Source: Chloroflexota bacterium (GTDB lineage: Bacteria > Chloroflexota > UBA6077 > SHYK01). Taken from it: a stretch of 64,000 nucleotides of DNA. Numbering within the stretch: position 1 is the first letter of the stretch; each line of letters starts with the position of its first letter. The notes under the pieces were generated by a model. That model made no database searches and was not told the DNA's origin. It saw only the letters and a program-made list of their open reading frames with translations. Position numbers and translations under genes: made by a program. This document shows positions 1-64,000 of this stretch, one piece after another. The stretch covers positions 124,001 to 188,000 of the forward strand of contig SHYK01000004.1 in NCBI GenBank assembly GCA_009692845.1, written 5' to 3'.

Positions 1-1
1 T

Positions 2-1195
<1,194 letters not shown>

Positions 1196-1222
1196 CCGGG
1201 CCGCACCTGGAGGCAGACCACA

Positions 1223-2272
1223 ATCTCGACCCCCAGGATCATCTTAGACGCGGTGGGCGGCGACCATGCTCCATCGGTAGTTGTCGCGGGAGCACTGCTG
1301 GCTCTTCACGAATTTGACCTGGAAGTCATCCTGGTCGGTCCGGACGAGCTGGTCCAGGCTGAGTTGACCAAACAATTGGGGCATCAAGCGCTTCCCAGCG
1401 GACTCCGGACCGTGCATGCGTCCCAGGTCATCGGGATGGACGAGCACCCCCTCTCGGCGATTCGCTCCAAACGAAACTCCTCGATTGTGGTCGGGCTCGG
1501 TCTAGTAGCTCGGGGCGAGGCCGAAGCGTTCGTCACCGCCGGAAGCACCGGGGCCGCCATGGCCACCGCGGTGCTGGAGCTTCGGCGCATCGCCGGCATC
1601 AATCGACCCGCCCTGGCAACACCCTTTCCCACCCGGAGCGGGCCATGCTTGCTTCTGGATGTGGGCGCCAGCGCGGAAGCTCGCCCCCAGAACCTGCTCC
1701 AATTCGCCGTAATGGGATCGATCTACGCCGAGCGAGTATTTGGTCTTCCGTCGCCCCGGGTTGGATTACTCAACATCGGCGAAGAGGAGTCCAAGGGCAA
1801 TCCGCTCTACCAGGAAGCAAACCAGCTACTGCGTCAAGCTCCGATCCGATTTATCGGGAATGTCGAGGGGAAGGACATCCCATCGGGCGTGGCTGACGTC
1901 GTCGTGATGGACGGATTCGTTGGAAACGTCCTCATCAAGCTCGCCGAGGGAATGGCCACCAACCTGCTGGATATCGTTCGGACTGAGATTCGATCGAATC
2001 TGCTCACTACACTTTTGGGCGCCGGTCTCTTGCCGGTCTTTCGTCGACTTCGGCGCCGTTTGGACTACGCCGAGTACGGCGGCGCCCCCTTGCTCGGAGT
2101 CAACGGCATCTGCATCGTGGCCCACGGACGCTCCAATGCGTTGGCCATCCGGAGCGCGGTTAGAGTAGCCGCCGATGCAGTCAAACACTCGATGCTGGAT
2201 CGCATTCGGGACGGCCTCTCCGAAACCGCCGCCAACGTAGCGACGGCCCAGAGCACGGAGCCGCCGTCCTAA
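1223..2272 (+). CDS. plsX: phosphate acyltransferase PlsX; start codon unresolved (ORF track begins at GTG 1253, likely true start upstream)
   Basis: ILDAVGGDHAPSVVVAGA, EASGSTGAAMA-like VTAGSTGAAMATAV, GFVGNVLIKLAEG; GGAGG at 1209-1213. Confidence 0.9.
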   Translation: MSTPRIILDAVGGDHAPSVVVAGALLALHEFDLEVILVGPDELVQAELTKQLGHQALPSGLRTVHASQVIGMDEHPLSAIRSKRNSSIVVGLGLVARGEAEAFVTAGSTGAAMATAVLELRRIAGINRPALATPFPTRSGPCLLLDVGASAEARPQNLLQFAVMGSIYAERVFGLPSPRVGLLNIGEEESKGNPLYQEANQLLRQAPIRFIGNVEGKDIPSGVADVVVMDGFVGNVLIKLAEGMATNLLDIVRTEIRSNLLTTLLGAGLLPVFRRLRRRLDYAEYGGAPLLGVNGICIVAHGRSNALAIRSAVRVAADAVKHSMLDRIRDGLSETAANVATAQSTEPPS

Positions 2273-2443
2273 GCGACCGCTCTTCGACCTGCCAGCATCG
2301 CATTTGTCAAGCGGGCTCGGTTCCGAGTGAACGCAGCTGCGGCTCACCTTTTCGGGCAGGCTAAAGACCGCCCTGTTTACGGTGGGAAACCTTACGCGGC
2401 GCAGGTAACCTGTTGGATAGTTGGGGTGAACGGGAGGACGGAG

Positions 2444-3043
2444 ATGACAGCAACGCTGGGGCATTCAGAGCCGGCGACGACGATTGCCAATGACCGAGCG
2501 GCTGAGTTGCCGCCCACGCCACTTTTCGGCGGCCTGAGCCAGGAGGATTGGCCTGAGCTGCTAAAGAACGCAGTTCGCATCGAACTCGATCTCGGCGGCA
2601 TCGTGTTTCTCCAGGGCGAAGAGTCTGATGCCTTTTATGTAGTCGTTGCGGGGTCAGTGGAGGTGCGGGAGAAGGAGGAGGGTCGAGACCAGCAGATCCT
2701 GGCCCACCTGGGGGCAGGTGCGGTCCTCGGAGAAAGCAGCTTGTTCCTCGGCGGCCTGCACTCGGCGTCTGTTTACGCGAGCGAGCCCACGACGCTCCTG
2801 CGGTTTCCCCGCGAAGCGTTCACGAATCTGCTCTGGCAGCGGGAGCCAGGCGCCATCCGGGTTGCCTACAACATGGGCTTCGCGCTGGCGGTTCGTCTGC
2901 GAGCGGCGGACGCCCAGATCGCTGACCTGTCCCGCGGCCGTGCCCAAACAGGTGCAGGACAAATTCTGGGCGTAGACCACCATGGCAAGGTGGGGTTCGT
3001 CCCCGAGGGAGCTCGCCCGTTTGCGGCTCCCACCCACAACTGA
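2444..3043 (+). CDS. cyclic nucleotide-binding (CNMP) domain protein without obvious HTH
   Basis: LFGGLSQEDWPELL...GGIVFLQGEESDAFYVVVAGSVEV...LGAGAVLGESSLF typical cNMP beta-roll; ATG at 2444 preceded by GGGAGGACGGAG. Confidence 0.8.
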   Translation: MTATLGHSEPATTIANDRAAELPPTPLFGGLSQEDWPELLKNAVRIELDLGGIVFLQGEESDAFYVVVAGSVEVREKEEGRDQQILAHLGAGAVLGESSLFLGGLHSASVYASEPTTLLRFPREAFTNLLWQREPGAIRVAYNMGFALAVRLRAADAQIADLSRGRAQTGAGQILGVDHHGKVGFVPEGARPFAAPTHN

Positions 3044-3132
3044 AAGGACGGTGGCGCGAACCTTGTCCTCGGAACGAACGAGGACACTCTCTTAACGTGA
3101 AATCGGTTCGCGTTCTCGGCAGATCGAGTCCG

Positions 3133-3495
3133 CTAACTCATCGGGTTGGACTTCAATAGTCCCATCGTGTTGCCGGCCGGATCGGAGAACATACCGATGG
3201 TGACGCCGTCCATGACGGTGGTTATCGGCATGAGCATCGTGCCGCCCGCCTTCGTCACCTTGTCCATATAGGCCTGCGGATCGTCGACCTCGATGTAGAT
3301 CGTCACCCGGGCGTTGCCATCCATCGCGTCTCCGATGCCCCCGCCAATGCCTTTGCCCTCATGATCGATCGTGCTGTAATTGCCCATCTCAGGAGCTGGC
3401 TGGCTGAGCTTCCAGCTGAAGATATCGGCATAGAACTTCTGCAGCGTGGCGGAATCCTTACCCACGATCTCGAACCAGGTAACCGGGTTAGCCAT
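3133..3495 (-). CDS. VOC family (glyoxalase/bleomycin-resistance-like) protein
   Basis: MANPVTWFEIVGKDSATLQKFYADIFSWKL...FSDPAGNTMGLLK. Confidence 0.85.
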   Translation of the reverse strand: MANPVTWFEIVGKDSATLQKFYADIFSWKLSQPAPEMGNYSTIDHEGKGIGGGIGDAMDGNARVTIYIEVDDPQAYMDKVTKAGGTMLMPITTVMDGVTIGMFSDPAGNTMGLLKSNPMS

Positions 3496-3528
3496 TTGGT
3501 TACGCCTTCACTTATTTCTTGGGGTTCA

Positions 3529-4791
3529 CTAAGCCAGTAATTTCGCGAAGCGTTTCTCGCTGCGGTAGGGACCGACCACCGACAGATGGGCTCGATCGTC
3601 TCGGATTACATCCTGAGCGACCCGTAGAACCTCTTCAGAGCTGACTGCGTCGATCTGGCGCACGACATCATCGATGGACTCAATGCTGCCTTGGAGGAGC
3701 TCCTGGCTCCCGATGAAGGAGGCCATGGCTCGAGAGTCCTCCATGCGCAGCAAGAAACGGCCCTTCAAATAGCGCTTTACCTTCTCCATCTCGGACTGGG
3801 GCACCGGTTTCGAACGGATGTCATCGAGCACCCCCCGAATCGCCCGGATAGTCTCATCAGTCTTACTCGGATCGACGGCCGCACCGACCGCGAAGGCGCC
3901 AGTATCGAGATAGCGGACCACGCTCGAATGCACGCCGTAGGCGAGGCCGCGATTCTCGCGGATCTCCACGAATAGACGGCAACTCATCCCATCCCCGAGG
4001 ATGGTGTTCATGATGTCTAGCGCATACCGATCGGGATGAAATGCAGAATACGACGGATAGGCGAGTCCGATCTGGGCTTGCTCGGTTCGTTTGCTCCTCA
4101 GCCCCACCCGAGGGGTGACGTGTCCATCAGTCGCTGGCTCCCAGGTCTTGAATGGCGCCGCTGCCCATCCGCCAACCCGGGCCTCCACTTCAGCGACGAC
4201 CTGGTCGTGGGGAAGATCGCCGGCCACTGAGATCACCACATTCTCCGGCACATACTGGGAAGCCATGTAGCCGAGCAGCGACTCGCGGGACAGCCCTTCC
4301 ACCGATTCCTCGCTGCCGGCAATGTCGCGTCCCAATGCCTGGTCCGGCCACAAGAGCTCGTCCAGGAGCAAGGCCGCGATCTCGCCCGGGCTATCCTCCA
4401 CCATGGCCAGCTCTTCGATGACCACTTTCCGCTCGCGTTCCAGCTCTACCGAGTCCAATTTGGAGTGGAGGAGCTGATCGAGGAGGCAGTCCAGGGCGTC
4501 AGTGAAATGATCGATCGGCACTTTCGCCCAGTACACCGTGAGCTCCTTGTCCGTCGCGGCGTTCATTACGCCGCCCACGCCCTCGATCGCCTCCGCGACG
4601 TCCCGCGGGGCCTTGCGGCGCTCGGTTCCTTTGAAGAGCATGTGCTCGACGAAATGGGAAACGCCGGCCAGGCTCGGCTCTTCGTAGCGCGAGCCCGCCC
4701 CCACGAACAGGGCCACGCTCACCGCGCGGGTGTGCGGCGTTCGGCTGCTCAGAACGCGAAGGCCTCCACCCAGGACCGATTTTTCGTACAT
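3529..4791 (-). CDS. M16 family zinc peptidase (insulinase-like)
   Basis: HFVEHMLFKGT (HxxEH) motif; start placed at MYEKSVLGGGLRV because the upstream extension to 5046 is not family-like. Confidence 0.9.
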   Translation of the reverse strand: MYEKSVLGGGLRVLSSRTPHTRAVSVALFVGAGSRYEEPSLAGVSHFVEHMLFKGTERRKAPRDVAEAIEGVGGVMNAATDKELTVYWAKVPIDHFTDALDCLLDQLLHSKLDSVELERERKVVIEELAMVEDSPGEIAALLLDELLWPDQALGRDIAGSEESVEGLSRESLLGYMASQYVPENVVISVAGDLPHDQVVAEVEARVGGWAAAPFKTWEPATDGHVTPRVGLRSKRTEQAQIGLAYPSYSAFHPDRYALDIMNTILGDGMSCRLFVEIRENRGLAYGVHSSVVRYLDTGAFAVGAAVDPSKTDETIRAIRGVLDDIRSKPVPQSEMEKVKRYLKGRFLLRMEDSRAMASFIGSQELLQGSIESIDDVVRQIDAVSSEEVLRVAQDVIRDDRAHLSVVGPYRSEKRFAKLLA

Positions 4792-5423
4792 GCAAAGCCT
4801 TTCATATACCTTGGTTTCCCAAATTATAGGGGTGGGAAAGGGGGCGATTTCGTGGAGCTTAGGGCAGCGTGGCTGCCTGGATACTGGGGATAGCCCTAGT
4901 CTTTCTGAAGTGGCTTGCAAAAAGGCCAACACCCTGACATCGCGTGTGGGCTGACTAACATCGTAACTGGAGCGACGATTTGCCCGTTCTTTTCGTAAGA
5001 GGGCTTGCAATTGCCGCCGGAGCGCTAATTGGTCTGTGGGTTCCATTCCCAGATGGTGCTGAGGCTTGCCTCAGCGGCGCATCCATACCCCCCCGCAGCC
5101 GGATGACAAAGAAAGTCCCGACTTAGTGCAGCGCCCCAGTCGCTATTACCTGCACGTCTTCGTCATGCCGCTAGCGCAGACGGAGCAGCTGGTAGTCGAC
5201 CGGTTCGGGATCCGGAAGACGTCGGTGGAGCTGTTTTGCCCGAGACCTTTGGAACCCTGCCCCAGCAACTCGCGCGCCTCGACCTACCTCCTCCACGAGA
5301 ACGCCGCTCACTGGTGCCGTCCTGGCCGTGACGCCGTCTGTGGCGTCAACGACGTCTCCTGGCAAGCACTGTCCTCCGGGCCACACCGCCGACCGCTACA
5401 GCATCGCCTTCTTCCATCTCGCG

Positions 5424-6818
5424 CTAGAACTGGCCATCTCCATGGACCAGCGCTCGCAGGCGCTCGAGGCGATCTCGTAGCGCGGCCTCGGCGCCCTGGT
5501 CAGACGGCTCAAAGAACTGTTCCGTGTTGACTCCTTCGGGGAGGTGACGCTGCTCGGCGACGTGCCCTTCGAAGGAGTGCGCGTAGCGGTAACCCTTGCC
5601 GTAGCCCATGCCGCGCATCAGTCCAGTCACCGCGTTTCTCAGGTGGAGCGGAACGGGAAGGTCGCCGGTCGTCTGGACCTCGTCCGCGGCTCGATGGTAG
5701 GCGGTCCCAACCGAATTGCTCTTGGGCGCACAAGCCAAATAGAGGGTTGCCTCACTCAGCGGGTAGAACCCTTCCGGCATCCCAATAAAGTGCGCCGCCT
5801 GTTGGGCTGCCACCGCCACCGAAAGCGCCATCGGATCGGCCAGGCCGACGTCCTCAGAGGCCAGGATCACCAGGCGCCGCGCCACGAAGAGCGGATCTTC
5901 ACCTGCCTCCAGCATTCGGGCCAACCAGTACACGGCGGCATCCGGGTCGGACCCCCGAATCGACTTGATGAAGGCCGAAATCACATCGTAATGCTGGTCG
6001 CCGGCCCGGTCGTAGAGCAGCGCTCGTCTCTGGACCGCCTCCTCGACCTGTTCCTGGGAAATTTGACGTTGGCCGGTGGCGGAGGGTTCCGCGAGCGCGA
6101 CCGCCAGCTCTAGAGCATTGAGGGCAACCCGGGCATCGCCACCGGATAGGGCGATCAGTGAGGCGCGCGCGTCGTCATCGAGGACCACCCCGACGGTTCC
6201 TAGCCCTCGTTCCTGGTCGCTCAGTGCGCGATCCACCAGCCTGCCTACCTCGTCGTCGGTCAGCGCCTCCATCCGATACACCCGACTCCGGGACAGGAGT
6301 GCGCTGTTGACTTCGAAGGATGGGTTCTCGGTAGTCGCGCCGATCAGCAAAATCAGCCCGCTCTCGACAAATGGCAAGGCGGCGTCCTGCTGCGCCTTGT
6401 TGAAGCGATGGATCTCGTCGATGAACAGGATCGTTCGCTCGCCCGCACTCTGCCGGCGGCGAGCTTCCTCGGCCGCCTTGCGCAGATCGGCCACGCCCGC
6501 CGAGACCCCGGTTACCGCGATGAAATGCGCTTTGGTATGGGCCGCGATGACCTGAGCCAGGCTGGTCTTCCCGCTGCCGGGCGGCCCCCACAGGATCATG
6601 GAGGTGACCTGGTCCGACTCGATCGCCCGCCGCAATACCTTGCCGGGCCCGAGCAAGTGCTCCTGGCCCACGAAGTCTTTGAGTGAACGAGGCCGCATCC
6701 GAGTGGCCAGTGGGGCATCAATGACCGCTTCGTCGACCGAGGAGAAGCGGGCCGCCGGCTCGTTCACAAGCGGCTGCTGGATCACCCGACTCCCCAGGGG
6801 ACGGCGGGTGCCCGCCAT
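5424..6818 (-). CDS. rarA: replication-associated recombination protein A (AAA+ ATPase, MgsA/RarA)
   Basis: RPRSLKDFVGQEHLLGPGKVLRRAIE, Walker A GPPGSGKTS, FIDEIHRFNKAQQDA; ATGA overlap with polA. Confidence 0.93.
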   Translation of the reverse strand: MAGTRRPLGSRVIQQPLVNEPAARFSSVDEAVIDAPLATRMRPRSLKDFVGQEHLLGPGKVLRRAIESDQVTSMILWGPPGSGKTSLAQVIAAHTKAHFIAVTGVSAGVADLRKAAEEARRRQSAGERTILFIDEIHRFNKAQQDAALPFVESGLILLIGATTENPSFEVNSALLSRSRVYRMEALTDDEVGRLVDRALSDQERGLGTVGVVLDDDARASLIALSGGDARVALNALELAVALAEPSATGQRQISQEQVEEAVQRRALLYDRAGDQHYDVISAFIKSIRGSDPDAAVYWLARMLEAGEDPLFVARRLVILASEDVGLADPMALSVAVAAQQAAHFIGMPEGFYPLSEATLYLACAPKSNSVGTAYHRAADEVQTTGDLPVPLHLRNAVTGLMRGMGYGKGYRYAHSFEGHVAEQRHLPEGVNTEQFFEPSDQGAEAALRDRLERLRALVHGDGQF

Positions 6819-9562
6819 CAGTACATCGCGCCCCAGTTTTCGGCGACCTTCAGATCGACGATGAGGGGAACGGCCAACTCGGTGGCGCCTTCCATGATCT
6901 CTTTCACGGACGCCTTCAACTCATCGAGCTCGTCGTCGGGGACTTCGAATAGGAGCTCGTCGTGCACCTGGAGGAGCATGCGGGAGCGGAGATGGTGGTC
7001 CCGTAGGTAGTCGTAAACCCGGGTCATGGCAATTTTCATGATGTCGGCGGCGGTGCCCTGCACCGGTGCGTTGATGGCCATCCGTTCCCCGGCCGAACGA
7101 ACCGCGTAGATCGGAGACTTCAGCTCAGGAATGGTTCGGCGGCGGCCCAGCACGGTGGTCACCGTGCCAGTTTCGCGCGCCTCCTGTATGAGCCATTTCT
7201 GGAACCCCTGGACGCCCGGAAAGCGCTCGAAGTACCGCTTGATAAAGGCCGCCGCGTCTTGCTGGGAGAGCCCGGTTTGCTCGGCAAATCCGAATGGACT
7301 CACTCCATAAATGATGGCGAAATTCGCCGTCTTGGCGAGCGAGCGCATCTCGCGGGTGACCTGGTCGAGCGGGACCCCATGGAGCTCGGCCGCGGTCGCG
7401 GCATGGATATCCTCGCCAGCCTGGAATGCCTCGACCAGCTTCGGATCGCCGGTCATGTGGGCTTCGACGCGGAGCTCGATCTGGCTGTAGTCGGCGGACA
7501 GGAGCTTCCAGCCAGGCTCGCCCGCGATGAAAGCGCGGCGTACCCGGAGGCCCAGCTCGCTGCGGATCGGGATGTTTTGCAAGTTGGGGTCCGAGGAGGA
7601 GAGCCGCCCAGTCGCCGCGACGGTCTGGTGAAAGGTGGTGTGGATGCGGCCGGTTTTGGGATTGACCTGGAGGGGCAGCGCATCGATGTAGGTGGACTTG
7701 AGCTTGATCAGCTCGCGATGCTCGAGGATCAAGTCGATGCACGGATGCGCGCCTTTAAGGCCCCCCAGCACGTCGGCGGCAGTGGATTGGCGGCCAGTTG
7801 AGGTCTTCTTGGCGCCAGGCAGATGCAGCTCATCGAACAGGATCGACGCGAGCTGCTGGGGCGAGCCGATGTTGAACTCGTGACCGACCGCTTCATAGAT
7901 GCCCGTTTCCAGGGCGCTGATGCGTTCGTACAGCTCCCGACTCAGGGCTTTGAGGCACGTGACATCGACCGCGATCCCGGTGCGCTCCATCGATGCCAGC
8001 ACAGGCACCAGCGGAAGATCGACCTCCCGGTACAGCTCTTCCAGGCCCTGCTCAGCCAGCTCCCGCTCGAGCACCGGCCATAGGGTCGTGAGCGCCGCCG
8101 CTTCGGCGCCAAAATGCTCGGCGGCCTCGGAGATCGGCACTTTCGGCAGGGTCAACGCCGACCGTCCCGCACCAAGGAGGGTCTTGAGGGGAGGAAGCTC
8201 GCGGGTCAGTCGGCTGTAGGTCAGATCCCGGAGCGATGGGCTGCGTTGGCCCGATTCCAGCAAATAGCCAGCGATGCCGGCGTCCAGGTCCAGGCCGTTC
8301 AGCTCGATCTCATACTCGCCGAGGGCAACCATGAGCCGCTTGGTATCGATGCTCACCTTGGGTCGATCGCCGTTTTCGAGCAAGCCGCGGATGATCTCGA
8401 GCGCCGATTCCCGCGGGAGCGGCGCTAACCCGGCTTCCGGCGCGCCAGCCAGGGGAACGTACACGCTGCCGCTGGATCGGGTGCTCAGAGCGAAGCCGAC
8501 GACGTCAGCTCGCGCGCCCTCCGGGGGGTCCAGCGGCACCACCAGGGCAATCGGCTCCTGACTCGCCGAAAACTCGGCGACGATCTCGGTTAGCTGTTCA
8601 AGCGAGCGAACGATTCGGACCGTCGACGGCGCCAGCTCCGTGGCTTCCAGCGGGGCCTCGAACAGCCCCAGCTGGGGAGTGGCCCGCCGGGCGGCCCGTT
8701 CGGGCGATGGCAGCCGATCGATGAGGCTTCGGAAACCGAGCTCGTGGAACAAGGCCACTGCGCGCTCGCGATCCGGTGGACGCGCGGCTGCCGCATCCAG
8801 GTCGAGCGCCAACGGCACGTCGCACACAATGCGGGCAAGCTCCCGAGCCATACGTAGCTGGTCTACAAAGGGACGCAGCTGCGCTTGCTGGCGGGCCGGC
8901 ACCTTATCGAGCTGGTCGAGGATCTCGGCTACGCCGCCGAAATCAGCAATGAGCTTGGCGGCGGTCTTATCGCCGATGCCCGGCACGCCCGGGATGTTGT
9001 CTGAGACATCGCCCCGAAGCGCCTTGAAGTCGACCAGCTGGGCCGGCTCGAAGCCGTAGCGCTCTCGAACCGCCGCTTCATCGTAGAGGACAGCGTCGGT
9101 CAGCCCGCGGCGGGGAGCCAGCACGCGTACGTGAGGGGCCACCAGCTGGAGCGCATCGCTGTCGCCGGTGATGATCACGACGTCCAGCCCCCTCGCGACC
9201 GCCTGGGCAGCAAAGGTGCCTAGCAGATCGTCGGCTTCAACCCCGTCCAGGTGATAGGACGGGATACCGAAGACCTCCAAGACTTCCTGGACTCGCCCGA
9301 ATTGATGACCCAGTCCTTCCGGGGTTGCCGCTCGGGTCGCCTTGTAGCTCGCATACTGCTGATGTCGGAAGGTGGGGCGCGGCGTGTCGAAGGCCGCCGC
9401 CAGGTGGGTGGGTTTCAGGTCGTCGATGCCCTTCATCAGCATCATGGTGAAGCCGTACACAGCGTTGACCAGCTCGCCAGTGGGACTCGTGAGATCAGGC
9501 AATGCGTGGAAAGCCCGGTGCACTAGCGCATTGCCGTCGATAATGGCCAGGGTATCAGCCAT
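6818..9562 (-). CDS. polA: DNA polymerase I (5' nuclease + degenerate 3'-5' exonuclease + polymerase)
   Basis: 5' nuclease ALVHRAFHALPDL, GVPGIGDKTAAKL; polymerase DYSQIELRVEAH, RSLAKTANFAIIYG, LLQVHDELLFEV. Confidence 0.97.
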   Translation of the reverse strand: MADTLAIIDGNALVHRAFHALPDLTSPTGELVNAVYGFTMMLMKGIDDLKPTHLAAAFDTPRPTFRHQQYASYKATRAATPEGLGHQFGRVQEVLEVFGIPSYHLDGVEADDLLGTFAAQAVARGLDVVIITGDSDALQLVAPHVRVLAPRRGLTDAVLYDEAAVRERYGFEPAQLVDFKALRGDVSDNIPGVPGIGDKTAAKLIADFGGVAEILDQLDKVPARQQAQLRPFVDQLRMARELARIVCDVPLALDLDAAAARPPDRERAVALFHELGFRSLIDRLPSPERAARRATPQLGLFEAPLEATELAPSTVRIVRSLEQLTEIVAEFSASQEPIALVVPLDPPEGARADVVGFALSTRSSGSVYVPLAGAPEAGLAPLPRESALEIIRGLLENGDRPKVSIDTKRLMVALGEYEIELNGLDLDAGIAGYLLESGQRSPSLRDLTYSRLTRELPPLKTLLGAGRSALTLPKVPISEAAEHFGAEAAALTTLWPVLERELAEQGLEELYREVDLPLVPVLASMERTGIAVDVTCLKALSRELYERISALETGIYEAVGHEFNIGSPQQLASILFDELHLPGAKKTSTGRQSTAADVLGGLKGAHPCIDLILEHRELIKLKSTYIDALPLQVNPKTGRIHTTFHQTVAATGRLSSSDPNLQNIPIRSELGLRVRRAFIAGEPGWKLLSADYSQIELRVEAHMTGDPKLVEAFQAGEDIHAATAAELHGVPLDQVTREMRSLAKTANFAIIYGVSPFGFAEQTGLSQQDAAAFIKRYFERFPGVQGFQKWLIQEARETGTVTTVLGRRRTIPELKSPIYAVRSAGERMAINAPVQGTAADIMKIAMTRVYDYLRDHHLRSRMLLQVHDELLFEVPDDELDELKASVKEIMEGATELAVPLIVDLKVAENWGAMY

Positions 9563-10268
9563 CGGCTTCCATCTTCTTCGTGAGGAGTCGGCGGTTTTCC
9601 ATCATCATCAGCCGGAACACCGGCGACCGAAGCGTCTCGGTGGTCATGATCAAGGCATCTTCACCATCGTCGCTATAGTAGCGCTTGCGTAGGCCGCTGT
9701 TCCGGAACATGTATTTCCGGTAGAGGGCCTGGGCCACGTAGTTCGAGACGCGGACCTCCAGGGTCACCTCAACGGCGTCAAGCTGCATGGCGCGCTCCAC
9801 GAGCGCGAGCAGCAGCAGTTCCCCCACCCCTTCACCGCGATAAGGGGGGTCCACGGCGATCGTCGTGATGTGCCCAGAATCGACCATGAGCCAGAGGCCC
9901 GCGTAGCCGACGATTCGCTCCAGCTCCTCGGCCGTATCGATCTCGAATCGAGGTGGAACGCCCCGCAGCCGCTTGGTCAGCCGGGCCAGCATCCCGCTGT
10001 CTAGCGGCTCAGGCTCAACAGTTTGAAAACAGCCCTCGCGTCGCGGGGGGCCGGCCGCTTCCGTTCGCAAAGCCACCGCATAAAACCCCATGTCGTTACG
10101 CTCGATTTCTCGCTTGTAGGCCGATGCTGGCCATGCAGTGGTGAACGAAAGCTTTTCAATTGCCGACACCGCCGGGACATCCGTCACCTGCATCGGCCGC
10201 ACGAAGTATTTGACCCCCTGACGCTGAAGCGGCTTCTGGTCCGGTGAAGTCGACCGAGAATCAGTCAA
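9555..10268 (-). CDS. rimI: GNAT acetyltransferase, RimI-like
   Basis: IAVDPPYRGEGVGELLL, VTLEVRVSNYVAQALYRKYMF; sits next to tsaB/tsaE. Confidence 0.85.
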   Translation of the reverse strand: MTDSRSTSPDQKPLQRQGVKYFVRPMQVTDVPAVSAIEKLSFTTAWPASAYKREIERNDMGFYAVALRTEAAGPPRREGCFQTVEPEPLDSGMLARLTKRLRGVPPRFEIDTAEELERIVGYAGLWLMVDSGHITTIAVDPPYRGEGVGELLLLALVERAMQLDAVEVTLEVRVSNYVAQALYRKYMFRNSGLRKRYYSDDGEDALIMTTETLRSPVFRLMMMENRRLLTKKMEADG

Positions 10269-10921
10269 CTTGGAAGGTAGATGAGCTGGCCGGCGTCCTC
10301 CGCGACTGCGCCGCTGCTCAATTTGGTCTGGGCTAGCTCCGCCAGGAAACCGGCCCGACGGGGGCCAGCCGCAATCGGCGCCAGATGGGCTCGAACCAGA
10401 GTGTCCGAACCGACCGCCTCCTGCGCCGCCGGGTCCACGTCAGCAACCAACAGGGAGCATTCGCCGGCTGCCAGAGTGAGCAGCGCTGGCAAGTCTGTGC
10501 TGATGAGCTCGGACTGCTGCGCAAATCCGGTCGGCGCGGGGCCAAACAGCGCGCTCGCGTAGCGTCCCCGTCCCACTTCAATTGCCGCTCGAACGGACGT
10601 ATTTGTTGCTCCAGCGGCGAGGGCCAGGATGTCCAGGGTGGGCACGTGCGCGACCTCGATCCCGAGGGACAAACCGAGTCCGATCGCTACGCTGGCCCCC
10701 ACTCGCAGGCCCGAATACGAACCGGGACCGCTGGCCAGCGCGATCGCTTCCAGGTCGGTGCGCTCAACTCCAGCCAGCTTGAGAACCGAGTCGATAACCC
10801 CGAGCAGTGTCTTGGAATGATGGCGTCCGGCCCGCCAGCTCGTCTCGGCCAGAACTTGACCGTGGTAGACAGCGACACTGGCGACGCCGCTCGACGTATC
10901 CAGGGCGAGAATGGTGGTCAT
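10265..10921 (-). CDS. tsaB: tRNA threonylcarbamoyladenosine biosynthesis protein TsaB
   Basis: MTTILALDTSSGVASVAV, IALASGPGSYSGLRVGASVA. Confidence 0.92.
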   Translation of the reverse strand: MTTILALDTSSGVASVAVYHGQVLAETSWRAGRHHSKTLLGVIDSVLKLAGVERTDLEAIALASGPGSYSGLRVGASVAIGLGLSLGIEVAHVPTLDILALAAGATNTSVRAAIEVGRGRYASALFGPAPTGFAQQSELISTDLPALLTLAAGECSLLVADVDPAAQEAVGSDTLVRAHLAPIAAGPRRAGFLAELAQTKLSSGAVAEDAGQLIYLPS

Positions 10922-10939
10922 GGCAATGTGCTCACCGCC

Positions 10940-11422
10940 CTAACGTGGGGTCGCCGCCCGCAGTGCGAACACTTTGCACAATCGATCGGCTGTGGTATCG
11001 ATCGTGAACCGGCGGCGACCTTCATCGAGCACCATCAGCTCGATCCGGGTCGCGCCCTCGATCAGCTCACCCGGGAGCGCGTCGGGCCATTCGACGGCGC
11101 AGAGGCCATCGCTTCCAAAATATTCGGCCAGCGCCTCGAGGGTCGCCGAATCCATCTGCTCCACCCGATAGAGGTCGACGTGGTAAAGCGGAATCCGTCC
11201 CAGATGCTCGTTGGCAATCACAAATGAAGGACTGGTGACTGGGCCCTCGATGCCCAGCCCGCGAGCAATTCCCTGGACCAGCGTCGTCTTGCCAGCGCCA
11301 AAGGGCCCTTGGAGCAGCAGGACATCGCCAGGGATGGCCACCTTCCCTAGATCAAAGCCGAGCTGCTGGGTTTCCGACGCGCTGGCGGTTTCGATTTCCG
11401 CGCGCTCAGCATGGCTAACCAA
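10940..11422 (-). CDS. tsaE: tRNA threonylcarbamoyladenosine biosynthesis ATPase TsaE
   Basis: LLQGPFGAGKTTLVQGIARGLGI, VTSPSFVIANEH, YHVDLYRVE, AVEWPD. Confidence 0.93.
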   Translation of the reverse strand: MVSHAERAEIETASASETQQLGFDLGKVAIPGDVLLLQGPFGAGKTTLVQGIARGLGIEGPVTSPSFVIANEHLGRIPLYHVDLYRVEQMDSATLEALAEYFGSDGLCAVEWPDALPGELIEGATRIELMVLDEGRRRFTIDTTADRLCKVFALRAATPR

Positions 11423-12428
11423 AATGCTGATAGCCTCCCGACGCGACCACTACCAGCTCGCCACTCGCTTCCCGCAGGCGAACCTCGGGATGCTCGCCGG
11501 CCTGGCGGACGATCGCGCCAATCACCGTGACTGGGGCCTCTCCGAGGATTTGCAGGCGGGAGTTGGCCTGGTCCAGGGCGCCCCGGGAGCCGGTGCAAAC
11601 CAGCTCATAGTCCTCTCCGCCCGTAAGCGCCAGGTCCAGCGCCGCGGATCCGAACGCCCTGGCAGCGTCCGGATCGACCGGGACCAGATCCGAGTCGATT
11701 TCCGCGTCGACTTTGCTCCGCTCGCAGATATGGCCGACGTCGGCGAGCAAGCCATCGCTTATGTCAATCGCACACCGGACGCCCGCCTCGACCAGCACCT
11801 GGCCAGCCGCCACCCGCGGACTCGGGCGGAGATGGGCAGCGATGATTCTCGCGGATCCGCTGCTGCGATCGTTCTGCTGGAGCATGCGAAGGCCAGCGGC
11901 GGATGCGCCCAGGGGACCAGTCACCGCGATAAGATCCCCCGGCTCGGCGGCGGATCGAGTCAGAATTGGCGGAGACCCTGCTCGAACCGGTAGCGATTCA
12001 CCGATTACCGTGATGTGCAACCAGACGACCGGGCTGCGAACGGTGTCCCCACCCACAATGTGACAGTCGAAAGCGGCTGCGCACTCCCGCATCCCGGCAT
12101 ACAGGGCCTCGGCCTCCTCGGCAGTGCGGTGCGCGGGCAAACCCAGCCCAACCAACGCATAGCGCGGGGCACCGCCCATGGCAGCAATGTCACTGAGATT
12201 CTCGGCCAAAGCCTTCCAGCCCAAATCCTCCCAGCTCGTGGTGCCGAGGTCGAAGTGGACGCCCTCGACCAGCGAATCCACCGTCGCCAGAGTAAGACAG
12301 TCGGGGGTTCCTCGCCAGACCGCGGCGTCATCGCCGATTCCAAGCACGAGCTGGGCGGGCGAGCCGCTGCCCAGTACCGTCGAGAGGCGCTGGATGAGTC
12401 CGAATTCGCCCAGGCTCGATAGCTTCAA
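11415..12428 (-). CDS. thiL: thiamine-monophosphate kinase
   Basis: LGEFGLIQRLSTVLG, LGIGDDAAVW, VDSLVEGVHFDL; TTG start at 12428 with GTGAGGG upstream preferred over 12536. Confidence 0.9.
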   Translation of the reverse strand: MKLSSLGEFGLIQRLSTVLGSGSPAQLVLGIGDDAAVWRGTPDCLTLATVDSLVEGVHFDLGTTSWEDLGWKALAENLSDIAAMGGAPRYALVGLGLPAHRTAEEAEALYAGMRECAAAFDCHIVGGDTVRSPVVWLHITVIGESLPVRAGSPPILTRSAAEPGDLIAVTGPLGASAAGLRMLQQNDRSSGSARIIAAHLRPSPRVAAGQVLVEAGVRCAIDISDGLLADVGHICERSKVDAEIDSDLVPVDPDAARAFGSAALDLALTGGEDYELVCTGSRGALDQANSRLQILGEAPVTVIGAIVRQAGEHPEVRLREASGELVVVASGGYQHFG

Positions 12429-12510
12429 ATATTGACCCTCACGTGCCCAGGTGCGGAAATTATACGAGGCCCCCCTATAATTCCCCGGCCTTAACCATTG
12501 GGGAGTGATA

Positions 12511-13248
12511 GTGCGAATCGGCGTTGTGACTGACATTCACAGTAATCTGGTCGCCCTGGAGACGGTGCTGGGGGACATGGGCCCAGTGGATGCGCTGTGG
12601 TGCCTGGGCGATATCGTCGGCTACGGCCCATGGCCGAACGAATGCATATCGATCATCCGGGAGCGTGCCGATGTGGTGATCGCCGGCAACCACGATCTGG
12701 TGACCGTGGGGAGCCCGCTGGTCTCGGCGGACGACTTCAACCCGGACGCAGCCGCCGCGACCCAGTGGACCCAGGCCCAGCTTACCGCGGAATCTTCGGA
12801 CTTTCTCGAAGAGCTCGAGCCGCGACTTCAAGCAGCCGAGGTGACTTTTGCCCACGGGAGCCCGCGCCAGCCCGCCTGGGAATACTTGCTGAGCTCAGCA
12901 GGGGCGGCGGCAAGCTTCAAACTTTTTGACACGCAGCTCTGCCTGGTCGGCCACACCCACATTCCTTCCCTGTTCGTGGACCAGATTGATGGCAACGTGG
13001 GGGTGAAATACATGGAGGCGGACACCCGCTTCGAGGCTGGGGAGCAACGCTGCATCGCGAACCCGGGAAGTGTCGGCCAGTCCCGAGATCATGATTCGCG
13101 AGCAGCCTACCTCATGCTCGAAATGAATGGCACTGGTCCGGTGCTCGAATGGAAACGTATTCCCTACGACATCGGCACAGTGCAAGAAGAGATGCGCCGG
13201 GTCGGGCTCCCCCAGTTCTTCATCGAGCGCCTCGAACATGGCGTATAG
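12511..13248 (+). CDS. calcineurin-like metallophosphoesterase (YfcE/MJ0936-type)
   Basis: VVTDIHSNLVALE, CLGDIVGYGP, AGNHDLVT, VGHTHIP, NPGSVGQSRD. Confidence 0.9.
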   Translation: MRIGVVTDIHSNLVALETVLGDMGPVDALWCLGDIVGYGPWPNECISIIRERADVVIAGNHDLVTVGSPLVSADDFNPDAAAATQWTQAQLTAESSDFLEELEPRLQAAEVTFAHGSPRQPAWEYLLSSAGAAASFKLFDTQLCLVGHTHIPSLFVDQIDGNVGVKYMEADTRFEAGEQRCIANPGSVGQSRDHDSRAAYLMLEMNGTGPVLEWKRIPYDIGTVQEEMRRVGLPQFFIERLEHGV

Positions 13249-13324
13249 AGGCCCCACGGGCGACAGATCAAACAAGTTATGAGGGGGCGGGTCCCCAATA
13301 AGACATCAACCCTGCAGGTCCAAC

Positions 13325-14314
13325 CTACCCCTTCATGCGGTTGGGGCCTCCTAGAACCTTGGGGTTGAGGACCCGAACCGGGTCGCCGGCCAGGAAAGTC
13401 TGGGTGTTCTCGATGGACTGGCCGTAAATCGCTCGGTAAGCATCCTCGGTCACATACCCCAGGTGAGGCGTCACCACTGTGTTCTCGAACCGTCGAAACG
13501 GGTGGTCGGCCGGGAGTGGCTCAACGTCGAACACGTCCAAGCCGGCACCGGCGATCGATCGACGCTGAAGGGTGTCAATCAAAGCGGCTTCGTCAACGAT
13601 GGGGCCACGCGACGTGTTGATGAGATAGGCGCTCGGCTTCATCAGGGCGAGCTCCCGGGCCCCGATCATGCCCTGGCTGCGCTCGCTGAGCACGTAATGA
13701 AGCGAAACGAAGTCCGAGCTGGCCAGCAGCTCGTCCTTGGTCGCGTAGGTTGCGCCAACTTCAGCGGCTCTTTCCGTGGTGAGATTCTGGCTCCAGGCCA
13801 GGACCTTCATGTCGAAGGCCAGGCCCACCTTGGCCACCGCGGTCCCCAGGCGGCCCAGGCCAATTACGCCTAGCGTTTTGTCGGTGAGCCCTTCCCCCAC
13901 CGTGTTCTGCCAGGTGCCCGCCCGAACCGACGCGTCCTCTTGTGGAATGTGACGGATAAGGGCGAGGATCAACCCCCAGGTCAGCTCGGCCGCGACCGGA
14001 CCCAAGCCCATGGACGTGCCCGAGCAGACGATCCCCAGTTCGGTCGCCGCCTCCAGGTCAAAGACCGCATTGCGCGCACCAGCCGTGATGAGCAGCTTCA
14101 AGTTTGGCAATCTTTCCAGGAGCGAGCGCGGCATTGGCGTTCGCTCCCGCATCCCGATCACCACGTCGTAGTCGCTCAGGCGCGCCGCGACGGCAGCTTC
14201 ATCGAAGAGATGATCCGGAAACGCGTCGACTTTGGCCTCCGCGGCAAGGGCACCCCAATCAGCCATTTTGAGCGCGATCTGCTGGTAATCGTCCAGAATC
14301 GCTATGCGCAGCAT
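13325..14314 (-). CDS. D-isomer-specific 2-hydroxyacid dehydrogenase
   Basis: LGVIGLGRLGTAVAKVGLAFDMKV, NTSRGPIVDEAALI, AGLDVFDVEPLP. Confidence 0.9.
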   Translation of the reverse strand: MLRIAILDDYQQIALKMADWGALAAEAKVDAFPDHLFDEAAVAARLSDYDVVIGMRERTPMPRSLLERLPNLKLLITAGARNAVFDLEAATELGIVCSGTSMGLGPVAAELTWGLILALIRHIPQEDASVRAGTWQNTVGEGLTDKTLGVIGLGRLGTAVAKVGLAFDMKVLAWSQNLTTERAAEVGATYATKDELLASSDFVSLHYVLSERSQGMIGARELALMKPSAYLINTSRGPIVDEAALIDTLQRRSIAGAGLDVFDVEPLPADHPFRRFENTVVTPHLGYVTEDAYRAIYGQSIENTQTFLAGDPVRVLNPKVLGGPNRMKG

Positions 14315-14519
14315 GACAACCCTCCAGTCAATCGCTCTAACGAAGCGGGCCCCTCTGCTCGAATACCTCCCAGTGCATGTGGGAGCCGGGGCGATAATGC
14401 TGTCATGCTGTGAACCCGTTGTCCAGAAGCAGGTGGCGGAACGAACCTAAATTGAAGGGACCGACCGCCGCTCTGGTCACTATCGCAATCACATTTGACA
14501 CTGACCCTTAGGAGCACGA

Positions 14520-15716
14520 TTGATCTCTCCCCGTGGGAGCTCCCCCCAGGAAGCCCTGCTGCCGGACCTCGTCGAATCCACCCAGCACATCGCTCTGGAT
14601 AAGGCGGGCGCTTCCCCGGGTATATTCCCTTCCCAGCTACTGGAGGAGGCGGCCCGCGCCGAATGGATCTGCTCTGACGAGCCGATCAGGCCCGACCAGG
14701 TCCAGCCAGCCAGCCTCGACCTGCGCCTGGGGCCAGTAGCCTATCGGGTGCGGGCGAGCTTCCTGCCCGGCAAGCACCCAGTGGTCGAGCGCCTGGACAG
14801 CTTGAAGACCCACCAGCTCGATCTTTCGGTCCCCACCGTGCTCGAACGAGGCTGCATCTACATCGTGCCGCTGGTCGAACGGCTCCAGCTTCCGGAGAGC
14901 ATCTCGGCGCGAGCGAACCCCAAGAGCTCCACCGGGCGACTCGACGTTTTCACTCGCCTCATCACGGACTTCAGCCGCGAGTTCGACCAGGTCCGCCCGG
15001 GCTACAAAGGCGGCCTCTATCTGGAGATCGTCCCCCAGACCTTCAGCATCCTGGTCCGGGCCGGTACTCGGCTGACCCAGCTCCGGCTGATGCGGGGCTC
15101 GCCCGCCGATTCCGACGCGCTCTTGAACGCCTTGCACGAGGAGCAGACCCTGGTTTTTGGCGACGAGGAGGCAACCCCGGAGCCGTTCATCTCCCGGGGG
15201 CTCTGGCTCTCGGTGGACATGCGGGGGGGCGACCTCAGCGAGATCATCGGCTACCGCGCCAAACCCCACACGCCCCTGGTAGACGTCGATCAAGTGGGCG
15301 CCTACGACCCGCGAGATTTCTGGGATCCGATCGAGCGGCCCCGAGATGGGCAATTGCTGCTCAACCCGGAGGCCTTCTACATCCTCTGCTCGAAGGAGCG
15401 AATCCGGGTGCCCATGACCGCGGCGGCCGAGATGGTGAGCTATGAGCCATCCGTGGGGGAATTCCGGAACCACTACGCCGGATTTTTCGATCCCGGTTTC
15501 GGCTTCCGTACTGACGATGTGCGGGGCACTCACGCAGTGCTGGAGGTGCGTTCGCACGAAGTGCCGTTCATCCTCGAGGACGGCCAGCACGTGAGCCGCC
15601 TGGTGTACCAGACGCTGATCGAGCCGGCGAATAAAGCTTATGGGGCCGACTTGGGCTCGTCGTACCAGCATCAGCGGGTTTCTCTAAGCAAGCACTTCAA
15701 GCCGTGGGAACAGTAA
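14520..15716 (+). CDS. dcd: 2'-deoxycytidine 5'-triphosphate deaminase, long two-domain form
   Basis: QPASLDLRLGPVAYRVRASFLPG..., ARANPKSSTGRLDVFTRLI; ~398 aa DCD_N-type architecture. Confidence 0.85.
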   Translation: MISPRGSSPQEALLPDLVESTQHIALDKAGASPGIFPSQLLEEAARAEWICSDEPIRPDQVQPASLDLRLGPVAYRVRASFLPGKHPVVERLDSLKTHQLDLSVPTVLERGCIYIVPLVERLQLPESISARANPKSSTGRLDVFTRLITDFSREFDQVRPGYKGGLYLEIVPQTFSILVRAGTRLTQLRLMRGSPADSDALLNALHEEQTLVFGDEEATPEPFISRGLWLSVDMRGGDLSEIIGYRAKPHTPLVDVDQVGAYDPRDFWDPIERPRDGQLLLNPEAFYILCSKERIRVPMTAAAEMVSYEPSVGEFRNHYAGFFDPGFGFRTDDVRGTHAVLEVRSHEVPFILEDGQHVSRLVYQTLIEPANKAYGADLGSSYQHQRVSLSKHFKPWEQ

Positions 15717-15799
15717 TTGCGTTCGAGCGCATCCTTTCGGCGGGCTCAAGACGAGTCCTTCGAGTGCCTCAGGACGGGCGGGCATGGATTGCGAGCTGA

Positions 15800-18700
15800 A
15801 TGCAGCTGATTGATGGGCGGCCCGTGTATTCCGCATCTGACCTGGTCGGGCACCTGGAATGCTCCTATCTCACCGAGCTCGAACGGGCGGCGCTCGACGG
15901 GCTGACGGCGCGTCCCCACCGCCGGGATGCCGAGCTTGACGTTCTCCAGCGACGCGGGGTGGAGCACGAGCTCCGCTACCTCCGCGAGCTCCAGGCGCTG
16001 GGGAAGACAGTAGTCACCATTGGGACCGGCGCCGGGGGGCAAGTCCCTGCCCTCCCGGACCAGAGCCAGGTCGAGAGACACTACGGCACCCGACTACGAA
16101 ACGACGCCGAGGCAACTCGACTCGCGATGGCGGCGGGAGCCGACATTATCTACCAGGCGACATTCTTTGATGGGGGATGGGTCGGGCACGCGGACTTCCT
16201 GCTGCGAGTCGATGATCCAGAGCGTCCGAGCAGTCTCGGCGCTTATCACTACGAGATCGCCGACACCAAGCTCGCCCACCACGTGAAGGCCAGCGCGCTC
16301 CTGCAGATCTGCAGTTACATCGATCAACTGGAGCCAATCCAGGGAATCCGCCCTCGCGTGATGCACGTCGTGCTGGGCGGCAATCCCCGCCACACCGAAA
16401 GTTTCCGGGTGGACGATTTCATGGCCTATTACCGAAGGGCCAAGCGCAATTTCGAGGCCGCCGTCGGGCCGGGCGCTCCGCAGCCCGTTTTCCCCTTACC
16501 TCTTGCACCGGATCCGGTCGAGCATTGCGACGTCTGCCGCTGGGTCGTCGAGTGTAATGAGCGACGGCGCGCGGACGACCATCTCAGCCTGGTGGCGGGC
16601 ATCAGCCGCCGCCAGCGCCAGGACCTCACCGAGCGCGGTGTGGACACTCTCGCCGCCCTGGCGGAGCTCGCTCTCCCAGTCGACCCGCCGCCCCAACGCA
16701 CCAGCCGCGCGGCCCTCGAGCGAGTCCGCGAACAAGCCCGCATCCAGGCCGAAGGGCGAACTCTGGGACGCACCCTCCACGAGCTATTACTTCCAGTGGA
16801 AGAGGACAACGGCCTGGCAATGCTTCCGCCGCCCTCGGCCGGCGATCTCTTCCTCGACCTGGAGGGGGACCCGTTCGCCTTTGACGATGGGCTGGACTAT
16901 TTGTTCGGGATCCTGGAGCCGGCCCTGGGTGGAACCGACGGCGAGCCGTATTTTCACAGCTTCTGGTCGCGTGATTCGGTCGGAGAATTCTCTTTCGAGG
17001 GCGAGCGGCTCGCTTTCGAGCAGACGGTCGACCTGATCATGAATCGACTTGCGGCCGACCCGTCGCTCCACGTTTATCACTATGCCCCCTACGAGCCGAC
17101 CGCCTTCAAACGGCTGATGGCGCGGCACGCTACCCGCGAGGCGGAGATCGACTTTCTGCTCAGGGCAGGCATTTTTGTGGATCTGTATCGGACGGTGCGC
17201 CAGGGGCTCCGGGCCTCGGTGGAGAGCTATTCGATCAAGAAGCTGGAGCCCCTTTACGGCTTCAATCGGACGGTCGATCTACGCGACGCCGGATCGAGCA
17301 TCGCGGCCTTCGAAGAGTGGCTGCAGGCAGCAGGGTCGCCAGCCAGGGAGGAACCTCGGCTGGCGCTTGCCCTCGACATCCCTTCCCAGCAAGAAGCAGG
17401 GAAAGAATGGCCCGTTCCGAATGCTGATCAGCTAGAGCGCATCCTCCTCTACAACCGAGATGACGTGCTCAGTACCTGGCGCCTCCGCGATTGGCTGGAG
17501 GAACAGCGCGCCCAGCTCCAATCGGCGGGCACGGTGGTGCCGCGGCCCACTTTTGACGATGGAGATCCCTCCCCTGAGTTGGCCGAGAATCTGAAGGCCA
17601 CGGCGGAAATCGCCGAGCGGCTCACCGATAGTGTGCCGGCCAGCCCCGAAGCCCGAGATCCGGGCCAGCAGCCAGCGGGCTTGCTGGCCCAGCTCCTGAG
17701 CTGGCATCGTCGGGAGGAGAAATCGTTCTGGTGGCTGTACTACCACTTGATGGACGACCTGACCGACGACGAGCGGATCGAGGCGAAGGAGCCGATTGGG
17801 GGCCTGGAGTTCGTCTCGGTCGTCGCAGAAAACCGGTCCAACCGCACCTATCGGTACCGCTTTCCCGCCCAGGAGCACTCGATCGACCTTCATTCGACCG
17901 TCCGCGATCCCCTGACTGCGAGGTCGGCGGGCAAGGTAGTAGCCCTCGACGAGATGGAGCGGACGATCGATCTGCGCCGGCTCAAGGCCAGGGAATCCGA
18001 GGGTCACCCGACCGCGCTCATTCCGTTCGAGCGAATACCAACCGAAATTTTGCGAGCAAGCCTGCTCCAGCTCGGAACCTGGGTCGCCGAAAATGGGGTG
18101 GACCCTCCGGGCCGCTTCCGCGCCGCGCGGGACCTCTTGCTCCGTACCCCACCCCGACACGCATCCGTTCGCGCCGGCTCGCTCGAAGGGCCGCCATCTT
18201 TGTCCGTTCGCGCTGAGGCCCTCGCAGCGCCCGAACCACTTCCCGTTCGCCCTGAGGCTCTCGAAGGGCCACCACTCCAAAGGCCCGGCGAGGACGTCTT
18301 GGATGCCGCTTGCCGATTAGCTCTGGAGTTGAACGAAGGAGTGCTCGCCATCCAGGGTCCGCCCGGTTCGGGAAAGACCTTCACCGCCGCCCGCATGATC
18401 GCCACCCTCCTGGCAGCGGGGAGAAAAGTGGGTATCACCGCCAACAGCCACAAGGTGATCAGCAATCTGCTGAGCGCCACCTGTCGCGCTTGCGCGGATC
18501 TCAGTGTTGAGATCGCTGCCGTCCAGAAGGCGGACGAAGGTGCTGTTTGTGATGATCCCCACGTGACGCCGGTTAGCAGCAACGCCGCCGTGCTCGATGA
18601 TCTCCAGCATGGCTTCGCCAACGTCGCGGCCGGCACGGCCTGGATCTGGGCGCGGCCGGAGATGGAGGCCGCCGTCGACGTCCTCTTCATCGATGAGGCG

Positions 18701-19525
18701 GGCCAGTTTTCCCTGGCGAATGCGCTGGCCGTAGCGCCCGCGGCGCGCTCCCTGGTGTTGCTAGGCGATCCCCAACAGCTCGATCAGCCGCTTCAGGGGA
18801 CCCACCCCCCCGGTGCGGAGGCATCCGCGCTTGGCCACTTCCTGGGTGCCGAAACCACCATGTCGGCCGACCGCGGGCTTTTCCTCGAGCACACCTGGCG
18901 GATGCACCCGGACATTTGCGCCTTCACCTCAGCGGCCTTTTACGAAGGGCGTCTGGAGTCGCGAGCCAACCTGACCGGCCAGCGGTTGGATGCGCCGTCG
19001 TTGGACGGCTCAGGACTCCGACTGCTCACCATCACCCATCAGGGAAATGACAACTGCTCGGATGAAGAAGCAGCCATCGTGGCCCAGATCGCCCGCGACT
19101 TGGTCGAAGGGCTTGGCGACTGGACCAACCAGCTGGGACGCCGCAGGAAATTGACCTGGGCGGACATCTTGATCGTCGCGCCCTATAACGCGCAGGTGGC
19201 CGCCATCCAGCAGCTGCTGCCCAGCGAGGCGCGGGTGGGCACCGTGGACAAGTTCCAGGGCCAGGAGGCGGCGATCAGCATCTACTCGATGGCCAGCTCG
19301 TCGGCCGATGACGCGCCCCGCGGCATGAGCTTTCTCTACAGCCGCAATCGACTCAACGTCGCCACCTCCCGGGCCCGCTGCCTCACGTTGCTGGTCTGTT
19401 CGCCCAAGCTGCTTCAGGTCCGCGCGCGCACTCCTGAGCAAATCCGGCTCGCCAATGCACTCTGTCAGTTTGCGGAGTATGCAACGATAGTCTCGGCTGT
19501 CTTGTCATCGGAAGCTGACCGCTAG
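15800..19525 (+). CDS. TM0106-family RecB-like nuclease fused to Dna2/UPF1-like helicase; contains an in-frame 39-bp tandem repeat
   Basis: N-term ASDLVGHLECSYLTELERA, GDLFLDLEGDPF, YNRDDVLSTWRLRDWL; helicase GPPGSGKTFTAA, LFIDEAGQFSLANA, VDKFQGQEAAISIYSM. Confidence 0.9.
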   Translation: MQLIDGRPVYSASDLVGHLECSYLTELERAALDGLTARPHRRDAELDVLQRRGVEHELRYLRELQALGKTVVTIGTGAGGQVPALPDQSQVERHYGTRLRNDAEATRLAMAAGADIIYQATFFDGGWVGHADFLLRVDDPERPSSLGAYHYEIADTKLAHHVKASALLQICSYIDQLEPIQGIRPRVMHVVLGGNPRHTESFRVDDFMAYYRRAKRNFEAAVGPGAPQPVFPLPLAPDPVEHCDVCRWVVECNERRRADDHLSLVAGISRRQRQDLTERGVDTLAALAELALPVDPPPQRTSRAALERVREQARIQAEGRTLGRTLHELLLPVEEDNGLAMLPPPSAGDLFLDLEGDPFAFDDGLDYLFGILEPALGGTDGEPYFHSFWSRDSVGEFSFEGERLAFEQTVDLIMNRLAADPSLHVYHYAPYEPTAFKRLMARHATREAEIDFLLRAGIFVDLYRTVRQGLRASVESYSIKKLEPLYGFNRTVDLRDAGSSIAAFEEWLQAAGSPAREEPRLALALDIPSQQEAGKEWPVPNADQLERILLYNRDDVLSTWRLRDWLEEQRAQLQSAGTVVPRPTFDDGDPSPELAENLKATAEIAERLTDSVPASPEARDPGQQPAGLLAQLLSWHRREEKSFWWLYYHLMDDLTDDERIEAKEPIGGLEFVSVVAENRSNRTYRYRFPAQEHSIDLHSTVRDPLTARSAGKVVALDEMERTIDLRRLKARESEGHPTALIPFERIPTEILRASLLQLGTWVAENGVDPPGRFRAARDLLLRTPPRHASVRAGSLEGPPSLSVRAEALAAPEPLPVRPEALEGPPLQRPGEDVLDAACRLALELNEGVLAIQGPPGSGKTFTAARMIATLLAAGRKVGITANSHKVISNLLSATCRACADLSVEIAAVQKADEGAVCDDPHVTPVSSNAAVLDDLQHGFANVAAGTAWIWARPEMEAAVDVLFIDEAGQFSLANALAVAPAARSLVLLGDPQQLDQPLQGTHPPGAEASALGHFLGAETTMSADRGLFLEHTWRMHPDICAFTSAAFYEGRLESRANLTGQRLDAPSLDGSGLRLLTITHQGNDNCSDEEAAIVAQIARDLVEGLGDWTNQLGRRRKLTWADILIVAPYNAQVAAIQQLLPSEARVGTVDKFQGQEAAISIYSMASSSADDAPRGMSFLYSRNRLNVATSRARCLTLLVCSPKLLQVRARTPEQIRLANALCQFAEYATIVSAVLSSEADR
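18165..18281 (+). repeat. 3 x 39-bp tandem REP-like repeat inside helicase CDS
   Basis: GTTCGCGCCGGCTCGCTCGAAGGGCC / GTTCGCGCTGAGGCCCTCGCAGCGCC / GTTCGCCCTGAGGCTCTCGAAGGGCC beginning at 18167, 18206, 18245. Confidence 0.85.
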
Positions 19526-19637
19526 GCAGACCGACGGCGGGCTCAGCAGCCGGGCCCGAGACCTGGCTCCGGTAGGCCTGGAATTGAAAACAGCGACAAT
19601 CGAGCCGATACTCAGCCCAGATTGAGCCGGGGGTTGC

Positions 19638-20732
19638 ATGACCGAAGCGCGCGCCCACACCTATGACGCCGCTGGCGTGGACACCGAAAGCGCCGAACAC
19701 GGCCTCCAGCGGATCCTGGCCAGGCTTCGCCATACTTGGCCAATCAGCGGGGCGCCCGGCCAGGTGCAGCTTGATTTCGGCTACTTCGCAAACGTCATCG
19801 ACATCGGGGGCATAGGGCTGGCGATCTCTACGGATGGCGTGGGCAGCAAGGTCCTAATCGCCCAAATGATGGACAAGTACGACACCATCGGCATCGACTG
19901 TGTCGCGATGAACGTGAATGACATTCTCTGCGTGGGCGCCACCCCGATCTCTCTGGTGGATTACATTGCCGTCGAAAAGGCCAACCCGGAGCTCCTGGAT
20001 GAGATCTCGAAGGGGCTGGCTGTAGGCGCCGAAACAGCGAGCATTTCCATTACCGGTGGAGAAATTGCCCAGATGGGTGATGTCATCCAGGGTATTCGGC
20101 CCGGATACGCCTTCGATTTGGCCGGCACCGCGGTGGGAAGGGTCGCCCTCGACCGAATCATCGTCGGACGAGACCTCGAGCCAGGCGACGCCATCATTGG
20201 GATCGAGAGCAACGGCATCCACAGCAACGGGCTCAGCCTGGCTCGCAAGGTTCTGTTCGAGGACAACCCATTCGGCGTCCAATCGCGCCTTCCCGAGCTG
20301 TCCCGTCCATTGGGCGAAGAGCTACTCCGCCCAACCCACATCTACGTAAGCGAGATCGTTGACCTGCTCGCGCAGCAGATCCCGGTGAAGGCCATGGCTC
20401 ACATCACTAGCGACGGCCTCTTGAATCTGACCCGAGTGGCTGCCCAGGTGGGCTTCTCAATCGATGAGCTGCCCGAATGCCCGGGAATCTTCGCCGCGAT
20501 TCAGGAATATGGCCACGTGCCGATCGAGGAGATGTTCCAAGTTTACAACATGGGGATTGGCTTCTGCGTGATCGTCCCGGAGGCCAGCGCCGCCCCAACG
20601 ATCGCGACGATCTCCCAGCACGGGAAGCGAGCATTTCGGCTGGGATCGGTGATCCACGACCCCGAGCGGCAGGTCCACCTCCGGCAGCTCGGGCTCATCG
20701 GCCAGGGCAAACACTTCGCGCCTCTCCGCTAA
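19638..20732 (+). CDS. purM: phosphoribosylformylglycinamidine cyclo-ligase
   Basis: STDGVGSKVLIAQMMDKYDTIGIDCVAMNVNDILCVGATPISLVDYIAV. Confidence 0.93.
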   Translation: MTEARAHTYDAAGVDTESAEHGLQRILARLRHTWPISGAPGQVQLDFGYFANVIDIGGIGLAISTDGVGSKVLIAQMMDKYDTIGIDCVAMNVNDILCVGATPISLVDYIAVEKANPELLDEISKGLAVGAETASISITGGEIAQMGDVIQGIRPGYAFDLAGTAVGRVALDRIIVGRDLEPGDAIIGIESNGIHSNGLSLARKVLFEDNPFGVQSRLPELSRPLGEELLRPTHIYVSEIVDLLAQQIPVKAMAHITSDGLLNLTRVAAQVGFSIDELPECPGIFAAIQEYGHVPIEEMFQVYNMGIGFCVIVPEASAAPTIATISQHGKRAFRLGSVIHDPERQVHLRQLGLIGQGKHFAPLR

Positions 20733-20758
20733 AATTGGCGCGCTGAGGAGGGGCCGGC

Positions 20759-21802
20759 TTGGACGAAGCACAAAACCAGGTACTCCGCCAGGTCGGACCC
20801 GGTACTCCGATGGGGGAATTGCTCCGCCGTTACTGGCACCCGGTCGCCGTGGCCCAGGACCTCGACGAAAAACACCCGGTTCGGCTGGTACGCCTGCTCT
20901 CGGAGAGCCTCGTGCTGTTCCGCGACAAGCTGGGCGGGGTCGGCCTCATGCAGGATAAGTGCCCCCATCAGGGCACCTCGATGCTCTACGGCTTCCCCAC
21001 CAAACGAGGCTTGGCCTGTCCATCTCATGGATGGCTCTTCGAGACCGGTGGGTTCTGCCTCGGGGCAGTCATGGAGCACATCGAGGTTCGCGCCTATACG
21101 GTCCGTGAGCAGGCCGGCCTTTACTGGGCGTATCTGGGACCCAAGCCTGCGCCAGCCCTTCCATTGGATGACGTGCTCGGGGATGACGTGTTGGGGCGCA
21201 CCGACCGGCGGCGGCGCATCACCGTCTATCCCCAGATTTCAACCAATTGGTTCGCGGAGAGCCGCTATGCCCTGGACCCGTGGCGGCTCAGGGGGCACCA
21301 GGTTCCTGAGCTGCTCGGCGATCCTGGCCGCGCGGTGAAGCACGTCTCCTTCAGCCCCGCCGAGTACGGGATCAGCAAAGAAATCGTCCATACGGACGGA
21401 AGCGTGAAGCGGGAGCCGCTCCTGTTCCCCACCCACCTGCGGGCGGGTCCCCTCTGGCTGCTCACTCCGGTCGACGCGACTCAAACCCAGGTCATAACGA
21501 TCGATACGGTCCCCATTGAGGATCGAGGCATTTCGGAAGGGCCAGCGGCCGGATCGGCCGAGCCACCGGAGGTCGTTTATCTGCAATCGCAGGAGCGCGG
21601 CGACGACTGGGACCCCAATGCGCGGTGCAGCTTTTACTCGCCGTGGGGCCGCGCTCTGGGTGCCGACGCGGATCAGCATGAGACTCCCGGCCTCTCCCTA
21701 CTCCAGGATCTCCTCCTTCGCGAGCTCGACCGAGTCGCCCGAGGTGAGGATCCTATCGGCGTCATCCGGGACGTCGATCACCCGCTCGTCCCGACCGAAT
21801 AG
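20759..21802 (+). CDS. Rieske [2Fe-2S] oxygenase-like protein, degenerate mononuclear iron site (paralog 1)
   Basis: VGPGTPMGELLRRYWHPVA; Rieske CPHQGTSMLYGFPTKRGLACPSH; NWFAESRYALDPWRLRGH lacks D-x2-H-x4-H; TTG start with GAGGAGG. Confidence 0.85.
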   Translation: MDEAQNQVLRQVGPGTPMGELLRRYWHPVAVAQDLDEKHPVRLVRLLSESLVLFRDKLGGVGLMQDKCPHQGTSMLYGFPTKRGLACPSHGWLFETGGFCLGAVMEHIEVRAYTVREQAGLYWAYLGPKPAPALPLDDVLGDDVLGRTDRRRRITVYPQISTNWFAESRYALDPWRLRGHQVPELLGDPGRAVKHVSFSPAEYGISKEIVHTDGSVKREPLLFPTHLRAGPLWLLTPVDATQTQVITIDTVPIEDRGISEGPAAGSAEPPEVVYLQSQERGDDWDPNARCSFYSPWGRALGADADQHETPGLSLLQDLLLRELDRVARGEDPIGVIRDVDHPLVPTE

Positions 21803-21876
21803 TCTTGACGAAGGGCCGGCCGCGCTTCGCCGCCGCGTGCTAGCGAGTCGGCCGACCACGCCGATCCCTTAGCGCG

Positions 21877-22110
21877 TTAAGGCTCTTCCTCAGCATCCTC
21901 CTCGTCGTCGAGGTCATCAGGGATGCCGCCGGCCAGACCGAACAGCAGCCACTGTTCGAGCTCTGCTTGGAGCGATTCCTGGCATTCTTCCAGGGTGTCC
22001 GCTTCAACCGCTGCCACTTCCATGCCGGGCACCTCGCCGACATAGGTGCCGTCGCTCCGCTGCTCGAAGTGCGCCTGCTCCATAAGCTGCTGCACGAAGT
22101 CGCTGATCAT
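21877..22110 (-). CDS. HicB/UPF0150-like small acidic protein (no HicA neighbour seen)
   Basis: FEQRSDGTYVGEVPGMEVAAVEADTLEECQESLQAELEQWLLFGLA; acidic tail DDLDDEEDAEEEP. Confidence 0.65.
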   Translation of the reverse strand: MISDFVQQLMEQAHFEQRSDGTYVGEVPGMEVAAVEADTLEECQESLQAELEQWLLFGLAGGIPDDLDDEEDAEEEP

Positions 22111-22217
22111 TGTCCCTACCGCCAATCGCTCGCCAAGCATAGCAATAATCGCTACCCATAGAATGGATGGTTCTGGTATGCTTCACACCGTTAGGCGACC
22201 TAATTAAAAGCGTTGGC

Positions 22218-23378
22218 ATGGAGATAAGAGTGGTCCTGGCTTCCCAGCAGGACTTGACCCGGGTCGGGCCCGGAACCCCAGCGGGTGAGCTTCTGCGCCG
22301 GTATTGGCTGCCGATCGCCCCCGCCAGCGAGATGACCGAAGAAAACCCGATCAAGGCCCTCCACGTGTTGGGTGAAGGTCTGGCGATGTTCCGGGACAAA
22401 TCCGGGCGCATCGGCTTGATGCAAGAACGCTGCACCCATCACGCAGTCATGATGTACAACGGCCACGTCGAGTCGGACAGCCTCGCTTGTCCGCTTCACG
22501 CCTGGCGGTTTGATCTCGAAGGTAATTGTTTCGTCATCGCCTACCGCGAAAAAGTCTACCCCATCGCCTGGGCCAACGCGGTCGCCTACCCGGTGAAGCG
22601 CTACGCGGGAATGCTATGGGCCTACATGGGTCCTCGCCCGGCCCCGGAGTTCCCCCGCTACGAGGTGCTCGACCGCACCGACGGTCGACGCCGGATTACC
22701 GTCCACCCCAGCCGGAAACGGAATTGGCTGGACTTGGTGGAGGATGCTCTGCAATCGGAAGCTGGCGAATCGGACGGCGCTTCGACTAACTTTTCGCTCG
22801 CCTCGGATGGAATCGTAAGGGAGGGCAACCTCGAGAACGACCCCGCTTCGGGTCAAAAGCTGATCTTCCCCGTCGCCTTCGAGACCGACCGTTCGCTTTG
22901 CTTGCGGACCCCCATAGATGACGCGCACACCTGGGAGGTGATCGTAGAGTTCATTCCCGACTCGGAGCCCATGTCGGTTGATCCAGCCAACGAAGAGCCG
23001 GAGGTCGTTTACGGCCAGCCCGACGCGGCCGAAGACCCGAACGCGGCATTGCGGGGATTCTTCTTCGGGACGGCGGAAATGAAGCCCCCCGAAGTAATAA
23101 AGATGTCGGATGAGATCAAAAAGGTTGCGATGGGCGGGTTCTTTTTCGATAGTCCCGCCGAGAAGCCGGGCGGATTTTTCTTCGATACGCCCGCGTCAGC
23201 CCTTCCCGTGGAGCCAGAGCGCTACGCGCCGCCTCAGCAGCATTCAGAAGATGGGGTGGCCCTGTTCGAGGCACTGCTCCACCACGAGATTCAGCAGATG
23301 CAGGAGGGCGCAAATCCAATGGGAATCGTCCGCGAGGAGCAAGAAACCCCGGTTGAAGCCGGTTCGGCGCAAAGCTGA
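22218..23378 (+). CDS. Rieske [2Fe-2S] oxygenase-like protein, no recognisable mononuclear iron ligands (paralog 2)
   Basis: VGPGTPAGELLRRYWLPIA; Rieske CTHHAVMMYNGHVESDSLACPLH; GFFF-repeat linker. Confidence 0.85.
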   Translation: MEIRVVLASQQDLTRVGPGTPAGELLRRYWLPIAPASEMTEENPIKALHVLGEGLAMFRDKSGRIGLMQERCTHHAVMMYNGHVESDSLACPLHAWRFDLEGNCFVIAYREKVYPIAWANAVAYPVKRYAGMLWAYMGPRPAPEFPRYEVLDRTDGRRRITVHPSRKRNWLDLVEDALQSEAGESDGASTNFSLASDGIVREGNLENDPASGQKLIFPVAFETDRSLCLRTPIDDAHTWEVIVEFIPDSEPMSVDPANEEPEVVYGQPDAAEDPNAALRGFFFGTAEMKPPEVIKMSDEIKKVAMGGFFFDSPAEKPGGFFFDTPASALPVEPERYAPPQQHSEDGVALFEALLHHEIQQMQEGANPMGIVREEQETPVEAGSAQS

Positions 23379-24463
23379 TGACTGCCGCCGATCCGGAAGC
23401 CGCCCTCCGTCACGCCATTGCCGAACAGATGGGCGTCACTGATGGTGAGGTTACCCTCACCTCGGAAGCCACCGAAGCAACCGCGCACGACATCGTGCTG
23501 GGACGCACTGGCCCGGGGACTCCGTGTGGCGACCTGCTCCGTCGCTACTGGTACCCGATCGCCCTGGTGCGTGATCTCACCGAAGAGCGCCCAATCAAAG
23601 CCGTTCGCATCCTGTCTGAGACCCTTGTCCTCTTCAAAGATGGGACAGGTAAGGTCGGGCTCATGCAGGACCGCTGCACCCACGTGGGCGGCCCCATGAT
23701 CTACGGCTGGATCGACCCCAAAGGGCTCGGCTGCGGATTCCACGATTGGGTCTTCGATACCGAGGGCAATTGCTTCTTCAAGTTTTACAACCGCTACATT
23801 CCTCGGCCATGGGCGAAAGCCAAAGCCTACCCGGTTCAGCAGTACGCCGGGATTTACTGGACCTACGTCGGCCCCGAGCCGATTCCCGCCCTGCCCAGGT
23901 ACGATATTCTGGCGCGCACCGACGGCACCCGAAGAATCACCGCCTACCCCGAAATCCAGGCCAACTGGCTCGCGGACGGGATCGGCGACGCTTCCGTCCC
24001 GCCAATTTCGGCTGACCAGACCGAATCGACCCAATTTGCATTGACCACCTACGGAATCACGAAGCGTACGGTCAGCCGGACCGGTGAGATCGACGAGCAG
24101 GCGCTGATCCTGCCGACCCATCTCCGCACCGACGCCCTCTGGCTGCGAACTCCGATGGACGATGGCCACATCTGGCAGGTTCGCGTCGATTTCGTCCCGG
24201 GCCCGGAGAGTGGAATCGACCCCGCCGAGGAGACACCCGAAGTCGCCGACGACGAGTCGCACCACGCCGATGCGGCAACGATCCCGCCCTTTGTGAGCCT
24301 GGACTCGTGGGGAAGCGGGGGAGGCCCGAATGCCGACCGCGGGCAGGTCCTATTGCGCGCCTTGCTCTTGCAGGACCTACATCGGGTCCATCAGGGTCTC
24401 GATCCCCTGGGCACCGTCCGTAATCCCGAGCACGCGATTATCAACACCAAGCTAAATAGCTAA
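23378..24463 (+). CDS. Rieske [2Fe-2S] oxygenase-like protein, no recognisable mononuclear iron ligands (paralog 3)
   Basis: TGPGTPCGDLLRRYWYPIA; Rieske CTHVGGPMIYGWIDPKGLGCGFH; ATG overlaps previous TGA. Confidence 0.85.
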   Translation: MTAADPEAALRHAIAEQMGVTDGEVTLTSEATEATAHDIVLGRTGPGTPCGDLLRRYWYPIALVRDLTEERPIKAVRILSETLVLFKDGTGKVGLMQDRCTHVGGPMIYGWIDPKGLGCGFHDWVFDTEGNCFFKFYNRYIPRPWAKAKAYPVQQYAGIYWTYVGPEPIPALPRYDILARTDGTRRITAYPEIQANWLADGIGDASVPPISADQTESTQFALTTYGITKRTVSRTGEIDEQALILPTHLRTDALWLRTPMDDGHIWQVRVDFVPGPESGIDPAEETPEVADDESHHADAATIPPFVSLDSWGSGGGPNADRGQVLLRALLLQDLHRVHQGLDPLGTVRNPEHAIINTKLNS

Positions 24464-24514
24464 CCAAGCTATTTCAGTGTCGTCAGCCAGCCCGTATGGT
24501 GGACGACGAAGCTA

Positions 24515-25780
24515 GTGGACGAGCCCAGCCGGGGGCTGCGACGTGCTTTCGTCGCCCTCCAGTATCGCGACTTTCGGCTGCTTTTCATCTCCCAGGTGGT
24601 CACCGGGATCGGCGGCGATTTCCTGAATTTCTCCAACGCCTGGCAGATCTACGCCATGACCGGCTCGGCCCTGGCGCTTGGCCTAACCGGGGTAGCACGC
24701 GCGGTGCCGGTCATCCTGTTTTCGCTCGTGGGCGGCGTGATTGCCGACCGCTTCGACCGACGCAAGATCATCATCGTTTCGGAGGTGGCCGCAGGAGCAT
24801 TGGCCCTCGCCCTGTCATTCCTGACGCTTTTCGCGTTCATCCAGGTCTGGCACATCTACCTGGCGGTCTTCCTCAACAACACTTTGAGCGCGGCAGCTAC
24901 CCCTGCTCGGCGGGCGGTGGTGGCCACGATCGTGCCGCGCCATCACCTGATGAATGCGATGTCGCTGACCACCTTCGCCAGTCAAACCGAGCGCATTGGC
25001 GCACCGGCGCTGGCCGGACTCCTGGTCGCCCTTGTCGGCACGCCGCTCACGTACGCACTAGAAGGACTCGCGCAGCTGATCAACGCCGCCACTCTGCTTC
25101 GGGTCTCCGCAAATCTGGCGCCCGCCCGCCGCCAGGGCTCGCCGGTTCGGGACCTCATCGAGGGCCTCGCCTTCGTCCGCGTCCACTCGATCATACTGGT
25201 GATGATGCTCATGGACACCGCGGCGAACCTGGTGGGCAATTACGTGGTGGTACTACCGTTGCTAGCCGACCATTTTGAGGTGGGCGCGGTCGGTTTCGGA
25301 CTGTTCGGCTCAGCCAGCGCGGTGGGGAGGGTGGTGGGATCGACAACCCTGCTTTCCCTGGGAAATTTCCGCTACAAGGGCCTGCTCATCGGCGGCGCCT
25401 TCCTCGGCTATGCCGTCTTTCTCGCGCTGCTCGGCCTGGCCCCCTGGTTCGCCCTGGCGCTCATCGCGGTAGGCGGCCTCGGGATGTGCGACACCGTGCA
25501 GGCGCAAACCCGCAACGTGCTGATCCAGCTTCTCACACCCGACGACCTACGCGGACGGGTTTCGTCATTCCAGTCCATGCTGCAACAAGGAGGGCCGGCC
25601 CTGGGCCAGGGAGTCCTGGGCGCCGGCGCCATGATCATCGGAGTGCCGATGGTCCTGGTCGGAGGCGCCATTATCTGTGGCACGATCAATCTCGGGATTC
25701 TCCTGGGCCGCAAGGACCTCCGGTCGCCGTACCTGGGAGCGGAGCGAGCCTCAACCGAAACGGCCGGCGCCGCGCGTTGA
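24515..25780 (+). CDS. MFS transporter
   Basis: FRLLFISQVVTGIGGDFLNFSNAWQIYAMTGSALALGLTG...GGVIADRFDRRKIIIVSE. Confidence 0.88.
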   Translation: MDEPSRGLRRAFVALQYRDFRLLFISQVVTGIGGDFLNFSNAWQIYAMTGSALALGLTGVARAVPVILFSLVGGVIADRFDRRKIIIVSEVAAGALALALSFLTLFAFIQVWHIYLAVFLNNTLSAAATPARRAVVATIVPRHHLMNAMSLTTFASQTERIGAPALAGLLVALVGTPLTYALEGLAQLINAATLLRVSANLAPARRQGSPVRDLIEGLAFVRVHSIILVMMLMDTAANLVGNYVVVLPLLADHFEVGAVGFGLFGSASAVGRVVGSTTLLSLGNFRYKGLLIGGAFLGYAVFLALLGLAPWFALALIAVGGLGMCDTVQAQTRNVLIQLLTPDDLRGRVSSFQSMLQQGGPALGQGVLGAGAMIIGVPMVLVGGAIICGTINLGILLGRKDLRSPYLGAERASTETAGAAR

Positions 25781-26244
25781 ACACACCAGCCGCCTCGGAG
25801 CCTGAGCCAATCCGAATTCCGACCCATTACACGGATGGGGAATTTCGGGGGAAGAAGCGCGCTCTGTTCGCGGCGGCCGCGCTCCTATTCATCGTTGATC
25901 AGAATGAACGGTTGTTGCTGCTTTCAAGTGACCGCCAGTCCGGAAGCTGGCGCGTGCCCTCTGGTTCAGTCGAGGCCGTCGAGACGGTCCTCGGGGCTGC
26001 CCGTCGAGAGGTAGCCGAAGAGCTAGGCTCGGCCGTAGTTGTCCGTCCTCTGGGAACGGTTCACTCTTTCACGTACCTAATCCCGAGCATCGGGTACATG
26101 GTGGATGTCTGCTATCTCCTAGCCTATGAGGGCGGCGAAATCGAGCCAGGCGATGATGAAGCAGGCAGCGCCTTCCGTTGGTGGACGCTCGATGAGCTGA
26201 GCCACAATGACGTGCTGATCGGCGTGCCGACCGACCAGAAATGA
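25777..26244 (+). CDS. NUDIX hydrolase
   Basis: GSVEAVETVLGAARREVAEELG Nudix box; TTG at 25777 overlaps MFS stop. Confidence 0.85.
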   Translation: MNTPAASEPEPIRIPTHYTDGEFRGKKRALFAAAALLFIVDQNERLLLLSSDRQSGSWRVPSGSVEAVETVLGAARREVAEELGSAVVVRPLGTVHSFTYLIPSIGYMVDVCYLLAYEGGEIEPGDDEAGSAFRWWTLDELSHNDVLIGVPTDQK

Positions 26245-26367
26245 CTAATGACCCGCGCCGTCGAGCTCTTCCGCATCTGGAAGGATCAGAATATCGAGCT
26301 GCAACCTGGCCCAGGCTCGCCAAGCTTCTCCTCACGCTGATCCCAAGGCCGATCCAGAAAGGAACCC

Positions 26368-28383
26368 ATGCAGCAGGATGATCGGACCCAACCAGGGACG
26401 AATTCGCCCGTACCCGCGGAGGGGACGATCATGTGGGAGCCCTCGGCCGAGCAGGTCGAGCGGGCGAATGTGACCCGATACATGCATTGGCTTCGAGAAA
26501 AGAAGGGGCTCAACTTCGATTCTTACGACCGGCTCTGGGACTGGTCCGTCGACGATATCGCGGCATTCTGGGAGTCCATCTGGGAATTCTTCGAGATTCA
26601 GGCCCGCCGGCCCTACACCACGCCGCTGGCCGATCGCTCGATGCCCGGGGCTCAGTGGTTTCCAGGCGCGGAGCTCAACTACACTGAGCACGCGCTCCGC
26701 AGGCGCGACGATCACCCCGCCCTGATTTTCCGCTCCGAGTTCGGGGCAGCTCAAACCATGACCTACTCCGAGCTTGCGGATCGGGTGGCCGCCGCGGCAG
26801 CTGGATTACGTCGGCTCGGAGTCGTTCGGGGCGACCGGGTGGCCGGCTTTCTCCCGAACGTCCCGGAGACCTTGATCGCCTTCCTGGCTACCGCTAGCCT
26901 CGGAGCAATCTGGTCTTGTTGTTCGCCCGAATTCGGCGTCCGGAGCGTCGTGGAGCGCCTCCAGCAGATCGAACCGAAGGTCTTGCTCACCGTGGATGGC
27001 TATCGCTACAACGGCAAGCCCTTCGATCGACGCGACGCGGTCAGAGAAATTCTGAGACAGCTGCCATCAGTTGAGACCGTGGTGATTCTGCCCGCGCTAG
27101 AGCCATTCGGCTGGACGCCCGGGTCGGCCGCTTCGATGAGCTGGGCGGAACTGGTTCGCGACTCGGAACCGCTCCAGTTCGAAGCGGTCCCCTTCGACCA
27201 CCCCCTGTGGGTGCTGTACTCATCGGGCACCACCGGCCTGCCGAAGCCGATCGTGCACGGCCACGGCGGGATCCTGCTAGAGCATCTCCGCTGCCTGTCG
27301 CTCCAGACCGGCCTGGGTCCCGACGACCGCTTCTTCTGGTTCACCAGCACCGGCTGGATGATGTGGAACAAGCTCATCTCCGGCCTGCTGCTGGGCGCAA
27401 CCATCGTCCTCTACGACGGCAGTCCGAACTACCCGGATCTGGGCGCACTCTGGCAGCTTGCGGCCGAAACCGGAATCACCTGCCTGGGAACCAGCGCTCC
27501 CTACCTGCTCGCCTGCCGCAAGGCAGGTCTGGAGCCCGGTCAAAGCTACGATCTCAGCCATCTGAAATCGATTGGCTCCACCGGCGCACCGTTGCCACCC
27601 GAGGGATTTCAGTGGGTGTACAAAACGGTGAAGGCGGACGTACTTCTCGGTTCGACTAGCGGCGGGACCGACGTCTGCACCTCCTTCGTCGGGCCCTGCC
27701 CCATCCTGCCCGTGCGGGCCGGAGAGATTCAGTGCCGTTTTCTGGGTGCGAAGGTCGAGGCCTTTGATGAGCAGGGCAATTCGGTGCTCAACCAGGTCGG
27801 GGAGTTGGTCATCACCGAACCGATGCCATCCATGCCATTGTTTTTGTGGAATGACCCCGACCGCCAGCGGTACCGGGAGAGCTACTTCGACATGTTCCCC
27901 GGCGTTTGGCGGCACGGCGATTGGATCAAGATCACCGCCGAGGGGGGGTGCGTGATCTACGGACGTTCGGATTCAACCCTCAATCGGGGCGGCGTGCGGA
28001 TGGGGACCAGCGAGTTCTACCGAGTGGTCGAGGACATCGAACAGGTGGCAGACAGCTTGGTCGTGGATACGAGCGGGCTGGGCTCCGAAGGTCAGCTATT
28101 GCTCTTCATCGTTCCGCGCGAAGGAACTAGGTTGGACGACCAGCTCGAGCATTTGATCCGCGAGCGACTCTCCCGCGAGCTATCCCCTCGCCACGTGCCG
28201 AATGCCATCTACGCGGTCGATGCCATACCAAGGACGCTGAACAACAAGAAGCTCGAAGTGCCGGTCAAGCGCATTCTGGCCGGCGTCGCGCTCGGCCAGG
28301 CCGCAAGCCTGGACGCTATGAGCAATCCGGAGTCGTTGCAATTCTTCGCCGATCTGGCCAAGACTCGCGCCGTCAGCACGTAA
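26368..28383 (+). CDS. acetoacetate-CoA ligase (ANL superfamily)
   Basis: MWEPSAEQVERANVTRYMHWL..., WVLYSSGTTGLPKPIVHGHGG, WMMWNKLISGLL, YGRSDSTLNRGGVRMGTSEFYRVVE. Confidence 0.92.
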   Translation: MQQDDRTQPGTNSPVPAEGTIMWEPSAEQVERANVTRYMHWLREKKGLNFDSYDRLWDWSVDDIAAFWESIWEFFEIQARRPYTTPLADRSMPGAQWFPGAELNYTEHALRRRDDHPALIFRSEFGAAQTMTYSELADRVAAAAAGLRRLGVVRGDRVAGFLPNVPETLIAFLATASLGAIWSCCSPEFGVRSVVERLQQIEPKVLLTVDGYRYNGKPFDRRDAVREILRQLPSVETVVILPALEPFGWTPGSAASMSWAELVRDSEPLQFEAVPFDHPLWVLYSSGTTGLPKPIVHGHGGILLEHLRCLSLQTGLGPDDRFFWFTSTGWMMWNKLISGLLLGATIVLYDGSPNYPDLGALWQLAAETGITCLGTSAPYLLACRKAGLEPGQSYDLSHLKSIGSTGAPLPPEGFQWVYKTVKADVLLGSTSGGTDVCTSFVGPCPILPVRAGEIQCRFLGAKVEAFDEQGNSVLNQVGELVITEPMPSMPLFLWNDPDRQRYRESYFDMFPGVWRHGDWIKITAEGGCVIYGRSDSTLNRGGVRMGTSEFYRVVEDIEQVADSLVVDTSGLGSEGQLLLFIVPREGTRLDDQLEHLIRERLSRELSPRHVPNAIYAVDAIPRTLNNKKLEVPVKRILAGVALGQAASLDAMSNPESLQFFADLAKTRAVST

Positions 28384-28510
28384 CCGGCCTTACGTCCGGA
28401 GACCGAAGACTCCAAGACAGACGCGGTGTCGTCAATAAGCCATGATCGCCGCGGTGCTATCCGTGAGCCCATGCTTATGGTGTTAGATCGTGATGGTAAA
28501 GGATCGCACC

Positions 28511-28678
28511 ATGACAAGATTCTCGGTCACAGTTGACGAAAAGCTGGTCCAAGAAAGTCGGCGCTTGACCAACTCCCGCACCAAGCGCGAGGCTATTGAG
28601 ACTGCGCTCAAGGAATTGGTGCAACGAAAACGAACGCGAAGCTCATCGCAGCCGCCGGCTCAAACACTGTCGACATAA
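28511..28678 (+). CDS. VapB-type ribbon-helix-helix antitoxin
   Basis: MTRFSVTVDEKLVQESRRLTNSRTKREAIETALKELVQRKR. Confidence 0.75.
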   Translation: MTRFSVTVDEKLVQESRRLTNSRTKREAIETALKELVQRKRTRSSSQPPAQTLST

Positions 28679-28749
28679 GCCCCGAGCAGCTCCGGACCTG
28701 GAGAGACGCAGGGATCCCGAAGCTCAATGCCGAGTGAGCTCGCCCTAGC

Positions 28750-29140
28750 CGACTCTCCGATCTGATCCGCTGTCTCAGGCAAGGTGGACCGGCGGACTTA
28801 ACGGTTGAAGTGCAAGCGTCTCTTGCCGATGGCCAGGTCGCGACTTGCGCCGTGGTGCGCGGGGAGCTTCTGGTTGGGGCGCGAGACGAGGGCTGACTTC
28901 GAAGCCCTTCGTGACATGTTGATGGGTCTCGATGACGTGCCGATCAGTGCCGACCTCTCGGATGAGGCCACGAGACTCGGCTGTCGCCTGCGCCGGGTTG
29001 GCGTGCCGATCACCCTACCTGACCTGCTCATCGCCCAGTGCGCGATGACGAGACGGACGCAGACTCTGGCACGCGGATGCCGTGTTCGAACGCGTCAAGC
29101 AACACGCGGACCTTCCGACCCGCAGCTGGCTGCCGCTGTA
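28750..29140 (+). pseudogene. VapC-like PIN toxin remnant (frameshifted, N-terminus lost)
   Basis: LIRCLRQGGPADLTVEVQASLADGQVATCAVVRGELLVGARDE in one frame, then DFEALRDMLMGLDDVPISADLSDEATRLGCRLRRVGVPITLPDLLIAQCAM in another; no LVDTSVWI start. Confidence 0.7.
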
Positions 29141-29510
29141 AGCCAGCTGACCGGTGACGATCCCCGCTATTGGGCGCTCCAAGAGGGCCCGACCGAATAA
29201 CCGGCGCCTTTTGGAAGTCTGACCAGATTGGTCGAAAGTCGGCGATATAATCCTCGCAGATGGCCCCTTTGATGACCCTCGACGAGTATCTGGCGATTCC
29301 CTACATTCTGGTGGTGGAGTCCGTCCAGAGTTGTAGGTCAAGCAAGGGCCTGCCTGTTCTAGTATTTTTGACCCGGATTTGGAGTTTTGGGCCGGGCCTC
29401 CTATAAATGCCAAGGTCAGGACGAGCCTTCGTCGAACACGGGGAGCTGGACACCTCTGGGATCGGGCGCTGAAGGAAACAGAGCCAGTCTGAATCAGAAA
29501 GGAGTGGCCC

Positions 29511-30827
29511 ATGGCCATTCGCAATGCACAGCAGGAACTCCTATTCCGAGTCGGACCTGGCACGCCTTCGGGTGAAGTCCTGCGACGCTATTGGCTGCCC
29601 GTTGAAACCTCCGCCAACCTGAGTGGCGGCCGCGGGCCGGTGCAGCCCAGCGCCAAGAACCCGGTTTCGGTCAAAGTGCTCGGAGAGAATCTCGTGCTAT
29701 TCCGAGACGGGTCGGGGAAGCCCGGCCTGCTCGCCGAGCACTGCTCCCATCGGGGCACGTCCCTTTGCTACGGTCGCGTCGAAGAGGATGGCCTCCGCTG
29801 CATGTATCACGGCTGGAAATACGATCGGGAGGGCAACTGCATCGAGACCCCCGCCGAGCCGCCGGACAGCAACTTCCGGCTCACGGTCAAGCACCCCGCT
29901 TATCCATGCGTCGAAATCGGGGGCCTGATCTTTGCCTACCTGGGCCCACCCGAGAAGCAGCCGCCGTTTCCGAAGTATCCGTACCTCTACCGCGATGACG
30001 GAATCATCGTGGCCGGCAAGGGTAATCGGATCCAGCATTCCAACGTATTTCTCCAGACCTTGGACAACGTGCTGGATGTCTGGCATCGCGAGATCGCGCA
30101 TGGCTGGTTCAAGGGGGGACCCGCCCCGGGAGCTATTCACCATGCCCGAGGTGATGAGCCCACCACGCCAATCAAATTCGAGAAGACCCCCTGGGGGGCC
30201 TGCTATGTGACCCTGCAGAACACTCGCCAGCCCGGCATTTACGAGTACCACGAGACCCACGCGGTGCTGCCGGTCCAACGGGGGCGCAGGACGAGCAGCG
30301 TATGGGCCGTGCCCACGGACGATTACACCACGCGCTGGTTCGGCACCTCCTTCCACGCCTATGACGAGCATGGCAAGATTCCCGAATCCGCGATTCGCCA
30401 GATGCAGCAGAACACGCCCTCCGACGGAGGCGGCCCTTTCTACGACGGCTGGTTCGAGGACGTCGGACACTGGTGGAACCTGGGCCACCCGCTGCGCCAG
30501 GGGCCGATCTGGGAAGACGAGGCGATCATGAGCACTCAGGGTCCCGAGGAGCGCGGACGCCTTCCGGACTGGGACAAGTGGCGGCTGGGCACCTCGGACC
30601 GGGGCGTTGTAATGATGCACGAGCTATGGGAAGAACAGGTCGAGCGGGTACAGGACGGCCTTGATCCGATCGGGATCATCCGGGGACCCGAGGCCGAGCA
30701 GATCATGCCGATGCCCGGCGACGTCCTGAACCTGAGCTGGGAAGAGGGCAAGCGGCGCTTCGACTTGTCGATCGAAGAGCGCATGGAAATGTCGCTCAAG
30801 GAGCTCCAGGAGCGCGGCCAGCGCTAG
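29511..30827 (+). CDS. Rieske non-heme iron ring-hydroxylating oxygenase, canonical catalytic site
   Basis: VGPGTPSGEVLRRYWLPVE; Rieske CSHRGTSLCYGRVEEDGLRCMYH; DNVLDVWHREIAH matches D-x2-H-x4-H. Confidence 0.9.
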   Translation: MAIRNAQQELLFRVGPGTPSGEVLRRYWLPVETSANLSGGRGPVQPSAKNPVSVKVLGENLVLFRDGSGKPGLLAEHCSHRGTSLCYGRVEEDGLRCMYHGWKYDREGNCIETPAEPPDSNFRLTVKHPAYPCVEIGGLIFAYLGPPEKQPPFPKYPYLYRDDGIIVAGKGNRIQHSNVFLQTLDNVLDVWHREIAHGWFKGGPAPGAIHHARGDEPTTPIKFEKTPWGACYVTLQNTRQPGIYEYHETHAVLPVQRGRRTSSVWAVPTDDYTTRWFGTSFHAYDEHGKIPESAIRQMQQNTPSDGGGPFYDGWFEDVGHWWNLGHPLRQGPIWEDEAIMSTQGPEERGRLPDWDKWRLGTSDRGVVMMHELWEEQVERVQDGLDPIGIIRGPEAEQIMPMPGDVLNLSWEEGKRRFDLSIEERMEMSLKELQERGQR

Positions 30828-30889
30828 AGGCGGCTGGAAGTCGCGGAGCATCCACTTTGGATGCTAGCGGCTCAAATGTTCCAGTAACC

Positions 30890-30926
30890 GAAATCGGCCC
30901 CGGGGCAGTGCTCCGGGGCCGATTTC
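30890..30926. terminator. bidirectional intrinsic-terminator-like hairpin between convergent genes
   Basis: GAAATCGGCCCCGG / CCGGGGCCGATTTC 14-bp perfect stem, 9-nt loop. Confidence 0.75.
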
Positions 30927-30938
30927 GTGTCTGGCGGG

Positions 30939-32708
30939 TCACGTGATGTCCCACTCGTGCATGTTCCAGCCACTCGATGCCTGGTTTCCGGGCAGTGGGC
31001 CGGGGCCCGTCACGCCCTTCCGCACGGCTTGAGAGATAGTCTGAAACGCATAGAAGAGGGGAATGAACGGTACGTCGTCGGAGACGATTTTCAGGACGTC
31101 TGCTCGGGCTTCCATGCGCTGATTGGGGTCGAGGGCCTGATAGTACTTATCGAAAGCCCGATCGAAGACCGGGTTGGAGTAGCGGTAGGAGTTCCGCCCA
31201 ATCGCGATCCCGTTGTTGTCGACCCTGATCTGAGAGGTCTGCATCTCGTCCATGGCAGTGGCCTTGTTGTAGACGCTGACATTGGACCAGACGCCATGGA
31301 GCTCGGACCTGGCGCGGCGACCGACTTCAGCCGGCGCCGTGCTGGGAACCGAATCGCTGGTGGCGTTCAGGCCGGCCGCTTTCCACATCCCCGACACGAT
31401 GAGCGTCGCGCGCACACTGTCGTCGCTGACTGCAGACGTAGATGCCACGATGTCGAAGGTCTGGCCGGAGGCGTTGCGGTAGAGGCCGTCGGCCCCTCGG
31501 GTCCAGCCGCCTTCGCCCATCAGCCGCTGCGCCTGAGCCAGGTCATAAGGGTAGCGGCTTAGCCCTCGCTGCTCCACCAGCTTGTAGAGCGGATCGGCGG
31601 GAATAGGTAGCGTATCGGCCACCTTGGTCTGCCCGAACTGCTGCTCCTCCACGTAAGCTTGGCGATCCATCATGTGCACGAGCGCCCGCCGCAGGCGCAC
31701 GTCCTTGACCCAGGGCAACTCGGGGATCCCGAAGTTGAACGGGTTGTAGCTCAATCCGATCGGGTACTGAGTAATGGTGCCCCCACCCTGGGATTGCCAC
31801 TGCTGCCTCAAAGTCTGCGCGTGGGCGCTCGAGAATGCACCTGCGTGGACGAAGTCAAGGTCCCCGGAAATGACCGGGGCGATCATGACGTTGACGTCGG
31901 AGAAGAACCGGATGACGATCCGGTCGATCTTCGGCCGACCCAGGAAATACTCGTCGAAGGCGATCCCCTCCAGGTGGCTGCCCGGGACCCTTTCTCCAAT
32001 CCGGTAGGGACCCAATCCGACCCACTCTCGGCCCCAATAGGGGCTGTTTCGGTAGGCGACCTTGTCTCCCGACGCATACAGCTGCCCCACGACGTGAGAG
32101 GCGATGGCTGGTACGTCCCGCGGTCCAATTTCGTTAGCCAGGATATAGATCTGATTCCAGGTCATGACAAAGGTCTGGGGATCTGGAGCCGCGAAGCCGG
32201 ACACCGAGGACAAGAAAGCGCCCCGGGGCACGTAATCAAGCTCCGGATCTTTGAGTGTCTGCGCGCCGAGCAGGAGGTCCGCCGACGTGAATGGCTGCCC
32301 ATCGTGCCATTTCACATTCGGGCGAAGCTTCCACGTGACTTCCATTCCTCCTTCGGGGAGCACTTTCCAGTCACCATCCTGAACCGAGGGAATCTTCGCC
32401 GCGAGGCGCGGAGTGGCTTTCCCCTCCGCGTCGTAAACGGTCAGACCGGAATGGAAATAGAGCGCGGGCCAGAGGCCGCCCGTGTCGCCGGTGCTCCCCT
32501 GGAACAGTGCAATGTCGGTGTCAGGCTCGCGCAGACTGCCGATCCGGAGTGTCTTGGGTCCGGTCACAGTCCCGGCCTTTCCCTCGCCTCCCGGACCAGC
32601 GCCTTGGGGGGCAGGCGCACAACTCAGGAGCAGAATTGCCCACGCACAGGTTGCCGATAGTCCCCAAAAGGCTCTCCCGGGCCGTTTCTTTGCGTCAATG
32701 TCGCTCAT
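30939..32708 (-). CDS. ABC transporter substrate-binding lipoprotein, family 5 (peptide/oligosaccharide)
   Basis: lipobox LLLSC; KLRPNVKWHDGQPFTSADLL; GWNMHEWDIT C-term. Confidence 0.9.
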   Translation of the reverse strand: MSDIDAKKRPGRAFWGLSATCAWAILLLSCAPAPQGAGPGGEGKAGTVTGPKTLRIGSLREPDTDIALFQGSTGDTGGLWPALYFHSGLTVYDAEGKATPRLAAKIPSVQDGDWKVLPEGGMEVTWKLRPNVKWHDGQPFTSADLLLGAQTLKDPELDYVPRGAFLSSVSGFAAPDPQTFVMTWNQIYILANEIGPRDVPAIASHVVGQLYASGDKVAYRNSPYWGREWVGLGPYRIGERVPGSHLEGIAFDEYFLGRPKIDRIVIRFFSDVNVMIAPVISGDLDFVHAGAFSSAHAQTLRQQWQSQGGGTITQYPIGLSYNPFNFGIPELPWVKDVRLRRALVHMMDRQAYVEEQQFGQTKVADTLPIPADPLYKLVEQRGLSRYPYDLAQAQRLMGEGGWTRGADGLYRNASGQTFDIVASTSAVSDDSVRATLIVSGMWKAAGLNATSDSVPSTAPAEVGRRARSELHGVWSNVSVYNKATAMDEMQTSQIRVDNNGIAIGRNSYRYSNPVFDRAFDKYYQALDPNQRMEARADVLKIVSDDVPFIPLFYAFQTISQAVRKGVTGPGPLPGNQASSGWNMHEWDIT

Positions 32709-32796
32709 CTCGTCCTCCTTCCGTTGCGTCTGCGTCGATTCTCACCGGTCCCCTCCCTTGCCCTCGGTGACTTCTGGATGCTGCACTGGCGATGTT

Positions 32797-33365
32797 TTCG
32801 CCGATTTCGATGGGATCATATTACCGGTCGGGCTCGGTCGAGCACTGGTTGCGGAACGCCTACTACCGACTCAAGAGGAGTTCGTCTACGCGATCGCCGA
32901 TGCACTCCACGATGAGTACCAGACCATCGTGGACGCCGGGTTCGTGCTACAGCTCGACGATCCCGACCTGGCTGATGCCTGGCAAATCTATCCGGACTCT
33001 ACCGTCGGCGAGTACCGGAAGTTCGCCGAGCGGCGGCTCGATGCGCTCAACCAGGCGCTGCGGGGCCTCCCGGTCGACCGGGTTCGCTTCCACATGTGCT
33101 GGGGCAGCTATCACGGGCCCACAAGTACGACATCCCGCTCCGCGACATCGTGGACCTGATCCTCAAAGTGAATGCCCAGTGCTACTCGACTGAAGCGTCC
33201 AACCCGGTTCATGAGCCCGATCGGCGGGTCTGGGAGAATGTCAAAGTGACGGAGGGCAACCCCCCCTGATTCCCGGTGTGGTCGGCCACTACAGCTACTT
33301 CATCGAGAATCCGCAGCTGGTGGCCGATCGGCTTACCCGCTACGCGGGGACCAACCGGGCTCGCG
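32797..33365 (+). pseudogene. MetE-like (cobalamin-independent methionine synthase C-terminal family) remnant
   Basis: GSYYRSGSVEHWLRNAYYRL / LPTQEEFVYAIADALHDEYQTIVDAGFVLQLDDPDLADAW...RFHMCWGSYHGP / HKYDIPLRDIVDLILKVNAQCYSTEASNP / LIPGVVGHYSYFIENPQLVADRL in successive frames. Confidence 0.8.
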
Positions 33366-33439
33366 GGGCCCGAGCTGGACGCTCGCCGGACGACCATTCC
33401 GATGCCTAACCTAACCGTTGGCCGGGTCGGTGGGACCGT

Positions 33440-33832
33440 CTACCAGAGGGCAAGCGGGCGCGGGTGGCGATGGGCTCGCAGGCGTTCATCCTTGGTCACC
33501 AACCGCCAACCGGTCTCGACAGCGGTCGCGTAAATCAGCCGATCCGCTGGGTCACCGGGAAATGCGGCTGGCAAGGATACTGCCGTGTCGGCGATCGCGG
33601 GCGTGATCGAGATCGTGCGGACATGTGCTGCGAGCCCTTCGAGCCACGACCGGACCGGAATCCTCAGGATGATCCGCTCATGTCTTGCTAGCCACCCGAG
33701 CTCGAACCACGAGATTGCCGCAACGGCGAGTTCATCGGCGTCGCTCAACGCCCTCGCGGCGGCTCGGCTAAGCCGATCGGGTTCGGCGGACCACCAGTGA
33801 ATGACGTGGCTATCCATCAGGAGGGTGGTCAA
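33440..33832 (-). CDS. PIN-domain toxin (VapC-like)
   Basis: MTTLLMDSHVIHWW...DPADRLIYATAVETGWRLVTKDERLR; overlaps antitoxin stop (ATGA). Confidence 0.85.
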   Translation of the reverse strand: MTTLLMDSHVIHWWSAEPDRLSRAAARALSDADELAVAAISWFELGWLARHERIILRIPVRSWLEGLAAHVRTISITPAIADTAVSLPAAFPGDPADRLIYATAVETGWRLVTKDERLRAHRHPRPLALW

Positions 33833-34056
33833 GGGAGATCCCAGGCCGCTCCCGTGCTAAAGAGCTTCTCATCCTCAACCGCGGTCAACGCGATGCCGGC
33901 GAACGAGCCCTTCAGCGAGTTGGGCCCCTGGGCAGGAACGAGGCGCGCAACCGTGCGGCCGTGCTTGCTGATCTCCACCTCGGCACCCTCCGCCACTTCA
34001 TCCAGCAGAGCAAGGATTTTCGCCTTTGCCTCAGTTGCGGTCACTTTTTTGATCAT
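33829..34056 (-). CDS. Phd/YefM-type antitoxin
   Basis: KKVTATEAKAKILALLDEVAEGAEVEISKHGRTVARLVP. Confidence 0.85.
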   Translation of the reverse strand: MIKKVTATEAKAKILALLDEVAEGAEVEISKHGRTVARLVPAQGPNSLKGSFAGIALTAVEDEKLFSTGAAWDLP

Positions 34057-34071
34057 ATGATCAGTATACTA
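34050..34071 (-). promoter_or_regulatory. candidate TA operator/-10 region overlapping antitoxin start codon
   Basis: perfect palindromes TGATCATATGATCA (34050-34063) and AGTATACT (34064-34071). Confidence 0.5.
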
Positions 34072-34100
34072 GACAGCATCCGCCAAGAATCTCTTGAGTT

Positions 34101-34141
34101 CCACCCTGGCGCACCCGCTGAGGACGGGGGCGCCAGGGTGG
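34101..34141. repeat. inverted repeat / hairpin
   Basis: CCACCCTGGCGC...GCGCCAGGGTGG, 12-bp perfect stem. Confidence 0.7.
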
Positions 34142-34190
34142 CAGGATTCGGCGAACGCCGGAGCCAGCTTCTGGTGCACAATGAACACTC

Positions 34191-35213
34191 ATGAATTTTG
34201 CTCGCGGGTTATTCCTTGTTCTGATTCTGGCCGGCTCTGCTTGCGGTGGTGCCTCCGATAGTGCCAACCCAGGCATCGGCCAGGGCGGAACCTCCGCCGG
34301 CGTAGCTCAAGGTGCAGGGCTCCTCCCCGAAGCTTCCGGGCAAGTCCTCCCCGCAAATCAGGCCGCCAACCCGACCCCAGGCTTTCAGCCCAGCGGAGCG
34401 GTGGTCAGCGGCGGGCTCAGTCCCGAAACCCTTGCCTACTCGACCGCTCCTGCGCCAGCCCGCGTCTCCGAGGGAGACCCACCTCCGGTTACCGCCCCCT
34501 TCGTGGCCATCGTCGACGAGGACTCCGGCGCAATGCTCTACAGCCAGCAGCCTGAGGTCCGGGTGCCGATTGCCAGCACCACGAAGATAGCGACCACCCT
34601 GGTCGCACTCGAACGGGAACCGGACCTGCAGCGAGTGATTCCCATCACCATCGATGGCGGGGCAATGGCAGCGGCAGATGGCTCCCAGGTGATGGGCCTA
34701 GAGCCGGGCGAGCAACTCCATCTCGAAACGCTGCTCTACGGGATGATGCTCTGGAGCGGGAACGACGCAGCTGAACAGGTGGCGGTCGGCCTCGCCGACG
34801 GGTCGCGAGACCGCTATGTCGGGTGGATGAACCAACTGGCCGCCTCCCTTGGCTTGAGAAACACCCATTTCGCGAATCCCAGTGGAATGGATGCGGACGG
34901 CCACTATTCGAGCGCCTCCGACATGGCGTACCTCGCCCGTTTTGCGATGCGAGACGCCAACTTCCGACGGCTGGCCGGGTCGCGTTTGTTTGAGGGCGAG
35001 GGCTATATCCTGCCCAACATCAACCGACTGCTCGCTGCTTACCCAGGGGCCGACGGCGTCAAGATCGGATACACCGATGACGCTCAGCGCACCATGATCG
35101 CGTCAGCGACCCGCGACGGCCATCGCGTCTTCGTGAGCTTCATGCGTAGCGCCGACCTGGTTGGCGACGCCACGACCCTGCTCGATTGGGTCTGGCGAAC
35201 CTTCCGCTGGTAG
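34191..35213 (+). CDS. D-alanyl-D-alanine carboxypeptidase family (S11) lipoprotein
   Basis: lipobox-like LAGSAC; ASTTK, SGND, KIGYT motifs. Confidence 0.9.
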   Translation: MNFARGLFLVLILAGSACGGASDSANPGIGQGGTSAGVAQGAGLLPEASGQVLPANQAANPTPGFQPSGAVVSGGLSPETLAYSTAPAPARVSEGDPPPVTAPFVAIVDEDSGAMLYSQQPEVRVPIASTTKIATTLVALEREPDLQRVIPITIDGGAMAAADGSQVMGLEPGEQLHLETLLYGMMLWSGNDAAEQVAVGLADGSRDRYVGWMNQLAASLGLRNTHFANPSGMDADGHYSSASDMAYLARFAMRDANFRRLAGSRLFEGEGYILPNINRLLAAYPGADGVKIGYTDDAQRTMIASATRDGHRVFVSFMRSADLVGDATTLLDWVWRTFRW

Positions 35214-35220
35214 GCGCGTC

Positions 35221-36111
35221 TTAGACCGCGGCCAGCTCCGAGGTGGATTCGTTCTCTCGAATCGCCGAGATCTGGATCCTCTTGCTGAAGAATTGGTAGA
35301 GCAGGATCGCGTCGATCACGACGGCGCTGCCCAGCACCACGTAGGCATTGGGGCTGGTCAGGAAGCCCACCTCGATGAGCGTGCGCGAAAGCCCGAAGCC
35401 CACGACCCAGGCATCAAAGCTCATACAGACTCTGCGGAACGTCTCCGCTTCGATGCGCCTGATCAGGAAGGCTCCTACCGGGATCCCGATTAGGACGCTC
35501 GGCACGATGAGTGGCAGCATACGTGCAACTTCGAGGGAATAGAGGCCCAAGAAATAGTAAGCCGCCGCCGTGCCGGTAGACTCGACGACTCGGACGAGCG
35601 CGAGACCCGCCCGAAACTCCTGCCGCACCAGGCCCTGATTGTTGAAAAGCAGGGCCAGAGGAGGACCCGAGATCGTCGTCAGCGAGTAGAGCAGGCCGAT
35701 TCCTGAGCCGAATGGGACCCCCACCGCTCTTTCGGCATGCACGTACCGGCGGAATCCGGAGGCTTGGAGCAAGATCAGTGGCAATAGGATCGTGTAGGTG
35801 ACCACCTTGACCAGGCCCGGGTTGATGTAGGAAAGCGCCAGGCTACCCAGCACGATCCCTGGGATCAATCCGATAATGATCGGTATGACGCGTCGCCAAA
35901 CTGCCGATAGGCCAGCTCGATTGATGTAGAGCACATAGGCATTGACCGCCACCTCGATGACCACCAGGGCGGGATTGAGCACCTTGTTGGTGTAAAAGAG
36001 CAAGGCAACCGGCACGGTGAGCGACGAAAATCCGTAGCCGAGCGCCCCGTTAACGGTGGCGGCCACCAGCGTAATAATGATCAAGGCAACGGAGGCGAGC
36101 TCCAGATCCAC
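35221..36111 (-). CDS. sulfite exporter TauE/SafE family membrane protein
   Basis: VAATVNGALGYGFSSLTVPVALLF...NPALVVIEVAVNAYV; polytopic hydrophobic pattern. Confidence 0.8.
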   Translation of the reverse strand: MDLELASVALIIITLVAATVNGALGYGFSSLTVPVALLFYTNKVLNPALVVIEVAVNAYVLYINRAGLSAVWRRVIPIIIGLIPGIVLGSLALSYINPGLVKVVTYTILLPLILLQASGFRRYVHAERAVGVPFGSGIGLLYSLTTISGPPLALLFNNQGLVRQEFRAGLALVRVVESTGTAAAYYFLGLYSLEVARMLPLIVPSVLIGIPVGAFLIRRIEAETFRRVCMSFDAWVVGFGLSRTLIEVGFLTSPNAYVVLGSAVVIDAILLYQFFSKRIQISAIRENESTSELAAV

Positions 36112-36228
36112 GGCCGAAAACCTCGACTCAGAGCTATTCTTGACAATCTCGCACGACTAAGTCGACATTCTACTAGGGTCCGAGTCGGAGCGGCAAATCC
36201 GGCGCCTAAATCCGAAAGGGCAACCGCC

Positions 36229-36612
36229 ATGGCTAGCGGCCTCGCATCCTCGTGCATCCCCAACATCGGTCCCCAACAACGGCGGATCCGCCTCAGGCTA
36301 GGCATCTCAGTGCTGGGGATTGGAGCGGGTGTGGCGGGGCTCTTGATCGCCACCGGAACATCGCCCCCCTTTCGGCTAGCCCTATTCCCGATCTTCCTGG
36401 CCGGCTTGATCTCAGTGTTCCAAGCCACGAACCAGACCTGAGTACTGCTCAGCTCGCGCGGTCAGCGCGACCTGGACGCCGGCCCCGAGCCGATCGAGGA
36501 CGTGGTGGAGCTGGCGCGAGTCCGCCGCCAAGCCCGCACCGTGTACCTGAAGTCGATCGCGGCCTCGGTCGTCCTGACCGCGCTAGTCGCGGCGGTGGGC
36601 TGGCCCCATTGA
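36229..36612 (+). CDS. small membrane protein with internal in-frame TGA (36439-36441); candidate selenoprotein or nonsense-interrupted gene
   Basis: CIPNIGPQQRRIRLRLG...FPIFLAGLISVFQATNQT-[UGA]-VLLSSRGQRDLDAGPEPIEDVVELARVRRQARTVYLKSIAASVVLTALVAAVGWPH*; same frame, GC-rich third positions on both sides. Confidence 0.55.
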
Positions 36613-36671
36613 CCTGTCCGGGTCCCATTTGACCTCGCCGGGCCCCACTAGCTTAGCCTGGTCCCCTTAAA

Positions 36672-37568
36672 ATGGGGCCGATGCCATTTGCCTATCTGCG
36701 CCCTACCTCTCTGCCCGAAGCGATTGCCCTGCTCGCCCAAGACGGCGGGCGGGCTCGACCGCTGGCCGGCGGCACCGATCTCCTGGTCCAGCTCCGCGCC
36801 GAGCGCTATCAGCTCGACCGAGTGGTCGACATCAAGGCAATCCCCGAACTGGCCGAGCTCCGCTACGACCCGGTGGATGGCTTGACCCTGGGCGCCGCCG
36901 TTCCCTGCTATCGGATCTACGAAGACCCAGCCATCCTCGCCCATTACCCAGGCCTCGTGGACGCGGTCTCCATCCTGGGTGGCGTAGCGATCCAAGGACG
37001 CGCCACGGTGGGCGGAAACCTCTGCAATGCTTCGCCGAGCGCCGACGTCACGCCGGTGCTAGCGGTGATGGGTGCCATCTGCATGATCTCGGGCCCCCTC
37101 GGCAGTCGGACCGTGGCAGTAGCCGAGTTCTGCACGGCGCCCGGACAGACGAGCCTGGACAACGGTGAGCTCCTGGTGTCGATTCAGGTTCCCGCTCCCG
37201 CTCCCAATTCCGGTGCCGCCTACCTGCGCTTTACCCCCCGCCGCGAAATGGATATCGCCGTCGCCGGAGCGGCGGCCTGGGTCGCGCTGGCCGACGACCA
37301 GCGCACCATCGCCGAAGCTCGGCTCGCCCTGGCTGCCGTCGGGCCCACCATGATCCTGGTCGACCATCTGAGTGAAGCGCTGGTCGGGACGGATGGCGGG
37401 GAGGCAGCGCTCGAAGCGGCGGCCCGGCGGGCCCGGGATTCCGCCCGACCCATTACTGACATGCGGGGCAGCGCATCCCAACGACGGCACCTGGCCGGAG
37501 TCCTGGCGAAACGCGTCCTTCAAGTGGCCATCGAGCGCGCGCGCCAGGCGTTTCCACCGAATGATTGA
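36672..37568 (+). CDS. xanthine dehydrogenase/CoxM-like FAD-binding subunit
   Basis: RPTSLPEAIALLAQDGGRARPLAGGTDLLVQLR, ATVGGNLCNASPSADVTPVL. Confidence 0.93.
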   Translation: MGPMPFAYLRPTSLPEAIALLAQDGGRARPLAGGTDLLVQLRAERYQLDRVVDIKAIPELAELRYDPVDGLTLGAAVPCYRIYEDPAILAHYPGLVDAVSILGGVAIQGRATVGGNLCNASPSADVTPVLAVMGAICMISGPLGSRTVAVAEFCTAPGQTSLDNGELLVSIQVPAPAPNSGAAYLRFTPRREMDIAVAGAAAWVALADDQRTIAEARLALAAVGPTMILVDHLSEALVGTDGGEAALEAAARRARDSARPITDMRGSASQRRHLAGVLAKRVLQVAIERARQAFPPND

Positions 37569-38082
37569 AAGAGCCACGACCCGGCTGCACGTCGAGACAC
37601 AAATCAACGGCGAGAATACCGACTACTTGTGCGGCCCGGAGCAGAGCTTGCTCGAAGTCCTCCGGGATGTCCTTGGGCTCACCGGCACCAAAGAAGGGTG
37701 TAACGATGGGAACTGCGGCGCGTGCAGCGTTCTCATGGGCAGCCGGCTGGTGAATGCCTGCCTGGTCCTGGGCGCCGAGGCGGAGGGGCAGGAGATTCGT
37801 ACCATCGAAGGGTTGGCCGGCCCGGACGGCCTCCATCCCCTTCAGCAGGCCTTTCTCGAGACCGCCGCCCTCCAGTGCGGAATCTGCACCCCCGGTTTTC
37901 TGATAGCCGCGGAGGCGTTGCTCGACCGGGAATCTGAACCCTCGGAGGAGCGCATCCGCTTCTGGCTAGCCGGGAATCTTTGCCGCTGTACTGGTTATGA
38001 CAAGATCGTGAGAGCGGTGCAGCTGGCTGCCGAGCGGCTGCGTCAGGCCGGCCAGCTGCGCGAGATGGAGGTGCCGACCTGA
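37561..38082 (+). CDS. xanthine dehydrogenase/CoxS-like 2x[2Fe-2S] subunit
   Basis: GCNDGNCGACSVL, QCGICTPGFL, GNLCRCTGYDKIV; ATGATTGA overlap with FAD subunit stop. Confidence 0.95.
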   Translation: MIERATTRLHVETQINGENTDYLCGPEQSLLEVLRDVLGLTGTKEGCNDGNCGACSVLMGSRLVNACLVLGAEAEGQEIRTIEGLAGPDGLHPLQQAFLETAALQCGICTPGFLIAAEALLDRESEPSEERIRFWLAGNLCRCTGYDKIVRAVQLAAERLRQAGQLREMEVPT

Positions 38083-38156
38083 CCGCGACCAAAGACACGG
38101 CTCGCCCCGGGGAGTCCGGCGAATCCAACATCGTCCTCTCGACCAGCGAATTCCAG

Positions 38157-40529
38157 GTGGTCGGGACTCGCCCGATCCGGCCCGACGGCGTCGACAAGGT
38201 GACCGGCCGCGCTCTTTACGGCTCGGACATACGCCTAACCGGCACCCTGACTGGCAAGGTGCTGCGGAGCCCGCACGCGCATGCGCGCATCCGGAGCATC
38301 GACGTCAGCCGTGCACTGGCACTTTCCGGTGTCAAGGCGGTCGTCACCGGGAAGGATTTGCCCCAAGCCGCCCCCGATGAAGTGATCGATCTGGGTGAGG
38401 GCGCGGGCAAGGTCAAGTACTTACGCGACAATATCCTGGCCACGGACAAAGTGCTTTATGAGGGGCACGCGGTCGCCGCGGTGGCGGCGACCAGCGCCGC
38501 GGTGGCTGACGCGGCACTCAAGCTCATCGCGGTCGATTATGAGCCGCTTCCCGCGGTCACCGACGTGCGTAAAGCGATGCAACCCGAGGCTCCGTCGCTC
38601 CACGGGACCTTGACCCCCGACGCGGCCCCCAATATTTCCGGCCAGGTACATCATCGGCTGGGCGACCCCGAGGCCGGATTCGCCGCCGCGGATGTGATTG
38701 TCGAAAACGAATTTACAACTGAGACCGTCCACCAGGGGTACGTCGAGCCCCACGTCGCCACCGCGATGTGGAATGCCGACGGCCAGCTCACGATTTGGGA
38801 TACCACTCAAGGGGCGTTCAGCGTACGCGAGCAGTGCGCCGAGATCTTGAGCCACCCGGTCTCCCAGATTCGGGTCGTACCGACCGAGATCGGTGGGGGC
38901 TTTGGCGGGAAGATCAACGTCTACCTCGAACCGGTCGCCGCGCTCCTCTCCCGCCAAAGTGGCCAACCGGTCAAGATCGCAATGACCCGCGCGGAAGTGT
39001 TTCGAAGCTCGGGACCAGCCCCCGCCTCCTGGGTTCGGATCAAGATTGGCGCGACTCGAGCGGGTCGGATCACAGCCGCCGAAGCGGAATTCGCTTTCGA
39101 GGCCGGCGCTTATCCAGGTGATCCGTGCTGGGTGGCTGCAATCTGCGTTTTCGCGGCCTACGAAATACCGAATGGACGCATCGACGGCTTCGGGGTGGTG
39201 CTGAACAAGCCCAGCTCGGCCGCCTATCGGGCACCCGGCGCCCCGCAAGTCGCCTTTGCCGCCGAGCAGATGGTGGACGAGCTGGCTGAGCGGCTCAACC
39301 TGGACCCGATTGATTTCCGGTTACTCAATAGCGCGCGAGAGGGCACAGTTCGCATCGACGGGGGCGCCCACGGTGGGATCGGGTCCATCGAGTGCCTGGA
39401 GGCGGCCCGGGCCCATCCCCATTACCACGCCCCATTAGGAAGGCGCGAAAACCCGGACGTTTCCCCCCAGCCGCACCCCACCACCGCGCAACCTCCTCCG
39501 CAAGGGGGGAGGGAAGTAGACCCCTCCCCCTCGACGGGGGAGGGCGACGCGGTGGCTGGGGGTGTCGTCCCCAGCGCTGAGGCAAGCTCTAGCCTGAGAC
39601 GCGGTCGGGGTGTGGCCAACGGCTTCTGGGTGAACGCCGGCATGCAGTCGAGCTGCACCATCAGTGTGTCTGCCGACGGCTCGGTCCACCTGGTCGAGGG
39701 GTCCACCGATATCGGGGGAACCCGAGCCGCGATCGCCATGCAAGCAGCCGAAATCCTCGGGCTGGAAGCTCATGAGGTAAAGCCAGTTGTGGCGGACACC
39801 GACTCGATCGGCTTCACCAGCCTTACTGGCGGCAGCCGCACCGCCTTCGCGACCGGGATCGCGGCGATCGAGGCGGCCCGGGAAGTGGTCCGCCAGATGA
39901 AAGAGCGGGCCGCCCAGCGCTGGGAACTGGACCCTGAGGAAGTCGACTTCGCGAAGGGCGTGTTCACCGCCGCCACCAACCCCACCCGCCGGCTGACCTT
40001 CAAAGAGCTGGCCACTCAGCTTGAAAAAACGGGCGGGCCGATCACCGGCAGCGCCAACGTCGATCCCCAAGGCCGGGGCGTCGCTTTTGCGACCTGTATC
40101 GCCGATGTCGAAGTCGACATCGAGACCGGAAAGGTCGGCGTCTTGCGGTTCACCGTCGTGCAGGACGCCGGTAAGGCGGTCCATCCCAGCTACGTCGAGG
40201 GCCAGATGCAAGGCGGAGCGGTGCAAGGCATCGGTTGGGCGCTTAGCGAGGAATATGTCATGGACGAAAAGGGCCACATGCTTAATCCGTCCTTCCTGGA
40301 TTACCGGATGCCCACTGCCCTGGACGTCCCCATGATCGACACGGTCATCGTGGAGGTACCCAATCCGGGCCACCCATTTGGCGTCCGCGGAGTGGGAGAG
40401 GTCCCCATCGTGGCGCCCGCCGCCGCCATCGCCAACGCTCTGCATCGCGCCCTCGGTGGCGTGCGACTCACTCGGCTCCCGATGAACCCGCGAACTGTCC
40501 TCGAAGCAACCGGACTGATAGACCGGTAG
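38157..40529 (+). CDS. xanthine dehydrogenase/CoxL-like molybdopterin-binding subunit, carrying an in-frame repeat insertion
   Basis: RPDGVDKVTGRALYGSDI, EIGGGFGGKINVYLEPVAALLS, YRAPGAPQ, GVGEVPIVAPAAAIANAL. Confidence 0.93.
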   Translation: MVGTRPIRPDGVDKVTGRALYGSDIRLTGTLTGKVLRSPHAHARIRSIDVSRALALSGVKAVVTGKDLPQAAPDEVIDLGEGAGKVKYLRDNILATDKVLYEGHAVAAVAATSAAVADAALKLIAVDYEPLPAVTDVRKAMQPEAPSLHGTLTPDAAPNISGQVHHRLGDPEAGFAAADVIVENEFTTETVHQGYVEPHVATAMWNADGQLTIWDTTQGAFSVREQCAEILSHPVSQIRVVPTEIGGGFGGKINVYLEPVAALLSRQSGQPVKIAMTRAEVFRSSGPAPASWVRIKIGATRAGRITAAEAEFAFEAGAYPGDPCWVAAICVFAAYEIPNGRIDGFGVVLNKPSSAAYRAPGAPQVAFAAEQMVDELAERLNLDPIDFRLLNSAREGTVRIDGGAHGGIGSIECLEAARAHPHYHAPLGRRENPDVSPQPHPTTAQPPPQGGREVDPSPSTGEGDAVAGGVVPSAEASSSLRRGRGVANGFWVNAGMQSSCTISVSADGSVHLVEGSTDIGGTRAAIAMQAAEILGLEAHEVKPVVADTDSIGFTSLTGGSRTAFATGIAAIEAAREVVRQMKERAAQRWELDPEEVDFAKGVFTAATNPTRRLTFKELATQLEKTGGPITGSANVDPQGRGVAFATCIADVEVDIETGKVGVLRFTVVQDAGKAVHPSYVEGQMQGGAVQGIGWALSEEYVMDEKGHMLNPSFLDYRMPTALDVPMIDTVIVEVPNPGHPFGVRGVGEVPIVAPAAAIANALHRALGGVRLTRLPMNPRTVLEATGLIDR
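39441..39600 (+). repeat. palindromic REP/MITE-like insertion inside molybdopterin subunit CDS
   Basis: CACCCCACCACCGCG...CCCCTCCCCctcgacGGGGGAGGG...CGCGGTGGCTGGGGGTG. Confidence 0.75.
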
Positions 40530-40562
40530 TATTCACCTAAGCGTATTAAGCAGGAGGATCAT

Positions 40563-40814
40563 TTGGCGACACAGGACCTACAGGCAGAGCTCGACCGGCT
40601 CCGCGCGGAAAACGAAACGCTCAAGGCCAGTGCATCAGCGCGGCGCCCGGTCTTTCTCAAGGTTTCCGACAAGGGCGGGGTAAGTCTCTACGGGCTCGGC
40701 CGATTCCCCACCACCCTGTATGTGGAGCAGTGGGAATCCATCCTCAGCATGGCCGATGAGATCCGGGCATTCCTTCGAGACAACACGAGCAAGCTGAAAC
40801 GTAAGGAAGACTGA
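40563..40814 (+). CDS. conserved small protein
   Basis: KVSDKGGVSLYGLGRFPTTLYVEQWESILSMADEIRAFL; TTG start after AGGAGG. Confidence 0.65.
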   Translation: MATQDLQAELDRLRAENETLKASASARRPVFLKVSDKGGVSLYGLGRFPTTLYVEQWESILSMADEIRAFLRDNTSKLKRKED

Positions 40815-40881
40815 CCCCGGGGTCGGGCGCCCGTGTCTCCGCTCGCCCTGAGCCGGTCGAGGAACGCCGGGCGCCGACTCG

Positions 40882-41316
40882 TCAGTCGCAGAGGAGAGGA
40901 ACGACGGGGAGGCCGTCTATGGTCGCCGGCAGCGCTGGCTGGTAGTCCCGCTCATAGTGGACGAGCACAGCCGGCCGGCCATCGTCGGTGCGCCCAGCCG
41001 ATAACCCGAGGATATTCGGAAGCCTGGTCATCTCAGCGCGGTGGCGCTCGACCGCTTCATAAGCGGGCGTCATATCAGGTGCGTTTAGTGATGCCATGAT
41101 CGAAACCAGCTTCTCCTGTGCCGCGGTCAGACGTTGAGCGTCCAAGTTGGCCAGACTCTGGGAACGATCGACGGCCACGAGACCCAGGCCGAGAATCAAC
41201 AAGATCGCCCCGGCCAAGAACGCGCTCGCGCCCCGAGCCCGCAGCCGGACTGACCCGAGAGTCCAGCCCTCGCGAAGGTTCATCCCGGATAACACCGCCG
41301 CCTCCGAAGCATCCAC
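40882..41316 (-). CDS. small single-TM membrane protein
   Basis: one hydrophobic segment SAFLAGAILLILGLGLVAV; C-term repeated at 42849-42992. Confidence 0.6.
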   Translation of the reverse strand: MDASEAAVLSGMNLREGWTLGSVRLRARGASAFLAGAILLILGLGLVAVDRSQSLANLDAQRLTAAQEKLVSIMASLNAPDMTPAYEAVERHRAEMTRLPNILGLSAGRTDDGRPAVLVHYERDYQPALPATIDGLPVVPLLCD

Positions 41317-41430
41317 GTGTCAAATGATATCCTTTCCATCTCCCGGCGGCTTCGCTTTCAGCGCGGCGGCCTTCGTAAGGGAAAATCTTCGCCCCTAACC
41401 TCGTGAAGCGAGCTTTGCCGTGACAACCGC

Positions 41431-42720
41431 ATGAGCCAGGCACCGGCTGCTGCCGAAAAGTCAACCATCCTTTCCAAGGAGACCTTTCTCTCCTTGTACC
41501 TGCCCAACCTGGCCATCTCCATGGGCCAGGGGATCGCCACGCCGGTCATTCCGGCCCTCGCCCAATCCTTTGGGGTCAGCTTCGAGCTAGCCACGCTGGT
41601 GCTGATTCTGAATGGCCTGGGCGGCCTCGTCTTCACCTTTCCAATTGGCTACATGATGGACCGCATGGGACGAAGGCCGGTGCTCTTGATCGGACCGTTC
41701 CTCACCGCCATCACTTCCATACTCACCGCATTCGCACCCACCTTCGAGCTCCTGCTGCTCTGCCGATTCCTCAATGGTGGGGCACAGCAGATGTGGCAGC
41801 TGTCCCGGCTCACGATGATCACGGATACCGGTAAGGACCGTGAGCGCGGCCGCCTGATCACCTGGATGCAAGAGGTGATGGCCTTCGGCGGCCTATTCAG
41901 CCCTGCCATCGGTGGTTTTGTCGCCACTTTCTGGGGCATTCAAATGCCGTTCCTCCTCTACGGCGTGCTCTGCATCGTCGCCATACTGCCCAGCTTCAAG
42001 CTCGTCAAGGAGACGGATCCCGAGCGGCAGGCGGGCTTCGTAGGTGTTCGGGAGTCCGTGCCCTGGCGAGAGGTTGTGGCCGCTTGCTGGAGCGCCCAGA
42101 TGATGGCCTTCTTCGCGTCCCAGTTCATGGCGAACTTCACCCGCGGGATCAACATGGGCGGAATGCTGAACCTCTACGCTGCTTACAAATATGAAGTGGG
42201 CCCGGACTTCATCGGACTCCTCGCCTCGGCAAATAGCTTCATTCGACTACCCCTCGGGCTCATGACGGGCTATGTGATGGACCGCTGGGGCCGGAAGAAA
42301 ACCGTCGTGCCAGGCTTCTCTCTGCTGACGGTGGCCATGATGTTCATGACCTCCACGGCGCTCTACGAGTTGCCGCTCGAGTTCTATGTCGCCGCCTACC
42401 TATGCGTAACCTTTGCCCAGGGCATCACGTCGGGCAATATGATGGTCATCGGTTCGGACATGGCTCCGACGCGTGGCCGGGCCCAGTGGATGTCTTTGTG
42501 GCGCTTCATCGCGGCCACCGGATCGCAGCTCAGCCCGGTCGTGTTCACGATCGTCGGCGGGCTGTTCGGCTACGTAGGTGCATTCGGCATCGTCGGGTTC
42601 TCGTCGTTGTCCGTCGCGCTACTGGTCGGCCTACTGATGCAGGAGACGGTTGGGCGCAACCGGGATCAGGGGCCAATAGCGCCAGCGACCGTCCCGGAGC
42701 CGACGAGACCAGGCGGGTAA
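41431..42720 (+). CDS. MFS transporter
   Basis: GYMMDRMGRRPVLLIGPFLTA; GYVMDRWGRKKTVVPG; 12-TM-like pattern. Confidence 0.9.
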   Translation: MSQAPAAAEKSTILSKETFLSLYLPNLAISMGQGIATPVIPALAQSFGVSFELATLVLILNGLGGLVFTFPIGYMMDRMGRRPVLLIGPFLTAITSILTAFAPTFELLLLCRFLNGGAQQMWQLSRLTMITDTGKDRERGRLITWMQEVMAFGGLFSPAIGGFVATFWGIQMPFLLYGVLCIVAILPSFKLVKETDPERQAGFVGVRESVPWREVVAACWSAQMMAFFASQFMANFTRGINMGGMLNLYAAYKYEVGPDFIGLLASANSFIRLPLGLMTGYVMDRWGRKKTVVPGFSLLTVAMMFMTSTALYELPLEFYVAAYLCVTFAQGITSGNMMVIGSDMAPTRGRAQWMSLWRFIAATGSQLSPVVFTIVGGLFGYVGAFGIVGFSSLSVALLVGLLMQETVGRNRDQGPIAPATVPEPTRPGG

Positions 42721-42848
42721 CCAGACCCAGCCGCTCAAAACACAATTCGCAGGCCACAGTTTTGCTGCTGTAGCAGTTTTGTTCTGGGCTGTGCGGGGCC
42801 TTCTCGTTTGAGAGTGCCTCGGCTATTCCGTTGTCTCGGTCGATTCGT

Positions 42849-42992
42849 TCAGTCGCGGAGCATTGGAACCACCGGTAATCCGTCGATCGTATCGGGCAGG
42901 GCGGGCTGGTAGTCCCTTTCGTAATAGATAAAGACGGCCGGACGACCGTCGTCGGTGCGTCCGGCCGATAACCCAAGGATATTCGGAAGCCT
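42849..42992 (-). pseudogene. 3' fragment paralogous to ORF 40882..41316
   Basis: RLPNILGLSAGRTDDGRPAVFIYYERDYQPALPDTIDGLPVVPMLRD* vs RLPNILGLSAGRTDDGRPAVLVHYERDYQPALPATIDGLPVVPLLCD*. Confidence 0.8.
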
Positions 42993-43114
42993 CGCCGGGG
43001 CGAGCTTTGAAGCGCGGGGCGGTCGTGCCCTTCGTCACCACTTCAGGCTTCGCTCATTGGGTATAACCAAGCACCTATTCTTTGATCACCTAGCCACGGG
43101 CATCCGGAGGTACC

Positions 43115-43282
43115 ATGGGCGAAGGACTGTTTCAGCCGGCCCACCTGATCTTGATCATGCTCATTGCATTGATCCTGTTCGGAGCGGGCAAGCTCTCAAC
43201 TGTCGGGGGCGCACTCGGCAAGAGCGTCCGCGATTTCCGGCAGGGGGTCGGGACCCTGACCCCCCGAAGGATGAGGCCGTGA
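43115..43282 (+). CDS. tatA: twin-arginine translocase TatA/E-like subunit (55 aa, absent from ORF track)
   Basis: MGEGLFQPAHLILIMLIALILFGAGKLSTVGGALGKSVRDFRQGV; GGAGG RBS. Confidence 0.88.
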   Translation: MGEGLFQPAHLILIMLIALILFGAGKLSTVGGALGKSVRDFRQGVGTLTPRRMRP

Positions 43283-43395
43283 AGGGCTGTCCGGCCTGCG
43301 GCCACGCCATCGAAGCCGTCGATAAATTCTGCGCAGCGTGCGGAGCACCCCTGGCCCGACTGCTTCCAGAGCGGCAGCCGCGCGAGATTACCTAA
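43279..43395 (+). CDS. zinc-ribbon microprotein (38 aa)
   Basis: VKGCPACGHAIEAVDKFCAACGAPLARLL; GTGA overlap with tatA stop. Confidence 0.65.
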   Translation: MKGCPACGHAIEAVDKFCAACGAPLARLLPERQPREIT

Positions 43396-43442
43396 CCTGA
43401 CCTCACACCCAACGTGCCACTCTTTCTGATCCGCTATACATC

Positions 43443-44492
43443 GTGAAGGGCTTGCTGATCCGAGCCCTGATCGGGCTCGTCTTTGCCGCCTATGTCCTTG
43501 GTGGCATGCTCTTCGGCGGAGGGGTCATCGCCACCGCCACGGCGCAAACCTGGCCGCTGCTCAGCCGTACCGGGCTCCAGCTCACCAGCGTTGGAGACTT
43601 CGTCGCGGCTTTACCCAACCCATCTACCTTCATGGTCCAGGCGCCGCTTCGTTTGATTCCGGATTGGCAGGGAACCGAGCGGGTAAACGTGCTGCTCCTC
43701 GGAACCGACCAGCGAGAAGATGAGCGGAAGGGCGGGATCCCCACCCGGACCGACGTGATGCTCGTAGTCTCAATCGATCCGGTCGCCAAAACTGCGCTGA
43801 TGGTGTCCTTCCCACGAGATATGTGGGTAGCCATTCCCGGTTTTGGCGAGCAACGGATCAATGTCGCTTACGCGTATGGAGAGAACCGAAAGGTGCCCGG
43901 AGGAGGTGCGGCAACCGCCGCCCACACCGTCGAACTGAACTTCGGCCTATCCAGCTCTTACTATGCATTGGTCAACTTTGAGGGATTCGAGCAGATCATC
44001 GACACCCTCGGTGGGGTGGTCATCGACGTGCCGCGCCCGCTCAAGGACGATGAGTATCCGACCCCGGACTACCGAATCGAGCGTATCTTCTTCCAGGCCG
44101 GGCCGCAGATCATGACCGGTTCCAACGCCTTGAAGTATGCCCGCTCACGCCACTCAGACAGTGATTTCGCCCGCAACAGCCGCCAGCGAGCGGTGCTATT
44201 GGCTATCCGGGATCGCGCACTACGCATTAACGTATTGGCCAACCTGCCCGCCTTGCTGGATCGCGGTATGAGCGCCGTTCAAACGAACTTCAGCACAACC
44301 GAGCTCCTGAGTCTGGCCAAGCTCGCCGGGCAAATAGATACGGTCAATATTCGCACCCTGGGTGTGGAGCCGCCGCTCGTGAGGGGATTCACGGGCGAGG
44401 ATGGCGCCTCACTTCAGCTGCCGGATCGAGCGGCCATCAAGCGCGCTATTCAGCAGCTACAAGACATGCCCGCCGCCGCCAAATCCCCCTGA
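43443..44492 (+). CDS. LytR-CpsA-Psr (LCP) family cell-envelope transferase
   Basis: VNVLLLGTDQR, TRTDVMLVVSIDP, SFPRDMWVAIPG, LKYARSRHSDSDFARNSRQRAVL. Confidence 0.93.
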   Translation: MKGLLIRALIGLVFAAYVLGGMLFGGGVIATATAQTWPLLSRTGLQLTSVGDFVAALPNPSTFMVQAPLRLIPDWQGTERVNVLLLGTDQREDERKGGIPTRTDVMLVVSIDPVAKTALMVSFPRDMWVAIPGFGEQRINVAYAYGENRKVPGGGAATAAHTVELNFGLSSSYYALVNFEGFEQIIDTLGGVVIDVPRPLKDDEYPTPDYRIERIFFQAGPQIMTGSNALKYARSRHSDSDFARNSRQRAVLLAIRDRALRINVLANLPALLDRGMSAVQTNFSTTELLSLAKLAGQIDTVNIRTLGVEPPLVRGFTGEDGASLQLPDRAAIKRAIQQLQDMPAAAKSP

Positions 44493-44551
44493 TCACGCTG
44501 CCTCAGCCCACCCCACTCGGCCAAGACTGCCTACCCAAGCCCTCCAGCCGA

Positions 44552-46396
44552 GTGGGCGGGGCGAGCCGAGCCGCGTCGTCGGCCGCGCTCCTCCCCTTCA
44601 TCATTGGGATTGCGCTCGCTCTGTCGGGTCCCCCGGCACATGTCCAGGCTCAAGCCACCAATGTCAGCGGGCCCGCGCTTTCCCGCAACCTGGATGAGCT
44701 GACCCGGGCCTATCGAGGGGCGGACGGAATCGTGCCGCTTGTCAACCATGAGGCGCCGAGCTATTCAGTCGGCCGAATCGACCGGTTCTGGATCGCGCAG
44801 GAGCGGCCGCCTGGGCATTTCGAGATCGAAGCTCGGCTTCGGGCGATCAGCCGCCATGCCTATTGGTACGTGGAGATTGGGGCCAACGTGTCTGATGGCG
44901 CGCTCGGGAGGAGCTCGGCGGCCTTCGAGGACACCATTTACCCGGCCGTCCGCCGACTGGTTGGCTCCGAGCCCTTCCCTGGGATTGACAACGATCCCCG
45001 GATAACGATTCTCAACGGGAACGTGCCGGGAGTCGCGGGCTACGTCTCTTCCGATGACGAGTACGCGCGGGCCAGCTCCCCGTTTTCGAACCAGCGGGAG
45101 ATGGTTTACATCAACACTCGATCTCTCGAGCCGGGCTCCACTACCTACCTGGGGGTCCTGGCCCACGAGTTCACTCACCTGGTCAGCAAGGGGCTCGGCA
45201 GCTCTGAGCCGAGCTGGCTAAACGAGGGGCTCGCTGAAGCAGTGTCGATCCGGGTGGTGCCCGAGCGACCGGATTCTCATGCCGCTTTCTTCGCCCATCC
45301 CGAGATCCCGCTGCTGCTATGGACGGCAGGCCCGGCCGGCGGTGAATACTACGAATCCGCCTCCCTTTTCGTCCGCTATTTCCTGGATCGGCTCGGCGAC
45401 GCTGCGCTTCACCCATTCCTCGCTCGTCAAGAACGGGGGGTGGCCGGCCTGGATCGGTTTCTATCACGATCCGGCGGTCCAGCCACCTTCGCTGCGCTGT
45501 TCAGAGAATGGACGGTCGCGAATATCGTGGGGTCGAGCTCCAGCCCGGCAGTTCCCCACTACAGGTCCCCACTTCCCGTCGCCCCCCGCATCCAGGCACT
45601 CAAGGCCGGCGCTCACGTCAGCGACTCGGTGGGTCAGTTCGGCACTCAGTACTACGAGCTGCCTGCTCTGGCGAGCCTGCACTTCAGTGGCCGTGCGTCC
45701 CTGCTCCGGCTGGAGGCCAATCCGGAGAGTCCCCGCGCGTTCTGGTATAGCGGCCACGAAGATGCGTCGGTCGCCTCGATGACCCGTCGCGTGGATCTGT
45801 CCAGCTTGGACCGGCCGGTGCTTAGCTATCGCGCCTGGTTTGACGTCGAGGATGGCTACGATTTCGCCTACCTCTCCATTTCTGAGGACAGCGGCCGCTC
45901 GTGGGCCCTGATCCGGACCGACGCCATGTCCGACGGAAATCTGAGCGGAAACAATCTCGGATCCGGTTACACCGGTCGCAGTGGCGGCGGTCCCGCCGCA
46001 ACGTGGATTGCGGAATCCGTGGACCTGGGGCCTTACGCCCAGCGGTCGATCCTGCTTCGCTTCAGCTACGTCACCGATGACGCCATCAGCCGAGAAGGCA
46101 TCGCCCTGGACCAGATTCGGATCGGCGGATCGGGTGCCGCCGGTGGCACTGACATGAGCAGCGGTTGGACGCTCCAAGGCTGGGATCGGGTTGAGGCGGA
46201 GCTTCCTCAACAATGGTCGATCCAGATGGTGCTCTTCGACGGCCAGGACGTGCAGGTCGAAGATGTCCCCGTCGGTGCCTCAGGTTCGGCAACCTGGGAC
46301 CCCCGGGGCCGCCGCCCGGATCGGACCGTAGCTGTCATCTCCGCAACCACCCCCGACGTTTTCCCCGCCGGCACCTACACCCTCGACGTAAGCTAG
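44552..46396 (+). CDS. secreted zinc metalloprotease, M6/immune-inhibitor-A-like with C-terminal MAM-like domain
   Basis: LAHEFTHLVSKGLGSSEPSWLNEGLAEAVS (HExxH), signal peptide, beta-rich C-term DLGPYAQRSILLRFSYVTD. Confidence 0.8.
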   Translation: MGGASRAASSAALLPFIIGIALALSGPPAHVQAQATNVSGPALSRNLDELTRAYRGADGIVPLVNHEAPSYSVGRIDRFWIAQERPPGHFEIEARLRAISRHAYWYVEIGANVSDGALGRSSAAFEDTIYPAVRRLVGSEPFPGIDNDPRITILNGNVPGVAGYVSSDDEYARASSPFSNQREMVYINTRSLEPGSTTYLGVLAHEFTHLVSKGLGSSEPSWLNEGLAEAVSIRVVPERPDSHAAFFAHPEIPLLLWTAGPAGGEYYESASLFVRYFLDRLGDAALHPFLARQERGVAGLDRFLSRSGGPATFAALFREWTVANIVGSSSSPAVPHYRSPLPVAPRIQALKAGAHVSDSVGQFGTQYYELPALASLHFSGRASLLRLEANPESPRAFWYSGHEDASVASMTRRVDLSSLDRPVLSYRAWFDVEDGYDFAYLSISEDSGRSWALIRTDAMSDGNLSGNNLGSGYTGRSGGGPAATWIAESVDLGPYAQRSILLRFSYVTDDAISREGIALDQIRIGGSGAAGGTDMSSGWTLQGWDRVEAELPQQWSIQMVLFDGQDVQVEDVPVGASGSATWDPRGRRPDRTVAVISATTPDVFPAGTYTLDVS

Positions 46397-46397
46397 C

Positions 46398-46727
46398 TCA
46401 CGTCAATTGCGATTCAAGGGGTCCTCGGAAACAGACTTGCCTCACCCTGCCAGATCCCAACCCACCGCGGCCCAGGCTTCGTAGTTCTGGGGAACCTTGA
46501 AGTTCTACCATGTCGGCCTCCACGTCGTAGAAGAGGCCGATATAGAGCTGCTGGTCGGTCATGAAGCGGAGCAAGTCTCCGAAAATCTCCAGCCGTTCGT
46601 TGAGCGGGATGGTTGTCTGGTATCGATTGATCATCGCATCGAAATCGGGATTGGTGTAGCGGGTCCGGTTGTTTCCGCGCCAGTTGTTTCCGGCAGCGGC
46701 GTGTTGTTGGCGCTGATCCAGGTCCAA
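46398..46727 (-). pseudogene. C-terminal fragment of peptide-type ABC substrate-binding protein
   Basis: RTRYTNPDFDAMINRYQTTIPLNERLEIFGDLLRFMTDQQLYIGLFYDVE. Confidence 0.7.
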
Positions 46728-46762
46728 CCCGACTTTCGATCGGCTTTCACCTCAATGGACGA

Positions 46763-46952
46763 CGACCCTGGAAGAGTCCGAGCGCATCCGAATCATGGTG
46801 CAAATGGCACAGATCTACTGGGCGGAGCTCCCGCGGATACCCCTGAGCTGGACCCCGAAGCTGGAGTCGTTTGTTCCGGCGGTAAGGGTCCGGTGCCCTT
46901 CGTTGCGAAGGGCGTCTCGGGCTGGGTTATCCACAACTGGGAGCTACGCTAG
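46763..46952 (+). pseudogene. second SBP C-terminal fragment, frameshifted
   Basis: TLEESERIRIMVQMAQIYWAELPRIPLSWTPKLESFVPAV / KGPVPFVAKGVSGWVIHNWELR*. Confidence 0.7.
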
Positions 46953-47026
46953 CGAGAAACGGGAGGCCTGAGTCGCGCCTCTCACGATCTGAGATCGCCT
47001 CGGGCCGGACCACAGATGTAGAATTG

Positions 47027-47056
47027 ATACGTACGTATAGACATTTAGTACGTACG
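47027..47056 (+). promoter_or_regulatory. candidate TA operator: two palindromic TACGTACG-type sites
   Basis: ATACGTACGTAT (47027-47038) and GTACGTAC (47048-47055), centres 19 bp apart, just upstream of antitoxin. Confidence 0.5.
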
Positions 47057-47067
47057 AAAGATGGACC

Positions 47068-47292
47068 ATGGCAATTACTGCATCCGAGCTCCGTCAGAAT
47101 GTCTATCGGCTGCTGGATCAAGTTCTCGAGAGCGGCGTTCCGCTGGAGATCGAGCGAAACGGTCGCATCCTGCGAATCGTCCCTGCTGAGGGTCCATCCA
47201 AGCTAGACCGGCTCGTCCCGCATCCCGGTTCCATCGTCGGAGACCCTGAGGATTTAGTCCATGTCGACTGGTCCCATGAGTGGCACCCCTGA
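47068..47292 (+). CDS. Phd/YefM-type antitoxin
   Basis: MAITASELRQNVYRLLDQVLESGVPLEIERNGRILRIVP. Confidence 0.85.
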   Translation: MAITASELRQNVYRLLDQVLESGVPLEIERNGRILRIVPAEGPSKLDRLVPHPGSIVGDPEDLVHVDWSHEWHP

Positions 47293-47669
47293 TCCTGCTC
47301 GACACGCATGTGATCATCTGGCTGTACGAAGGCGATCTAGCGCGAATCCCCGCTGCGGTTCAGCAGCGACTCAGAATTGAGCAGCTAGGTCTGTCGCCAT
47401 TTGTCCAGCTGGAGCTTGGCTACCTCAAGGAGGTAGGGCGAATCCGTCCTACGCCAGACGAGATCGTCCGAGACCTGAGCGCTCGGCTCGAGCTTGTCAT
47501 AGCCGACGTAACCGCCGCCGCCGTCTGCAACATCGCGCTTGGGCTCTCTTGGACCCGCGACCCCTTCGACCGGCTACTTGCCGCGCATGCCACCTTGGCC
47601 GGCCTTCCGCTAATCACCAAGGACGAAACCCTCCGCCGCCACCTTCCCCTAGCGTGGTGGTCGGACTAG
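47280..47669 (+). CDS. PIN-domain toxin (VapC-like)
   Basis: LILLDTHVIIWLYEGD...WTRDPFDRLLAAHATLAGLPLITKDETLR. Confidence 0.87.
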   Translation: MAPLILLDTHVIIWLYEGDLARIPAAVQQRLRIEQLGLSPFVQLELGYLKEVGRIRPTPDEIVRDLSARLELVIADVTAAAVCNIALGLSWTRDPFDRLLAAHATLAGLPLITKDETLRRHLPLAWWSD

Positions 47670-47713
47670 GACAGCTGTCACCGGGTTTCTCCTCCGGGAA
47701 GGCATGGGAGCGA

Positions 47714-50596
47714 CTACCCGGCGAGAGCATCCCGCAGAGCGTCCTCGATGATTTCGAGCCCCGACTGAAAATCACCGCGGATGTGAACGCGGAGGGCCCG
47801 GCGGCCACGATCCGCGAGCACCTGGAAGTCGCCTCGGGCCTGGGCGGCCTTGACCACGCCGAAGGTGTAGCGATGCCCCGGAATCTCCAGATCCTCCGCG
47901 TCGTCCGCCGTGATCTGGAGAAACACCCCACTGTTCGGGCCTCCCTTGTAGGCCTGCCCGGTCGAATGAAGGAACCGAGGCCCGAAGCCCAGCACGGTCG
48001 CCACCCGTTTGCTGTCCCGGACCGGCTGGCGGATGCGCTGCAGGGCCGCCTCGTTGACTTCGTCCCTGGCCAGGTAGGCCAGGACCCCCCAGTAGTCTCC
48101 GACTCGCAATCGGTCCAAATGTGCCTTCAAGTAGGCGGTCAGGGAAGGACTGCTTCCAGCCGCTGCCATCAGCTCGGCGGAATTGCGGGGATCGGCATAG
48201 AGCGCGACCTCTCCATCGGTGAAAAAGGGCGTCTCCGGGGGAAGTGTGCCGGTCTGCTCGTAGGTTATCGCCAGTTCCCGGGTAACGTCCTTGCTCGCCT
48301 CTACGTCGGGCTGATCGAAAGCGTCGATGCCGATAATGGATCCCGCCACCGCGGTTGCGAGCTCCCAGCGGAAGAATTCCTGGCCCAACTGGTAGATTTC
48401 GGCGACGTCGATACGGATCACCGGATGGCCAGCTTGCTCCAGGGCGGCGATCGCTGCCTCTTGAGTTGGGTCCGACGACGACTCAAGACGCATATATACG
48501 AAAAGCCGATCGTCTCCGTAAACGTTCGGCGGCCCGACTGCTTCTCCATCCACCGGGATCAGACCTTTGCCGATCTTGCCAGTTGATTCAGCTAAGAGCT
48601 GCTCCAGCCAGGCGCCCATGCTCGCGATCTCAGGTGAGGCGAAAATGGTGACCTTGTCGCGGCCCTGATTGGCGGCAACGCCCAGGATTGCTCCTAGCAC
48701 CACCCCCGGGTTTTCGGCCGGCGGGACGCTGGGTGCGCACGAGTGCACCATGGTCTCGGCATTGTCGAGAAAACGAGTCACGTCGATGCCGGTAATCGCA
48801 GCCGGGACCATCCCGAAATCCGAGAGAGCGGAGTAGCGACCACCAATGGTCGGCAATCCGAAGAATACCTGGCGGTAGCCGTCGTGCTCGGCGACTTCCT
48901 GGAGCTTCGACCCCGGATCGGTGATCGCGATGAAATGGGAGCCTACCTGCTCCGGGCCAACCACTTGCTTCATGCGCTCGAAAAAGTAGTCCCTCAGGAT
49001 ATTCGGCTCGAGCGTCGTTCCCGATTTGCTGGATACGATGAACAGGGTTTCGGCGAGCGACGCGTGGCTCGCGACGTGCTCCTCGACTTGCCTGATCTGG
49101 GCGGGGTCGGTGGAGTCAAGAATGTGGAGCTCCGCAAAGCCGTACCGCGATCCGAAAGTCGAAGCCAGTACATCAGGACAGAGGCTCGATCCGCCCATCC
49201 CAAGCAGAACGGCTTCGGTCAGTCCCGCCACTCGAATATCCCGAGCCAGCTTCTGAAAGCGATCCCGGTGGGCTCGCTGGTCGTCCGTAATGCTGAGCCA
49301 GCCGAGCCAGCTGCCTTCGTCTGCCCCGGTCCAAAGCGTCGGATCGCAGCGCCACAGACGGCGGATCTTGCCTTCGGCCCGCCAGGTTTCCAGCTCTTTT
49401 TCAACCCCCTCCGCCAGGGCCTTCGGTAGCACCGCCGACTGGCGATCGATGCAGCGGCCCAACAGATTCTGGCGGCGCTCTTCGACCGCGCCGAGCAGCT
49501 TGTCGAAGGCTTCGGCGAAGAGTTTCACGCCCTCATCGAGCAGCTTGTCAGTCAGGTCGCTGAGGACGATGCCGGACTGTTGGAGCTCTTCGAGGGTCGC
49601 ATGAGCGCTGGCCAGGTCTTCCTGGAGGGTTGCGCTGGCTTCGCCATGATCGCGAAACGCGTCGAGCGTCGCCGGAGGAACGGTATTGACGGTATCCGCG
49701 CCGATCAGCTCCTCGATGTACATGACATCCCGATAATTAGGATTCTTGGTGCCGGTGCTCGCCCAGAGCAGTCTTTGCGTCCGCGCGCCTTTTGCGGCCA
49801 ATGCGTCCCAGCGAGACCCCTGGAATCGCGCCTGGTAACGTTCGTAGGCGACCTTGGCATTCGCGATCGCGACCTTGCCGAGCAAGGAACGCAGCTGCGA
49901 TTGTTCGGCCTCATCGACCGTCTTGAGCCGTTCGGCGATCGCGGAATCCACCGACGTGTCGACCCGGCTGACGAAGAAGCTGGCCACACTCGCTATTTTG
50001 CTGAGATCCCCTCCGCTGGCCTGCCGCTGTTCCAGCCCAGCCAAATACGCCTCGACGACGTTTTCGTAGGGATCAAGATCGAAAAGGAGGGTGATGTTTA
50101 CGTTGATGCCTTCGCCAATCAGCTGGGTGATGGCGGGCATCCCCTCCGGAGTGGCGGGCACCTTGATCATGACGTTGTCCCGATTGATCTCTCCCCACAG
50201 GCGCCGAGCTTCCGCAATCGTGCCGTGAGTGTCACGGGCCAGATAGGGAGAAACTTCCATGCTCACGTAGCCGTCTCGGCCAGCGGTGGCCTGGTAGACC
50301 GGGCGGAGCACGTCGGCCGCCGCTTGGATGTCCTCGATGGCCAGGTGCTCGTAGATGGACATGGCGTCGTGATCGCCGGTCTGTTCGAGGGACTCTAGCC
50401 CGCTGGTGTAGTCGGTGCTCCCGGCGATCGCTTTTTCGAAGATGGCCGGGTTGGAGGTGACTCCGCGCAAACCGTCCTCGTCGATCATGCGGCCAAGGGC
50501 GCCTTCCGCGACAAAGTTTCGGCGGAGGTAATCGAGCCAGATCGATTGCCCGAAATCCTGCAGGTGTCGAATCGAGTTCGTACTGCCGGCCTTCAT
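47714..50596 (-). CDS. bifunctional transaldolase / glucose-6-phosphate isomerase fusion
   Basis: transaldolase QSIWLDYLRRNFV...GVTSNPAIFEKAI, VMIKVPATPEG; PGI VLLGMGGSSLCPDV, VSSKSGTTLEPN. Confidence 0.95.
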   Translation of the reverse strand: MKAGSTNSIRHLQDFGQSIWLDYLRRNFVAEGALGRMIDEDGLRGVTSNPAIFEKAIAGSTDYTSGLESLEQTGDHDAMSIYEHLAIEDIQAAADVLRPVYQATAGRDGYVSMEVSPYLARDTHGTIAEARRLWGEINRDNVMIKVPATPEGMPAITQLIGEGINVNITLLFDLDPYENVVEAYLAGLEQRQASGGDLSKIASVASFFVSRVDTSVDSAIAERLKTVDEAEQSQLRSLLGKVAIANAKVAYERYQARFQGSRWDALAAKGARTQRLLWASTGTKNPNYRDVMYIEELIGADTVNTVPPATLDAFRDHGEASATLQEDLASAHATLEELQQSGIVLSDLTDKLLDEGVKLFAEAFDKLLGAVEERRQNLLGRCIDRQSAVLPKALAEGVEKELETWRAEGKIRRLWRCDPTLWTGADEGSWLGWLSITDDQRAHRDRFQKLARDIRVAGLTEAVLLGMGGSSLCPDVLASTFGSRYGFAELHILDSTDPAQIRQVEEHVASHASLAETLFIVSSKSGTTLEPNILRDYFFERMKQVVGPEQVGSHFIAITDPGSKLQEVAEHDGYRQVFFGLPTIGGRYSALSDFGMVPAAITGIDVTRFLDNAETMVHSCAPSVPPAENPGVVLGAILGVAANQGRDKVTIFASPEIASMGAWLEQLLAESTGKIGKGLIPVDGEAVGPPNVYGDDRLFVYMRLESSSDPTQEAAIAALEQAGHPVIRIDVAEIYQLGQEFFRWELATAVAGSIIGIDAFDQPDVEASKDVTRELAITYEQTGTLPPETPFFTDGEVALYADPRNSAELMAAAGSSPSLTAYLKAHLDRLRVGDYWGVLAYLARDEVNEAALQRIRQPVRDSKRVATVLGFGPRFLHSTGQAYKGGPNSGVFLQITADDAEDLEIPGHRYTFGVVKAAQARGDFQVLADRGRRALRVHIRGDFQSGLEIIEDALRDALAG

Positions 50597-50606
50597 CGTG
50601 CCTCCG

Positions 50607-52697
50607 CTATTGCCCCGCTGGGCGTGAATTAGCCACCATCGTCTTCACCGTAGACACGATGTGCTCGGGCGTGAAGCCAAACTTCTTCTGCACGTCTTTG
50701 ATAGGAGCCGAAGCGCCAAAGCTGTGCATGCCAATAGTCTGGCCGAGGAGCCCGACGTAGCGATCCCAGCCCAGCGTCGTGGCCTGTTCCACCGATAGCC
50801 GCGCGGTCACGGCGGCGGGTAGGACCTGTTCGCGGTACTCCGGGCCCTGCTCCTCGAACAGCTCCCAGGAGGGCATGCTGACCACCCGGGCCCTAATGCC
50901 TTCCGTCTTGAGCTGCTCATAGGCTTCCAGACACAGCGAGACCTCGCTGCCACTGGCCAGAAGCAGGGCGTCAGGTTTGCCGCCTTCCGCCTCGGCGAGG
51001 ACGTAAGCGCCGTGGGCCAGCCCGGCGGCTGAAGCGTACGTCGAGCGATCAATCGTCGGAACCGCCTGGCGAGTCAGCACCAGGGCCGCAGGTTGATGAT
51101 GACGTTCCATGATAAAACGCCAGGCTTCAGCCACTTCATTTGCATCGGCCGGGCGCAGGGTAATCAGCCCCGGTATAGCCCGGAGCGCGGTCAACTGCTC
51201 GACCGGCTGATGGGTGGGGCCATCCTCGCCCAATCCAATCGAGTCGTGGGAGAAGACCAGAATTACCGGAATTTCCATCAACGCGCTCAGTCGAATCGCG
51301 GGCTTGGCATAGTCGCTGAAGATCAAAAAGGTCGAAGCGAAGGGCCGAATCTTCGAAAGCGACAGTCCATTGGAAATGGCGACCATGGCATGCTCACGGA
51401 CCCCGAAATTGATGTTGCGCCCGCCTGGCGCGTCGGCTTGCAAGACTCCGGCCTCGGGAAAGTTGAGCCGAGTCTTGGTGGAGGTTGCCAGATCGGCGGC
51501 CCCGCCAATCAGCCAGGGCACCTGCTGGGCGAGGGCATTGAGCACCGTCTCTGATGAGTCGCGGGTGGCCATTCCCTTCGGATCGGCTGGGAAAGCGGGC
51601 AGAGTCTGGTCCCATTGCTCGGGCAGCTCCCGCCGCTGCATCCGGCGCAGTTGGTCGGCCAGCTCGGGATATTGCTCGGTATAGGCGCCCAGCTGCGATT
51701 CCCACTCCGCCCGCAGCAGCGCGCCCCGGGCACCAATTCCCTCCTGGAAATGCTCGTACACGCCATCCGGGACCAGGAACTTCGCGTCTTCTGGCCAGCC
51801 GTATCTTTTCTTGGTCGCCCGAACCTCGTCCTCACCCAGCGGCTCACCGTGGGCGGCGCTGGTGTCCTGCTTATTGGGCGATCCGTAGGCGATGTGGCTA
51901 TCGACGATGACGAGGGTGGGCCGGTCGTTGGTATTCTGGGCGGTCCTGAGCGCGCCTTCCAGCATCTCGAGATCGTTGGCGTCCCCTACTCGGGTGACGT
52001 CCCATCCGTAGCCGATAAATCGAGCGGCCACGTCTTCAGTGAAGGCGAGCTTGGTGGGCCCGGTGAGCATGATACGGTTGTTGTCGTAGATCCAGCACAG
52101 GTTCGACAGCCGCCAGTGGGCAGCGAGCGAAGCGGCTTCACTGGAGACGCCCTCCATCATGTCGCCGTCGCCGCAGAAGGCATAGACCCGGTAGTTGAAC
52201 AAATCGAAGTCGGGCCGATTGAAATAGGCCGCCAGCCAGCGCTGGGCGAGCGCCATGCCGACGCTAGTCGCCACGCCCTGCCCCAACGGTCCGGTTGTGG
52301 TTTCTACTCCGGAGGTGAGGTGGTACTCAGGATGGCCGGGCGTCTTGCTGTCGAGCTGGCGGAACTGCTTGATATCTTCGAGGGTGACCGCGGGCTCGCC
52401 GAGCCGCTCGTAATCCGGGTCGACCGCGCGCACACCGGTGAGGTGGAGGAGGGAATAAAGGAGCATCGAGGCGTGACCATTCGAGAGCACGAAGCGGTCC
52501 CGGTTGGGCCAGATCGGGTCCGCTGGATCAAAGCGTAGAAGCCGTTGCCACAAGGCGTAGGCCACCGGTGCCAGCGCCATCGGGGCGCCGGGATGCCCCG
52601 AGTTCGCCGCCTGGACGGCATCCATCGAAAGAGTCCGGATTGTATTGATGCAAAGCTGGTCGATGTCCGTAGCGATCGTGACGGCGCCCTCCTTCAT
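50607..52697 (-). CDS. tkt: transketolase
   Basis: [64 protein letters not shown]-like. Confidence 0.97.
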
Positions 52698-54139
52698 AGC
52701 TGCTCACCTGGGTTGTGCCAACCACCGTGGTTCTGAGTGAGTGGTTCGGCCTCCGGGGGACCCCAGGAGCCCGGTTCATAAAGGTGGACCGGGCCGGGAT
52801 CTTCGAGCAATGGTTGGACGATCCGCCAGGTTTGCTCGACGCTGTCCTCGCGGGCGAACAATGCCGCGTGACCCTGGATCGCATCGGCCAGCAAGCGCTC
52901 ATAGGCTTCCATTCGATCGGTCCCAAACACCTCGTCATAAGTAAAGGAGAGATCCACTGGACGAGTGACAACTTCCTCGCCCGGCACCTTGGCCTGCAAT
53001 GACACGGTGATACCCTCTTCCTTGCCCCCCAGCCGGAAGCGGAGGTGATTCGGGTGGGGGGAGGGGACGTGGGGCTCCGCAAAAAGGATCCGAGGAGGCT
53101 GGTGAAACTCGACCGTCGCTTCCAGGGCGGTCGTGGTCATCGATTTTCCCGACCGAAGGTAGAACGGGACGCCGGCCCACCGCCAGGTGTCGATTTCTAG
53201 CTGCAGCGCCACGAAGGTCTCCACCTGGGAATCGGCGGCCACCCCTTTTTCGTTTCGGTACCCACGGTACTGACCTCGGACCGTTCGGGCGGGATCGATC
53301 ACCTTCATGCCCTTGAAGACCTTGACCTTTTCATCGCGCTGATCTTCGGCATCCACCCCGATTGGTGGCTCCATCGCCAACAAAGCGACGACCTGGAGCA
53401 GGTGATTTTGGACCACGTCCCGCAAAGCGCCCACTTCTTCATAGAAGCCGCCCCGACCCTGGACGTCGAAACTCTCAGCCATCGTGATCTGGACGTTGTC
53501 GATGTAGCCTCGATTCCAGATCGGCTCCAGGGGCCCGTTCGCAAAGCGAAAGACCAGCAGATTCTGGACGGTCTCCTTCCCGAGAAAATGATCGATTCGA
53601 TAGATGGCCTCTTCCGGAAACGCGGCTCGTAAATGGGAGTTCAGCTCTCTGGCCGATGCCAGGTCCCGCCCGAAGGGCTTCTCGACCATGACCCGAGCGC
53701 CCTGGCTGAGCCCACTCGCGGCCAGACAGCCGACCACTGACTCGAACACGCTCGGTGGAATCGCCAGGTAAAAGAGCGGATGGCGAGCCCCTCCAAGGTG
53801 CTCCCTGATTCGGTCAAAGGTGTCCGGAGTCTGATAATCGCCCTGAACAAAAGTGAGCTCGCGAGCGAGGGTCGCGAAAGCGTCCTCATCCACCGGGTCG
53901 AACACCGCAGCGACCGCCTCATGCGCATGCATTCTGAGGCTCTCATCGGTCCAGTCCGAGCGGGCCACCCCGACCACCGGAATATCGAGACGCCCCGCCT
54001 GGGCCAGGCCGTATAAGGCGGGAAAGAGCTTCTTGCGAGCCAGATCGCCGGTCGCACCGAACAGCACGATGGCGTCTGAGCGACTGCCCGCGACGTCGCG
54101 CTGGCTGGCAACGAGATCCACCGCGAGCCCGGTGTTCAT
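52694..54139 (-). CDS. zwf: glucose-6-phosphate 1-dehydrogenase
   Basis: [43 protein letters not shown]. Confidence 0.97.
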
Positions 54140-55061
54140 GGCTGAGGGTTCTCCGCGACTACTGCATGCCCACCGAACTCATTCCGCATCATGGCCAGCA
54201 TCTTATCCGCGAAGGTGTCCTCCTCCCGACTGCGAAAACGGGCAAAGAGCGACGCGGCGATCACCGGGGTGGGCACCGCCTCTTCGATGGCGGCCTCAAC
54301 CGTCCATCTTCCCTCGCCGGTGTCCTCCACAAAGCCTTTGATGCGGGCGAGCTGGGGATCACTATGCAATCCGTCCGCAATCAAGTCCAGCAGCCAGGAG
54401 CGCACCACGCTGCCGCTCCGCCAGGCCTCCGCGATGGCGTGGAGGTCCATGCCCGGGAAAAGGGCGGAGCGTTGCATGACCTCGAAACCCTCGGCATAGG
54501 CTTGCATCAGCCCGTATTCGACTCCGTTGTGCACCATCTTGACGAAATGGCCCGAGCCCTCTGGACCCGTGTGGACCAGGCCGCCGTCCTCGGGAGCCAG
54601 CGCCTCGAACAAGGGACGACAGTGCTGAAAAATATCCGGCTCGCCGCCGACCATCAGACTGTAGCCATTGTCCAGGCCCCAGATTCCGCCCGAGGTTCCG
54701 GCGTCCAGGTAGTGCATCCCGGCCGCTTTGACGTCCGCGGCATCCTGGAGGGCGGTCTTCCAGTTGGTATTACCGCCATCGATGATGATGTCGCCGGGCG
54801 ATCCGGCCGCGCTGAGCCGGCGATCATGTCGGAGGTGGGCTGCCCGGCCGGAACCATGACCCACATGATGCGGGGCGTGTCTAGAAACTTTCCCGCGAAC
54901 TCTTCGTCGGAATACGCGCCGACTGCCCCTTCGGCCTCTTTTCCCTTGACCGGTCCGGGCGAGCGATTAGCGGCAATCACTCGGTGGCCCTTGCGCAGGA
55001 GGCGGGTCACCATGTTGCCGCCCATCCGACCCATTCCCACGATTCCGATTTCCATGGCCAA
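54136..55061 (-). pseudogene. gnd: 6-phosphogluconate dehydrogenase (decarboxylating), split by one frameshift near 54813-54821
   Basis: MAMEIGIVGMGRMGGNMVTRLLRKGH...VPAGQPTSDMIAG (54654..55061) continues as [20 protein letters not shown]...(54136..54864) in another frame. Confidence 0.85.
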
Positions 55062-55103
55062 CCTCCTCGCGAGTGGATCGGTGACGCCAGCTTTGGCGCG
55101 GAG

Positions 55104-55817
55104 CTAAGACAGAGAGCCGAGTATACGCACGGAATCAGCATCGGCGACGATACAAGCATCTGCGATATCGATGAAGAGCCCGTGCTCGACCACGCCGACC
55201 GCTTCGTTCAGCTGGACGTCGAGAACCTCCGGATCCTCGATGCCATTGGGGAAAAGGAGATCGAGGATCAGGTTGCCATTATCGGTGACAAAGGGCTCCG
55301 AGGGCGTCCCGCGCAGCGCATATTCCGCGCCGAGGGCGGCGAGTCGTTCCGCGGTCCGCTGCCAGAGGAATGGGATGACCTCCACCGGCAACACCCCCCG
55401 GCCCAGCTGCTCGACCAGCTTCGAGCCATCCGCAATGATGATGAATTTCTGAGCCGCACAGGCGACCAGCTTCTCTCGGGTCAACGCTCCCCCCGCGCCC
55501 TTGATGATCCGGAGCTGGGGATCGATCTCATCGGCCCCATCCACGGCCAGGTGGATCGTTCCTGTGAAGTCGTCGAGGACCGGGATACGGAGCGAGACGG
55601 CCAGGGCCTCCGTGGCGGCGGACGTCGGCACTACCTTCACGTCGAGTCCCTGCTTGACCAGCTTGCCCAGGCCCTCGATGAAATAGCGGGCGGTCGAGCC
55701 GGTTCCGATGCCGATAACTTGACCCGCCTCGACCAGCTCCAGAGCCTTCGCCGCTGCGGCCGCCTTCTGCGCTTCTAAGTCCGGCACAGAGCTCCTCTGA
55801 CTGAAAATCCGGGCCAT
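55104..55817 (-). CDS. rpiA: ribose-5-phosphate isomerase A
   Basis: VIGIGTGSTARYFIEGL, DGADEIDPQLRIIKGAGGALTREKLVA. Confidence 0.95.
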   Translation of the reverse strand: MARIFSQRSSVPDLEAQKAAAAAKALELVEAGQVIGIGTGSTARYFIEGLGKLVKQGLDVKVVPTSAATEALAVSLRIPVLDDFTGTIHLAVDGADEIDPQLRIIKGAGGALTREKLVACAAQKFIIIADGSKLVEQLGRGVLPVEVIPFLWQRTAERLAALGAEYALRGTPSEPFVTDNGNLILDLLFPNGIEDPEVLDVQLNEAVGVVEHGLFIDIADACIVADADSVRILGSLS

Positions 55818-55851
55818 TCTCGCTCTTTCCGCCGCCGGATGTAGGGTTCAG

Positions 55852-57735
55852 GCAAGGCGCCGGACGCCGCCTCGTCCACAAAACGGTTCGCTCGAGTTCA
55901 TGAACGGTTAGGCGGCGCCTTGGGCAGTCGGACGGATCAGCACCGCCATCCACCCCCTGTCCGTAGCCATCATGGTTGTAGCGATGCCAGCAAGGGCCGG
56001 CCGGCGTATCGACTTTCAACAGCGCGTCCATCACTCGAACTGAGCTGACGATCGTCGGGTCGTCGGCGCGGCGAATGCCGTAGCGGACGAGCTCGAGAAA
56101 CCCCCCATCCACAATCTCCCTGGCCGGATATTGGAAGCGGCGGCCAGGTTCCTGGTTACGCAGCGTGAGCAAGGAGCCGTCGGGGCTTTCATCCGCCTGG
56201 ATATCGCCGATCTCGACCGGAAGCACCCTGATGAAGTGGCGGGGCAGCCCGGGCACCAGGGTGCTTGCGGTGGTAACCGTCCAGCCCTCCAGGTGGGATT
56301 CCAAGAAATCGGCGTGCTCCTCGAGAAATTGGGCGGTCGCGAGGTCCCCACGATCGCGAGCGAAGCAGGCTGCGCAGATCAGGGCCGCGATATTGGAGGC
56401 GAGCGTAGAGGGCGAATAGCCACTGGCCTCCTCCCACCGCTCTTGCTGAGTCACCGGGCCCTGATTGATGAGGTATCCGGCTCCTCTCAACACCATCGCG
56501 TAGGGATCGAAGGCCTGGAGGGCGCCCAGCCGCTGGAGCTTGCGAGCCAGCATGATCGGGAATGCCGCCTCATCGAGCTGGATGCCCCCCCAATACGGCT
56601 GTCCATCGATCCAAAAGTTCTGGGCAAAGCCCCCGTCCGGGTCCTGGCTGGCGGCGAGATAAATCAGCGCGCGGAGCGGAGTATCCAGGTTCCCGGCCGC
56701 GAGCAGTCCGGTGGCGCTATTGACCATGTCGCGGGTCCAGACCAGGTGGTAGCCGCCCCGGTCCTCGTCGCCCTTGGCTTCACCCCACGGGATCGACAGC
56801 GAAGCGATCAGCGCGCCGGGATAGGTTTTGTCCTCATGGGCGAGCAGGAGGCTGTAGCTTCCGTGGTAGAGATGGCCGCCATCCGAGGCCGCCTCGTGCA
56901 GCGGGAGCATGTGCTGGGCAGTGCGGTTCCACTGTTCTTCGTAGCGCTCGAGCTGCTCGTCGAAGGGGACGCCGAGCGTCTGCAGCAAGGTGGAGACGGC
57001 GTTGTTACGGCTGTTCCCAAATGCGAGCGCGATCGTGAAGTCCTGCCCGGGCTGCCAATCGAGCTGCCCGGTGAGCGCGATATTTCCATTCAAGGCTCGG
57101 TCGTATTCCCAGTCCATGCGAAGATCGTCGGCCAGGTCGGTCCAACCGTCGCTGGCTCCTACGAAGCCGCAGGATAGGCGCGAAAATGGGACCGTCGCGG
57201 CCAGGGCGAGCCAGCAGCCGTTCTTCTCAGCGGCCAGGATCCAGTGGCCGGCCGCCTCGATGACGTATCCGTTGTTGCCGGCGCCACCGACGTCGAGATG
57301 GGGTGCGCAGAGCACGTAAAGATTGAGCTTGGACAGGAATTGGGGCAGCCCATCGACTCGAATCCGCTGAACCAGGCTCGAGAGATGAGGCGCGGCGATC
57401 ACTTCTTTGGTGATGGCGTAACGACCGCCGGGGTCGGAATTCTTGATCCGGTAGGCCAGTGCATGCTCGGTGCACCGCTCGACGGTTGAGACGAGGTGGC
57501 GCCGTTCCTCGTGAAAGAAGCTCGTGCCATCGGTGATCAGCAGCTCGAGGTCGCGCAGCTGCGGCCGATCGATGGTCGGGTAATAGACTTCGGTGACCGC
57601 ACCGTTCCAGAGGGTGAACCAGACCCGGCTGTCCGCCGAATACGCCGTCCCGACGCCGGTCTTGTCGCCGTGCGTCCAGCGAGGCTCGATCCCGGGAGCG
57701 CCCGGTGCATCCCGGTCGCCGCGGACACTCGTCAC
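55852..57735 (-). CDS. glycoside hydrolase family 15 (glucoamylase/glucodextranase-like), apparently 3'-truncated; ORF formally runs on to 55528 across rpiA
   Basis: TGVGTAYSADSRVWFTLWNGAVTEVYYPTIDRPQLRDLELLITDG; RGGYHLVWTRDMVNSATGLLAAG; VDTPAGPCWHRYNHDGYGQG then sequence no longer family-like. Confidence 0.8.
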
Positions 57736-57999
57736 CGACTACTCCAATCGCCCAACAAACGAAGGGCGGACTTCCTGAGATCCGCCAGGCGGCTACTGTC
57801 CCCCAAGTTTAGGCTGCGTGCAAATCAGCGGACGGCGGCGATTTTAGAAGATACTCATCCCCAGGAACCGATTCGGGTCGTCGCTACTGCCTGAACTTCG
57901 ATCAGCAAGCGCGGGGCCGGCTACGGGAAGCCGCTCAGGCTAGGAGTGGCGCCAACGAATGGCCCTTCGAGCGCCTCAGGGCGAACGGAGTCACCTGCT

Positions 58000-58992
58000 T
58001 TATTGGGCCGCGGATTGGGCAAATCCCCAGCTGGCCGCGCCGATGAGGGCGGCTGGCTGGAGGATCACCGAGACCGGCAGGTGGGCGAGCAACCCCCCGA
58101 GTCGGCCCTTGCGCTCGAAAGCTTGCATGAAGCGGCCCTGTTGGAGGGACGGCAGGATGCGGGGCGGGATTCCGCCCCCGAGATAGACCCCGCCGGTGGC
58201 CAGCACCTTCAGAGCGAGGTTTGCCGCCTCCGCGCCAAGAATTGAGACGAAGAGGTCTACCGTTCCCCCACACAGAGGACAGGCGATCAGCGGATCCACC
58301 GCCGCTTCGATTATGAAGGGCGTCCGGTCCTTAACCCCGACTAGGCGGCCGGCTACTTCGGGAGATTCGGGCGCGTAGCCGCTATCCCGCAAGTACTCAT
58401 AGATAGAGGGAATAGCGAGCCCGGAACAGACGCGCTCGACGCTTACGTGATCGAAACGGTCCATCAAGTAGCGAAGGAGGCCCACCTGAGCAGTGTCGGT
58501 CGGCGCGAAATCGGCATGGCCCCCTTCGGAAGGGTGCTCCCGGTACCTGGCGCCATCCCAGGTCAAGAAGGCTTCCCCGAGACCGGTCCCAGGAGCGATG
58601 ACCGCTAACGCCCCGCCCGGCTGTGCGTGACCAACGTTCAATACCTCAAATGCTTCGGCCGGGAGCAGCGGCACCGCCCGAGCGGTCGCTTCCAGATCAT
58701 TGAGCAAGTACACCGCTTCGAGCCCCAGGTCCGAGCCAAGCCGCTCGGCCTCCACGACCCAGGGCAAATTGGTTGCGCGAGCCCGGCCTTCGATCACCGG
58801 GCCAGCCACGGCGAAAGACGCCCGGTCCACCGGTAGGTCGACCTGAGCCAGGAAGGTCCGCACGATGGCTTCGAGGCCGGGGAAGTCCGCGCTGCGGAAT
58901 TCCGCCCGGGCGATCGGGGCGGTCAGACCGGCGTCAGGACCGTACACGGCCAGGGCGGTCTTCGTCCCTCCGATGTCACCTGCGAGCAGCAT
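58000..58992 (-). CDS. glk: glucokinase
   Basis: MLLAGDIGGTKTALAVYG, FAVAGPVIEGRARATNLPW, LNDLEATARAVPLL. Confidence 0.93.
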   Translation of the reverse strand: MLLAGDIGGTKTALAVYGPDAGLTAPIARAEFRSADFPGLEAIVRTFLAQVDLPVDRASFAVAGPVIEGRARATNLPWVVEAERLGSDLGLEAVYLLNDLEATARAVPLLPAEAFEVLNVGHAQPGGALAVIAPGTGLGEAFLTWDGARYREHPSEGGHADFAPTDTAQVGLLRYLMDRFDHVSVERVCSGLAIPSIYEYLRDSGYAPESPEVAGRLVGVKDRTPFIIEAAVDPLIACPLCGGTVDLFVSILGAEAANLALKVLATGGVYLGGGIPPRILPSLQQGRFMQAFERKGRLGGLLAHLPVSVILQPAALIGAASWGFAQSAAQ

Positions 58993-59127
58993 AGCCGTAT
59001 TCTCAGCCCCGAAACATTCGATGTGAACGCGGTTCACGCGCCGCCGTCAGCCCAAAGGTCGATTGTAGCGCTCACCCCAGCCGGTTCTGGCTGCAGCCAT
59101 CGCTATACTCTGCCCGCGCCGGCTGGT

Positions 59128-59169
59128 CGCCCTAGTCCCATCAGATCATCTGGCGCCCTAGTCCAATCA
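59128..59169 (+). repeat. imperfect direct repeat in leader of oxidoreductase gene
   Basis: CGCCCTAGTCCCATCA and CGCCCTAGTCCAATCA (15/16). Confidence 0.7.
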
Positions 59170-59181
59170 AGGAGGAATGCG

Positions 59182-60135
59182 ATGGCAACGATCCAGGCCG
59201 TAGTCGTGGATCCAGCCGCGACTGGGCGGCTTTCCCTGCGTGAAGTGGAGGCGCCGTCGGGGCGCTCGAACGAGGCCCTGATCCGAGTCCGGGCGACCTC
59301 GCTCAACCGAGGCGAGATCCGAGGCGCGGGAACCGCGCCAGATGGCCAGCGGATCGGCTGGGACGTGGCGGGAACCATCGAGCAGCCAGCGGCCAACGGC
59401 AGCGGCCCGACGGCGGGGGCGCGGGTGGTGGCGCTCAGCTTCACTCCGCCGATGGGTTGGGCGGAGCTGGTTGCCCTTCCTACCGACTTCATCGCCGAGC
59501 TACCCCCTAAGGTGACCTTCGCCGAGGCCGCCACCCTGCCGGTGGCCGGTTTGACGGCCCTGTTGACCCTCGAGAAACGGGGGAGCCTGCTCGGCCGTCG
59601 AGCACTCATCACCGGCGCTTCGGGGGGAGTTGGCCACCTGGCGGTGCAGATCGCTCGGGCGGGCGGGGCGCACGTGGTGGCAGTCGTACGCCGACAGAAT
59701 GCGGTCCAGATGGTCCACGATGCCGGCGCCCATGAAGTCGTCGTCAGTGAAGATGCATCGGGCGCCGCTGCTCACGGGCCGTACGACATCATTGTGGACG
59801 CGGTCGGCGGACCGGTGCTGTCGAACGTCCTGACCATGGTGGCGCCCCGTGGCGTAGTCGTGACTTATGGCGCAACCGCCGCCGCCGAGACCACTTTCGA
59901 CGTCGCGCGCTTCTACCGAGCCGGCGTGCCGACGCTGGCGGCTTTTCAGGTCTTTCCGGAGGTGAGCGTCGAGGCGGCCGGAGTTGGCCTCCGACGCCTG
60001 GCCGAGATGGTGGCCGACGGCCGATTGCGTCCGCTCATCCAGGTGGAAGGACCCTGGACGGATATCGGCAAGCTGGCGGTGGATCTCACCGAGCGACGGT
60101 TCGACGGCAAGGCCGTCATCCACATCGGCTCCTAG
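59182..60135 (+). CDS. zinc-type/quinone oxidoreductase (MDR superfamily)
   Basis: GWDVAGTIEQ, ALITGASGGVGHLAVQIARAGGAHVVAVVR; GGAGG before ATG. Confidence 0.9.
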   Translation: MATIQAVVVDPAATGRLSLREVEAPSGRSNEALIRVRATSLNRGEIRGAGTAPDGQRIGWDVAGTIEQPAANGSGPTAGARVVALSFTPPMGWAELVALPTDFIAELPPKVTFAEAATLPVAGLTALLTLEKRGSLLGRRALITGASGGVGHLAVQIARAGGAHVVAVVRRQNAVQMVHDAGAHEVVVSEDASGAAAHGPYDIIVDAVGGPVLSNVLTMVAPRGVVVTYGATAAAETTFDVARFYRAGVPTLAAFQVFPEVSVEAAGVGLRRLAEMVADGRLRPLIQVEGPWTDIGKLAVDLTERRFDGKAVIHIGS

Positions 60136-60184
60136 TAGAGCACGCTGTTCAGAGCCTTGCGACATCTTAGTGGGAGGATTTGCT

Positions 60185-60460
60185 ATGCAGCAGCCCGAAG
60201 GACCGTTCTGTCAGAGCTGCGGAATGCCGCTCGCCCGCGATGAAAAGGGAGGCGGAAGCAACGTCGATGGCTCGACGTCGACCCAATACTGCAGCCACTG
60301 CTATGAGCAAGGGCACTTCACGCTGCCCGATCTCACCCTGGCCCAAATGATGGAAGCGGTGCGCGGCCGGCTCCAGGGTGTCCAGGCACACGCAGAGGCC
60401 ATCGACGGAATGGTGGCGGGAATTGTTCAACTGGAGAGGTGGCGGGACAGCTCGATCTGA
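60185..60460 (+). CDS. zinc-ribbon domain protein
   Basis: GPFCQSCGMPLARDEKGG...QYCSHCYEQGHFTLPDLTL. Confidence 0.85.
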   Translation: MQQPEGPFCQSCGMPLARDEKGGGSNVDGSTSTQYCSHCYEQGHFTLPDLTLAQMMEAVRGRLQGVQAHAEAIDGMVAGIVQLERWRDSSI

Positions 60461-60494
60461 GCTGGGGTCTTACCTGTTCGAGGCGCCCGTCTCA

Positions 60495-61361
60495 TCAGAG
60501 TTGGCGGCGGTTGAAGCTGAAGACGGCCAGGCCTAAGATAGCGACCACCCAGGCGGCTGCCCACGCTAGGTATTCCGGCGGCGGTGGGCCGATAGCGAAG
60601 AATGGATTCGCGGCGAATCCTCGGCCGCTGCCAGCGCCCTGGAGCAGCAGGCTCGGCTCCAGGCTGAACAGAGCGCCTCGCCAGAGGCCGTCGGTCGGCA
60701 GAATGAGCGTGGTCACCTGGCCGATGGTTCTCACCGTATCGGCCCCCAATGCCTCTCCCACCGCCCGGGCAATCCCACCAATCCAGGCCAGTCCGAAAAG
60801 TATGAGCGCCACGACGCCTCCGGTCATTGGCGGCAGGCGGGTGCTGCACAGCAGCGCCAGGGTCAGCATGACCAGGCTTTCGGCAAACAAGAATGTGCTC
60901 GCCATGATGGGGTGGGGCGGGGTGTAGCCGACGAAAACGCTGACCGCCGCGAATTCGATCGAAGTCGTGACCAGGGTGTAGCCAGCCAGGATCGTCGCAA
61001 GTCCCAGCCATTTCCCGATGACCACGTCGCTGCGTCGGATCGGTCGCGCGAGCATCGCCAGCGCCACCCCGGACTCGACCTCGCTAACCACGGCCGGCGC
61101 GGTGATGAACACTGCTCCGAGGGTCAGAATGAAGCTGAACATGAATGCCACCAGGATCAGCAGGGTCGCCGCCAGGATCTTGCTCTCGATCGGCGAGCAG
61201 GGTTCGCCGTTGCGGCAGGGCAGCGAGGTGAGGATCGCGAATCCCCAGGTCGTGGCGCCAATGAGCACCAAAGTGAGGATCACAACCGCGAGCAGCAGGC
61301 GCCGGCGCGATGCCTCGCGAATGGTCAGCCGCGCGATCACGAAAATCGGTGCCCCGATCAT
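60495..61361 (-). CDS. ABC-2 type transporter permease
   Basis: IFVIARLTIREASRRRLLLAVVILTL, EVESGVALAMLARPIRRSDVVIGKWLG; multi-TM. Confidence 0.88.
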   Translation of the reverse strand: MIGAPIFVIARLTIREASRRRLLLAVVILTLVLIGATTWGFAILTSLPCRNGEPCSPIESKILAATLLILVAFMFSFILTLGAVFITAPAVVSEVESGVALAMLARPIRRSDVVIGKWLGLATILAGYTLVTTSIEFAAVSVFVGYTPPHPIMASTFLFAESLVMLTLALLCSTRLPPMTGGVVALILFGLAWIGGIARAVGEALGADTVRTIGQVTTLILPTDGLWRGALFSLEPSLLLQGAGSGRGFAANPFFAIGPPPPEYLAWAAAWVVAILGLAVFSFNRRQL

Positions 61362-62287
61362 GAGTGCCCGGTCGCTTCCATAAGCTCCAGGAACCGGCTC
61401 TCCAAGCTCCCGGTCTGCCTTTCGACCGCATGAACCTGGCCGCCCAGCCGAACCAGATTCGCGACCAGGGCCGGGACTTCTTCGTCGGACACCGCTTGGA
61501 ACGTGTACCAATCTTGCTCGACCGTGAACCCTCCATGGGTGCGGAGCTGCTCTTCGGCCACGGTCGTTAACCCGTTCACCCGAACCCGCACGCCGCTTGC
61601 GCTGCCTACGACCTCATCCAGGGCGCCAATGGCAATAACTCGGCCCCGGTCGATAACCGCGACCCGATCGCAGACCTGCTCGACCTCAGTGAGAAGGTGC
61701 GAATTCAAGAAAACCGTAGTTCCGCGCTGTTTTAGGCTCCGGATCACCTCGCGTACGTCGTGGCGCCCCACCGGATCCAGCGCCGAAGTCGGCTCGTCCA
61801 GGAAGACCAGCTCCGGCTGGCCCAGCAACGCAACTGCCAGCCCCAACCGTTGCTGCATCCCTTTGGAGTAGGTCCCGACTCGGTCGTCCGCCCGCCGGAC
61901 CAGCCCCACCGTGTCGAGCGCCGAGTCACTCTCGCGGGCCCGCATGACGGAAGGGATGCCAGCCAGCTCCGAGTGGAGCACCAGCACCTCTCGGGCGGTG
62001 AGCCATTCCTGGTAGCGGAACAGCTCGGGGAGGTAACCGATCCGTCGGCGCGTCTCGCGATCCCCGAGCGGTTCCCCCAAGAGGGTGCCCTGGCCGGCGC
62101 TGGGGCGGATCAGGCCGACCAGGAGCTTGATCGCCGTCGTTTTTCCGGCACCATTGGGGCCCAAGAAGCCGAACACCTCACCTCGGGGAACCGACATCGT
62201 GAGCCCCGCGAGTGCGGTCTGGTTTCCGTACCGCTTGGCGAGCTCAGTGGTCTCGATGGCGGGGCCGAGGTTCTGTGGCGGCCTCAA
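61358..62287 (-). CDS. ABC transporter ATP-binding protein
   Basis: LGPNGAGKTTAIKLLVG, YSKGMQQRLGLAVALL, LVFLDEPTSALDP. Confidence 0.95.
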   Translation of the reverse strand: MRPPQNLGPAIETTELAKRYGNQTALAGLTMSVPRGEVFGFLGPNGAGKTTAIKLLVGLIRPSAGQGTLLGEPLGDRETRRRIGYLPELFRYQEWLTAREVLVLHSELAGIPSVMRARESDSALDTVGLVRRADDRVGTYSKGMQQRLGLAVALLGQPELVFLDEPTSALDPVGRHDVREVIRSLKQRGTTVFLNSHLLTEVEQVCDRVAVIDRGRVIAIGALDEVVGSASGVRVRVNGLTTVAEEQLRTHGGFTVEQDWYTFQAVSDEEVPALVANLVRLGGQVHAVERQTGSLESRFLELMEATGHS

Positions 62288-63495
62288 CGGAGCGAGTTGG
62301 CCACGGCTAGCACGTCTCCCTCTCCGAAGGACGAGGCGACCCCGTAAACTGTGCCGTCCTTTACCCAGATCACCCCGGTAATGAAGCCGCTGGTGTCCGA
62401 GAACACCGTGCCCCGGGTACCCTGGACGGAGACCGAATGCGTGTTCACCTCGCCGACGGGGACTGGGATTGGCCAGATCACGGTGGGATCGCCGACTGCT
62501 TGAATCATATTGGCCAGGTTCTTCGAGATGCCGGGCTGGCTCAACAAGTACTGTTCCACGTCCTTCGGCGACGCTCCGCGGGAGGTCGCTACTGGCGCTT
62601 GAGCCTGCCCCACGATCAACTGCGGCACCATTTGGGCGAAATTCTCAGCGCTCCGCGAATCGGGGGGCGTGGGACGCAGGTCTCTCGGCAATAGACCCGG
62701 GCGCTTCGTCCCGTCAAGGGCGCCGAGGTCCAGGTCTCCGCCATAGATCGCGATTACCGCCGCGCCGGTGGTGATCTGAATCGAAGAGCCGTCAATCCCG
62801 CCTGGCATTGGCGGCAAGTCTCTCCCTTTGGCTTGAGCCGCCGCGCGGGTTTTCCCTGCGCTGAACGTGTAGGTGGCCGACATGCTCGGAACCACCAGAT
62901 AGGTAGGCGCGGCGGTTACTTTAGAAGGAAGGCTGCCCACCGTGACGACTTTCAGCCCGCTGGCCGTTCCGGCCTCTGCAGGACCCGAGACCGTCTGGGG
63001 CTTACCTCGGGAGACCGAAGTCAACTCGCCATAGTCATTGAGCGAAGGCAGGGCCTGCAGATCGGCCAGCGTGACCGGCACGATGGCGAACTGCTGGGGC
63101 TGGAACCGATCGAGCAACCCCTGCGCGTATGACCCAATTGGGGTGGAGGTCAGGATCAGAACCAGGGCACAGGCTCCGAGCATTCCCAGGGCGGAGCGTA
63201 CCACCACGGGGCGCCCGGACATCCCCACCCGCCAGCGCTCATACCAGGGCACCCTTCGGTCGGCTGCATCAATCTTTTCGAAGATTCGATCCAGCGTGCC
63301 GCGCGAAGGCATTCCGCCGGCGTCGCCAGTCGCCTGGGTGGCGGCGCCGATCGTCTCCCAGTCGTCCAGCTCGGCCCGACAGATCGCACATTCGTCGAGG
63401 TGAGCCTGCACTCCCTCGGCCGCCTCGGGGGGAAGAGTCCGGCTGGCATACTCCGGCAAGAAGTCAATCACGTGGTTCGCTAGCTCTTGAGTCAT
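62284..63495 (-). CDS. zinc-finger anti-sigma factor with C-terminal extracytoplasmic domain
   Basis: HLDECAICRAELDDW (HxxxCxxC), one TM LGMLGACALVLILTS, adjacent to ECF sigma. Confidence 0.88.
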   Translation of the reverse strand: MTQELANHVIDFLPEYASRTLPPEAAEGVQAHLDECAICRAELDDWETIGAATQATGDAGGMPSRGTLDRIFEKIDAADRRVPWYERWRVGMSGRPVVVRSALGMLGACALVLILTSTPIGSYAQGLLDRFQPQQFAIVPVTLADLQALPSLNDYGELTSVSRGKPQTVSGPAEAGTASGLKVVTVGSLPSKVTAAPTYLVVPSMSATYTFSAGKTRAAAQAKGRDLPPMPGGIDGSSIQITTGAAVIAIYGGDLDLGALDGTKRPGLLPRDLRPTPPDSRSAENFAQMVPQLIVGQAQAPVATSRGASPKDVEQYLLSQPGISKNLANMIQAVGDPTVIWPIPVPVGEVNTHSVSVQGTRGTVFSDTSGFITGVIWVKDGTVYGVASSFGEGDVLAVANSLR

Positions 63496-63526
63496 GGTTT
63501 ACTCCTGACGGGATCGGATTTGTGGC

Positions 63527-64000
63527 TCACCCCGGTCCGTCCTCGCTGAGAATCTGCCGCAACGCTCGTCGCGCGGCATTCAGGCGACTCTTGACGGTTC
63601 CTTCCGGCACTCCGGTGATCAGCGCCATCTCCTGATAGCCGAGTCCGCTGACAAACTTGAGAGCGAGCACCTCGCGATGCGCCACGCTCAGTCGAGCGAT
63701 ACCCAGCCGGACCATTGCGACATCCGCCTGGGCAAGGACCCGATCCTCCGGCTCCGGACCCGGATCGGCCACCTCGGAAGCATCATCGACATCCTGGAGC
63801 TTTACCCCGGGCCGACGCATCACATTGTGGGCCTGGCGGCGGGCAATCCCGAACAGCCAGGTTCGCAACATCGAGCGACTCTGGAAGGTACCTGCGCTAC
63901 GCCAGACAGCCACAAAAGTGTCCTGCAGAATTTCTTCGGCGAGGCCCGCGTCCGAGGTCAGCTGGAATAGGTAGCGGAAGATCGGCCGCTGGAATTCCGC
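63527..64000 (-). CDS. ECF RNA polymerase sigma factor (5' end outside window)
   Basis: FRYLFQLTSDAGLAEEILQDTFVAVWRSAGTFQ...LKFVSGLGYQEMALITGVPEGTVKSRLNAARRALR. Confidence 0.93.
   Translation of the reverse strand, partial: AEFQRPIFRYLFQLTSDAGLAEEILQDTFVAVWRSAGTFQSRSMLRTWLFGIARRQAHNVMRRPGVKLQDVDDASEVADPGPEPEDRVLAQADVAMVRLGIARLSVAHREVLALKFVSGLGYQEMALITGVPEGTVKSRLNAARRALRQILSEDGPG

Follow-up and report, generated by a model that had tools for sequence, protein, structure and literature searches.

An in-frame UGA in a small membrane protein gene of a Chloroflexota bacterium very likely encodes selenocysteine and marks an apparently uncatalogued selenoprotein family

The window, by which we mean the whole 64,000-nucleotide stretch of Chloroflexota DNA analysed here, contains a gene at 36229..36612 (+) which appears to be interrupted by a premature stop but is very likely intact, its internal UGA being decoded as selenocysteine (Sec); we put the probability of this reading at about 0.95. 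The evidence is comparative, with no protein, 75Se or reporter data. A first-pass annotation, made from sequence alone, had proposed a candidate selenoprotein here and had named findings that would refute it: homologues lacking Cys at the site, a genome without selA, selB or tRNA-Sec, and random stops or indels in close relatives. The candidate is supported, having survived every such test that could be computed. The gene appears to belong to an uncatalogued family of bacterial membrane selenoproteins which uses a known kind of decoding system, although its novelty rests on comparison with the searched libraries and open papers alone.

Results

Gene structure and coding evidence

The open reading frame 36229-36441 closes at a TGA (36439..36441, +), beyond which the same frame remains open for 56 codons until the TGA at 36610-36612. 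If the UGA is taken as a residue, halves of 70 and 56 residues join to give a protein of 127 residues, MASGLASSCIPNIGPQQRRIRLRLG...VFQATNQT-U-VLLSSRGQRDLDAGPEPIEDVVELARVRRQARTVYLKSIAASVVLTALVAAVGWPH, with Sec at position 71, and a TGA or Cys codon is present at this position in 97/97 readable homologous loci. A possible ribosome-binding site, AAAGGG (36215..36220, +), lies 8 nt 5' of the ATG, although this was read from the sequence alone. The first-pass annotation had reported that the frame runs on for 56 codons past the TGA with G/C-biased third positions, and this held (third-position GC content is 0.76 5' of the TGA and 0.89 3' of it); however, the bias alone is weak coding evidence because a short non-coding stretch downstream of the gene is also GC-rich (0.74). 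Substitution rates also support coding: across 29 pairs taken from related UGA genes, the median dN/dS was 0.18 before the UGA and 0.19 after it, which indicates equal purifying selection on both sides and a coding downstream half. The claim that both halves form one coding gene therefore held, on the basis of dN/dS, the homologues and a single confident predicted fold.

Homologues and the UGA/Cys site

Homologous loci were sought within the family, order, class and phylum, in the order of genome G045 and in the species collection. The family profile was matched by 98 loci, some of which are the same gene reached twice, and a profile treating UGA as a residue allowed the site to be read in 97; two loci encoding unrelated proteins (L021 of G005 and L043 of G168) were excluded from the homologue set. 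The site codon was TGA in 62 loci, TGC in 28 and TGT in 7, with no other residue found, and no further in-frame TGA occurred within the matched stretch of the 62 UGA loci. The first-pass claim that the UGA falls on a conserved Cys thus held, all 35 of the non-UGA readable loci having Cys there. These loci represent 44 distinct UGA forms and 33 distinct Cys forms, although the compared genomes share ancestry and the counts are not independent.

UGA forms were found in the Chloroflexota (including Anaerolineales and Caldilineaceae), Gemmatimonadota, Myxococcota and Blastocatellia (Acidobacteriota), in one Spirochaetaceae MAG and in the isolate Paludifilum halophilum. Melghirimyces thermohalophilus, which adjoins P. 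halophilum on the tree, has a Cys form, as do haloarchaea, Saccharibacteria and one Omnitrophota MAG. A maximum-likelihood tree built with the site masked requires at least six switches between Sec and Cys, with the caution that it rests on few columns and leaves many forks open. No relative of the family was found on viral contigs, nor did a haloarchaeal form of the family match any plasmid.

The motif which the first-pass annotation had named does exist, as shown by the sequence VCVALAARGVRNLD in a Polyangiaceae homologue (L100). The window protein has a C-x-x-N-I motif running from Cys9 to Ile13 (36253..36267, +), and a Cys preceding N-[ILVM]-[GSN] is present in 38/43 Sec forms and 31/33 Cys forms.

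The downstream hairpin

The hairpin proposed at 36450..36474 (+), CAG-c-TCGCGC-GGTCA-GCGCGA-c-CTG, has an upper stem of 6 bp (36454-36459 paired with 36465-36470) and the loop GGTCA (36460-36464), which begins 18 nt from the UGA, and it folds at -13.6 kcal/mol. The published limits for bacterial SECIS (bSECIS) elements are a loop of 3-9 nt with G in its first two positions, a stem of 4-16 bp, a spacing of 16-37 nt and a minimum free energy of at most -7.5 kcal/mol (PMC13188914), all of which are satisfied here. When synonymous codons were shuffled, which preserves the protein, none of 300 shuffles of the window gene folded as well (z = -2.9). As a group, UGA genes folded better than their shuffles (mean z -1.06, n = 44, P 8e-9), whereas Cys genes did not (mean z -0.14, n = 33, P 0.50), although these group P values ignore relatedness; between the two sister isolates, the values were -3.2 for Paludifilum and +1.9 for the Cys form of Melghirimyces. 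Taken singly, only 11/44 UGA genes reached P 0.05 against their shuffles, and several hairpins were no stronger than shuffled sequence.

In an ungapped alignment of 25 diverse UGA genes, 80% of stem cells paired, both sides had changed in 22 stem cells as against 9.0 in shuffles, and the stem covariation score was 0.339 as against 0.192. None of 500 shuffles matched the pairing, the double changes or the covariation score, and sliding the pairing partner lowered all three. The stem register differs among genes. A register shifted by two, with the triloop GGU, was also tried and suits some genes, for example L088 and L096, but overall covariation was lower. The comparison supports a hairpin that is under selection and SECIS-like in its behaviour, albeit without reporter data. 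The first-pass claim of a SECIS-like hairpin 18 nt from the UGA held, in that it is present, folds and covaries, and the conserved UGA and covarying hairpin that it had proposed looking for in relatives were both found, the UGA at the identical place.

Selenocysteine machinery

The first-pass annotation had also proposed a search of the genome for selA, selB, selD and tRNA-Sec, and all four are present in the assembly, which comprises 10 contigs totalling 1.88 Mb and is 89% complete. The tRNA-Sec scored 69.5 bits against its profile and was called by ARAGORN as tRNA-SeC with anticodon tca, whilst selA, selB and selD scored 556, 337 and 369 bits, respectively. The selD gene (L119, G000:C1:31437-32360, -) itself carries an in-frame TGA within HCAG-TGA-AGK, the known Sec site of SelD, and has a strong hairpin directly 3' of this UGA; a second gene of the organism therefore also needs UGA decoding. 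Within the window, a weak match to the selD profile (11637-12350, -; 81.5 bits) is probably not selD but a relative such as thiamine-monophosphate kinase.

Across the genomes tested, selA was above cut-off in 22/24 with a UGA form as against 9/26 with a Cys form, a contrast which is not a formal test because the genomes are related. In each of the other two UGA genomes selA was matched only in part, at 254.8 bits (cut-off 267.9) in one and at a contig edge in the other, and both matches are regarded as contig-edge fragments.

Predicted fold and topology

AlphaFold2, supplied with 34 homologues, modelled the read-through chain as a single unit (mean pLDDT 93.5, pTM 0.83), and the ten-residue blocks after the UGA scored 97-98 as far as residue 120. 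Three long helices are predicted, covering residues 15-42 (36271..36354, +), 46-68 (36364..36432, +) and 92-122 (36502..36594, +); the first two, and the end of the third, are predicted to be transmembrane, their placement in the membrane being inferred. A short helix (72-76) begins right after Sec71 in the model and is followed by short strands at 79-81 and 86-88. Residue 13 also takes part in a bridge, whose partner is probably one of these strands. The N-terminus has 4 basic and 0 acidic residues, loop 1 has no charges, and loop 2 has 6 basic and 6 acidic residues; from this distribution, and by the positive-inside rule, we infer that the N-terminus lies inside and that Sec71 faces the cytoplasm.

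Gene neighbourhood

Among homologous loci with annotated neighbours, no neighbouring gene was conserved across phyla, only Anaerolineales sharing neighbours, and the neighbourhood therefore lends no support to any particular substrate. Some Anaerolineales and their relatives carry glyoxalase-family, DoxX, NmrA-type and TetR genes close by, a mix which would suit electrophile or redox stress. This is no more than a hint, since the neighbours in the window are different, namely a TauE exporter, a D-Ala-D-Ala carboxypeptidase and a molybdenum hydroxylase operon.

The last of these (36672-40529, +) is of the xanthine or CO dehydrogenase type, begins 60 nt past the selenoprotein gene, shares its strand, and comprises three genes for the FAD, 2Fe-2S and Mo-binding subunits; no such neighbours were seen at the other loci with annotated neighbours. 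Its Mo-binding subunit contains, at about 39430-39650 (+), a low-complexity stretch, PHPTTAQPPPQGGREVDPSPSTGEGDAVAGGVVPSAEASSSLRRGRG, resembling the in-frame insertion of a repeat element, of which there is no second copy within the window. At five Anaerolineales loci (L093, L097, L098, L099 and L102) a gene of one family lies 63-285 nt downstream on the same strand, its product resembling the survival protein SurE (MHILVTNDDGVTAPGLLAL). The downstream neighbours in Paludifilum (L096, 8475-9284) and Melghirimyces (L101, 8475-9758) encode related proteins, that of Paludifilum having no Pfam match.

Discussion

Alternative explanations of the UGA

The simplest objection, raised by the first-pass annotation itself, is that a recent nonsense mutation or an assembly error has produced a UGA which merely ends a decaying gene, and a lone in-frame stop, seen in a single gene from a single MAG, would indeed look the same. 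However, the same UGA occurs at 62 loci from several phyla and independent assemblies, always as TGA and never as TAA or TAG, with only Cys as the alternative, and the dN/dS of 0.19 after the UGA contradicts decay. The conserved site refutes a recent nonsense mutation, and this class of explanation is all but excluded. It might instead be argued that a special tRNA decodes the UGA, giving Cys, Trp or another residue but not Sec. Cys-inserting and other unusual UGA-reading tRNAs exist in some bacteria, and Cys, as the sole alternative residue at the site, would fit a Cys-inserting tRNA. Against this, the genome has tRNA-Sec, selA, selB and a UGA-bearing selD, UGA forms accompany selA, and the hairpin is located where bSECIS elements sit; nor is UGA a general sense codon here, because the gene itself ends in TGA. 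We regard such decoding as very unlikely.

A further possibility concerns kinship and not decoding: the protein might be a distant member of YgaP-like_TM (PF11127, formerly DUF2892) in which Sec replaces a conserved Cys, with a role in sulfur transfer or export. PF11127, also a short membrane protein, was the commonest weak Pfam match (6/34 members, best E 0.0013), its sub-cut-off match covering residues 11-74; both families share an early N-x-G-x-x-[DE]R-x-x-R stretch, and in both a conserved Cys follows the second hydrophobic segment. A gene for a TauE-type sulfite exporter is also located upstream of the window gene, in divergent orientation. However, the window protein scored only 10.3 bits against a Pfam cut-off of 25.3, and hhalign gave a probability of 38% over just 23 columns, those of the N-terminal motif, and of 4% over 16 columns for the distant Cys group. 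Members of PF11127 span about 65 residues, with an invariant C-P and no third helix, whereas the window protein is without the C-P-L-Y motif and has an extra beta hairpin and the third helix; the absence of any PDB match to the window family, by sequence or fold, also speaks against the idea. Such membership is thus unlikely, the weak similarity being confined mainly to the N-terminal motif.

Relationship to known selenoproteins

No Pfam or NCBIfam model matched the window protein or the family members above cut-off, no PDB entry matched the family by sequence or by fold, and its fold had no significant match among viral structures. A 2026 catalogue of prokaryotic selenoproteins lists about 119 families or subfamilies (PMC13188914), and no entry in it fits the window family; the literature searched on this protein type yielded only the 2026 review. 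Within the reach of Pfam, NCBIfam and the 2026 catalogue, the protein can therefore be called undescribed.

With other bacterial selenoproteins, of which E. coli fdhF is the prototype, the gene shares an in-frame UGA, a hairpin at 18 nt whose apical loop starts with G, Sec machinery in the genome and Cys homologues. It differs in that its family is not catalogued and its product is a small membrane protein without CxxU, UxxC or a thioredoxin fold. Membrane proteins with Sec are not in themselves new, the catalogued transporters being YeeE/YedE (PF04143), a putative mercuric transport protein (PF02411) and the SO_0444 Cu/Zn efflux transporter (NF033936), but their Sec motifs (GUxSG, C/SxxU, UxC) differ from that of the window family, no member of which matches these three models in Pfam or NCBIfam.

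Proposed mechanism and significance

On the selenoprotein reading, SelB carrying Sec-tRNA-Sec would recognise the mRNA hairpin at 36450-36474, and the UGA at 36439-36441 would then be translated as Sec71 instead of causing termination; both steps are inferred from strong comparative evidence and not from experiment. The product is predicted to be an integral membrane selenoprotein of 127 residues, its chain carried by three long helices, with Sec71 putatively lying where helix 2 has just ended and the short helix begins, at the cytoplasmic face of the membrane. The invariant Sec or Cys at position 71 would be the reactive residue, and we lean, on inference only, towards selenol/thiol redox chemistry at the cytoplasmic membrane surface. 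Where it is present, Cys9 might conceivably act as a resolving partner, an idea weakened by its absence from 5/43 Sec forms. Our best guess at a role is the detoxification of peroxides, quinones or electrophiles, although any named substrate remains speculative. A bolder but still possible reading is that of a membrane-embedded class of selenoenzyme without a known fold relative, in which Sec71 and Cys9 would form a selenenylsulfide pair acting on a lipid-soluble substrate.

The family spans about six bacterial phyla and, as it has no Pfam or NCBIfam model, annotation pipelines will tend to call a 70-residue fragment and lose the rest. The cultured P. halophilum, with its Sec form, and its sister M. 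thermohalophilus, with a Cys form, make a direct comparison of Sec and Cys feasible.
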